DNA from: Candidatus Methylacidiphilales bacterium
GTDB lineage: Bacteria; Verrucomicrobiota; Verrucomicrobiia; Methylacidiphilales; JAAUTS01
Direction of reading: 5' to 3'
Assembly: GCA_028713655.1 (NCBI GenBank)
Contig: JAQTNW010000006.1
Location: forward strand, 1 to 37,543
Length of the DNA stretch: 37,543 bases
The translations under genes were made by a program, and so were the position numbers. Of this stretch, positions 1 to 37,543 are shown one piece after another; within the stretch, counting starts at the first letter, position 1, and each line of letters opens with the position of its first letter. The notes below the pieces were generated by a model. The model had not been told where the DNA came from. It saw only the letters and a list, made by a program, of their open reading frames with translations, and did not search any database.

Positions 1-208
<208 letters not shown>

Positions 209-210
209 TC

Positions 211-822
211 ATGCAACTTCCCGATGAGGTCGGAATCATGGTCCTGCCCAGGATCGTCTTTTTTCCCCATAGCCTCATCCCCCTTCATATTTTCGAACCC
301 CGCTACCGGGTTATGCTCCAACAGGCCCTCGCCGGCCAGCGCATGTTCGCCCTTTGCCAGGCTGTTCCTGCCGATTATGAACAAAACCGGCCCATTCCCG
401 CCCATACAGGCGGAATTGGACTGATCCGAGCCTGCGTCCAAAACAAGGACGGCACCTCCAACTTGATCCTCCAAGGCATCCACCGCGTCCATTTCCCAAC
501 CTTTACTCGAACCCAGCCTTATTATACAGGACGCCCAATACCGGTCTGCTCCGATGGCCCTCTCAACCTGCGCCAGGCAAAGGCCCTCGCCGAACGGGTG
601 CTGAAAACCGTCCATGATTCTCCCCAATACCGCGAAAGGCTGCCCGAGGAGCTTTTTAACTTCCTCTCCAGCCTGCAGGATTACAATACCTTGGTGGACG
701 TCGTGGCCGGCAGCTTTATCCATTGTACCCAGCGCAAACAAAGAATCATTGAATCCAACGACGTGGAACAGCGCCTCGGCATTCTGGCCGATTCCCTGCA
801 GGCCGAACAAAGCCGACCTTAA
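211..822 (+). CDS. LON peptidase substrate-binding domain protein
   Basis: A 203-residue protein that looks like a stand-alone Lon N-terminal (substrate-binding) domain. The start has the family pattern: a short strand, then VLPRIVFFPHSLIPLHIFEP followed by RYRVM, matching the 'P-L-HIFEPRYR' signature. No AAA+ or Ser-Lys protease domain follows, so it is not a Lon protease. Stand-alone versions are common in bacteria; their role is unsettled, probably peptide or protein binding in the cytoplasm. The protein has no signal peptide. ATG at 211 is used because it places the first strand at the N-terminus. It is divergent from mreB and about 80 bp upstream of the ankyrin gene. The domain call is firm, the function is not. 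Confidence 0.85.
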   Translation: MQLPDEVGIMVLPRIVFFPHSLIPLHIFEPRYRVMLQQALAGQRMFALCQAVPADYEQNRPIPAHTGGIGLIRACVQNKDGTSNLILQGIHRVHFPTFTRTQPYYTGRPIPVCSDGPLNLRQAKALAERVLKTVHDSPQYRERLPEELFNFLSSLQDYNTLVDVVAGSFIHCTQRKQRIIESNDVEQRLGILADSLQAEQSRP

Positions 823-903
823 TACTTAACCCGCCCAACTCACTTTCCGCAACGGTTCCCTCCGGTTCACCCCTCTTTCCCCATTGCCTGTTGGATTTAA
901 TTT

Positions 904-2337
904 GTGAATGATCGGGACGTTATGCGTCTTGCCTCATGGATCGCTTCAATCCTGGCCTGCATCTGCCTGTCCGGCTTGCCGCTGCGTGCGGCACAGACCG
1001 GCGTCAACGAAGAAAAGTCAAATTCCCTGAACGAAAATCTCGTGGAGTATTGCCGCAAGGGTGATTTGCCGGCTGTGGAGATGTCACTTTCCCAGGGGGC
1101 TTCCTTGACATACCGCAACAGCTATACCGAGACCGCTCTGATGAATGCGGCCGACACCGGGCAAACCGATGTCGTTCGCTTTTTGCTGGCAAAAGGGGCG
1201 GACCCTGCAGTCAGCAACAAGGACAACAGGACGGCCTTGACCTTCGCCTTGATCGGCAGGCACCAGGCAAGCGCATTGCTTTTATTGGATGCCATGCAGG
1301 ATTCGAACAGCCTGAAAGCCTCAGACAAATTTGGGGACAATTACCTGACATGGGCGGCAGGATACGATGGCAGGGAGGCCGTTCGCAGGCTCATGGAACG
1401 AAAGGTTCCCGTTGATCTGCCCGGACGGGATGGGGAAACTGCGTTATCCTACGCCGCGGAAAACGATTTGCCTGAAATGATGGAAATCCTCCTTTCCTAC
1501 AAAGCCAATCCCAATCTGCCCGACAAAGAGGGGAAAACGCCCTATGCCCATGCAGCCGAATGGGCGCACGTGGAACTCATGAACCGGCTCGTAAAGGCGG
1601 GTGCGATCGCGAAAAAGACCTGTTTAAAACTTCCTAACATATCTTCCAACACCAAACTCGTCACAAACCGCCACTGGTGCCTGTCGGCTGCAGCCCTGCT
1701 GACCTTTAGCAATTATGAAAGCTGCGAATGGCTTGGAGGCTATCCTCCTGGGAAAAATGTCGAAAGCAACCGGCGCAGGCTTGACTACTGGTGGGGCGTA
1801 AAGGACAGGAAAGCCGCCATCAAGGAATTAAAGTGGCTGGAAAAGGACGGGCACCGGGTGAATTACCGCAAATACCTTGAGGAAATACAAAATTCAAAGC
1901 CGGAATCCCAACCTCCGGAAGGATTGGCTCGGGCCTGGATTATTATTCAGGAATATCTGCTCAGCAGAGGGAAACGTTCCCTGCATGGCCGGTTTACTGC
2001 AGAGGAAATCGCCACGATCCGGCAGGAATCAACCCGGCACAAGGCCAAAAATTTGCTGGCCTGGGATTATTGCCGGATCATCAATTTGGCCGGCTGGTGC
2101 CATCATGCCGGTTACATTTCCGAAGAGGAGGCCTGGCAGCATATTTTCCCGGCAGCCCGCAAGCTGCAATCGACCTATTGCTCATGGAAAGAGATGTCGG
2201 ATGATTATATTCTGGGCAGGGTCATTTGGCAGAAGGAACCCCAGGACAGAATGTCCTATTTGCAGGAAAGATTGCTCGATCCCTCTGAACCGGCCAGCCC
2301 CTGGGCCAAACTACCCTGGCAAACACCGCTTCAGTAG
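904..2337 (+). CDS. Secreted ankyrin-repeat protein
   Basis: A 477-residue protein (from the GTG at 904) with an N-terminal signal sequence; the hydrophobic stretch is followed by LPLRAAQT, which resembles a signal peptidase I site. An in-frame ATG at 922 gives a more typical signal peptide and may be the true start. Residues about 46-240 contain five or six ankyrin repeats, recognisable by phrases such as TALMNAADTGQTDVVRFLL and TALSYAAENDLPEMMEILL. The C-terminal half (about 245-477), rich in Trp and charged residues, matches no family I recognise. Ankyrin repeats bind proteins, so a periplasmic or exported binding role is likely. It lies between the Lon-domain gene and ftsH on the same strand, with gaps of about 75-80 bp. 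Confidence 0.8.
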   Translation: MNDRDVMRLASWIASILACICLSGLPLRAAQTGVNEEKSNSLNENLVEYCRKGDLPAVEMSLSQGASLTYRNSYTETALMNAADTGQTDVVRFLLAKGADPAVSNKDNRTALTFALIGRHQASALLLLDAMQDSNSLKASDKFGDNYLTWAAGYDGREAVRRLMERKVPVDLPGRDGETALSYAAENDLPEMMEILLSYKANPNLPDKEGKTPYAHAAEWAHVELMNRLVKAGAIAKKTCLKLPNISSNTKLVTNRHWCLSAAALLTFSNYESCEWLGGYPPGKNVESNRRRLDYWWGVKDRKAAIKELKWLEKDGHRVNYRKYLEEIQNSKPESQPPEGLARAWIIIQEYLLSRGKRSLHGRFTAEEIATIRQESTRHKAKNLLAWDYCRIINLAGWCHHAGYISEEEAWQHIFPAARKLQSTYCSWKEMSDDYILGRVIWQKEPQDRMSYLQERLLDPSEPASPWAKLPWQTPLQ

Positions 2338-2410
2338 CAGGCCATTTATTGTTTGCTCCTGATGCTCTGCCGGTTGCAAAAGCAAACCTACTGTGGTAGC
2401 CTGATACATA

Positions 2411-4495
2411 ATGTCGTCACAAAACCAGCCGCCGCGCCCGCCCAAGCTTCCCAAGGCCCCCATTCGAAAAAATGGAGACAATGGAAACGCCCCGCAACCC
2501 TCCAACTGGAGAGGGTTGGTATTGATGCTGGTTGCCTCTTCAGTCCTGCTCCTGGCCTTCTACGCACGACAGGGCAAAATGGATGGCTCCGAAAAGGAAT
2601 ATAATTTCCAGGAATTTTCCCAACTATTGAACGATAAAAAAATCGAAACCGTCACTTTGGTGACGGAACCTTCCTTTTCACCCACTGCCGTCTATTTAAA
2701 AGGCAAACTCAAATCCAATTCCGGCCAGCCGGTTGCCAAGGGAAGCCCCGCGCCGGAACGCTACCGCGTTTCAGTCAACCTGAACTTCCAAAAAGATCTG
2801 CTGGATGTCCTGAAAAATGCCGGCTTTGACAAGGTCCCCCAGATCAATGTCGATAACACCATCTGGCAAACCATTCTCGGCATGCTCCCCTTCGTTCTTT
2901 TCATCGTGGTGATGTATCTGCTCTTCCGGCAACAGCTCCGGATGGCGGGAAAATCAGCCTTCAATTTCGGGCGCAGCAAGGCAAAGATCCTGAACAAGGA
3001 CAAAAACCGCATCACATTCAAGGACGTCGCCGGTGTGGACGAGGCCAAGGAGGAAGTGAAGGAAATTGTCGAATTTCTCAAGGACCCGAAAAAATTCCAG
3101 CGCCTCGGCGGCCGGATTCCCAAAGGCGTCCTCATGGTGGGACCTCCCGGCACGGGAAAAACCCTGCTGGCCAAAGCCATTGCGGGCGAGGCCGACGTGC
3201 CGTTCTACGGCATCAGCGGCTCCGACTTTGTGGAAATGTTCGTCGGCGTCGGCGCTTCCCGCGTGCGCGACATGTTCGAGCAGGGCCGCAAATCCGCTCC
3301 GTGCCTGGTCTTCATCGACGAAATCGACGCCGTTGGGCGCAGCCGCGGCCATGGCCTCGGCGGCGGACATGACGAACGCGAACAAACCCTTAACGCTTTG
3401 CTGGTGGAAATGGACGGCATCGACACCCAGGAGGGCGTCATCATCATCGCCGCCACCAACCGCAAGGACGTGCTCGACCCCGCTCTACTCCGCCCAGGCC
3501 GTTTCGACCGCGAGGTCAACGTAAGCCTGCCGGATGTCAAGGGACGCGAGCAAATCCTCCAGGTGCATTCGGGCAAAGTCAAAGTTTCAGACAAGGTGAA
3601 CTGGGCGGTCATCGCCCGTGGAACACCCGGCTTCTCGGGAGCCGAACTGGCCAATCTGATCAACGAAGCCGCCCTGCTGGCCGCCCGACGCAATGCGGAA
3701 GCCATCGAACAACCCGATCTGGAAGAGGCCCGGGACAAGGTCCGCTGGGGCCGTGAACGCCGCAGCCTCGCCATGAGCGAAGCCGAGAAACGGAACACCG
3801 CCTATCATGAAGCCGGCCACGCCATCCTCAGCATTTTATTGGAACATACCGATCCCCTGCACAAAGTCACGATCATCCCGCGCGGCCCGTCGCTCGGCGT
3901 GACCATGTCGCTCCCCGAAGGCGATGTCTGGAGCTATTACCGCCGTAAATTGCGCGACATCATGTGCATGACCATGGGAGGCCGCGTGGCCGAGGAGGTG
4001 TTGCTGGGCGATGTGTGCAGCGGCGCCGCCATGGACATCCGCCAGGTCACCGCCATCGCGCGCAAGATGGTTTGCGAATGGGGCATGAGCGAAAAATTGG
4101 GCATGGTCGAATACGGCACACACCAGGATTATGTTTTCCTGGGCCGCGACATTTCGCGCCCGCGCGATTACAGCGAAGCCACCGCCGAGGAAATCGACCG
4201 GGAAGTTCTGAGCCTGGTTAACGAAGCCCATGACCGCGCCAAAACGATCATCACCGAAAACAAGGACAAAGTCGAAGCCATCGCCAAGGCGCTGATCGAA
4301 TATGAGACGCTCGACGGCAAACAGGTCGATGACATCGTCAAGCTGGGCCGCATGCAGGAGCCGCCTCACAAAACATTGACGCCTCCCTCGCAGCCCAATC
4401 CGCAGGAACCGTTGGGGGGCGGAAAGCCCGTCAAGGACCCCAAGGACAACGACGGCCTCCTGCCCGGCCTCCAAGGCGCCCCCGCCGGCGTCTGA
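2411..4495 (+). CDS. ftsH: ATP-dependent zinc metalloprotease FtsH
   Basis: A 694-residue membrane-anchored AAA+ protease that degrades membrane proteins and short-lived regulators. Two transmembrane segments lie at about residues 35-52 and 154-173, with the small periplasmic domain between them. The AAA domain has Walker A GPPGTGKT (244-251), Walker B LVFIDE (299-304) and the second region of homology ending RPGRFDR (361-367). The peptidase domain has the zinc motif HEAGH (466-470) and the probable third ligand Asp in SGAAMDIRQ (about 542). The N-terminal tail of about 33 residues is long and Pro-rich; the C-terminal tail is also Pro/Gly-rich. It is followed by a RAYT-derived element and then folP, preserving the ftsH-folP order seen in enterobacteria. 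All catalytic motifs are intact. Confidence 0.97.
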
Positions 4496-4506
4496 TTCGA
4501 CCATGA

Positions 4507-4672
4507 AAGGGGTCTGTCAACTATTCTTGACAAATTTCCTTTCGTTTGTGGGCACATTTCCCCGGGCCATGACGTGGTAGGAAGCCCCGCCATATTCAAT
4601 CCGGAGTTGTCGCGCCATCGGCTTATCTTGCCATCCGCTCAGCTTCTGTCAAGAATAGTTGACAGACCCCTT
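4507..4672. mobile_element. RAYT-derived miniature element with 26-bp terminal inverted repeats
   Basis: Perfect 26-bp inverted repeats at 4507-4532 and 4647-4672 enclose about 114 bp. Each arm is itself a small imperfect palindrome: TGTCAA and TTGACA separated by GAATAG. Inside, on the minus strand, is a 33-codon reading frame whose first 20 or so residues match the N-terminus of REP-associated tyrosine transposases (Y1_Tnp). The element therefore looks like an internal-deletion derivative of a RAYT locus, mobilised if at all by a full-length transposase elsewhere. No target-site duplication is visible, as expected for Y1 enzymes. It separates ftsH from folP by 209 bp and its arms could form a strong stem in the transcript. 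Confidence 0.8.
4517..4618 (-). pseudogene. RAYT (Y1_Tnp) transposase N-terminal remnant
   Basis: A 33-codon frame starting MARQLRIEYGGASYHVMARG, which is the conserved start of REP-associated tyrosine transposases (family pattern MARPLRIE..GA.YHV..RGN). After the RGN the match ends, and the frame runs through unrelated sequence into the left inverted repeat, where TGA closes it. The family is normally about 200 residues or more, so the catalytic HUH motif and Tyr are absent and the remnant cannot be active. The junction after codon 21 marks the probable internal deletion. The frame lies entirely inside the 166-bp element bounded by the 26-bp repeats. Confidence 0.75.
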
Positions 4673-4704
4673 CTCCTGTACGGATAAACCCGCACGTAAC
4701 TTAT

Positions 4705-5547
4705 ATGATGCTTTGGCAACATGCCCACGGATCATTGGAGATCGGCAACAGACCGGTTCTGATGGGTATCCTGAATATCACGCCCGATTCCTTTTCGGAC
4801 GGCGGCTCGCATTTCCGCTTGGGCGACGCACTCGCGCGGGCGGAGGAAATGGCGACTGCGGGAGCCCATATCCTGGACGTCGGGGGAGAGTCCACGCGTC
4901 CAGGCGCAACACCCGTGGAGGAAGAGGAGGAACTGCGGCGGGTGATTCCGGTCATCGAGGCAATACACAGACGCCTGCCTCACATGTTGATTTCAGTTGA
5001 TACCTACAAGGCGCGGGTGGCGCTTGAAGCCCTGAAAGCCGGGGCGGCGATTGTGAACGACGTCAGCGCCGGGCGCTGGAGTCCGGGCATGTTGGAAGTG
5101 CTGAGCAACTCGCAGGCCGGTTATGTGGCCATGCACAGCCTCGACCGTCCGGATCGGATGCAACTCAACGTAAAATATGCGGATGTGGTGGCCGAGGTTT
5201 ATGATTTTCTGGCCGGACTTCAAACGCGGCTCGAGTCTGCGGGAATCAATTCCGACAGGCTGGTCTTCGACGCCGGCATCGGATTTGGAAAATCTCCGGA
5301 GCATAACCTTAAGCTGATCGCCGCACACGAAACATGGGGGAAGCTTGGCAGGCCGATCCTGTGGGGCATTTCCAGAAAATCCTTTATTTCCAAGATTTTA
5401 AATGTTGAGCCAGATGATAGGCTTACAGGATCGCTTTCCCTTCACGCTCGTTTGCTGGAATCGGGCCTGCCGCAAATCTGGCGGGTACATGAAGTGGAGG
5501 AATACGCGAAATTTCTCGATATGTGGTTCCGGCTTGATCTGCACTAA
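4705..5547 (+). CDS. folP: Dihydropteroate synthase
   Basis: A 280-residue cytoplasmic enzyme, full length for the family, that condenses 6-hydroxymethyl-7,8-dihydropterin pyrophosphate with p-aminobenzoate in folate synthesis (the sulfonamide target). Signatures are GILNITPDSFSDGG (21-34), LDVGGESTRPGA (57-68), NDVSAG (118-123), DAGIGFGKS (189-197), GISRKS (221-226) and RVHEV near the end. ATG codons at 4705 and 4708 are both possible. It sits downstream of ftsH. Its TAA stop at 5545-5547 forms the first bases of a dispersed repeat element, so the natural 3' end of the gene may have been altered by the insertion. The C-terminus (LDMWFRLDLH) nevertheless looks complete. Confidence 0.96.
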   Translation: MMLWQHAHGSLEIGNRPVLMGILNITPDSFSDGGSHFRLGDALARAEEMATAGAHILDVGGESTRPGATPVEEEEELRRVIPVIEAIHRRLPHMLISVDTYKARVALEALKAGAAIVNDVSAGRWSPGMLEVLSNSQAGYVAMHSLDRPDRMQLNVKYADVVAEVYDFLAGLQTRLESAGINSDRLVFDAGIGFGKSPEHNLKLIAAHETWGKLGRPILWGISRKSFISKILNVEPDDRLTGSLSLHARLLESGLPQIWRVHEVEEYAKFLDMWFRLDLH

Positions 5548-5697
5548 CCCGGATGTTTCACACGTTTTTCAAAACCTCAGCAAAGTGTCCAGCGCCAAAA
5601 CGGAACAGTAACAGGAGCCAGCGACATCCGGGTTAATGGCAAAACCGTCTGAATGAGGATTTTTTAACGGAACTTCTTTATTTTGAGGCGGTTTTGC
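5545..5697. repeat. Two-hairpin dispersed repeat, copy 1
   Basis: This stretch aligns, in inverted orientation, with 30746-30911. It has two modules. The first is bounded by TAACCCGGATG (5545) and CATCCGGGTTA. The second is bounded by GCAAAACCGTCTGAATG and GGCGGTTTTGC (ending 5697). Between the TAACCCGGATG arms both copies share runs such as AAAACCTCAGCAAAGTGTCC. The element begins within the folP stop codon and fills most of the gap to cdaA. It could be a miniature transposable element or a REP-like bidirectional terminator; the sequence alone does not decide. Confidence 0.75.
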
Positions 5698-5708
5698 CAT
5701 AGTTTGTA

Positions 5709-5762
5709 TGTTCGTGGCACCTGCGTTCCCATCCATGGGAAGGCAGGCTAAGTTCGCGAACA
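5709..5762 (+). other. Long hairpin in the cdaA leader
   Basis: The arms CCTGCGTTCCCA (5720-5731) and TGGGAAGGCAGG (5736-5747) pair with one mismatch around a TCCA loop. An outer TGTTCG (5709-5714) pairs with CGAACA (5757-5762). The structure lies 46 nt upstream of the cdaA start and directly after the two-hairpin repeat. It is not followed by a T-run, so it is not a standard intrinsic terminator. It may be a regulatory leader or a third module of the repeat; copy 2 of the repeat lacks an obvious equivalent. Confidence 0.45.
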
Positions 5763-5808
5763 TCATGAAATCAAGGACAGGGCCTGACCTGCCCAATACA
5801 TAAGTTCT

Positions 5809-6606
5809 ATGGACTGGTTGCAATTATTGGCCGGCATTTCCCTCTTGGGAGCCGTATTTTTGTATTTCCGAAACGCTTCCCGCGTCACGCGGGGCGTACG
5901 GGTCTTACTGGGCTTCCTTTTCGTCCTGGGCCTTGCCCTGCTGGCTGCAGGGCTGCATGTAAACCTCATCGCTACGATTTTGAACACCTCTTATGCCATT
6001 GTGATCCTGGCTTTGGCTGTTGTTTTTCAACCGGAATTGCGCCGTTTTCTTTTTGAGGTGGCCCGGCTTTTTTCCAAAAAACATAATTCCAACCAGCAGT
6101 TGCTGATCGAAAGCGTCGTACGCTCCATCTCCGAACTTCAGGAAAAGGAGCTCGGCGCCATTATTGCCGTCGAGAGGTCGATGAGCAACACCCAGACACG
6201 CGAGAGCGGGGTGCTGATTGATGGCAAAGTATCCGAGGAATTATTGACCACCCTGTTTTTTGACAAAACCCCGTTGCACGATGGCGGCGTGATCATCAGG
6301 GGCGACAGGCTGGTTGCAGCCGGCTGTATCTTCCCTTTGACGCAGCGCCAGGATTTGGACCGCAACTTGGGACTGCGCCACCGCGCAGGACTTGGCATTA
6401 CCGAGGAGAGCGATGCCGTTGCCGTCATCTTGTCCGAGGAGCGGCGTGAAATTTCAATCGCATTGAACGGAAAACTGGAACGCCGCCTGACACCGGACGA
6501 ACTCAGGCAACGCCTGACGGAATTGCTGGTCGGGCAAACCTCCTCCAGGTCTTCCATCGTCAAGAAGCCCCACACGCGCAGAAAAAAGCAGGGGAAAGCG
6601 GCTTGA
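5809..6606 (+). CDS. cdaA: Diadenylate cyclase CdaA
   Basis: A 265-residue membrane protein making cyclic di-AMP from two ATP. Three N-terminal membrane segments (about 8-20, 31-48, 57-73) precede a DisA_N (DAC) domain at about 95-220. The catalytic motifs are LHDGGVII (156-163) and RHRAGLGI (190-197). The usual motif is DGA; here the third residue is Gly (codon 6286-6288), while the Asp and Gly thought to act in catalysis are kept. A basic C-terminal tail of about 25 residues follows. The stop overlaps the TTG start of glmM by 4 nt, so translation is probably coupled. In Firmicutes cdaA is followed by cdaR then glmM; here cdaR is absent. ATG 5809 begins the first membrane segment directly. 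Confidence 0.93.
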   Translation: MDWLQLLAGISLLGAVFLYFRNASRVTRGVRVLLGFLFVLGLALLAAGLHVNLIATILNTSYAIVILALAVVFQPELRRFLFEVARLFSKKHNSNQQLLIESVVRSISELQEKELGAIIAVERSMSNTQTRESGVLIDGKVSEELLTTLFFDKTPLHDGGVIIRGDRLVAAGCIFPLTQRQDLDRNLGLRHRAGLGITEESDAVAVILSEERREISIALNGKLERRLTPDELRQRLTELLVGQTSSRSSIVKKPHTRRKKQGKAA

Positions 6607-7958
6607 AACGAAAGTGGTTTGGCACCGACGGCATTCGCGGCGAGTTCGGACGCGAACCCATGACGCCGGGATTTGTTTACCGCTGCGGGCTTGCGGCAGC
6701 AAAACATTTCGGCGCCTCGCTTGCCGCGCCGTTGTTTGTCGTCGGACGCGACACACGCAAATCCGGCCCTGTATTGGAGTCTGCGTTATGTCAGGGATTG
6801 GTAGACGGCGGCGCACAAACGCGCCGGATCGGCGTCCTGCCGACAGCGGCTGTCTCGATGCTCACCGTCAAGCTTGGGGCCTCCGCAGGGGTCATGATCA
6901 GCGCCTCCCACAATCCCTATGAGGACAACGGCATCAAATTTTTCGGGCCGGACGGTTTCAAACTGCCGGACGAGGAGGAGGAAAAGCTGGAGGCCGCAAT
7001 CGATGCCGCGCAGGAAGCCCCCCATTCATTCAGCAGCCCGAAACCCGATTTTGAAGCCGATCCCGCCAGCTTGCAGGCTTACCGGGAAACCCTGAAACAA
7101 AGCCTTCCCCAGTCATTTTCGCTCGCGGGTTTGCGGATTTGTGTGGATACCGCGCATGGCGCCGCCTGGAAAAGTACGCCCTGGATTTTGACCGGGCTCG
7201 GCGCGCAGGTAAGCGAATCCGCATCCCGACCCAACGGTGAAAATATCAATCTAAACTGCGGGAGCCTGCATCCGGAGGCGTTGCAATCCGATTTAAAAAA
7301 ATATCCCGGCGCCATTGGCATCTGCCATGACGGTGACGCTGACCGGGTTGTAATTCTCGACGAGGATGCCGATCCCCTTGACGGCGACGAACTGTTGGCA
7401 ATCGCGGGTCTTCACGCAATCTCCAGAGGCGCCTTGCGGAAAAGCACCGTTGTTGCGACTGTGATGAGCAATCTCGGGCTGGATGAGGCGCTTCGCAAAG
7501 CCGGCGGTCGTCTGGAGCGGACGGCGGTCGGCGACCGCTATGTGCTCGAAGCCATGCGTGCGGGAGGTTATGCCATTGGCGGGGAACAATCGGGGCACAT
7601 GTTGTTTCTGGATTATCTGCCGACGGGCGACGGATTGCTCAGCGCGCTGCAGATTTTGAAAGTGCTGGTGGAATCCGGACGGCCCTTGAAGGAATTGCGC
7701 CGCGCCATGCGAAAATATCCACAGAAGCTTTATAATCTCAAGGTTCGTGAAAAAAAGCCACTGGAACAATTGCCCAAGGTGCGGGCGGCGATTGCCGAAG
7801 TTGAAAATGAAATGGCCGGCAAGGGCCGCGTGCTGGTACGTTATTCGGGTACTGAAAACAAAATCCGCATCCTGCTGGAAAAATCCGAAACAGAGGGAAT
7901 GGAAAGCCAGGCGCGGCGGATTCTGGCGGCCCTGGAGAACTCTCCCGGCCTGCTTTAA
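6603..7958 (+). CDS. glmM: Phosphoglucosamine mutase
   Basis: A 451-residue enzyme, normal length, converting glucosamine-6-phosphate to glucosamine-1-phosphate for UDP-GlcNAc, and so for peptidoglycan and LPS. Signatures are WFGTDGIRG near the start, the phosphoserine loop ISASHNP with Ser102 (the same number as the E. coli enzyme), the metal loop HDGDADRV, the sugar-specificity loop GEQSGH and the phosphate-binding RYSGTENKIR near the C-terminus. The start codon is TTG at 6603, inside the end of cdaA; it places the family N-terminus (KWFGTDG) correctly and no better start exists. Overlap with cdaA suggests coupled synthesis; c-di-AMP cyclases of this type are known to be able to regulate GlmM by contact in other bacteria. 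Confidence 0.96.
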   Translation: MKRKWFGTDGIRGEFGREPMTPGFVYRCGLAAAKHFGASLAAPLFVVGRDTRKSGPVLESALCQGLVDGGAQTRRIGVLPTAAVSMLTVKLGASAGVMISASHNPYEDNGIKFFGPDGFKLPDEEEEKLEAAIDAAQEAPHSFSSPKPDFEADPASLQAYRETLKQSLPQSFSLAGLRICVDTAHGAAWKSTPWILTGLGAQVSESASRPNGENINLNCGSLHPEALQSDLKKYPGAIGICHDGDADRVVILDEDADPLDGDELLAIAGLHAISRGALRKSTVVATVMSNLGLDEALRKAGGRLERTAVGDRYVLEAMRAGGYAIGGEQSGHMLFLDYLPTGDGLLSALQILKVLVESGRPLKELRRAMRKYPQKLYNLKVREKKPLEQLPKVRAAIAEVENEMAGKGRVLVRYSGTENKIRILLEKSETEGMESQARRILAALENSPGLL

Positions 7959-7970
7959 GAAAGTAAAAAT

Positions 7971-8720
7971 ATGCCACGACCCGTTGTCAGTTTCATCATG
8001 CCGGTCTGGGAAGACAACCGGATGGCAGCCAGTTTGGTGAAAGGCTTTCCGCTTCAGCCGGATTCGGCGGAATGGATAGTTGCCGCGGTGGACCCTTCGG
8101 AGGAACTTGTTCAATTGGCGCGGCGCGGGAAAATGCGACTGGTGCGATGCGCCCATCCTTCGCGCGGCGCCCAAATGAATGCGGGAGCGGCAGTGGCCCG
8201 TGGATCGTTGCTTTGCTTTCACCATGCGGATTCGGAATTCCGCAGAAAGCATCTCAAGGCCTTGCTCGAAATCGCAGGGAATAAGGACATAACAGGCGGC
8301 GCCTTTCACAGGCATTTTGACAAGCGCCGTCCGTGGATGCGGCGTTGGGAACCTCTGCTGCGATTTTTGAATTCCGCCGCCGGACCGCTGCTGGGGGATC
8401 AATCCATTTTTGTGAAGGCCTGGATATTTCAAAAAATGGGGGGGTTCGCTGACATTCCGTTGATGGAAGATCTTGAATTTTCCGGCCGCTTGCGAAGCTT
8501 GGGGAAAGTCGTCCTCCTCGATCCCCCGTTGACTTCATCGGGTCTTCGTTTCAACGGCATGGGAAGCCGGCATGCCCTGGTGCTGAATGGGTTGTTTGCC
8601 GCCCTGTTTTATATGGGGCTCAACCCGGCGATCCTGCACCACTGGTATTACCGGGCCCGGCTGAAAGCTCCGAGCCGCCCGCGCAGGAAAAAATCCGCCA
8701 AGCGGAAGCGGCTCCATTGA
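7971..8720 (+). CDS. TIGR04283-type family 2 glycosyltransferase
   Basis: A 249-residue GT-A fold glycosyltransferase. The N-terminus VVSFIMPVWED is the usual nucleotide-sugar-binding strand. PSRGAQMNAG (63-72) and FHHADSEF (83-90) contain the subfamily's RG-QMN motif and the metal-binding DXD-like HAD motif. GDQSIFVK (about 138) and MEDLEFSGRLR (about 159) complete the pattern of the rSAM/selenodomain-associated transferase 2 group. Donor and acceptor are unknown. It lies 12 nt after glmM and is probably co-transcribed. The C-terminus has a hydrophobic stretch and a Lys/Arg-rich tail, so membrane association is possible. None of the radical SAM partners that name the subfamily is present nearby. 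Confidence 0.85.
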   Translation: MPRPVVSFIMPVWEDNRMAASLVKGFPLQPDSAEWIVAAVDPSEELVQLARRGKMRLVRCAHPSRGAQMNAGAAVARGSLLCFHHADSEFRRKHLKALLEIAGNKDITGGAFHRHFDKRRPWMRRWEPLLRFLNSAAGPLLGDQSIFVKAWIFQKMGGFADIPLMEDLEFSGRLRSLGKVVLLDPPLTSSGLRFNGMGSRHALVLNGLFAALFYMGLNPAILHHWYYRARLKAPSRPRRKKSAKRKRLH

Positions 8721-8753
8721 CCACAAAGCCGCAATAGCGGGCGACCCTTCAGC

Positions 8754-8795
8754 AAAAAAATGGCGGGGGCGCGCCCGTAAGACACGCCCCCGCCA
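8754..8795 (-). terminator. Intrinsic terminator of the SWIB gene
   Basis: The arms TGGCGGGGGCG (8761-8771) and CGCCCCCGCCA (8785-8795) are perfectly complementary with a 13-nt loop. Read on the minus strand the stem is followed by seven T (the A-run at 8754-8760), the classic Rho-independent layout, 18 nt past the SWIB stop codon. It may also stop plus-strand transcription from the glycosyltransferase gene. Confidence 0.9.
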
Positions 8796-8812
8796 GACAG
8801 GTTGAAGTCAGA

Positions 8813-9124
8813 TTATTTTACGTGGCCGGAAACCAGCTTTGTCATTTCAAACATGCTGACCGTCTTCTTGCCGTTGAAAACTGCTTTCAGTTTGTCATCG
8901 GCATTGATGTTGGTCCGGACTTTTGCGTCCTGCAGTTTGTTTTTCTTGATGTAGTCCCAGAGCTTTTTGGTGAGCTCGGTTCTTGGCAGCGGTTTGGAGC
9001 CAACGACTGCTGCCAGAAGTGCGTCGGGCTGGACCGCTTTCATAAACGCCGCATTGGGTTTGCGGGCGGATTTTTTAGCGGTTGATTTCTTTGCTTTTAC
9101 TTTGCTTTTCTTTTTGGTTGCCAT
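8813..9124 (-). CDS. SWIB/MDM2-domain protein with lysine-rich tail
   Basis: From the ATG at 9122-9124 the protein has 103 residues. The first 25 are very rich in Lys, Ala and Ser (MATKKKSKVKAKKSTAKKSA), like a histone H1 tail. Residues about 26-103 form a SWIB domain, with the markers LPRTELTKKLWDYIKKN and a C-terminal MFEMTKLVSGHV. SWIB domains are chromatin-associated in eukaryotes; in bacteria they occur in Chlamydiae (also fused to topoisomerase I), Verrucomicrobia and some Proteobacteria. A nucleoid or DNA-associated role is inferred from the basic tail. A longer frame starts at 9163, but its extra residues look non-coding. The gene has its own strong terminator and appears monocistronic. 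Confidence 0.88.
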   Translation of the reverse strand: MATKKKSKVKAKKSTAKKSARKPNAAFMKAVQPDALLAAVVGSKPLPRTELTKKLWDYIKKNKLQDAKVRTNINADDKLKAVFNGKKTVSMFEMTKLVSGHVK

Positions 9125-9267
9125 CGAAAAAGTGTGCCACGGAACCGACACATGGCAAGCCATGAAGTTGATTTATGCACTGGCCCCGGAATCTCCCGGT
9201 TTCCCCGCCCCTGCCGCGCTGCAAACAGGCTTGCCAATTCCAAGACGCCGGACGCGCTCCACGACCC

Positions 9268-9945
9268 TTACTGCAACCCCAAAATATGGGCATAGCCGAT
9301 AAACCGGGCGGCCGTGCCGGACTTTTCGGGCTTCGGAAGGTCAAAGTCAAATACTCCCACACCGGACTTCCGTTCATGGCCATACGGGCGGTTCTCGCTG
9401 GCACCAAACATCAATTTCCGCCCCGTGCCCTCCTCCTCGCCCAGGTAAAGCATGACATGCGAGACCGGCGGGTCGCGCTTGACATCATAAGTACCGGTCC
9501 AGAACAGCAGGTCGCCCGGACGCAAATGTTTCCATTCGAAGGAGTCAAATCCCGCTGCGTTGACGGCAAAAAAGAGTCCCGCCTCCCATGCCTGCCGATA
9601 AAAGCCATCGGCCTGCCGCGGCACATCCTTGAATCCCGCCTGTTGCAAAAGATAAAATATCGTGCCCGAACAATCCATGGCCCCGTTTTTTGGATCGGCT
9701 GATCCATAAACATATCCCAATTTCAGCGCATCCAATTCGAAACATTTGCGGATCAACGCCTGGATGGCCGGCGGGTTTTTTGTAAAAAATCTCAAAGCTA
9801 CCGGCGGCGGGCTGTCGGGCTGAAGCTCCGGACGGGGCTCCGGCAACGTGGGCGTCAACGGGGCTGGTGTTGGGACGATTGCATCCTGCGCCTGCAAATA
9901 CGGAACCAGCCAACAAAGCAATATAACAGCAGCCGTTCGCATCAT
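9268..9945 (-). CDS. Secreted NlpC/P60 family cysteine peptidase
   Basis: From the ATG at 9945 the protein has 225 residues. It opens with a signal peptide (MMRTAAVILLCWLVPYLQAQ), then a Pro-rich linker (about 24-48). An NlpC/P60 domain follows with catalytic Cys92 in GAMDCSGTIFYLLQQ, the LRPGDLLFW strand (141-149) and catalytic His163 in VSHVMLYLG. This family cuts the gamma-D-Glu to diamino-acid bond or related links in peptidoglycan stem peptides, so a periplasmic wall-remodelling or recycling role is likely. In-frame starts further upstream (9987, 10014) are possible but would bury the signal peptide. It lies downstream of the efflux operon on the same strand, about 110 bp away, and is probably a separate unit. 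Confidence 0.85.
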   Translation of the reverse strand: MMRTAAVILLCWLVPYLQAQDAIVPTPAPLTPTLPEPRPELQPDSPPPVALRFFTKNPPAIQALIRKCFELDALKLGYVYGSADPKNGAMDCSGTIFYLLQQAGFKDVPRQADGFYRQAWEAGLFFAVNAAGFDSFEWKHLRPGDLLFWTGTYDVKRDPPVSHVMLYLGEEEGTGRKLMFGASENRPYGHERKSGVGVFDFDLPKPEKSGTAARFIGYAHILGLQ

Positions 9946-10058
9946 ATAGGATGACACAATACGCCATGTTTCAAAATACTCAATCATGACGCCTGTAATG
10001 AAAAACGGCGGCATGCCACAGAATCAAATTCTGGCGCTCTACCCCCGTATTCTCTATT

Positions 10059-13000
10059 TTAATTCTCCCCGCCCAAGGGAGCGGGACTGTGCGGCACCAC
10101 AACACATGTCTTGCGATGGGTGCGCAGAAAGGCGAAGCGATCCAGCACATTTTCCTGGAATTCCTCAAGATACAGAAACAGCGCAGGCGTTACGAACAGC
10201 GTAATGAGTTGAGAAACCACGAGCCCCCCGGCAATGATCAATCCAAGCGGCTGGCGCGTCTTGCCGTCGGCCCCATGTCCGAACGCAAGTGGCAGCGAGC
10301 CCATGAGCGCGGCAAACGTCGTCATCATGATAGGCCGGAACCGTTCGACACAAGCCTCATGCACGGCTGCGGTACGGTCAAGCCCCTGGGCCATGCGCTG
10401 GAGGGCAAAATCAATCATCATGATACCGTTCTTTTTTACAATGCCCACGAGCAGGAACAAGCCGACATCCGCATAGAGCGAAAGCTCCTGGCCAAAGATT
10501 AGCAATGTCGCAAGACCACCGACCATTGCGACAGGCAGCGACGAGAGAACGGTGATGGGATGGACATAACTTTCGTAAAGGATACCCAGAATCACATACA
10601 TGCAGAAAATGGCCAAAAGGAAGAGAATGGCCAGACTGTTGATCGTTTCCTTGAAAACCTGCGCTTCGCCCTGCAAGCTGCCTGTCACGGTCAGTGGAAG
10701 GGTTTCAGCGGCTGTTTTTTCAAGATATTTTGTCGCATCACCGATGACCGCGTCCGGTCCAAGGTTGAAAAAAATCGTCACGGACGGGAACTGGTTGATG
10801 TGGTTGATCGACTGGGGTCCGAGCACTTCATGCCACTTCGCAACGGCTTTAATCGGCACGAGTGCTCCAGTTCCGGAACGAATGTAAAGTTTTTGGAGGT
10901 CATCCGGCCTCCCTCGTTCCTTGTCATCAATCTCAATGATGACCTGGTATTGGTCCGTCACCTTCTTGATAAGATAAATATAGTTCTGGGAATAGGCAGT
11001 CCGCAGCGCATTCAGGATGGCCTGCGCGGTGACTCCATAGCTTGACGCCTGATCCCTCAGGATATCGATCTCCAGATTCGGCGTGTTCATCTTTAAATCG
11101 GAATTGACAAATCCGCCATTCGCAATGCCTGGATAGGCTCGCAGTTTTGCAACGATATCCTCTGAAGCCTTGTAAACTTCATCCGGATTGATGCCTGTCA
11201 ACGAGTATGTGAATTTCCCCTGGGTTGTCGCAGTGGCTCCAGTGCTGATTTGCAACGTTGGGTTCGCCTGCAAGTACGGCAATATCCCGGGAATCTGCGC
11301 GATCTTCTGCGACAATCGCGCCATCACAATTTGGATCGGTGGCCGCTCATCGCGAGGCTTTAGAAAGCCGAGTGTGAAAGCCTGTGAGGGCGCCGCCAGA
11401 CCGGTTCGTCCGGCAACCGTGATGCCAATATCAACTGCGTCGTCATTTTTTAATATTTCATCCACCTGCTTTTGGTAGGCGTGCATTTGCTCGGGAGAAC
11501 TTCCTTCCTGCGCTTGAAAGATGCCTCGGATAAAACCGCTATCGCCGACTGGCAACAAGGACTTCGGCACGGCTTGAAACAATAAAATCGTACCGATCAT
11601 GCAAACAACCCAGGCGAGTGCGGAAATCCATTTGTGATTGAGAAAGAAATGCAGGGAGCCGCCGTAACCTTTGATCACCCGTCCGATGGTTTTATTGGAA
11701 ATTGTTTCCATCCATGTCTTTTTCCCCTTTTCATGCTTCACCAGCATCCTTGAGCACATCAGCGGCGTCAGCGAAAGAGAGACGATACCCGAGGCAAGAA
11801 TTGAAATAATAATCGTGACGGCAAACTCCTGCAACTGCCGGCCCAAAAGCCCGGGCATGAAAACCAGCGGAATAAACACCGCAGCCAGTGACAGGGTCAT
11901 GGATAGAATGGTAAAGCTGATTTCCTTTGCCCCGTTCAAGGACGCTTCCAAAGCCCCCTCGCCGGCTTCCATTCGCCGCACCGCATTTTCCAAAAATACA
12001 ATTGCGTCATCGACAAGGAACCCGATGGACAGCGTAAGCGCAAGAAGCGAAAGGTTGTCGATGCTGTACTTAAGTATGTACATGATCAGAAAAGTCAGCA
12101 ACATCGACAGCGGGAGCGCGACAACCGGGATGAGCGTATCGCTGGCGCGTCCTAGAAAAACGAAAATGACTATCACCACAAGCGAAAATGCCAGGAGCAG
12201 GGTTTGTTTCACGTCATTGACGGAATTTTGAACCGTAATGGAGCGGTCATAGACAGGAATAAGCTGGATTGAGCCGGGCAGTTCCCGTTTAAACAGTGGA
12301 AGCAGATTTCTGACTGACTGCGAGATGGCCACCGCATTGCTTCCCGCCTGGCGCGAAACAGCGAGCACCACGTTCACCGCCGGGATAGGATGGCCGCGTA
12401 CAAAGAAATGCCGTTCCTGGCGTTCGTCCTGGAGCGAGTCCACCACACCGGCCACATCGCGCAGGTAAATCGGCGCGCCCGTTTTCCCTCCGATGATCAG
12501 GTTTTCATAGCCGGTCGCGTTGTCGAGTTGGCCCTGTGGCTGCAGCAAAAAGGTGCGATGCGCACCGTCAAACTGCCCCGCGCCCTGGTAGCTCGTCCCA
12601 GCCTGGATTGCCTGGGCAAGATCATCCAGCGTTAGCCCGCGTATCGCAAGCTTCGCCGGATCCGCCTTGATGCGCACGGCGGACTTCGAGCCGAAAACAT
12701 CCACCCTCGAAACGCCGGGAAGAATACTGATACGTTGCGCCACCTGGCTTGTGGCATAATCGTAAAGCTGCCCGCCCGTCAGCGAGTCGCTTGTCAGTGT
12801 AAGATACATGACGGGCTGGTCATTCGGGTTGTGCTTCGCGAGCGTGGGGGGTGATGGCATATCCACCGGGAGGCTGCCCGTGGTTTGGCTGATGGCCGCC
12901 TGCACGTCCGTGGCCGCGGCATCCACACTCTTATTCAATGCAAATTGCAGAGTCAGTGCGGTGTTGCCCTGCGTGCTGTTGGATGTGATCAACTGCAGGC

Positions 13001-13229
13001 CGGGAATTTGCAGAAACTGCTTCTCCAACGGAGTGGCCACGTTGTTCGCCATCGTTTTTGGGGTTGCCCCCGGGTAGCTCGCCGTGACGCTGATGACCGG
13101 GAAATCAACCGCCGGCAGATCGTTGACCGGGAGCTTGAGATAGCAAAGCACACCGAAAAGAATCACCGACGCCGTGAGGAGCATGGTCATCACGGGACGG
13201 CGGACAAAGGGTTCGGATAGGCTGGCCAT
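10059..13229 (-). CDS. RND efflux permease, MdtC/AcrB-like (HAE1)
   Basis: A 1056-residue inner-membrane proton-driven efflux pump, full length for the family. The N-terminal motif RRPVMTMLL and the porter domain (YPGATPKTM, VATPLEKQF) match the MdtB/MdtC branch. TM4 carries the proton-relay pair Asp407-Asp408 (GFLVDDAIVFLEN), with the same numbers as AcrB, and TM10 carries the conserved Lys in VGIVKKNGIMMIDFA (about 935-950). It is the last gene of the tetR-tolC-adaptor-permease run, 2 nt after the adaptor stop. It forms a tripartite pump with those partners, exporting drugs or other amphiphiles across both membranes. The substrate cannot be read from the sequence. Confidence 0.95.
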   Translation of the reverse strand: MASLSEPFVRRPVMTMLLTASVILFGVLCYLKLPVNDLPAVDFPVISVTASYPGATPKTMANNVATPLEKQFLQIPGLQLITSNSTQGNTALTLQFALNKSVDAAATDVQAAISQTTGSLPVDMPSPPTLAKHNPNDQPVMYLTLTSDSLTGGQLYDYATSQVAQRISILPGVSRVDVFGSKSAVRIKADPAKLAIRGLTLDDLAQAIQAGTSYQGAGQFDGAHRTFLLQPQGQLDNATGYENLIIGGKTGAPIYLRDVAGVVDSLQDERQERHFFVRGHPIPAVNVVLAVSRQAGSNAVAISQSVRNLLPLFKRELPGSIQLIPVYDRSITVQNSVNDVKQTLLLAFSLVVIVIFVFLGRASDTLIPVVALPLSMLLTFLIMYILKYSIDNLSLLALTLSIGFLVDDAIVFLENAVRRMEAGEGALEASLNGAKEISFTILSMTLSLAAVFIPLVFMPGLLGRQLQEFAVTIIISILASGIVSLSLTPLMCSRMLVKHEKGKKTWMETISNKTIGRVIKGYGGSLHFFLNHKWISALAWVVCMIGTILLFQAVPKSLLPVGDSGFIRGIFQAQEGSSPEQMHAYQKQVDEILKNDDAVDIGITVAGRTGLAAPSQAFTLGFLKPRDERPPIQIVMARLSQKIAQIPGILPYLQANPTLQISTGATATTQGKFTYSLTGINPDEVYKASEDIVAKLRAYPGIANGGFVNSDLKMNTPNLEIDILRDQASSYGVTAQAILNALRTAYSQNYIYLIKKVTDQYQVIIEIDDKERGRPDDLQKLYIRSGTGALVPIKAVAKWHEVLGPQSINHINQFPSVTIFFNLGPDAVIGDATKYLEKTAAETLPLTVTGSLQGEAQVFKETINSLAILFLLAIFCMYVILGILYESYVHPITVLSSLPVAMVGGLATLLIFGQELSLYADVGLFLLVGIVKKNGIMMIDFALQRMAQGLDRTAAVHEACVERFRPIMMTTFAALMGSLPLAFGHGADGKTRQPLGLIIAGGLVVSQLITLFVTPALFLYLEEFQENVLDRFAFLRTHRKTCVVVPHSPAPLGGEN

Positions 13230-13231
13230 TT

Positions 13232-14365
13232 TTATTTCGTCGCCGCTGAGGGCATGACCTTGGCTCCGGGGGCGAGGGAAAGCTGGCCGGTCACAACCAC
13301 CATTTCACCCTGCTTGATTCCATCGCTGACCACAATCTGATCGCCCTGGCGTTGCCCGGGTTTCACGAATCGCAATTCAACCGTGTTATCCCCTTTGACA
13401 ATAAAGGCAAATGGCCCGTTGTTCCCTACCTGCACCGCCTCATACGGCACCAGCACTGCATTCTGGATGGTGTCGAGCAGGAGGCGAACATTCACAAACT
13501 GGCCAGGCCAAAAGAAATGGTCTTCGTTGTGCAATATGGCCCTGAGTTTGACCGTACCGGAACCTGTTTGCACTGCGTTATCCAAAAAGAACAGTTCGCC
13601 GCTGCGCTTTTTTTGTTCCGCCTCCGGATAATAAACTTCCACCTTAAGCGCGCCGGTTTTGAAATAATTGCGGACTTGCGGCAGATCCGTTTCCGCGACT
13701 ACAAAATCCACGTACAGCGGATCCAGCCTCTGGATGGACACCAGTGGAGTGTTGCTGTAAGCTGTCACAACTGCGCCAATATCAACCTGATGTATTCCCG
13801 CCTTGCCATCGATGGGCGAATTCATCGTACAGTACTCGAGGTTGATCTGTGCGGTTTTCAGAGCTGCACGGTCCCCCTGTACAACCGCTTCGCTGGTGGC
13901 CACGGTTGTTTTAAGATTCTCCAGGTCCTGTGCGGAGATGTAGTTTCCCTGTGCCAGTTCCTGGCTTCGCTTGAGCTGGGCTCTATTGAGCTCAAGAGTG
14001 GCTTGATCCGACAGAAGTGTGGCCTCAGCTTTATCACGAGCCGCCTCGAACAAACGTGGATCGATCGTAAAAAGCGGGTCTCCCTGCTTCAATTCGGCCC
14101 CGTCCTCGAAGTGGATTTTCGCTATGGCGCCCGACACTTGCGGCAGGATTGAAACGCTTTGAAGCGCAACACAGGTCCCGATTTCATCAATATACAGCGG
14201 AACGGGCTTGGAGACAGCCAATGCCGTCGAGACATTGACCGGGAGGCGTGGAGGCGGTACATCCGCCTTGCGTTCACAGGCCAGGGGCAACAAGGCAAAC
14301 AGCAACCCCGCGGTTCCGAAGTAAATTCCACGCACTAACATTTTTGATGGAAACTTTGTCATCAT
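13232..14365 (-). CDS. RND efflux periplasmic adaptor lipoprotein (MdtA-like)
   Basis: A 377-residue membrane fusion protein that bridges the RND permease and TolC. A lipoprotein signal ends in LLPLAC with Cys30 as the lipidation site. The barrel-sandwich (lipoyl-like) halves are SILPQVSGAIAKIHFEDGAELKQGD in sense (about 92-116) and TMNSPIDGKAGIHQVDIGAVV after the hairpin. Between them lies an alpha-helical hairpin rich in Ala, Leu and Gln. Beta-barrel and membrane-proximal domains follow (VKPGQRQGDQIVVSDGIKQGE). It starts 1 nt from the tolC stop and ends 2 nt before the permease start, so the three are surely one operon. Confidence 0.94.
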   Translation of the reverse strand: MMTKFPSKMLVRGIYFGTAGLLFALLPLACERKADVPPPRLPVNVSTALAVSKPVPLYIDEIGTCVALQSVSILPQVSGAIAKIHFEDGAELKQGDPLFTIDPRLFEAARDKAEATLLSDQATLELNRAQLKRSQELAQGNYISAQDLENLKTTVATSEAVVQGDRAALKTAQINLEYCTMNSPIDGKAGIHQVDIGAVVTAYSNTPLVSIQRLDPLYVDFVVAETDLPQVRNYFKTGALKVEVYYPEAEQKKRSGELFFLDNAVQTGSGTVKLRAILHNEDHFFWPGQFVNVRLLLDTIQNAVLVPYEAVQVGNNGPFAFIVKGDNTVELRFVKPGQRQGDQIVVSDGIKQGEMVVVTGQLSLAPGAKVMPSAATK

Positions 14366-14366
14366 T

Positions 14367-15863
14367 TTATCGGGCCGGATCTGCGGCGGTACCTGTGCTT
14401 GCGCTTTGCTGAACGGACGCCGTTGTCATGACGGAACCCGTCGCGTTGGCCAGGTTCGCAGACGCGGTAAACAGCCCTGATCGGGCTTGGGAAAGGCTGG
14501 ATTGAGCCAATGCGAGGTTGCTTTGCGCCGTCAGCAGATCGATGAGGTTTTTCAATCCGCTCCGATAGCTGATCTGGATTGAATCATAACTCTTTTGCGA
14601 GGCCTCGAGCAGCGCTTGCGCCGCGTCAACCTGCTTCGCCGAGGTTTTAAAGGCGACAAAATTGCTTACGACATCCGAAATGACTCCCAACTCGCTGGCC
14701 GCCAGATCGGCCTTTGCCGCTTCAGCGGCATGCCTGGCGGCTTTAACCTGATAGTCCCTGCCGCCTCCGTCAAACAATCCAAAACCGAACGTCAGATTCA
14801 CAGAAGCGCCGTCATCATGTCCGGAACCGTTGAAGTTTTTGTTCCCGCCGCTGACGTCTGCCTGGTAATAAGAACGCTGCAGATTGGCGCCAACCGTCAA
14901 AGCGGGCCAGCGGTTCGCTTCCGCCTGGTCCACAGCCGCCAGCTTCGACCGCCAGGCATTGTATTTGGAAGCCAGATCCGGACGCTGCTTGAAGGCCAGA
15001 TCAATCAGCTTGTCAACTTCCTCTTCCAGCACCGCCAACGAGGGGGCATTGGACGGCGGCGCCACCTCCAACTTCGTGTTGCCGGGAAGCCCCAGGCTGC
15101 CTGCCATTTGGATTTCAGCCGTGCTCAAAGCCCCGCGCGCGCTTTCCAAATTAAACTTGCTTTGCTCGACGCTCTGCTTCGCCTGCGCTTCATCCGTGCT
15201 CGTGCCCAGCCCGGCCTTCAACTTGATTTCAGTCGAACGCAGGCTTGCCTCGCTCAGGGCCAGCGCGCTTTCGGCATTTTTCACCGCGGCCTTTGCCCCA
15301 TCCAGATTGTAGTAGGCGCTCATGACCGCCAGCGTCACCGCCTGGAGCGACTTGTTGAATGTGAAATTCTGGCTGAGAAGATTAAACCGGTTTTGCTCCA
15401 CGTTTGCCTTGCGCGCGCCAAAATCCAGCAACAGGTATTGGATCTGCAACTGCGGCGTCACGCTGATTTGGTTGTTCTCCTGCGTACCCGGATAGTTTGG
15501 GGTTCCGGTATGTGAGGCCACGCCGGCCACAGCCAAATCAACTGTCGGCCAATAAGCCGCTTTTGCAACGCCAACCTGCGCGGCTGCCACATTGGCCTGC
15601 TCCCACGCCTGGGTCGTGGCGGGATTGTGTTTCAATGCTTCATCCAGCAGTTCCGGCAAGGTCCAGACTTTGGCCGGGTCTTCAAAATCTTTTGGCGCCG
15701 GGGCCGGACGCTCGGAGGACGGCAGGCCCGCGCCTTCACCCGAATACGGTTCGTTGGCGTTGGTTGGCGGTTTGCCGGCATCCCCTTTTTCAGACGCCAG
15801 CGCCGCAGCCGGCCCGATGCAGGCGGCGTAAGCCCAAAATATCAATATACAACCTCTGTGCAT
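14367..15863 (-). CDS. TolC family outer membrane efflux protein
   Basis: A 498-residue protein with a signal peptide (ending near PAAALASE), a Pro-rich linker of about 50 residues, and two related halves each rich in Ala, Gln, Leu and Ser with long helices, the OEP repeat structure. Markers are LLDEALKHNPATTQAW at the start of the first half and PALTVGANLQRSYYQ in the second. It forms the outer-membrane exit duct of the tripartite pump. The C-terminal tail is Ala/Thr/Ser-rich. It is the second gene of the operon, beginning 5 nt after the tetR stop. Confidence 0.93.
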   Translation of the reverse strand: MHRGCILIFWAYAACIGPAAALASEKGDAGKPPTNANEPYSGEGAGLPSSERPAPAPKDFEDPAKVWTLPELLDEALKHNPATTQAWEQANVAAAQVGVAKAAYWPTVDLAVAGVASHTGTPNYPGTQENNQISVTPQLQIQYLLLDFGARKANVEQNRFNLLSQNFTFNKSLQAVTLAVMSAYYNLDGAKAAVKNAESALALSEASLRSTEIKLKAGLGTSTDEAQAKQSVEQSKFNLESARGALSTAEIQMAGSLGLPGNTKLEVAPPSNAPSLAVLEEEVDKLIDLAFKQRPDLASKYNAWRSKLAAVDQAEANRWPALTVGANLQRSYYQADVSGGNKNFNGSGHDDGASVNLTFGFGLFDGGGRDYQVKAARHAAEAAKADLAASELGVISDVVSNFVAFKTSAKQVDAAQALLEASQKSYDSIQISYRSGLKNLIDLLTAQSNLALAQSSLSQARSGLFTASANLANATGSVMTTASVQQSASTGTAADPAR

Positions 15864-15868
15864 GGAGT

Positions 15869-16495
15869 TCAGGCGGTTTGAAGTTTTGCTTTGGAGGTTT
15901 TTTTTGAGGCCCTGGGATTTGCGCGGTTCGCTGATGCCGGCAGACCCAGCAGCTTTTGCAGTTCACGCTTCAGCGCCTGTTCCTGCATGGGATTGAGCGC
16001 GTAGGTGCCAAAAATATGCGACCACCAGATGCCGTCCAAAGCCGTCAACATTACAAGGGAACTCCCGACATTTTCCCCTTCCTCCTCGAATTCCTTTAAA
16101 AAACCCGCATACGTCTGGCGCGGAATGTCCATGAGACTGGGTTGATGGGTTTTGGCCGCAGCCAGGGCCACGAACAGGCGTTGCCTCCGCCGCCGGCTTT
16201 CGGGCACGTTGCTGAAATAACTGTTATAAATGGCGCGTGCTTTCCGGCAGGGACCGGGGGGAAGCGTGGCGGCATGGGCTTCGACCCGGCTCACCCACAA
16301 ATTCACGATTCGGCGCATGAGCGCCTCCAGCAAGGCGGCCTTGCTGGGGAAATGATAAAGCAATCCTCCCTTGCTCAGCTTCGAAGCCTTGGCGACCGAG
16401 TCGAGCGTGAGATGGATGGCCCCCTGTTCAAGGACGACATCCTCGGCGGCATCCAAAATTTTTTCCCGGGCTGATGGGTACACACGCTTGCTCAT
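15869..16495 (-). CDS. TetR/AcrR family transcriptional regulator
   Basis: A 208-residue DNA-binding repressor and first gene of the efflux operon. The N-terminal helix-turn-helix (about 25-55) has the family pattern ILDAAEDVVLEQGAIHLTLD followed by SVAKASKLSKGGLLYHFPSK. The C-terminal ligand-binding and dimerisation domain is divergent, as usual, and ends in a Lys/Ser-rich tail. A perfect 10-bp inverted repeat lies 11 nt upstream of the start codon, so autoregulation of the whole tetR-tolC-adaptor-permease operon by release on ligand binding is very likely. The ATG at 16493-16495 is the only start that preserves the family N-terminus. Confidence 0.93.
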   Translation of the reverse strand: MSKRVYPSAREKILDAAEDVVLEQGAIHLTLDSVAKASKLSKGGLLYHFPSKAALLEALMRRIVNLWVSRVEAHAATLPPGPCRKARAIYNSYFSNVPESRRRRQRLFVALAAAKTHQPSLMDIPRQTYAGFLKEFEEEGENVGSSLVMLTALDGIWWSHIFGTYALNPMQEQALKRELQKLLGLPASANRANPRASKKTSKAKLQTA

Positions 16496-16506
16496 GGGCC
16501 ATACAT

Positions 16507-16530
16507 ACTATACCGACTGGTCGGTATAGT
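16507..16530. promoter_or_regulatory. TetR-type operator
   Basis: Two perfectly complementary 10-bp arms, ACTATACCGA (16507-16516) and TCGGTATAGT (16521-16530), are separated by CTGG. This is the typical size and symmetry of a TetR-family operator. It lies immediately upstream of the tetR start, where a bound dimer would block the operon promoter; it could also affect the divergent lipoprotein gene beginning 230 bp away. The rest of the 16531-16763 gap shows no recognisable feature. Confidence 0.88.
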
Positions 16531-16763
16531 CAAATACGTAACGTCATTAAATATTGCCAACGCGGACATCCTCCGCGCGAACCGCCAGGAAGAACTGGCT
16601 CGACTTGGAGTCACGCTGGAATAAAGTCCCCAATAAGGAGCCTGCAGCGCAGGGAATCTATCACCGGGATGGTCGGAAATTTTCCAGGAAAACTGGATTC
16701 TGCTGGAAAACAGGCAATAAAACGGGTGCAACTAAAGCTTATTACCGGGGTTTAATCACATCT

Positions 16764-17438
16764 ATGAAAAGCAAATCAAATGCTCTGCTTCTATTGGGGA
16801 TCGTTGTGTGGATGATCGGGTGTTCCAGTTCCGTGCGGGCCAATACATCCTATTCAGCGGATTATTATTTGACCACACCCGACGCGTTCCAAGGCCAAAT
16901 GGTCACGCTGGATGTCGTGAACTTGAAACCGGTGAATTTCAAGAGTCCCATCCCCGAACTTGCCTTTTTTCACATGATGACGTGGGACCGCTCCAAAGGC
17001 ATTCCAGGCGGTGAAATCATGCTGGTGGCGCCCGCAACGGACGCCCGTAACCTCATGAAAAAATATGGCGGTAAAATGCCCCGACCTGGCATGGGACCTC
17101 CTGATGTGGAAAAGTTGAAGGGGGTTTTCACACTGTCCCCAGGCGGACCCCGCCGCGGTGAAAAGCCCGGCGATGAATCATCCGGCAACAAACAGGGCCA
17201 AGCGGGCAATGACGCGGCGTCAAAGTCCACCGGCATTGAAAAGACCGGCGGAGAACCAGGCGATGACTCCAAAGGACAGCGCCCTGGCAACTGGCATGGC
17301 CCCATGCACCCGCAAATCTGGATGATTGATTATGAGGGCAAAAGCCGGGAAATCATCGAGGCGCACAAGGAAGAAATGAAGAATTTGAAAGGGGAGCAGG
17401 ACGAACCCCCTTCCGACACGGAAAAGGGAAAGCCGTAA
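16764..17438 (+). CDS. Predicted lipoprotein of unknown function
   Basis: From the ATG at 16764 the protein has 224 residues. A hydrophobic signal ends in MIGC (Cys20), a plausible lipobox, giving a lipoprotein start. The first half (about 27-110) is ordered-looking (DYYLTTPDAFQGQMVTLDVV) and begins like domains that describe a short binding fold; I do not recognise the family. The middle (about 125-180) is low-complexity, rich in Gly, Pro, Lys, Asp and Ser, and surely disordered. The end is charged (Glu/Lys). A longer frame from 16554 is open but lacks the lipoprotein start at its N-terminus and is unlikely. It is divergent from tetR and could be under the same operator. A strong terminator follows. 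Confidence 0.7.
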   Translation: MKSKSNALLLLGIVVWMIGCSSSVRANTSYSADYYLTTPDAFQGQMVTLDVVNLKPVNFKSPIPELAFFHMMTWDRSKGIPGGEIMLVAPATDARNLMKKYGGKMPRPGMGPPDVEKLKGVFTLSPGGPRRGEKPGDESSGNKQGQAGNDAASKSTGIEKTGGEPGDDSKGQRPGNWHGPMHPQIWMIDYEGKSREIIEAHKEEMKNLKGEQDEPPSDTEKGKP

Positions 17439-17472
17439 GCTGGCGCTGCTTCACATCAAAAGGTGGCCTCTG

Positions 17473-17499
17473 AAAAGCGCCGGTTCTACCGGCGCTTTT
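17473..17499. terminator. Bidirectional intrinsic terminator
   Basis: The arms AAAAGCGCCGG (17473-17483) and CCGGCGCTTTT (17489-17499) pair perfectly around a 5-nt loop, with A and T runs at the ends so that it works on both strands. It serves the lipoprotein gene (plus) and the P-type ATPase gene (minus); the last two bases also belong to the ATPase stop codon at 17498-17500. Confidence 0.88.
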
Positions 17500-20239
17500 A
17501 TGTACGCGGGGTTCTGTGCCTTAATTCTGCCTTCTGAATTCTACATTCTTCATTTTGCCCCAGCAGCCACCTGAAATAAGCCTGGCAGAATAAAATCATC
17601 CCGATGAACATCCCGGCCGTCATCGAGGCAAGCATCAACAAATAATGCCGGACCGGATCGGCCACGGCGACCCAGTTCATCACAATCCCGGAGGCCTGCA
17701 TGCCCACTAACATGCCGCCCAGGCAAAACACCGCATGCAGCCACGGATGATTAAAAAACTTCCGCCGTACCCGGCGAGGCGACACATCAATCCCAAACAA
17801 CAAAGGTATGCTCGCCAGCACCATCCCGGTTTGCATCCAGTTCCAATGCAAGGAAAGGCCGAACGCGGCATGTGGCCCGGCACAACAGGATGAGCAAAAA
17901 CCGTCCCGCACCACAGGAACAAACCCGGAGTCGGCATACCAGCCGGCCAGCATCCCCAGATTGCCAACCGCCAGCATCCCGGCATACAAAACCCAAACCG
18001 GACGTCTGGCCCATGACTTCGCCGCGAACACGAGAAAAATCCCCGCGCCGAGAAAGAGCAGGTCTGTCGTTAAAGCCCATTTGAAGCGCAACGCGCCGAG
18101 ATAGGAAATGGAAAGTCCCTGGGCAGTCATCGCCAATCCTAAAATCAAACCTGTCACTGAAATCCTTTCAACAAGCTCGTTCCAAATCAGTCCACCGATG
18201 TTGCTCAAACGCGTGAACAAGGATGCCCCATTTTCACCGACTTCCGTTTCCTCAGCTCCATCCGCTTCTTCCTGCAGGCGTTCCCCAAATCGCAACGCGC
18301 GCCAGGTCACGGTCACGCTCGAAACCAGCATCAAGACTGCCGCCGCTACGGGGTGTAAAGTTCCCGACGCCGCCAGTGAAATGCCTATCACATTGTAAAA
18401 AATGGAAATCCACAGATTCTGCCGTATGCCCCGCATGACACGGACGGCCTGCCGCCGCGCCCACGGAATCGCCCTCAAATCCGATCCAAAGAGTTGTCCG
18501 TCCGCCACCTCGCGCGTCAAGTCGGCACCCGATGCCAGGGCAATCGATGTGGTCGCGCAGGACATGGCCGCCGAATCGTTCACGCCATCGCCCACGAACA
18601 AGACCCGTTTCCCGACTGCTTCCATGTCCTCCACAAGCCGCCGTTTTTCTTCCGGCGTAAGATCGGCCCTGGCTCCCTGCAGCCCCAGCTCTTCCAGCCG
18701 TTCCATGCGGTCCCCGCTCATGACCTCAACGCGAAGGTCCATGCCTCTCAGTTCCTCCATGATCTTCTTCGAGCCAGCCCGTAAATTTTCCCGAAGCAGC
18801 GCCACGGCGGCAGCTTTGCCATCCACCGTAACATGGATTTCCATCAAGGAGCCGCCTTTAGCCCTCAAATTTTTCAAAAGCTTCGATGGACGCGCCTCTT
18901 TTTGAGCCAGGACGGAGATGTTCCCAATAGCAAGCCGGTAAGAAATACTCTTTTCCATTACAACACCACGCACTCCCGCACCCGGGATCACTTCAATCTT
19001 CTTCGCCTTTATTCCTGCTGGAATCCCAGGAGCCCAATCTTTAAACGCGCGTGCAATCGGATGCGCAGACCCGGCCTGAATGGCGCCGATCCAGCGCCTC
19101 AGTTTTTCACGCTCAAAACCGGGTTCCACGGCAAACTCAACCAATTGCAATGTGTCTTCACTGAGCGTGCCGGTTTTGTCAAAGACCACCGTATTGATCC
19201 GGGCCAGCGCCTCGATCAAATCACCGGAACACGCCACCAAGCCGCGCCGGGCAAAGGCATTGAGCGCGCTCATGATGCCAATCGGCGTCGCCATCCCCAT
19301 CGCGCAGGGGCACGCCACGACGAGTACGGCCAGACCGTTGAACAAGCCGACCACCCAACCTCGGGCCAGCGTCCAACCTATGAAAGTCGCAATGCTGATG
19401 AACAGCACTGACGGCAGGAACCAGGTTATCAAGCGGTCCGCTTCCTTTTGGATCGAAGACGGCAATTGCCGCGCTTGATCAATCCGCGCCAGCAAAAGAT
19501 CCAATTTTCTGCTTTTGCCCGAGCTCGCAGCCTCGATTACCAGCTTCTCATCCAACACAACGCTCCCGGCAAGAACCGGGTCACCGGCTTTTCGCACGAC
19601 CGGGAACGGCTCGCCCGTCATCGCGGTTTCGCGGATAAAAGCTGTTCCTTCGGCAATTCTTCCGTCAACGGGAATCCCGGAGCCGGGATAAACAACAATT
19701 TGGTCGCCGGGCCGGACATCTTCGACTGCGCACTCCGAGGCTACGCCCTCGTTGTTTAGTCTGAAGCACCGGTCGTATTGCCGCCGCAGGGATTCGGAGG
19801 ACTCAAGCGCTGCCTCGCGGCGGTTCCGGCTCACCAGAGTCCCTAACGTATAAATAGCCAGCAATATGGCCACCACCTCGTAATAGATCGCGCCCTCGCC
19901 CGTGAGGCTCGAGTGCAGCGAGGCTCCGTACGCGCCTGCGATGCCGAGCAGAAACATTTGCTCGATGACAATCCGTCCCGCCCTCAATTGCCTCCAGGCC
20001 TCGGCGGCCAATGGAAGACCGATCAGCAAAAAGACGAGCAGGGCGGAACCGGCAAGGATCGAGTGCAAAATGGTCCGCTCCATTCCCTGCGGCGGAGAGT
20101 CGTTGATCCCGAGGCTGAAGGTCATGGTCTGGCCCGCAATCAGCGCGGCAAAACCCAAACGGACCCAACCCAGAGCCCGTGCGGCATCAGTCTTGACATC
20201 GCATCCTTCTGCGGACGGATTGGAACAACAGGAGGACAT
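17498..20239 (-). CDS. Copper-type P1B ATPase with extra C-terminal membrane domain
   Basis: From the ATG at 20237-20239 the protein has 913 residues. There is no HMA domain; instead the N-terminus is Cys-rich (MSSCCSNPSAEGC). Standard parts follow: TGEP of the A-domain (208-211), the metal-site CPC (310-312) in TM6, the phosphorylation motif DKTGT (354-358), the HP motif (393-394) and GDGVND (550-555). The last core helices end near 645. A further region of about 200 residues (685-895) has five or six more membrane segments and a CSSCC motif (782-786), which I do not recognise. It starts 2 nt after ctaA, suggesting copper supply to a haem-copper oxidase (CcoI/CtpA-like role, inferred). The C-terminal tail is encoded by a microrepeat-like stretch. 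A longer frame to 20473 overlaps ctaA and is rejected. Confidence 0.88.
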   Translation of the reverse strand: MSSCCSNPSAEGCDVKTDAARALGWVRLGFAALIAGQTMTFSLGINDSPPQGMERTILHSILAGSALLVFLLIGLPLAAEAWRQLRAGRIVIEQMFLLGIAGAYGASLHSSLTGEGAIYYEVVAILLAIYTLGTLVSRNRREAALESSESLRRQYDRCFRLNNEGVASECAVEDVRPGDQIVVYPGSGIPVDGRIAEGTAFIRETAMTGEPFPVVRKAGDPVLAGSVVLDEKLVIEAASSGKSRKLDLLLARIDQARQLPSSIQKEADRLITWFLPSVLFISIATFIGWTLARGWVVGLFNGLAVLVVACPCAMGMATPIGIMSALNAFARRGLVACSGDLIEALARINTVVFDKTGTLSEDTLQLVEFAVEPGFEREKLRRWIGAIQAGSAHPIARAFKDWAPGIPAGIKAKKIEVIPGAGVRGVVMEKSISYRLAIGNISVLAQKEARPSKLLKNLRAKGGSLMEIHVTVDGKAAAVALLRENLRAGSKKIMEELRGMDLRVEVMSGDRMERLEELGLQGARADLTPEEKRRLVEDMEAVGKRVLFVGDGVNDSAAMSCATTSIALASGADLTREVADGQLFGSDLRAIPWARRQAVRVMRGIRQNLWISIFYNVIGISLAASGTLHPVAAAVLMLVSSVTVTWRALRFGERLQEEADGAEETEVGENGASLFTRLSNIGGLIWNELVERISVTGLILGLAMTAQGLSISYLGALRFKWALTTDLLFLGAGIFLVFAAKSWARRPVWVLYAGMLAVGNLGMLAGWYADSGFVPVVRDGFCSSCCAGPHAAFGLSLHWNWMQTGMVLASIPLLFGIDVSPRRVRRKFFNHPWLHAVFCLGGMLVGMQASGIVMNWVAVADPVRHYLLMLASMTAGMFIGMILFCQAYFRWLLGQNEECRIQKAELRHRTPRT

Positions 20240-20241
20240 GT

Positions 20242-21324
20242 TTAAGCTCTGTGGCCCGTCGCCCGACGCGCCTGGTGCAACAGCAGTATCACCGTGGCGA
20301 GCAGCGCCACGCCACAGGCTTGGTGCAAGACTCCGAACGCGACTGGTATATGCCCGAGTGAGTTTTTTACCGTCCAGACTCCCAGTTGAAACTGGATCAG
20401 CGCACAGACCAGTAGCAGGTGTCGTCCAAGATGATAGGCCCGGGACCCTTGCACTTTCCAGGTGGCCAGCCAATACGCTGTCGCACCAAACGCCAGCAAA
20501 GCCCCCAACAAACGGTGAACGAACTGCACTGTGGCGGGATTCTCAAAAAAATTCACCCACCAGGGGCTCCGACTCATGATGCCCAGCGGCACCCACTCTC
20601 CGTTCATGGTCGGGAAGGTGGGATAACTCAGAGCGGCATGCAGGCCCGCCATGAAGCCTCCAAAGAAAGTTTGCGCAAGCAGCAAGAGCAGCAGACCCAG
20701 TGTTACCGGAAATAGCCAGCAAGGTGGGTTTTTAATCGCGTCACGTTTGGAGGTATCGTTTTCAAACCAAAGATTCAAGGCCTGCCACAGCACATAGCCA
20801 AAGAGAGTCAGCGCCAGCAGCAAGTGAGCTGTCAGTCGGTACGGGCTGACCCAGGGTTTGTCAACCAGGCCGCTTTTGACCATAAACCATCCCATCGCGC
20901 CCTGCGCGGCTCCAAGCGCAAAAATACCCAGCAACTTCGGCAGTAATTTTTTGGAAACACACCCCTTCATCCAAAAATATAAGAGGGGGATCAGAAAAAC
21001 GAGTCCGATAGCCCGACCCCAGAGACGGTGCAGATATTCCCAGATATAAATGGATTTGAAACCCGCCAGGTCCATGTCCGGATTTAGCATGTGGTATTGG
21101 GGATATTGCTTGTAAAGATCGAAAGCCTTTTCCCATTCCTGCTCCGTCAATGGAGGAATGGCGCCGAGAATGGGTTTCCATTCCGTGATCGACAATCCGG
21201 AACCGGTCAGGCGCGTCGCGCCACCAATGACCACCATGATCCAGATCGCCGCAGCCAGGGCAAACAGCCAAAGCGCAAGCGCGCGGGTTCTGGAACGTGA
21301 GATTTCAGGGTTTGTGGTGCTCAT
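20242..21324 (-). CDS. ctaA: Heme A synthase (COX15/CtaA)
   Basis: A 360-residue integral membrane enzyme with about eight helices that oxidises the C8 methyl of heme O to the formyl of heme A for aa3-type oxidases. The four conserved heme-ligand regions are seen: EYLHRLWGR, RLTAHLLLAL, QFVHRLLGA and VLHQACGVALL. The N-terminal WIMVVIGGATRLTGSGLSI and the following EWKP are typical of the long COX15-type form. It is followed 2 nt later by the copper-type ATPase, a sensible pairing for cytochrome oxidase assembly, although no oxidase subunit lies in the window. Confidence 0.95.
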   Translation of the reverse strand: MSTTNPEISRSRTRALALWLFALAAAIWIMVVIGGATRLTGSGLSITEWKPILGAIPPLTEQEWEKAFDLYKQYPQYHMLNPDMDLAGFKSIYIWEYLHRLWGRAIGLVFLIPLLYFWMKGCVSKKLLPKLLGIFALGAAQGAMGWFMVKSGLVDKPWVSPYRLTAHLLLALTLFGYVLWQALNLWFENDTSKRDAIKNPPCWLFPVTLGLLLLLLAQTFFGGFMAGLHAALSYPTFPTMNGEWVPLGIMSRSPWWVNFFENPATVQFVHRLLGALLAFGATAYWLATWKVQGSRAYHLGRHLLLVCALIQFQLGVWTVKNSLGHIPVAFGVLHQACGVALLATVILLLHQARRATGHRA

Positions 21325-21590
21325 CGGTATTGGTATTTGTGTTTACTGGAGCGCGGGCGTCCCGCCTGCTCTGCTGGTTATCCTATCGGGCAGTCCTGCA
21401 TCTACAAGATTTCTGAAGAAACTTTAAAAACAACCGATATCCTGAGAAGCGCCGAAGGTGCGCTCAAACGTATGTCAAACCTTGGGCCGCTCCTTCAGAG
21501 CTCGATAAATTTTTTATACTTCACACCCAGTGTGTTACCTTGGGCTGATATCGGACGGGCCTTCAACCCTCATAAAAGGCCTTCGGTCCA
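21325..21590. other. Gap with repeat-like hairpin sequence
   Basis: No gene is visible in these 266 bp between ctaA and murA. The right half contains small inverted motifs such as AGCGCCGAAGGTGCGCT near 21450, and GGGCCTTC and GAAGGAGC-like segments. I recall similar blocks as a recurrent intergenic repeat in Verrucomicrobiota, but only this copy is in the window. A terminator for murA (minus strand) and the ctaA promoter must lie here; neither is distinct. Confidence 0.35.
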
Positions 21591-22898
21591 TCACTCCAAC
21601 CGCTCGATCCTGGCACCAAGGCTGCGCAGCCGCTGGTCGATGTTCGAGAAACCGCGGTCGATCTGGATGATGTTCTGGATTTCCGATTCGCCTTCCGCGC
21701 AAAGCGCCGCAATCAGCATCGCCATGCCGGCGCGGATGTCGGGACTGACCAGCCTCGACCCCCGCAGGCGTTCGGGCCCGATGACGACCGCGCGGTGCGG
21801 GTCGCAAAGCACGATGCGCGCGCCCATGCTGATCAGCGGATCGGTGAAATAAAGGCGCGACTCGAACATTTTTTCGTGGATCAGCACCGTGCCCTTGCAC
21901 TGGGTGGCGGTCACGAGCGCAACCGACGTCATGTCGGCCGGAAACGCGGGCCAGGGCGCGTCCTCGATGCGCGGGATCGCTTTCCCGAGGTCGGAAACAA
22001 TGCGCAACTTCTGTTTGCCGGGAATGAGCAGATTCTTTCCGTCCTCGACGGTTTTGATTCCCAGCCGGGAAAACACCATGCGGATCATCCGCAGGTTCGG
22101 AATATCCGCGTCCTCGATCAACACTTCGCCGCGGGTGACGGCAGCCAGTGCAATAAAACTGCCGACTTCCAGATAATCCGGGCCGATGCGGTGCCGCGCG
22201 CCGTGAAGTTTTTTTACACCTTGAATGTAAAGGGTGTTGGAACCGATCCCGCAAATTTTTGCGCCCATCTTGTTCAATAAAATGCAAAGGCCCTGGACAT
22301 GCGGCTCGCTGGCGGCATTGCGCAGCGTGCTTTCGCCGCGCGCGAGCACAGCGGCGCATATCGCATTCTCGGTTGCGGTGACCGAGGCTTCGTCCAGCAA
22401 GATGTCAGCGCCGACGAGTGTGCGTGCCGTCAACTCAAAACCATTCTTGTCCTCCCGGATTTTTGCGCCGAGGGCCTGGAGCGCCAGCATGTGTGTGTCG
22501 ATACGGCGGCGGCCAATACGGTCGCCGCCTGGGCGCGGGAGAAAGACCTTGCCGCAACGGGCCAAAAGCGGGCCGGCAAGGGTGACGGCCCCTCTCAACT
22601 TGCTTGAGAGTTCGATTGGAAGCTGGCTGGATGGCTTCAACGCGGCGCGGATGACTGCGGTCTCGGAAAACTCATCCGTTTGAAGTTCGATTTTGACACC
22701 CAGTTGGGTTACAATTTCCCGCATCACCCTCACATCCTCGATGAGCGGAAGGTTTTCGAGCGTCACCGGTTCGTCGGTCAGGCAGCAGGCGGCCAGGAGC
22801 GGCATGGCCTCGTTTTTATTGCCCTGCGGGCGGATCGTACCCGAAAGGGGGTATCGACCCTGGACTCGAAAATAGGAGCGGCTGCTGAATTCCTGCAT
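21591..22898 (-). CDS. murA: UDP-N-acetylglucosamine 1-carboxyvinyltransferase (Asp-loop type)
   Basis: A 435-residue cytoplasmic enzyme adding enolpyruvate to UDP-GlcNAc, the first committed step of peptidoglycan synthesis. The two inside-out alpha/beta domains of the EPSP synthase family are complete. Markers are [12 protein letters not shown] (26-37, with the substrate-binding Lys) and [20 protein letters not shown] (109-128). The loop residue that is Cys115 in E. coli is Asp126 here (codon GAC at 22521-22523). Asp is natural in Chlamydia, mycobacteria and many Bacteroidetes and makes the enzyme insensitive to fosfomycin, because the drug alkylates that Cys. The gene ends close to a repeat-like gap and is not obviously in an operon with the OmpA-domain gene 230 bp upstream. 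Confidence 0.94.
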
Positions 22899-23128
22899 TT
22901 TTGGAAAATAAGGCCCTGGCCAAAGGGGGCAAGTTCCAAATTACAACGACATTTCTACAGGGAGGCCGCGAAGAACTCAGAGGAAATGCAGAATTCTGAA
23001 ACCTGAAAGTCGATAGCTGAAGACTGAACACTTTAAACCAAGTTTCACCTTGTTTGGGTGATGCAAGCGGGCGGGTTCGTCGAGGGGTGCTTGTTCTCAC
23101 ACCGCAACAACGGCATCAGACAAGCAGG

Positions 23129-23968
23129 TTATGGTTTCGGTACCGCAGCAGGCGGGGTTTGAGCGGGCGGCGGGAGGATGTCCTTATTATTCAGGTTGAT
23201 CACAATATCAATCCTCCGGTTCCTAGCCTTGTTCTCGGGTGTGTCATTTTCAGCCACCGGTTCGGTGTCGGCCCGGCCCACCGCCATCAGCCGCCTTGGA
23301 TCCACATTCCCCTGCTCCGAAAGAAAAACCACAGCCGTGCTCGCGCGGGCCGCGGACAACTCCCAATTGGACGGATATCTTTGTTTTAAAACCTGGCCGA
23401 TGGGAACGTTGTCCGTATGGCCCTCGACCCGTATCTCGTAGTCTTTCAATTCATTATTCAACAAGTCCGCGATGTTTTTTAATATCGTCTGCCCTGCTGC
23501 CATGATGTCCGATTGCCCCGGATCAAACAGGATTTTGTCCGCCAGCCGGATGGTCAATTCGTGGTCGTTCAGAAATACGGCCCCCTGATCGGCCGACATT
23601 TGCTTGAGTACTTTTTCCCGGGCCGAGAGCAAAAAATCCTGGCGCTGCTTTTCCTGATCCAGGCGTTCCTGTTGCTGCTGTAAAATTTCATGGCGCAGAT
23701 CATCCGCGCGAGTGAGAAGTTCATCCTTGGTTTTCAACTGGTTGGAATTCTCGTCAAAATCCTTTTTCAACCGCTCGATCTGTCCGCCGAGCCTGTCGAT
23801 TTTTTCCCTCAATGTGCGGTTGTCCTCGCTCAGGAAGGACAATTGATGTTGTTCCCGGCTCAGACGGAGTGCGGATCCCACAGCCAGCCCCAGACAGAGA
23901 AGGCATATGATCCCGGCGATTCCCAGGACTATCCACAGCCGCTTGTTGCGCGGTAAGATTTCGGCCAT
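23129..23968 (-). CDS. OmpA/MotB-domain membrane protein
   Basis: From the ATG at 23966-23968 the protein has 279 residues. One membrane segment (about 11-30) leads into a coiled coil (about 38-125) rich in Glu, Gln and Leu. A C-terminal OmpA-like peptidoglycan-binding domain (about 140-260) has the markers EGHTDNVPIG (182-191), NWELSAARA (201-209) and NKARNRRIDI (246-255). A Pro-rich tail ends the protein. It is anchored in the inner membrane and binds the wall, as do MotB- and TolR-like proteins, but there is no MotA or TolQ neighbour. Two more starts (23980 ATG, 24004 TTG) are possible; the chosen one places a short basic segment before the helix. Confidence 0.85.
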   Translation of the reverse strand: MAEILPRNKRLWIVLGIAGIICLLCLGLAVGSALRLSREQHQLSFLSEDNRTLREKIDRLGGQIERLKKDFDENSNQLKTKDELLTRADDLRHEILQQQQERLDQEKQRQDFLLSAREKVLKQMSADQGAVFLNDHELTIRLADKILFDPGQSDIMAAGQTILKNIADLLNNELKDYEIRVEGHTDNVPIGQVLKQRYPSNWELSAARASTAVVFLSEQGNVDPRRLMAVGRADTEPVAENDTPENKARNRRIDIVINLNNKDILPPPAQTPPAAVPKP

Positions 23969-24066
23969 GCGTACTCTCATAGCCGGAGGCCCCTGATGCG
24001 GCAATCAAGGAATGTTCTTTCCACTTGGCAATTTCACCCCATAAACTTTCATGACCGGAATGGATT

Positions 24067-25980
24067 ATGCGAATCTCGGGCTTAATCATGGACATCGTTG
24101 CGGTGTTGATGAATATGGGATTGGTTTTTGGGCAATCCGTTCCTCCAGACAGTGCTTGGCAGAAGATTCATAGCCAGCAACCCAATGGTGTTCAAGTGAA
24201 GCTCGTCCTCGCCAAGACGCATTTTGTCCAAGGCGAACGGATTGATGCCATGCTTTATTTTTCCAATTCGACGGAAGTCGTTTACACAGTTGAAGCTGGC
24301 GCAGGAGAACCTGGCGCGATTTTTCATGCCCATAACGCAAATGGTCAATTTTTGAACGATCCCTTGAAGTGGTTTTACGACTGGAACGGCGTAACAAGCA
24401 TGGGAATTGTTGCGTTGCATCCTATCAAGAATTACACTCTCCAATTGACCGTTAATGAGCGGCTCAACTTTGACAAGCCGGGTATTTACACTCTTTACGC
24501 CGAGATTTCTTTACACCACGGCACGGAGTTCAATTCTTCCCCAGATATTGCCGTTGTTTCGCAAAAGGTCGAAGTGACAATCGACCAACTGACGCCTCAA
24601 AAGGAACAGGCAATCATCGCGCAAGCCCGCCAAAAGATTGCTATGGGTGGAGATGCTGCCAATGAAGCAGTTGTTGATTTGCGCTGTTTGAGAACACAGG
24701 CGGCTTACGCTGAGATGATACCACTTCTTGCGCGGGCTCCGCTGTATCACAAATTGTATTGGGCGTTCATAGCATCTCCCAATCCCGCCGAATTGGCGGC
24801 AGACATCCTGGCCAGAGTCAAGCAAGGCGGATTGATTTTAGACGAAGAAGGCGTTGACCTTTACTCCCGACTTAAGAGTTCAGCGATATGTTTTGGACTT
24901 TCTCCACAAAAACTTTCAGAAGCCGATATATCGAGAATTAGTCAAGAATTGCGGTCGAAGAATAATACCGCCAGGGCTGAAATCCTTGCCGCACAAATTG
25001 CTTCAGCAGGGAACGGCAAAGAGGCTATCGAAGCGATGTGGGTTTCATTTCAAGATAACGCCATCAACAAAAATCCCGGCGAAAAGGACAGGGACGGAGG
25101 AACCGCTCGGGCTATGATGGTCACGCATCAACTGGAACTGCCGCAACAGCATGTGAACCGGCTTCTTGACAGTTGGCAATATTGGGGGAGCGCTGATTTT
25201 CTGCCTTTAGTAAGGCAGCAGGCAAGCCCTCCAATTTGCAATCCCAAAGCTTTGGCAGCTTTGGCGCAACTTGAACCGGATGAGGCCATGCCTCTGATTT
25301 GTAAGGATGTTCTCAGCAAAGACCCTAAATATTTTGTGGATAGTGATCCCGTTCGTTGGGTCAAACTACCACCAGAGATACTTCCTAAATTGACCCAATT
25401 TTTGCAAAATGCCCTGCAAGAAAAGCAAATCAACCTCTCAAGAATCCTCGATTTTGCAGAACGGTATGGCACGAAGTCACTCGTTCCAAACATGGCTGCA
25501 CTCTATTACAGAACGGATTGGGGCCAATCGCGTGAGACCTATGGAATCAAGTATCGCGTGTTGCGCTTTTGGATTCATTGGGAGCCGGAGAAAGGGGTGC
25601 AGGCTCTGGCCGAGGCATTGCCTAAACATGAATACTTCGACGGGTATCAATCCCTTGTGGAAGTTCTTATCGATAACTGGATGCCCGAGGCTATACCTCT
25701 TGTTTTGAAGGAATTACAAAGCGCTAATATTTCCGTCGTTAATTCAGCCGCCTTTCTCCTTGTGAATCATGCTGACGAAAAATACGCCGAACAAGTCGTG
25801 ACCGCATTGGAACGAATTGCGCAGAGTCCGAAAGGCGAAGATATTGGATATGCCAGTTGGAGAAGAGGTGAAGAAGCCTACAGGGCAAAATATGTTCTAG
25901 GAAATAAGCGATGGCATTTTACCGAAGGGCAACAAAAGCGTCTTCAAGTGATTATTACTGCTTCTCCAAAACAGAATTAA
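24067..25980 (+). CDS. Secreted protein of unknown function
   Basis: A 637-residue protein with an N-terminal signal sequence ending near GLVFGQSV. Residues about 40-170 look like an immunoglobulin-type beta-sandwich (VQVKLVLAKTHFVQGERIDA and YTLYAEISL). From about 175 onward the sequence is helical with regularly spaced Leu and Ala, like HEAT-type or TPR-like alpha-solenoid repeats (for example EAIPLVLKELQSANISVVNS). I recognise no catalytic motif and no named family. By eye its GC content and codon use are lower than those of the neighbours (more A and T at third positions), which suggests acquisition or a different expression class. It is divergent from the OmpA-domain gene and convergent with galK, 23 bp apart. 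Confidence 0.75.
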   Translation: MRISGLIMDIVAVLMNMGLVFGQSVPPDSAWQKIHSQQPNGVQVKLVLAKTHFVQGERIDAMLYFSNSTEVVYTVEAGAGEPGAIFHAHNANGQFLNDPLKWFYDWNGVTSMGIVALHPIKNYTLQLTVNERLNFDKPGIYTLYAEISLHHGTEFNSSPDIAVVSQKVEVTIDQLTPQKEQAIIAQARQKIAMGGDAANEAVVDLRCLRTQAAYAEMIPLLARAPLYHKLYWAFIASPNPAELAADILARVKQGGLILDEEGVDLYSRLKSSAICFGLSPQKLSEADISRISQELRSKNNTARAEILAAQIASAGNGKEAIEAMWVSFQDNAINKNPGEKDRDGGTARAMMVTHQLELPQQHVNRLLDSWQYWGSADFLPLVRQQASPPICNPKALAALAQLEPDEAMPLICKDVLSKDPKYFVDSDPVRWVKLPPEILPKLTQFLQNALQEKQINLSRILDFAERYGTKSLVPNMAALYYRTDWGQSRETYGIKYRVLRFWIHWEPEKGVQALAEALPKHEYFDGYQSLVEVLIDNWMPEAIPLVLKELQSANISVVNSAAFLLVNHADEKYAEQVVTALERIAQSPKGEDIGYASWRRGEEAYRAKYVLGNKRWHFTEGQQKRLQVIITASPKQN

Positions 25981-26003
25981 GACCTGACATATGTCACCGG
26001 ATT

Positions 26004-27086
26004 TTAGAATGCCCCGTCGCAGGCATCGGTCGGCAGAATCATCGGCTCGCTGCCATGGTGTTTCCGGTACGCTTCCGCCAGCTTCGCGCAAAATTCCTTC
26101 AAGCAATCCCGGCGTACCAGATTCAGGGTCGCCCCGCCAAAGCCGCCTCCGCTCAAACGGGCGCCCAGGCAGCCTTTCAGCCCCTTGGCCGTCGCAACCA
26201 AAAAGTCCAGTTCCTCACAACTGTTTTCAAAATAGCGAATGGAACTTTCATGCGACTCATACATCAGCTTTCCAAACTCTTCCATGCGGCCCGCTTCCAG
26301 ATATCCCTTCGCGCGCGTAACACGGTCAATTTCCCCAACGACATGCTTCGCCCGCATGTATGCGTGTTCCGGCAACTTTTCACGCGCCAGCTCCAATTCT
26401 GCAGGAGTGACATCGCGAAGCGCCGCTTTGCCGAGCAATCGCGCCGCGTTTTCGCACGACTCACGCCGCTCGTTGTATTCGCCCCCCACCAGCGCATGTT
26501 TGACGCCGGAATGGACGATTACAAATTCATAGGCCGGATCCAGCGGCAAATGCCCGATCTCGAAACTGCGGCAATCGATCGAAGTTGCATGCCCCTTGCG
26601 GCTCAATGCCACTGAAATCTGGTCGAGCAAACCGCATTTCACCCCCGCATACGTGTGCTCGGCCGCCTGCCCGACGCGCGCGAGGTCCAGCCTGCCCATT
26701 TCAAACGGGTACAGCTTTTGCATCGAGAGCGCGGTTGCGATTTCCAATGCCGCGCTGCTGCTCAACCCGGCGCCGATGGGAATGTTGCTCGAAATTTCCA
26801 ATTCCGCGCCGCCCAGCCGGGTCCCGCGTTTGCCCAGTTGATCCAGAACGCCTAACACATAATTGGCCCAGCTTTCCGTTTTCTGGGGCTCGATCCGGGA
26901 CAGATCGCCCGACCATTCCCGCTTCAGATCCAGCGAGCGCAACACCAGCTTGTTGTCCGGAAGCGGCTTCGCCCGCATGGTTGTGCCGAATGAAATGGCC
27001 AGCGACAACACAAGTCCGTCATTGTAATCGGTGTGGTTGCCAAGGAGTTCCGCCCGGCCCGGCGCATAGGTTTGTACAGTTGTCAT
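26004..27086 (-). CDS. galK: Galactokinase (GHMP kinase)
   Basis: From the ATG at 27084-27086 the protein has 360 residues. It phosphorylates galactose at C1 (Leloir pathway). GHMP motifs are APGRAELLGNHTDYNDG (8-24), PIGAGLSSSAALE (103-115, ATP loop) and GARLSGGGFGGATL near residue 312. The catalytic Asp155 is in CGLLDQ. The usual motif GEHTDYN has Asn in place of Glu; that Glu contacts galactose in the Lactococcus enzyme, so specificity may be altered, although this variant appears familiar in Verrucomicrobiota. The N-terminus is shorter than that of E. coli GalK by about 20 residues. The start overlaps the hemW stop (ATGA), so it is the last gene of sufS-sufU-hemW-galK. Confidence 0.9.
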   Translation of the reverse strand: MTTVQTYAPGRAELLGNHTDYNDGLVLSLAISFGTTMRAKPLPDNKLVLRSLDLKREWSGDLSRIEPQKTESWANYVLGVLDQLGKRGTRLGGAELEISSNIPIGAGLSSSAALEIATALSMQKLYPFEMGRLDLARVGQAAEHTYAGVKCGLLDQISVALSRKGHATSIDCRSFEIGHLPLDPAYEFVIVHSGVKHALVGGEYNERRESCENAARLLGKAALRDVTPAELELAREKLPEHAYMRAKHVVGEIDRVTRAKGYLEAGRMEEFGKLMYESHESSIRYFENSCEELDFLVATAKGLKGCLGARLSGGGFGGATLNLVRRDCLKEFCAKLAEAYRKHHGSEPMILPTDACDGAF

Positions 27087-28231
27087 ATAAATAGTTCCGT
27101 CACACTGTCGGCCACCAACCGCCCCTCCCGGGTCAACGCCACGCGGCCACACAGAACCTCAATCAAACCCGCTTCCGCAAGATTCGTCAAAAGCTCTTTT
27201 TGGGCGCCCAGTTCCTCCGCCGGGACCCCTTCCCGCACCCGCAAACCCAACAGGATCCGCTCCGCCCTTTTGGTTGCCAGGCTCAGCTCCTCAAACTTGC
27301 GCTGCGGTTCGCCGCTTTCAAGCAGGGCTTTCGAATACAAACGCGTGTCCGGCACATTCTGCCATCGGAGCAGGCCCACCGTGGAGCAGGCGCTTGGACC
27401 CAGTCCGATGTAATCGCTGCCATTCCAATAGGCGCGATTATGAAGGGAGGCATGCCCGGGCTTCGCCAGATTCGAGATTTCATAATGCTCAAACCCCCCG
27501 GCCTCCAGGAGATCCATGCCGCGATGAAAAAATTCCCGCTCCCGCCCCTCGTCGATCCTCAAAACACCGGCTTGCAGCTTTTCAAAAAATTCCGTGTCCT
27601 CCTCATAATTGAGGTTGTACGCCGAGATGTGTTCGGGCTCCAATTCCAGCGCGGAACGGACCGATGCCAGCCATTGCTCCAAAGTCTGGCCCGGAAGCGC
27701 AAACATCAGGTCCAGATTGATGTTTTCAAAGCCGGTTTCCCGCAAAATTTGTACGCTTTTGCGAATGTCTTCCGCCCGGTGCGTGCGCCCGAGAATTTTC
27801 AGCGACGGCTCGTCAAACGCCTGGGCCCCGAGGCTGACACGGTTGATTCCCGCGCTCTTCAATAATTGCGCCTTGGCGGGTGAAATCGTCAGCGGGTTGG
27901 CTTCCATCGTGAACTCAACCGCATGCTTCCAGGGCCAGGCTTCAAACAAGTCTTCCAATTGCCCGATGCTGAGAGCGGAAGGCGTACCGCCGCCGAAAAA
28001 GACCGTTTCCGGGCGCAAATCAAATTCCGAACGCGCCCATTCGATTTCGCGTTTCAATGCCGGCAGAAAGGCCTTCATGTCGGGCAATGTATTCCGAGTC
28101 TTGTAAAATGAGCAGTATGGGCAGATATGCGTGCAAAACGGGATATGCACATACAGATGCCGGATCTCCGGGGCTTGATTACCGGCGGCTTCGATCTTTT
28201 TGTGGGAACTTCCGTTGGGATTGAGGCTCAT
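27083..28231 (-). CDS. hemW: HemW-like radical SAM protein
   Basis: From the ATG at 28229-28231 the protein has 382 residues. It is a radical SAM enzyme with the 4Fe-4S motif Cys33-x3-Cys37-x2-Cys40 (CTHICPYCSF), the SAM-binding GGGTPS (80-85) and the HemW marker LHNRAYWNGSDYIGLGPSA. HemW is a heme chaperone once labelled as oxygen-independent coproporphyrinogen III oxidase; the distinction from HemN rests on the CxxxCxxC rather than CxxxCxxCxC motif. The gap to sufU is 17 nt and the stop overlaps galK by 4 nt. Upstream neighbours make Fe-S clusters, which the enzyme needs. An upstream extension of the frame lacks coding character. Confidence 0.92.
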   Translation of the reverse strand: MSLNPNGSSHKKIEAAGNQAPEIRHLYVHIPFCTHICPYCSFYKTRNTLPDMKAFLPALKREIEWARSEFDLRPETVFFGGGTPSALSIGQLEDLFEAWPWKHAVEFTMEANPLTISPAKAQLLKSAGINRVSLGAQAFDEPSLKILGRTHRAEDIRKSVQILRETGFENINLDLMFALPGQTLEQWLASVRSALELEPEHISAYNLNYEEDTEFFEKLQAGVLRIDEGREREFFHRGMDLLEAGGFEHYEISNLAKPGHASLHNRAYWNGSDYIGLGPSACSTVGLLRWQNVPDTRLYSKALLESGEPQRKFEELSLATKRAERILLGLRVREGVPAEELGAQKELLTNLAEAGLIEVLCGRVALTREGRLVADSVTELFI

Positions 28232-28248
28232 TTTAAGAGACCTGCGGG

Positions 28249-28680
28249 CTAAGAGGTCTCTAACAAAGCCTGCTTCAACGCGTTCCAACCCAGGGTGGCG
28301 CATTTGACACGTTGGGGAAATTTCCGGACGCCCTCAAAAATCTGAAGGTCGCCAAAACCCTTGGGCGGAGCGGGAGGGACGGGCGCGGTGAGCATCTGGT
28401 GGAAGGCCTCGTTCAATTGCATGGCCTCGTCCCGGGTCTTGCCCTTGGTCTTGACGGTCATGAGCGAGGTGGAAGCCTGGCTGATCGCACAGCCCGAACC
28501 GGTAAATTTGATTTCCTCGATCCTGCCCTCGGGCGAAAGCTTGAGGTACACGGTGATTTCATCGCCGCAGGTCGGATTGTCGCCCTGGACAAAAATGGTG
28601 GCCTGCGGCAGCTCGCCGTAATTGCGGGGGCGCTGGGCGTGGTCGAGCACAACAGTCTGATAAAGTTCGTCGAGGTCCAT
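28249..28680 (-). CDS. sufU: Fe-S assembly protein SufU
   Basis: A 143-residue protein of the IscU/NifU-N fold. The three Cys and the Asp are present: Cys38 and Asp40 in DNPTCGDE, Cys64 in GSGCAIS, and Cys127 in RVKCATLGW. The insertion of about 18 residues between the second and third Cys (GFGDLQIFEGVRKFPQR region) marks it as the SufU type, which in Firmicutes binds zinc and takes sulfur from SufS rather than holding a cluster. It lies 31 nt downstream of sufS, in line with that partnership. ATG 28678-28680 gives the family N-terminus (DLDELYQTVVLDHAQRPRNY). Confidence 0.93.
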   Translation of the reverse strand: MDLDELYQTVVLDHAQRPRNYGELPQATIFVQGDNPTCGDEITVYLKLSPEGRIEEIKFTGSGCAISQASTSLMTVKTKGKTRDEAMQLNEAFHQMLTAPVPPAPPKGFGDLQIFEGVRKFPQRVKCATLGWNALKQALLETS

Positions 28681-28711
28681 GGGGAATAGTGGGATTGTCT
28701 GATAGTGGGGA

Positions 28712-29938
28712 CTAGGTTCGCAAGAAATAAGCGTGTATCTTTTCCAGCGCTTCGGCGAGTTTATCCACTTCCTCGCGCGTGTTGTAGAGATAAAAGCTGG
28801 CTCGGGCGGTGGAAGGCGTACCCAGTTTTTTCATGAGCGGCTGGTTGCAGTGATGCCCGCCGCGCAACGCGATTCCGAATGTGTTGGCCATTTCCACCAC
28901 GTCATGCGCATGAATGCGGTCCATGACAAAGGTCACCAGCCCCGCCCTGCCGGTTTCCGGGCCGAGGATTTTCAAAAAGCGCAGGGCGGACAATTTTTCA
29001 AACGCATAGGCCGCCAGCTCCATGTCGTGCCGGCTGATTTCCTCCCGGCCAACCGCATCCAGGTAATCCATGGCGGCGTGCAGCCCGATGGCGTCGGCAA
29101 TGTTGGGAGTACCGGCTTCGAATTTGTGCGGCGCGGGTTTGTATTTTGCGGCTTCATAGGTAACGGACGAGATCATTTCTCCACCACCTTGATAAGGTTG
29201 CATCGCCTCCAGCAAGTCCAGTCGGCCGTAGAGGACGCCGATCCCCGTCGGCCCCGCCATTTTATGGCCGGAAAACGCAAGAAAATCGCAGCCCATATCC
29301 TGCACATCCACCGATCGGTGTCCCGCGCTTTGGGCGGCATCCACCAGGGTGAGAATCCCGCGGCTCCTGGCCTTTGCGCAAAATTCCTTCACCGGGTTGA
29401 CCAGCCCGAGCGTGTTCGAGATGTGGGTGAAGGCGAACAATTTGACCGGCGTTTGAAGCAGTTTGTCCAGGGCTTCCATATCCAGGGAAGCGCCGTTTTC
29501 CGTCACCGGCACATAGCGCAACTGGGCGCCCGTACGTTGGGCCAAAAGCTGCCAGGGCACCATATTGCTGTGATGCTCCATCTCCGTGAGCAGGATGGCG
29601 TCGCCGGGCTTCAGCTGTTCCGAGCCCCAGGCGTTTGCGACAAGATTGATGCTTTCGGTCGTGCCGCGTGTAAAAATAATCTCATCCGCCGACCGGGCAT
29701 TCACAAAGGCGGCCGCGCGGGTCCGGGCGGCTTCATAGGCGGCGGTGGCGCGATTGCTGAGTTCATGCAGCCCGCGGTGGACATTGCTGTTTTCGAATTT
29801 GTAGTAGTGATCGAGCCGTTCGATGACCGGATTGGGCTTTTGGGTCGTGGCAGCGTTGTCGAGATAGAGCAACGGATGGCCGTTCACCTGCTGGTCCAGC
29901 ACAGGGAAATCAGCGCGTAGTTTTGAAAAATCGGTCAT
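28712..29938 (-). CDS. sufS: Cysteine desulfurase SufS
   Basis: From the ATG at 29936-29938 the protein has 408 residues. It is a class V aminotransferase-fold PLP enzyme, group II cysteine desulfurase. PLP-binding Lys226 lies in SGHKMAGPTGIG and the catalytic Cys364 in RGGHHCNQPLM. These are exactly the E. coli SufS numbers, which supports this start over the frame's longer forms. DNAATTQKP (27-35) and HRGLHELSNRAT (54-65) are typical. It takes sulfur from cysteine as persulfide and hands it to SufU, encoded next. It probably heads the sufS-sufU-hemW-galK unit; no sufBCD genes are in the window, so they must be elsewhere. Confidence 0.95.
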   Translation of the reverse strand: MTDFSKLRADFPVLDQQVNGHPLLYLDNAATTQKPNPVIERLDHYYKFENSNVHRGLHELSNRATAAYEAARTRAAAFVNARSADEIIFTRGTTESINLVANAWGSEQLKPGDAILLTEMEHHSNMVPWQLLAQRTGAQLRYVPVTENGASLDMEALDKLLQTPVKLFAFTHISNTLGLVNPVKEFCAKARSRGILTLVDAAQSAGHRSVDVQDMGCDFLAFSGHKMAGPTGIGVLYGRLDLLEAMQPYQGGGEMISSVTYEAAKYKPAPHKFEAGTPNIADAIGLHAAMDYLDAVGREEISRHDMELAAYAFEKLSALRFLKILGPETGRAGLVTFVMDRIHAHDVVEMANTFGIALRGGHHCNQPLMKKLGTPSTARASFYLYNTREEVDKLAEALEKIHAYFLRT

Positions 29939-30027
29939 GGTTAAGAAGAACATACTAATCCGAAACCTGCCGGGAGGCAAACCGAACTGTCTCAACAGGG
30001 TTGGCCCCGTGGAAGTCAGGAGGGGGA

Positions 30028-30591
30028 TTACCCTCCGGACTGAAACCCGATTTTTGGTTTGGGAGGCAGCGGTGGCGGAGAAAGTAGAGGTAGAAGTTTA
30101 TGATAGACATCGCACAAGGCCCTGTCATGGATCAACAAAGTTTTATCAATTTCTGCCAGGCGTTTTAGGATAGCGGCATTGGCGGTTAAAATTTCACGTT
30201 GTTTGATAAAAGCGCGAATAATAAAGACACTCATTTTGACCGCAGCCGGGCTGTTAAGCACGTTGGCCGCCATCAAGGCGCCATGCTCGGTGAAAGCATA
30301 GGGCCGGTAAACTGCCCCGCGACGACTGGAGGAACTGGTCGCAAATTGCGACCAGTTCAACGCATCTTCTTGTGAATCAGTAGCTTGTAAACTTATAGTT
30401 GCGGTTTGTGACCTCAGGTTGGCGCGTTCTTTTGCTGTAATTTGAAATACAAAATCCTTCGGAAAACGTTCCGCGTTTCGTTTTATTTGTTCGTTCAACC
30501 GCTTGGTTGTAACGCCGTAAAGCCGGGCAAGATCGGCATCTATCAAAACTGGTTGACCGCGAAGTACGAGTAAAGGAATGGGCGAGCTCAT
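30028..30591 (-). CDS. ORF6N-domain DNA-binding protein
   Basis: A 187-residue protein. The N-terminal ORF6N domain has the phrases VLIDADLARLYGVTTKRLNE and QIKRNAERFPKDFVFQ, and the later VYRPYAFTEHGALMAANVLNS. ORF6N occurs in phage antirepressors and in many stand-alone chromosomal copies, where it is often shared between genomes. An extra stretch of about 25 residues (TATISLQATDSQEDALNWSQ) sits between the two parts of the motif, where NLRSQ is usually followed directly by the TSS segment; an internal duplication is possible because an SQ(F)ATSS-like string follows. The C-terminus is a Pro-rich tail. Its role is unknown. It lies 89 bp upstream of sufS on the same strand. Confidence 0.85.
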   Translation of the reverse strand: MSSPIPLLVLRGQPVLIDADLARLYGVTTKRLNEQIKRNAERFPKDFVFQITAKERANLRSQTATISLQATDSQEDALNWSQFATSSSSRRGAVYRPYAFTEHGALMAANVLNSPAAVKMSVFIIRAFIKQREILTANAAILKRLAEIDKTLLIHDRALCDVYHKLLPLLSPPPLPPKPKIGFQSGG

Positions 30592-30745
30592 GGCTCAAAA
30601 ATCCAGTTGCATGATCTAAAAATAGAGCGCGATTCGCATTCTTCTTGCTGGTTAGCCTGCATATTTCATACTCTTTTCAATGGTCAACCTGTTAGCGCCG
30701 GGACGTAACAGCGGAAAGACACGCGCCGGGCATATGCAGGCTCTT

Positions 30746-30911
30746 GCAAAACCGCCTCCAAATAAGGCAGTACCAATTCGAAAATCAAAACAAAATACCC
30801 ATTCAGGCGGTTTTGCTTGTAACCCGGATGTTCCTGCACCCCAGTTCCCGCCAGACTTTGGAGCAGGACACTTTGCTGAGGTTTTCAGAAGCGTGTGAAA
30901 CATCCGGGTTA
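30746..30911. repeat. Two-hairpin dispersed repeat, copy 2
   Basis: This is the inverted counterpart of 5545-5697. Here the order is GCAAAACCGCC ... GGCGGTTTTGC, then TAACCCGGATG ... CATCCGGGTTA, ending at 30911. The long shared runs are AAAACCTCAGCAAAGTGTCC and CATCCGGGTTA, and the inner segments differ by indels, so the copies are old. It occupies the middle of the 483-bp gap between the ORF6N gene and cydA; nothing else distinct is seen there beyond AT-rich sequence before cydA, which probably holds its promoter. Confidence 0.75.
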
Positions 30912-31074
30912 GGCTCAGCCTGGCAGAAAAATCAGATTTCTAAAAAGCTGCTTTTAATGTCATCGCAAGTGTGTGATTAGGCCGGACTCGTATGGCGCAG
31001 AAGCGCCGACTTGGTTTAAAAAGTGTAAAAATTAAAAAAGAGTACTCGAACTATCTGGAGCAGCGCTGCTAAAA

Positions 31075-32445
31075 ATGGGCATGAGCGTCGAGCTTCTGGC
31101 CCGCATCCAATTCGCCTTTACCGTGGCGTTTCACTATATATATCCGCCCCTGAGCATCGGACTCGGCGTTCTCCTGGTACTGATCGAAGGCGCCTGGCTC
31201 AAAACCCGAAACCCGCTCTATCACAGGATGGCCAAATTTTGGACCAGGGTTTTTGCCCTCACTTTTGCCATCGGCGTGGCCACCGGCATCGTGATGGAAT
31301 TTGAGTTCGGCACCAACTGGGCCACCTATTCCCGCTATGTGGGGGACATTTTCGGCAGCGCCCTGGCCGCCGAGGGAATTTTCGCCTTTTTCCTGGAATC
31401 CGGGTTTCTGGCCATACTCTTGTTCGGCTGGGACAAGGTGGGGCCGAAGCTGCACTTTTTTTCCACGTTGATGGTCTGCCTGGGCGCGCACTTCAGCGCG
31501 GTCTGGATCGTTGTCGCCAATTCCTGGCAGCAAACGCCGGCCGGCTATCATATCATCGGCGAGGGCCTGAACGCCCGGGCTGAGATAACCAATTTTTGGG
31601 CCATGGTGTTCAACCCCTCGTCGATGGACCGGCTGAGCCATGTCGTCATGGGCGCCTGGCAGGCGGGCGCGTTCCTGGCGATCAGTGTTAGTGCGTTTTA
31701 TTTGTTAAATAAGAGGCACGTCAGGTTCGCCCGGGCCTCGCTCAAGACCGGTCTCCTGGTGGCCGGCTTTGCCTCCGTCATGCAGTTGGTGACGGGGCAT
31801 TCCAGCGCCGTGGGCGTAAGCCGGAACCAGCCCGCCAAACTGGCGGCAATGGAAGCCCATTATGCGGAATCCGCCCCTGCGGATTTATATTTGTTCGGCT
31901 GGGTGAACAACAAGGGTGAAACCGTGAACTGCGGCGTCCGGCTGCCGGGCATGCTGAGTTACCTCGTCCATGGCGATTCCAAGGCGCCAATTCAGGGATT
32001 GAACGCCTTCAAGGCAAATGAGCGCCCGCCGGTAAATTTTGTTTTCCAGACCTATCATCTGATGGTCGCCGTCGGGATGTCCTTGATCGGGCTCAGTTTC
32101 CTGGGCCTTTTTCTCTGGTGGCGGGGAACGTTGTTCACCTGCCGGCCCGTGCTTTGGGTGATGGTCTTTTCCGTGTTAGGCCCGCAGATTGCAAACCAGG
32201 CGGGCTGGTTCACCGCCGAAGTGGGACGGCAGCCCTGGATTGTTTATAACCTGCTGAAAACCTCCGATGCGCTTTCGAAGGTCGTGACGGCGAATGAAGT
32301 GCTGGCTTCATTGATTATGTTCACCCTGATTTATATCCTGCTCTTTGCCGTGTTTATTTTCCTGCTCGACAACAAAATCCGCAGCGGCCCCGATGCGCAT
32401 GAAGAATTGCCCGGGGAACCGCTCGCCCACCTTCCACGCGCATGA
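31075..32445 (+). CDS. cydA: Cytochrome bd oxidase subunit I
   Basis: A 456-residue integral membrane subunit that carries heme b558, b595 and d and the quinol site. An early His in [11 protein letters not shown] is the heme ligand corresponding to His19 of E. coli; the second, in [11 protein letters not shown], matches His186. The heme b558 Met lies in [12 protein letters not shown]. The protein is shorter than the E. coli enzyme (522), consistent with the short Q-loop subclass. Starts at 31075 and 31081 are both ATG in frame. Its stop region overlaps cydB by 4 nt. High-affinity O2 reduction by this oxidase suits growth at low oxygen, alongside a heme A oxidase implied by ctaA. Confidence 0.95.
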
Positions 32446-33491
32446 ATGATTTCTTTCAATACCTGCTTCAACATCTGGATTTGAACGCCATCTGGTTTGT
32501 GTTGATCGGTGTTTTGTTCACCGGCTATGCGGCGCTCGACGGTTTCGATCTGGGCGTGGGCGCGCTGCATTTGTTTACCAAAACGGACAAGGAACGCAGG
32601 CTGATGCTGAATTCCATCGGCCCGGTCTGGGATGGAAATGAAGTCTGGCTCGTCACGGGCGGCGGAGCTCTCTTCGCCGCGTTCCCGGAGGTTTATGCCA
32701 CGGTCTTTTCCGGATTTTATCTGGCCTTCATGCTGCTGCTGTGTTCCCTGATTTTTCGCGCAGTGGCCATTGAGTTCCGCAGCAAGCAGCCCATGCTTTG
32801 GTGGCGCCGGATGTGGGACATCTGTTTCGCGCTCGGCAGCATCCTCTCAGCTTTTTTGATCGGGGTCGCCCTCGGCAACATTGCGTGGGGCATTCCGCTG
32901 GACAAGGACTTTGAATTCTCGGGCAGCTTCCTGGGACTGTTGCATCCCTACGCCCTCCTGATGGGAGTGACAACCGTGGCGCTGTTTATGATGCACGGTT
33001 GCATTTATGCCACGATGAAGACCGAAGGCCCATTGCACGAAAAACTGCGCGGCTGGATCAACAATACGATCATTTTCTTCATCATCTGCTACGCCACCGC
33101 CACTGTGGCAACACTGGTTTACCTGCCTCACATGTCGGAAAAGCTCAAACAAACGCCGTGGTTTTTTGTGCTTGCGATCCTGAACATGCTGGCCATCGCC
33201 AACATCCCGCGCGAGGTCCATCATAAGCGCGACCTGATGGCCTTTGCTTCGTCCTGCGCCGCCATGGTCACGTTGATGGGACTGTTCGGCCTCGGCATGT
33301 TCCCCAATCTCGTGCTGTCCAATCCCAATCCGGAACACAGCATGAACATCATCAACTCCGCATCCTCTCACAAAACGCTCGGGATCATGCTCGTCATCGC
33401 GATTCTCGGCGTACCGGTCGTGCTGGCTTATACCGCGAGCATCTATTGGATATTCCGCGGCAAAGTGAAGCTGGACCCCCACAGTTACTGA
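32442..33491 (+). CDS. cydB: Cytochrome bd oxidase subunit II
   Basis: A 349-residue integral membrane subunit of about eight helices and partner of CydA. Family markers are the start with LDLNAIWFVLIGVLFTGYA and LDGFDLGVGAL, the conserved GPVWDGNEVWLVTGGGALFA, and the FAAFPEVYATVFSG region. The ATG overlaps the end of cydA (ATGA), so the two are translationally coupled. No cydX-like small gene can be identified after it; the 378-bp downstream gap holds dispersed repeats. Confidence 0.95.
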   Translation: MNDFFQYLLQHLDLNAIWFVLIGVLFTGYAALDGFDLGVGALHLFTKTDKERRLMLNSIGPVWDGNEVWLVTGGGALFAAFPEVYATVFSGFYLAFMLLLCSLIFRAVAIEFRSKQPMLWWRRMWDICFALGSILSAFLIGVALGNIAWGIPLDKDFEFSGSFLGLLHPYALLMGVTTVALFMMHGCIYATMKTEGPLHEKLRGWINNTIIFFIICYATATVATLVYLPHMSEKLKQTPWFFVLAILNMLAIANIPREVHHKRDLMAFASSCAAMVTLMGLFGLGMFPNLVLSNPNPEHSMNIINSASSHKTLGIMLVIAILGVPVVLAYTASIYWIFRGKVKLDPHSY

Positions 33492-33671
33492 TTGCCAACA
33501 CAGGTCCTCGCGTCCGCCAAATACGCGAAAAATTAACCACGGATTACACGTATAATCCGGATATAAAATCTTACTCTTACTCCATCTCGATCTCTTGGGA
33601 TGCAGCACATTTTTAACCGCTGATAAACGCAGATTCACGCAGATAAAGACGAGAGAACCCATTGCACCGCA

Positions 33672-33772
33672 AAGACACAGAGAGAAAACTAAAAACCGGA
33701 TTTAGCCGCGAAAAAGCGCAAAGGCCGCAAAAGGTTGGTACCAGGCTATTATAAATGGTGGGCTTAAAACTT
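33672..33772. repeat. Dispersed repeat, copy A
   Basis: The complement of this stretch matches 36328-36427 with about 7 differences in 100 positions by hand alignment. Shared phrases include TTTTAAGCCCACCATTTATA and CGCGGCTAAATCCGG. The two copies are inverted and flank a 2.6-kb block containing the two-ACT gene, the zincin and the attC-like cassette cluster. The upstream part of the same gap (33535-33660) contains short phrases such as ACCGCTGATAAACGCAGATT that look like other dispersed micro-repeats. Confidence 0.8.
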
Positions 33773-33798
33773 GGAACTTGATCCCTCAAACTTGAATA

Positions 33799-33816
33799 TC
33801 CCCCTGACAAGGGGGA
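33799..33816. repeat. Short perfect hairpin
   Basis: TCCCCCT (33799-33805) and AGGGGGA (33810-33816) pair perfectly around GACA. A further G-rich run (AAAGGGGG) follows at once. It lies 54 nt before the ACT-domain gene; without a T-run it is not clearly a terminator, and the C/G tract is of a kind seen in intergenic repeats. Confidence 0.5.
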
Positions 33817-33869
33817 AGTAAAGGGGGTTTAATCTTCACCTTTCGGACAAATTCTGTTATCAAACCCGG

Positions 33870-34397
33870 ATGAGCCATTACCTCGTCATGACCGTGATCG
33901 GGCCTGATCGCCCGGGCCTCGTTGACAGCCTCGCTTCCATCATTCTCAAACAAGAAGGCAACTGGCTCGAAAGCCGCATGTGCCACCTCGGCGGCCAGTT
34001 TGCCGGCATCCTGCGCATCCAGGTTGCTCCGGAGCATGAACAGGCCTTGATCGAACAATTGCAATCCCTCTCAGCCCAGGGCCTCGCGGTCGTCGCCTAC
34101 CCGGAGAACAACAACCCTCCCGCGCCTGACGATCAATTGGTGACCATTGAGCTGGTGGGTCAGGACCGGCCCGGCATTGTCAGTCAGATTTCCGCCATCC
34201 TCGCGCAGTACTCTGTCAATGTGGAAGATCTTAAAACCGAATGCAGCAGCGCCCCCATGTCGGGCGAAACCCTCTTCCAGGCCACCGCTATTTTGCGCCT
34301 GCCGAGGGGATGCGACTTGAAGGCCCTGCGGAGCGATCTGGAAAAAATCACCTCCAACCTGATGGTTGATATGATCTTCGGGAAACCCCTGCCTTAA
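33870..34397 (+). CDS. Two-ACT-domain protein, GcvR-like
   Basis: A 175-residue protein of two ACT domains. The first starts SHYLVMTVIGPDRPGLVDSL and the second is VTIELVGQDRPGIVSQISAIL (about 92-112). This architecture, with the DRPG motif in each, is that of GcvR, the glycine-cleavage system repressor partner, and of related amino-acid sensors. A DNA-binding domain is absent, so if regulatory it must act on a partner protein. Ligand and target are unknown. The gene lies between the two inverted dispersed repeats. The next gene starts 38 nt later and may be co-transcribed. Confidence 0.88.
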   Translation: MSHYLVMTVIGPDRPGLVDSLASIILKQEGNWLESRMCHLGGQFAGILRIQVAPEHEQALIEQLQSLSAQGLAVVAYPENNNPPAPDDQLVTIELVGQDRPGIVSQISAILAQYSVNVEDLKTECSSAPMSGETLFQATAILRLPRGCDLKALRSDLEKITSNLMVDMIFGKPLP

Positions 34398-34434
34398 CTT
34401 CTTGACCGCTTGAGCTTCGGTCACATCCCAACCC

Positions 34435-34803
34435 TTGAAACCGCCCGATCTTGAAAGAATCGCCCTTGAGGTGGTGGAAGCGGAAAAGAGAAAGTTGCCC
34501 GCCGATATTGTCCGTTCGCTCGCTCCCGTACAGTTGCGCATGATGTTCCGGCCCGACCGGGAAATGATCGAGGAAGGATTGGACGATTTGCTGGGCCTGT
34601 TTGAGGGCAACAGCCTGCTCGATGGCGATCCCGGCACACCCGATGACTTCCCGCGTATCACCCTGTTTCTGGAAAATTTATGGGACGAAGCGGAGGAAGA
34701 TGAGGGCTTGTTTCGCAAGGAAGTCCGCACGACCTGGCTGCACGAGATCGGCCACTACCTAGGCTGGGGCGAGGAAGAAGTCGAAGCCCGCGGGCTGGGT
34801 TAA
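34435..34803 (+). CDS. Small zincin (PF06262-type metallopeptidase family)
   Basis: A 122-residue protein with the zinc motif HEIGHYLGWGEEE (HExxHxxGxxE) near residues 102-114, preceded by FPRITLFLENLW. This matches the short metallopeptidase family of minimal zincins (PF06262, formerly DUF1025). The start is TTG at 34435; an in-frame stop (34411-34413) limits upstream extension and a GTG lies about 12 codons further in. Substrate and role are unknown. It probably forms a pair with the ACT gene. Confidence 0.8.
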   Translation: MKPPDLERIALEVVEAEKRKLPADIVRSLAPVQLRMMFRPDREMIEEGLDDLLGLFEGNSLLDGDPGTPDDFPRITLFLENLWDEAEEDEGLFRKEVRTTWLHEIGHYLGWGEEEVEARGLG

Positions 34804-34894
34804 AAGCAACACCGGTTCTCGCGCAAAGCCGCGAAGACGCAAAGGAAAACAAAAATCCATTCTTTGGTTAAAACGAGCTCTTCCTCAATTTTTC

Positions 34895-35119
34895 TTATTC
34901 ACGCCATCCAATGGATCGAATTAGCGCACCTCCAAAAATCAGGGTAAAAGTCACTACCACACCCGTAAAGATAAAGCGCGCCACCGGTCTTATCGGTTTT
35001 AAGTCGGCATCGGGATGTAAGTGAGAATGCATGGACCATTTGATCCCCACAAACAACTCCAGAAAAACAACTAAAACTATCAGTGCCGCCATGCTAAGTG
35101 CTGTAACATTAAACTTCAT
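34895..35119 (-). CDS. Small two-helix membrane protein, unknown
   Basis: A 74-residue protein of unknown family. Two hydrophobic segments (about 8-27 and 48-67) are joined by a His/Asp/Pro-rich loop (MHSHLHPDADLKPIRP). Its ATG follows 2 nt after the attC-like site 35122-35181, which fits a cassette gene beginning just after the recombination site. No attC-like core is seen after its stop. It is the last of three same-strand small genes here. Function cannot be inferred. Confidence 0.6.
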   Translation of the reverse strand: MKFNVTALSMAALIVLVVFLELFVGIKWSMHSHLHPDADLKPIRPVARFIFTGVVVTFTLIFGGALIRSIGWRE

Positions 35120-35121
35120 TT

Positions 35122-35181
35122 AATCAACGTCCCCGATCACCTGCCCTGGACCGTTGGTGCGACAGCGGGTAAGGGTTAGGC
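35122..35181 (-). repeat. attC-like site B
   Basis: The 60-bp stretch is bounded on the plus strand by AATCAAC (35122-35128, one mismatch to RYYYAAC) and GTTAGGC (35175-35181, exact GTTRRRY). Inside, CGATCACC and GGTGCGACAG pair imperfectly. It lies between the stop of the DUF4288 gene and the start of the next small gene. Size and core pattern suit an integron attC, but pairing is weaker than at site A. Confidence 0.5.
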
Positions 35182-35198
35182 GCATCGGCTCGTTTGGC

Positions 35199-35626
35199 TT
35201 ATTTTTTGTTCTTGATCTCATCTGCAATCCGCCCTGGGAATGCCCTTCCTTTAGTGGTTGCTCTCGTCAAGCGAAAAACAGCAAGGTCCGCCTTCTTGGA
35301 AATTAGCCGCTCAATACCCTCCTTTGTCATATTGGGTTTGCTTCTAAAGAAAAGCTCGCATCCGTCTTCAATTGGTTCGTGGACGACGTTGAGTTCTCGA
35401 ATCCCGTGGAATCGACAAGAGACCTGCTCTCCGCATGTGTTTTTGTATCTTGTATTTCCGTTCTTACCAATCCGAAGCGCCTTCTTGAAGGCCGCCTCCG
35501 GTGAATCCGCCTTTACTTTATTAAGACGGTATTGACGTAGATGGTCTGCCGCTTCCTGCCCGCGACGTGGATCTCTTCGACCAGATCAGCCACATACCAT
35601 TCAGCGTCTGGTGGAATGAAGGTCAT
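35199..35626 (-). pseudogene. DUF4288 gene broken by a 5-bp tandem duplication
   Basis: Read on the minus strand from the ATG at 35624-35626, the frame gives an N-terminal part (AEWYVADLVEEIHVAGRKRQ and TIYVNTVLIK) and stops at 35513-35515. A second frame then continues with KADSPEAAFKKALRIGKNGN, then CGEQVSCRFHGIRELNVVHE and the later GCELFF, to the TAA at 35199-35201. Joined as VLI-KADSPEAA, the two parts make the DUF4288 pattern: VxLIxADSPEEAYEKAL, then RxRFHGLRELNVIHEP-DGxELF. The break is a direct duplication of TAAAG (minus strand), CTTTA CTTTA on plus at 35511-35520; removing one copy restores VLIKADS. About 140 codons in all. The function of DUF4288 is unknown. Confidence 0.85.
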
Positions 35627-35627
35627 A

Positions 35628-35766
35628 TTTTTACGTCGGCGTTCAGCGATCCCCTATAGCTCGTGAGGATCAGCATGGGGCGTGACAGCTCTGCTGGCAT
35701 GATCCCGTGCGACACTACCACAAAAGTCTGGTGTTGTAGGGGATTCGCTGGAACGCATGGTTAGGC
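35628..35766 (-). repeat. attC-like site A
   Basis: On the plus strand GTTAGGC (35760-35766) is exact. The opposite core is degenerate (TTTTTAC, 35628-35634). CGTTCAGCGATCCCCTA (35640-35656) pairs with TAGGGGATTCGCTGGAACG (35737-35755) with two bulged bases, the paired-arm and extrahelical-base layout of attC. An inner ACACTACCA/TGGTGTTGT pair sits in the loop. It lies between the stop of the 119-residue gene and the DUF4288 start. About 139 bp, at the long end for attC. Confidence 0.6.
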
Positions 35767-35767
35767 C

Positions 35768-36127
35768 TCAGTTTAAGTTAAGATACTTCAACAAAGCTTG
35801 AGTTACCACTGCCGTGGCAATGCCAAGTAGCCACACTAAAAATAGAAGACCCCACTTTTTAAATTTCCCCTTCGGACTGGCTTCCCCATGTTTTTGTTCT
35901 AGTTGATCGGCGTATTCACGACCTCTCAAGGTGATCCTATCTACACAGGCATTGCAGGGGATTCCCCTTTCGTCCTCTACATGTTCTCCCGAGAGGTATC
36001 CATCATCAATTAGTTGAGAGACGAGTTTAATTTCGTCCAGGTAAGAGTTTTCGGCGAATGAGATTGGCTCATCGGAGGAAGCTACCCTGTTTAGAATACC
36101 GATGACGGTTGGTCTGATGGAATCCAT
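35768..36127 (-). CDS. Small protein with winged-helix-like part and membrane anchor, unknown
   Basis: A 119-residue protein. The first 75 residues have a DUF2513/YjcQ-like look (IKLVSQLIDDGYLSG, then ITLRGREYADQLEQK), which suggests a winged helix; this is a weak resemblance, not a family call. A basic linker (SPKGKFKKWG) leads to one C-terminal membrane helix (about 94-114). The ATG lies 10 nt after GTTAGGC on its strand, as a cassette gene would. It is the first of three same-strand small genes separated by attC-like sites. No close function known to me. Confidence 0.65.
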   Translation of the reverse strand: MDSIRPTVIGILNRVASSDEPISFAENSYLDEIKLVSQLIDDGYLSGEHVEDERGIPCNACVDRITLRGREYADQLEQKHGEASPKGKFKKWGLLFLVWLLGIATAVVTQALLKYLNLN

Positions 36128-36137
36128 ATTTATTTCT

Positions 36138-36200
36138 GCCTAACAGTATATTAGATTGAATTCAATCTATCCGAGATAGGTGGAATTCAACCTATCTCGG
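36138..36200 (-). repeat. attC-type core with two adjacent palindromes
   Basis: On plus, GCCTAAC (36138-36144) is an exact core next to the start of the 119-residue gene. It is followed by a perfect 18-bp palindrome, TAGATTGAATTCAATCTA (36152-36169). Next come the arms CCGAGATAGGT (36171-36181) and ACCTATCTCGG (36190-36200) around an 8-nt loop. No clear partner core is seen at the far side, so this may be a truncated attC, a cassette-array boundary or another element. Confidence 0.5.
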
Positions 36201-36327
36201 GGATTGAAGCGAGTTTGTTTCGGAAGCGCCATGCGCATGCCACCAGCATGCAGAAATTTGGCCTGTGGGCAAGCCGGGATTGGAGGGAAGCCGTTCTTGG
36301 TTTCGGGTTCTTCGTTCTTTGTGGGTT

Positions 36328-36427
36328 AAGTTTTAAGCCCACCATTTATAATGGCATGGTTCCAACCTTTTGCGTCTTTTGCGCTTTTTCGCGGCTAAAT
36401 CCGGTTTTTAGATTTCTCTCTGCGTCT
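36328..36427. repeat. Dispersed repeat, copy B
   Basis: Inverted match to 33672-33772 (about 93% by hand). Its right end covers the last codons and the stop of trmFO (36408-36427). The stretch 36201-36327 between the palindromes and this repeat shows no gene. Confidence 0.8.
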
Positions 36428-37543
36428 GCGTTAAAGACAAAAAATCTCTCTGCGCCCGGGCGGCATAGTTCGCATAACGCTCGCGCTTGTTACGCGGCGG
36501 ACTCTCCAACGGCGGCATCAGCCCGAAATTCGCCTTCATCGGCTGGAACTGTTTGGCTTCCGCATGGGTCACATACCAGCACAAAGCCCCCAGCATCGTC
36601 GTCTTCGGCAATTCCAGCAACGGCTCCCCCCGCAGATGCCGGACGGCGTTCAGCCCGGCCAAAAGACCCGTCGCCGCATTGCCCATGTAACCCTCCACAC
36701 CGGTGATCTGCCCGCCAAAATACAGGCCCGGCCTTTGCTTGAATTCCAACGTTGCCTTCAGCAAGGAAGGCGAGTTAATAAATGTGTTGCGGTGCATCTG
36801 GCCCAGCCGGACAAATTCGGCGTTCTCCAAACCCGGAATCAGCCGCAGCACGCGCTCCTGCTCACCCCATTTGATATTGGTCTGAAAACCGACCATATTA
36901 TACAGCGACCCCGCCGCGTTGTCCTGTCTGAGCTGCACCACCGCATAAGGCCAGCGCCCCGTGCGCGGATCGTCCAGACCCACCGGTGTCATCGGTCCGT
37001 AAGCAAGCGCCCGGCGCTCGCGCGACGCAAGGATTTCAACAGGCAGGCAGCCTTCAAAAAAGCATTCGTCTTCCTTTTCAAAATCGCGCAACGGCATCCG
37101 CTCAGCCGCCAACAAGGCATCGATGAAGCGGTTGTATTCCGCCTCGTTCAGCGGGCAATTCAGGTAATCGCCATCCTCCCCTCCGCGTCCGTGCCGCGAG
37201 GCCTTGAAACAAATTTCGCGATTGATCGATTCCGCTTCCACGATGGGCGCCAGCGCATCGTAAAAATACAGATGATCGGACCCCGCCAATTTGCGGATTG
37301 ATTCCGCAAGGGCGGGACTGGTCAGCGGACCGGACGCCACAACCACAATTCCGTTCCCGGGAATTTCCCGGATTTCTTCGCGCCGGATTTCCACCAGCGG
37401 ATGATTTTCCAACCGGCGCGTCACTTCCCTGGAAAAATTTTCACGGTCCACCGCCAGCGCCGCTCCTGCAGGCACCGCCGTTTCACGGGCAACGTCCAGG
37501 ATCAGGGAATGGAATTGTTCCATCTCCCATTTCAACTGGCCCG
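36408..37543 (-). CDS. trmFO: Methylenetetrahydrofolate-tRNA-(uracil-5-)-methyltransferase, 3' part
   Basis: The 3' part of a folate/FAD-dependent enzyme that makes m5U54 in tRNA. About 378 codons are present; the N-terminal part with the GxGLAG FAD motif lies beyond the right edge. Markers are [10 protein letters not shown] near the window edge, [54 protein letters not shown] and [20 protein letters not shown], then KANFGLMPP. The frame ends in [10 protein letters not shown], whose last codons and stop come from dispersed repeat copy B, so the native C-terminus may have been replaced. The family usually ends shortly after the YITH..FQPMN region, so activity is probably unaffected. Confidence 0.95.

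Follow-up and report, generated by a model that had tools for sequence, protein, structure and literature searches.

A putative oxidase-linked Cu(I)-ATPase with a fused six-helix membrane domain in Verrucomicrobiota and Planctomycetota

We analyzed a stretch of 37,543 nucleotides from a Candidatus Methylacidiphilales bacterium (the window), which encodes a P-type ATPase continuing at its C-terminus into an additional membrane domain (the extension). Our preferred reading, to which we assign a probability of about 0.6, is that the protein is a CcoI-like, oxidase-dedicated Cu(I) exporter fused to a six-helix membrane domain that handles the same copper, and that this architecture belongs to Planctomycetota and Verrucomicrobiota. 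That the pump serves oxidases is well supported by gene context, and the conserved methionines and cysteines of the extension strongly suggest that this domain handles copper as well. The route of copper from the exporting pump to the copper centres of the oxidase has been worked out in part only, and least so in bacteria other than Proteobacteria. In the fusion, a candidate acceptor, relay or second copper path is covalently tied to the pump, so that this step becomes testable within one gene.

The pump and its extension

The features of the locus are as follows.

17498..20239, reverse strand: 913-aa fusion of a P1B-1-type Cu(I)-ATPase with a membrane domain at its C-terminus (open frame, family matches, homologous fusions)
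20189..20239, reverse strand: N-terminus with Cys 4, 5 and 13 instead of an HMA domain
18290..20035, reverse strand: P-type ATPase core, residues 69-650 (Pfam, NCBIfam, nearest solved sequence)
19304..19312, reverse strand: CPC motif, residues 310-312, transmembrane copper site (C310, P311 and C312 invariant in 17/17)
19166..19180, reverse strand: DKTGT phosphorylation motif, residues 354-358 (invariant in 17/17)
18317..18331, reverse strand: MLVSS, residues 637-641 (M637, S640 and S641 invariant in 17/17)
18167..18262, reverse strand: linker, residues ~660-691 (pLDDT under 50 at 664-688)
17552..18166, reverse strand: extension domain, residues 692-896, six predicted membrane helices (structure model; no family row for the window's extension)
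17882..17896, reverse strand: CSSCC cluster (residues 782-786); the loop that holds it joins extension helices 3 and 4 and is predicted to be periplasmic
17597..17977, reverse strand: span of the nine invariant Met, M755, M763, M802, M806, M843, M847, M873, M877 and M881 (23/23 rows)
20242..21324, reverse strand: ctaA (COX15/CtaA haem A synthase), 2 nt upstream of the pump (PF02628, E 1.2e-99)

The frame of 913 residues starts with MSSCCSNPSAEGC. Judged by its sequence motifs and its matches to P-type heavy-metal models, the pump is a P1B-1-type Cu(I) ATPase. The residues C310, P311 and C312, the DKTGT motif, and Y615 and N616 (also invariant in the 17 full fusions) with MxxSS make up the P1B-1 copper signature, in which Y615 and N616 together with MLVSS mark the second copper site. 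The NCBIfam heavy-metal model TIGR01525 spans residues 95-650 at 407.2 bits, above its cut-off of 346.25, and the copper model TIGR01511 scored 354.2, under its cut-off of 397. Pfam placed the two cytoplasmic ATPase parts at residues 163-332 and 348-562, and the nearest solved sequence was 3rfu, a copper efflux ATPase, over residues 69-651. The initial annotation had described a P1B ATPase with an added membrane domain, located 2 nt after ctaA and bearing N-terminal cysteines instead of an HMA domain, and we found each of these traits: the core models end at about residue 650 and are followed by the modelled six-helix extension, ctaA ends at 20242, and cysteines 4, 5 and 13 stand where Pfam gave no HMA match at E up to 10. 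However, its range of 17498-19000 covers the C-terminal half of the gene only, and the full gene occupies 17498-20239. Neither PF12156 nor an HMA N-terminal domain was detected in any of the 17 fusions at E up to 1; PF12156 was also silent in every control genome, which leaves its absence from the fusions with little weight. In most planctomycete relatives the Cys-bearing N-terminus is longer and takes the form CxxC...CCxGC.

About 250 residues lie beyond the ATPase core, as first noted together with the CSSCC cluster, which we place at residues 782-786; the predicted number of helices is six. When the extension was modelled alone, the prediction was confident (pLDDT 92.2, pTM 0.87) with the exception of the Cys loop, and the predicted helices spanned positions 4-23, 28-52, 56-79, 110-125, 141-163 and 171-201 in extension numbering. 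The full-length model was weaker (pLDDT 77.9, pTM 0.61), with pLDDT under 50 at residues 664-688, 787-796 and 821-829.

The alignment of 23 extensions, from which one fusion split over two frames (L035 in genome G001) was excluded, as it was from the trees, contained 15 invariant columns, of which nine were Met and none was His. Met accounts for 12 of the 205 residues of the window's extension, and the enrichment of invariant Met had a hypergeometric probability of 7e-10, a value that serves as a guide only because the rows are related. In the loop between helices 3 and 4, at least one Cys was present in all 23 rows and at least two in 22. The mean number of Lys and Arg residues was 1.9 and 3.0 in the two predicted cytoplasmic loops and 0.5-1.5 in the three predicted periplasmic loops. 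These charges fit an N-in/C-in topology, which would place the Cys loop outside. The nine Met are distributed over the last four helices, and their predicted depth, taken from the helix boundaries of the model and the topology rather than from coordinates, runs from the periplasmic edge (M802) through the middle of the membrane (M755, M843, M873) towards the cytosolic side (M877, M881). When the final two pairs of helices were compared one to one, hhalign gave 73% with an E of 4e-6, which is no more than suggestive of an internal repeat.

We looked for an unrelated known domain in the extension, a possibility raised at the outset, and found no convincing match. For the window's extension, neither Pfam (searched to E 10) nor NCBIfam (searched to E 1) gave a row, and 23 relatives yielded only scattered rows. 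The best of these were Zip in Pfam (E 0.016, one sequence) and the MFS transporter TsgA in NCBIfam (E 0.0048, weak, in three of the 23), both of which we read as chance. There was no MFS, Ctr or Sco row in Pfam for the 23 extensions at E up to 10, a search in which the HMMER filters drop most weak matches. The extension profile searched against PDB sequences reached a best E of 0.28, to an unrelated enzyme. Foldseek searches with the model gave no match at E 0.001 or below among 119 in the PDB and no significant match among 38 to the viral folds of BFVD, and VIA-align across 441 Foldseek-ranked chains reached at best a Z of 6.1, for 51 residues in helices 1 and 2, a result that does not imply a novel fold. 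On these searches we rejected a known domain, and the extension, with no convincing match to a curated family and no significant match to a solved fold, would merit a family entry of its own.

Distribution and descent of the fusion

A motif scan of 84,980 species returned 151 pattern matches and, among these, 26 relatives, every one titled Verrucomicrobiota or Planctomycetota. The extension and DKTGT were in one open frame at 18 of the 26 loci, and ATPase sequence preceded the extension at 24; at the remaining two (L047, L050) the contig ends too close to the extension for this to be judged. Two further loci cut by a contig end (L044, L055) still carried ATPase sequence, and at L048, L051, L059 and L062 the ATPase lay just upstream of the extension in a broken frame. 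The 18 include two near-copies (L039, L040), one locus cut at its left end (L054) and one with masked bases (L042). Among these loci no stand-alone homologue of the extension was apparent, with L047 and L050 cut too early, and there was none in plasmids; 29 pattern matches in viral contigs contained no relative. Among 60 genomes searched, the window's own included, the fusion recurred in G003 (61% identity), G014, G010, G024 and G027, while G001 carries it split over two frames. A misassembly or chimera of two genes, which the initial annotation had considered, is thus ruled out, since 18 of the 26 loci share one open frame, further genomes carry the fusion and it recurs in two phyla.

The fusion was present in at least 3 of 387 sampled Verrucomicrobiota genomes (own included) and in at least 3 of 392 Planctomycetota genomes (search centre included), counts that are lower bounds because only the 7 or 8 best first-look candidates per genome were scored. 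These numbers suggest that it is rare in both phyla. Two hits in the verrucomicrobial sample were dropped as chance: one in G241 (E 4.9e-5) falls in an Na_H_Exchanger protein, and one in G077 (E 6.9e-4) extends over 35 columns within a frame of 127 aa. Among the matches listed in a literature search, the titles and opening lines of abstracts included no paper that dealt with a fusion of this kind or with the pump in either phylum.

At two loci, the DNA of the linker between pump and extension contains an imperfect, GC-rich palindrome whose arms measure 53 and 32 nt (L059:9802-9924, L060:9706-9815); L060 reads through it in frame, and the frame of L059 shifts there. Inserts that resemble this palindrome by eye are present in the nucleotide-binding loop of L053 and L056.

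In trees of the ATPase core (51 and 68 rows, quick, midpoint-rooted; ten verrucomicrobial rows lacking the extension, with near others kept, were removed before one of them), the 22 fused pumps and one pump without the extension, that of G009, formed one group with an SH-aLRT of 100. The G009 pump was placed among the verrucomicrobial rows on a long branch, and its position is unsure. Because it falls there, one gain and one nested loss of the extension suffice. This gene (L036, 8536-10560) encodes the same kind of pump, followed by resB-resC and with oxidases in the genome, and represents a natural deletion for comparison. Since G009 keeps the pump, resB-resC and oxidases, the extension has been dispensable at least once. 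The two proteobacterial rows, FixI and CcoI, fell outside the fused clade in these quick, midpoint-rooted trees, and the fused pumps lay outside the part of the tree that holds two cueR-linked rows and SilP. In other planctomycetes, 7 of the 27 pumps examined had CCxGC and no extension; all seven fell outside the fused clade. A ccoO match lay nearby in each case, clear for six and weak for one.

Gene neighbourhood and oxidases

Gene names at these loci derive from Pfam matches of a single reference protein per gene (ResB, cytochrome c assembly, COX2 and FixO; further, cbb3 subunit III, COX1, TauE and UbiA), and other loci were compared by local tblastn. At 13 of the 15 planctomycete loci with upstream DNA (the exceptions are L048 and L062), ccoO and/or ccoP lay directly upstream of the pump, at ten of them together with ccoN. 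Unlike the cco genes, ctaA, ctaB, resB and resC were not found at planctomycete loci. Of the 14 verrucomicrobial extension loci, three had ctaA upstream (the window, L031, L035) and six had resB-resC downstream (L031-L035, L079), so that one or the other adjoined at seven; both were absent from the remaining seven (L037, L041-L045, L080), some of which have short flanks. In the DNA searched, most verrucomicrobial loci showed no cco gene, and the neighbour in the window is ctaA. In the genome G003 (L031), a single strand encodes ccoN, ccoO, ccoP, coxA, coxC, coxB, ctaA, the pump, resB and resC within 15 kb, and other frames separate some of these genes.

Several genes flank this picture. A TauE/SafE gene stands convergent after the fused pump at 13 of 17 planctomycete loci of the genome_contigs set (L047, L048, L052-L060, L062 and L063), on the far side of the extension; the copy at L057 matches PF01925. 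In the window, an RND efflux set at 10059-16495 on the reverse strand comprises an AcrB-type pump (PF00873), a membrane-fusion protein (HlyD_D23) and an outer-membrane factor (OEP) beside a TetR regulator. A frame of 294 aa at 16554-17438 on the forward strand, convergent with the pump, has a lipoprotein-like stretch and a Gly/Pro/charged tail; its only Pfam row, DUF7098 (E 0.061), was below threshold.

COX1 was present in 22 of the 23 extension-bearing genomes, and the exception was the window's own, in which coxB and a piece of coxC were nevertheless found. A contig of 7.4 kb in that genome (L078, G000:C70) begins inside coxC and carries coxB, that is, the oxidase genes are cut at the contig end. 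Because the coxC piece stands at the very start of this contig, COX1 was probably lost at the break. In none of the four sampled genomes of the same family without the fusion (G002, G004, G005 and G006, 77-92% complete) was COX1 or Sco found.

SCO1/SenC was retained in 21 of the 23 extension genomes (missing in G001 and G444), and a role of the extension as a replacement for Sco is thereby ruled out. No Cox11 was detected in the 34 genomes searched, whether or not they carry the extension; of the 14 controls, only Caulobacter gave a match. A replacement of Cox11 by the extension is accordingly not supported, and copper insertion in these bacteria probably relies on agents other than Cox11. The initial annotation had proposed a one-piece copper loader for a haem-copper oxidase. 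The assignment to an oxidase pathway is well supported, because cco genes precede the pump at 13 of 15 planctomycete loci and COX1 accompanies the extension in 22 of 23 genomes; the term one-piece lacks support in this form, as Sco persists in 21 of the 23.

Possible roles of the extension and comparison with known systems

In the reading that we prefer, the pump would move cytosolic Cu(I) to the outer face of the membrane via its CPC and YN/MxxSS sites, as its motifs and family indicate. The extension presents a predicted periplasmic Cys cluster and carries nine Met distributed over helices 3 to 6. The most plausible task for it would be to take or hold Cu(I) near the exit of the pump and then to pass it to the oxidase, directly or via Sco. 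Both the relay and the direction of transfer are our inference, drawn from the conserved residues, the predicted topology and the neighbouring genes. A counter-point to an oxidase-dedicated fusion is that other planctomycetes pair cbb3-type genes with CcoI-like pumps free of the extension. The G009 pump, the seven verrucomicrobial loci with neither ctaA nor resB-resC, the missing COX1 match in the window's genome and the place of the FixI and CcoI rows outside the fused clade also count against this reading. We tentatively extend the proposal to a new family of membrane domains that conduct Cu(I), in which the nine Met and the periplasmic Cys cluster would form a second copper path beside that of the pump itself. 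The protein would then serve the haem-copper oxidases of both phyla as a complete loader or as a relay of import and export. If this is true, a single polypeptide has two copper paths.

A fusion of an importer to an exporter, in which the Met of the extension cross the membrane and bring periplasmic copper to the cytosolic entry of the pump, would have one chain do the job of the separate CcoA importer and CcoI pump in Rhodobacter. The nine Met do range, by helix position and predicted topology, from the periplasmic edge to the cytosolic side, and the portions consulted of two papers give MxxxM in a membrane helix as a conserved Cu motif of CcoA (PMC8406296, PMC6362234). However, neither Foldseek nor VIA-align found a significant fold match to any importer, the depth of the Met was read from helix boundaries of a predicted model, and import next to export would cycle unless controlled, and we consider the idea unlikely. 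Alternatively, the extension might serve regulation or docking, sensing copper in the periplasm or holding the pump at the oxidase or Sco, and carry no copper across the membrane. This would agree with the ATPase sequence upstream at 24 of 26 loci (the other two cut) and with the single loss of the extension from a pump that was kept. Invariant Met in mid-membrane and towards the inner side are hard to square with docking alone, which makes this quite improbable.

A copper-detoxification CopA with an accidental tail is a further rival, for which the match of TIGR01525 above and of TIGR01511 below its cut-off may speak. The oxidase gene neighbours and co-occurrence count against it, as does the tree, in which the fused pumps stand apart from the two cueR-linked rows and SilP, and we consider it very improbable. 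It is scarcely credible that the extension belongs to haem or cytochrome c maturation: ctaA, resB and resC are neighbours of the pump, but the extension has no invariant His, and planctomycete loci have cco genes with none of ctaA, ctaB, resB and resC found.

The exporter with a copper-handling extension that we favour can be set beside several known systems. CTR copper channels likewise have MxxxM in a membrane helix, but are built from trimeric subunits of three helices, and none of the 23 extension sequences gave a Ctr row. The same sequences gave no Sco row, which sets the extension apart from SCO1/SenC. With the importers CcoA and CalT, as described in the portions of the sources consulted, the extension shares MxxxM in membrane helices and service to cbb3 oxidase; CcoA, however, is an MFS protein of 12 helices, whereas the extension has six predicted helices and no MFS row in Pfam.

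An engineered CcoI-SenC fusion with SenC at the C-terminus is reported to deliver Cu to the cbb3 oxidase in Rhodobacter (PMC8475189), which shows that a copper partner at the C-terminus of such a pump can work. The natural fusion resembles it in placing a putative copper-handling partner at that end. In the engineered protein, SenC is attached via its N-terminal helix, whereas the partner here comprises six predicted membrane helices, and 21 of 23 extension genomes keep their Sco genes. From CcoI/FixI, a CopA2-type P1B-1 ATPase, the fused pump differs by its extra six-helix domain, by the short Cys N-terminus in the window and by a clade separate from the sampled FixI and CcoI rows in the quick, midpoint-rooted trees. 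It shares with CcoI/FixI the motifs of the Cu(I) ATPase core, a Cys-bearing N-terminus and, at 13 of 15 planctomycete loci with upstream DNA and in G003 (L031) but not in the window, the cco neighbourhood.
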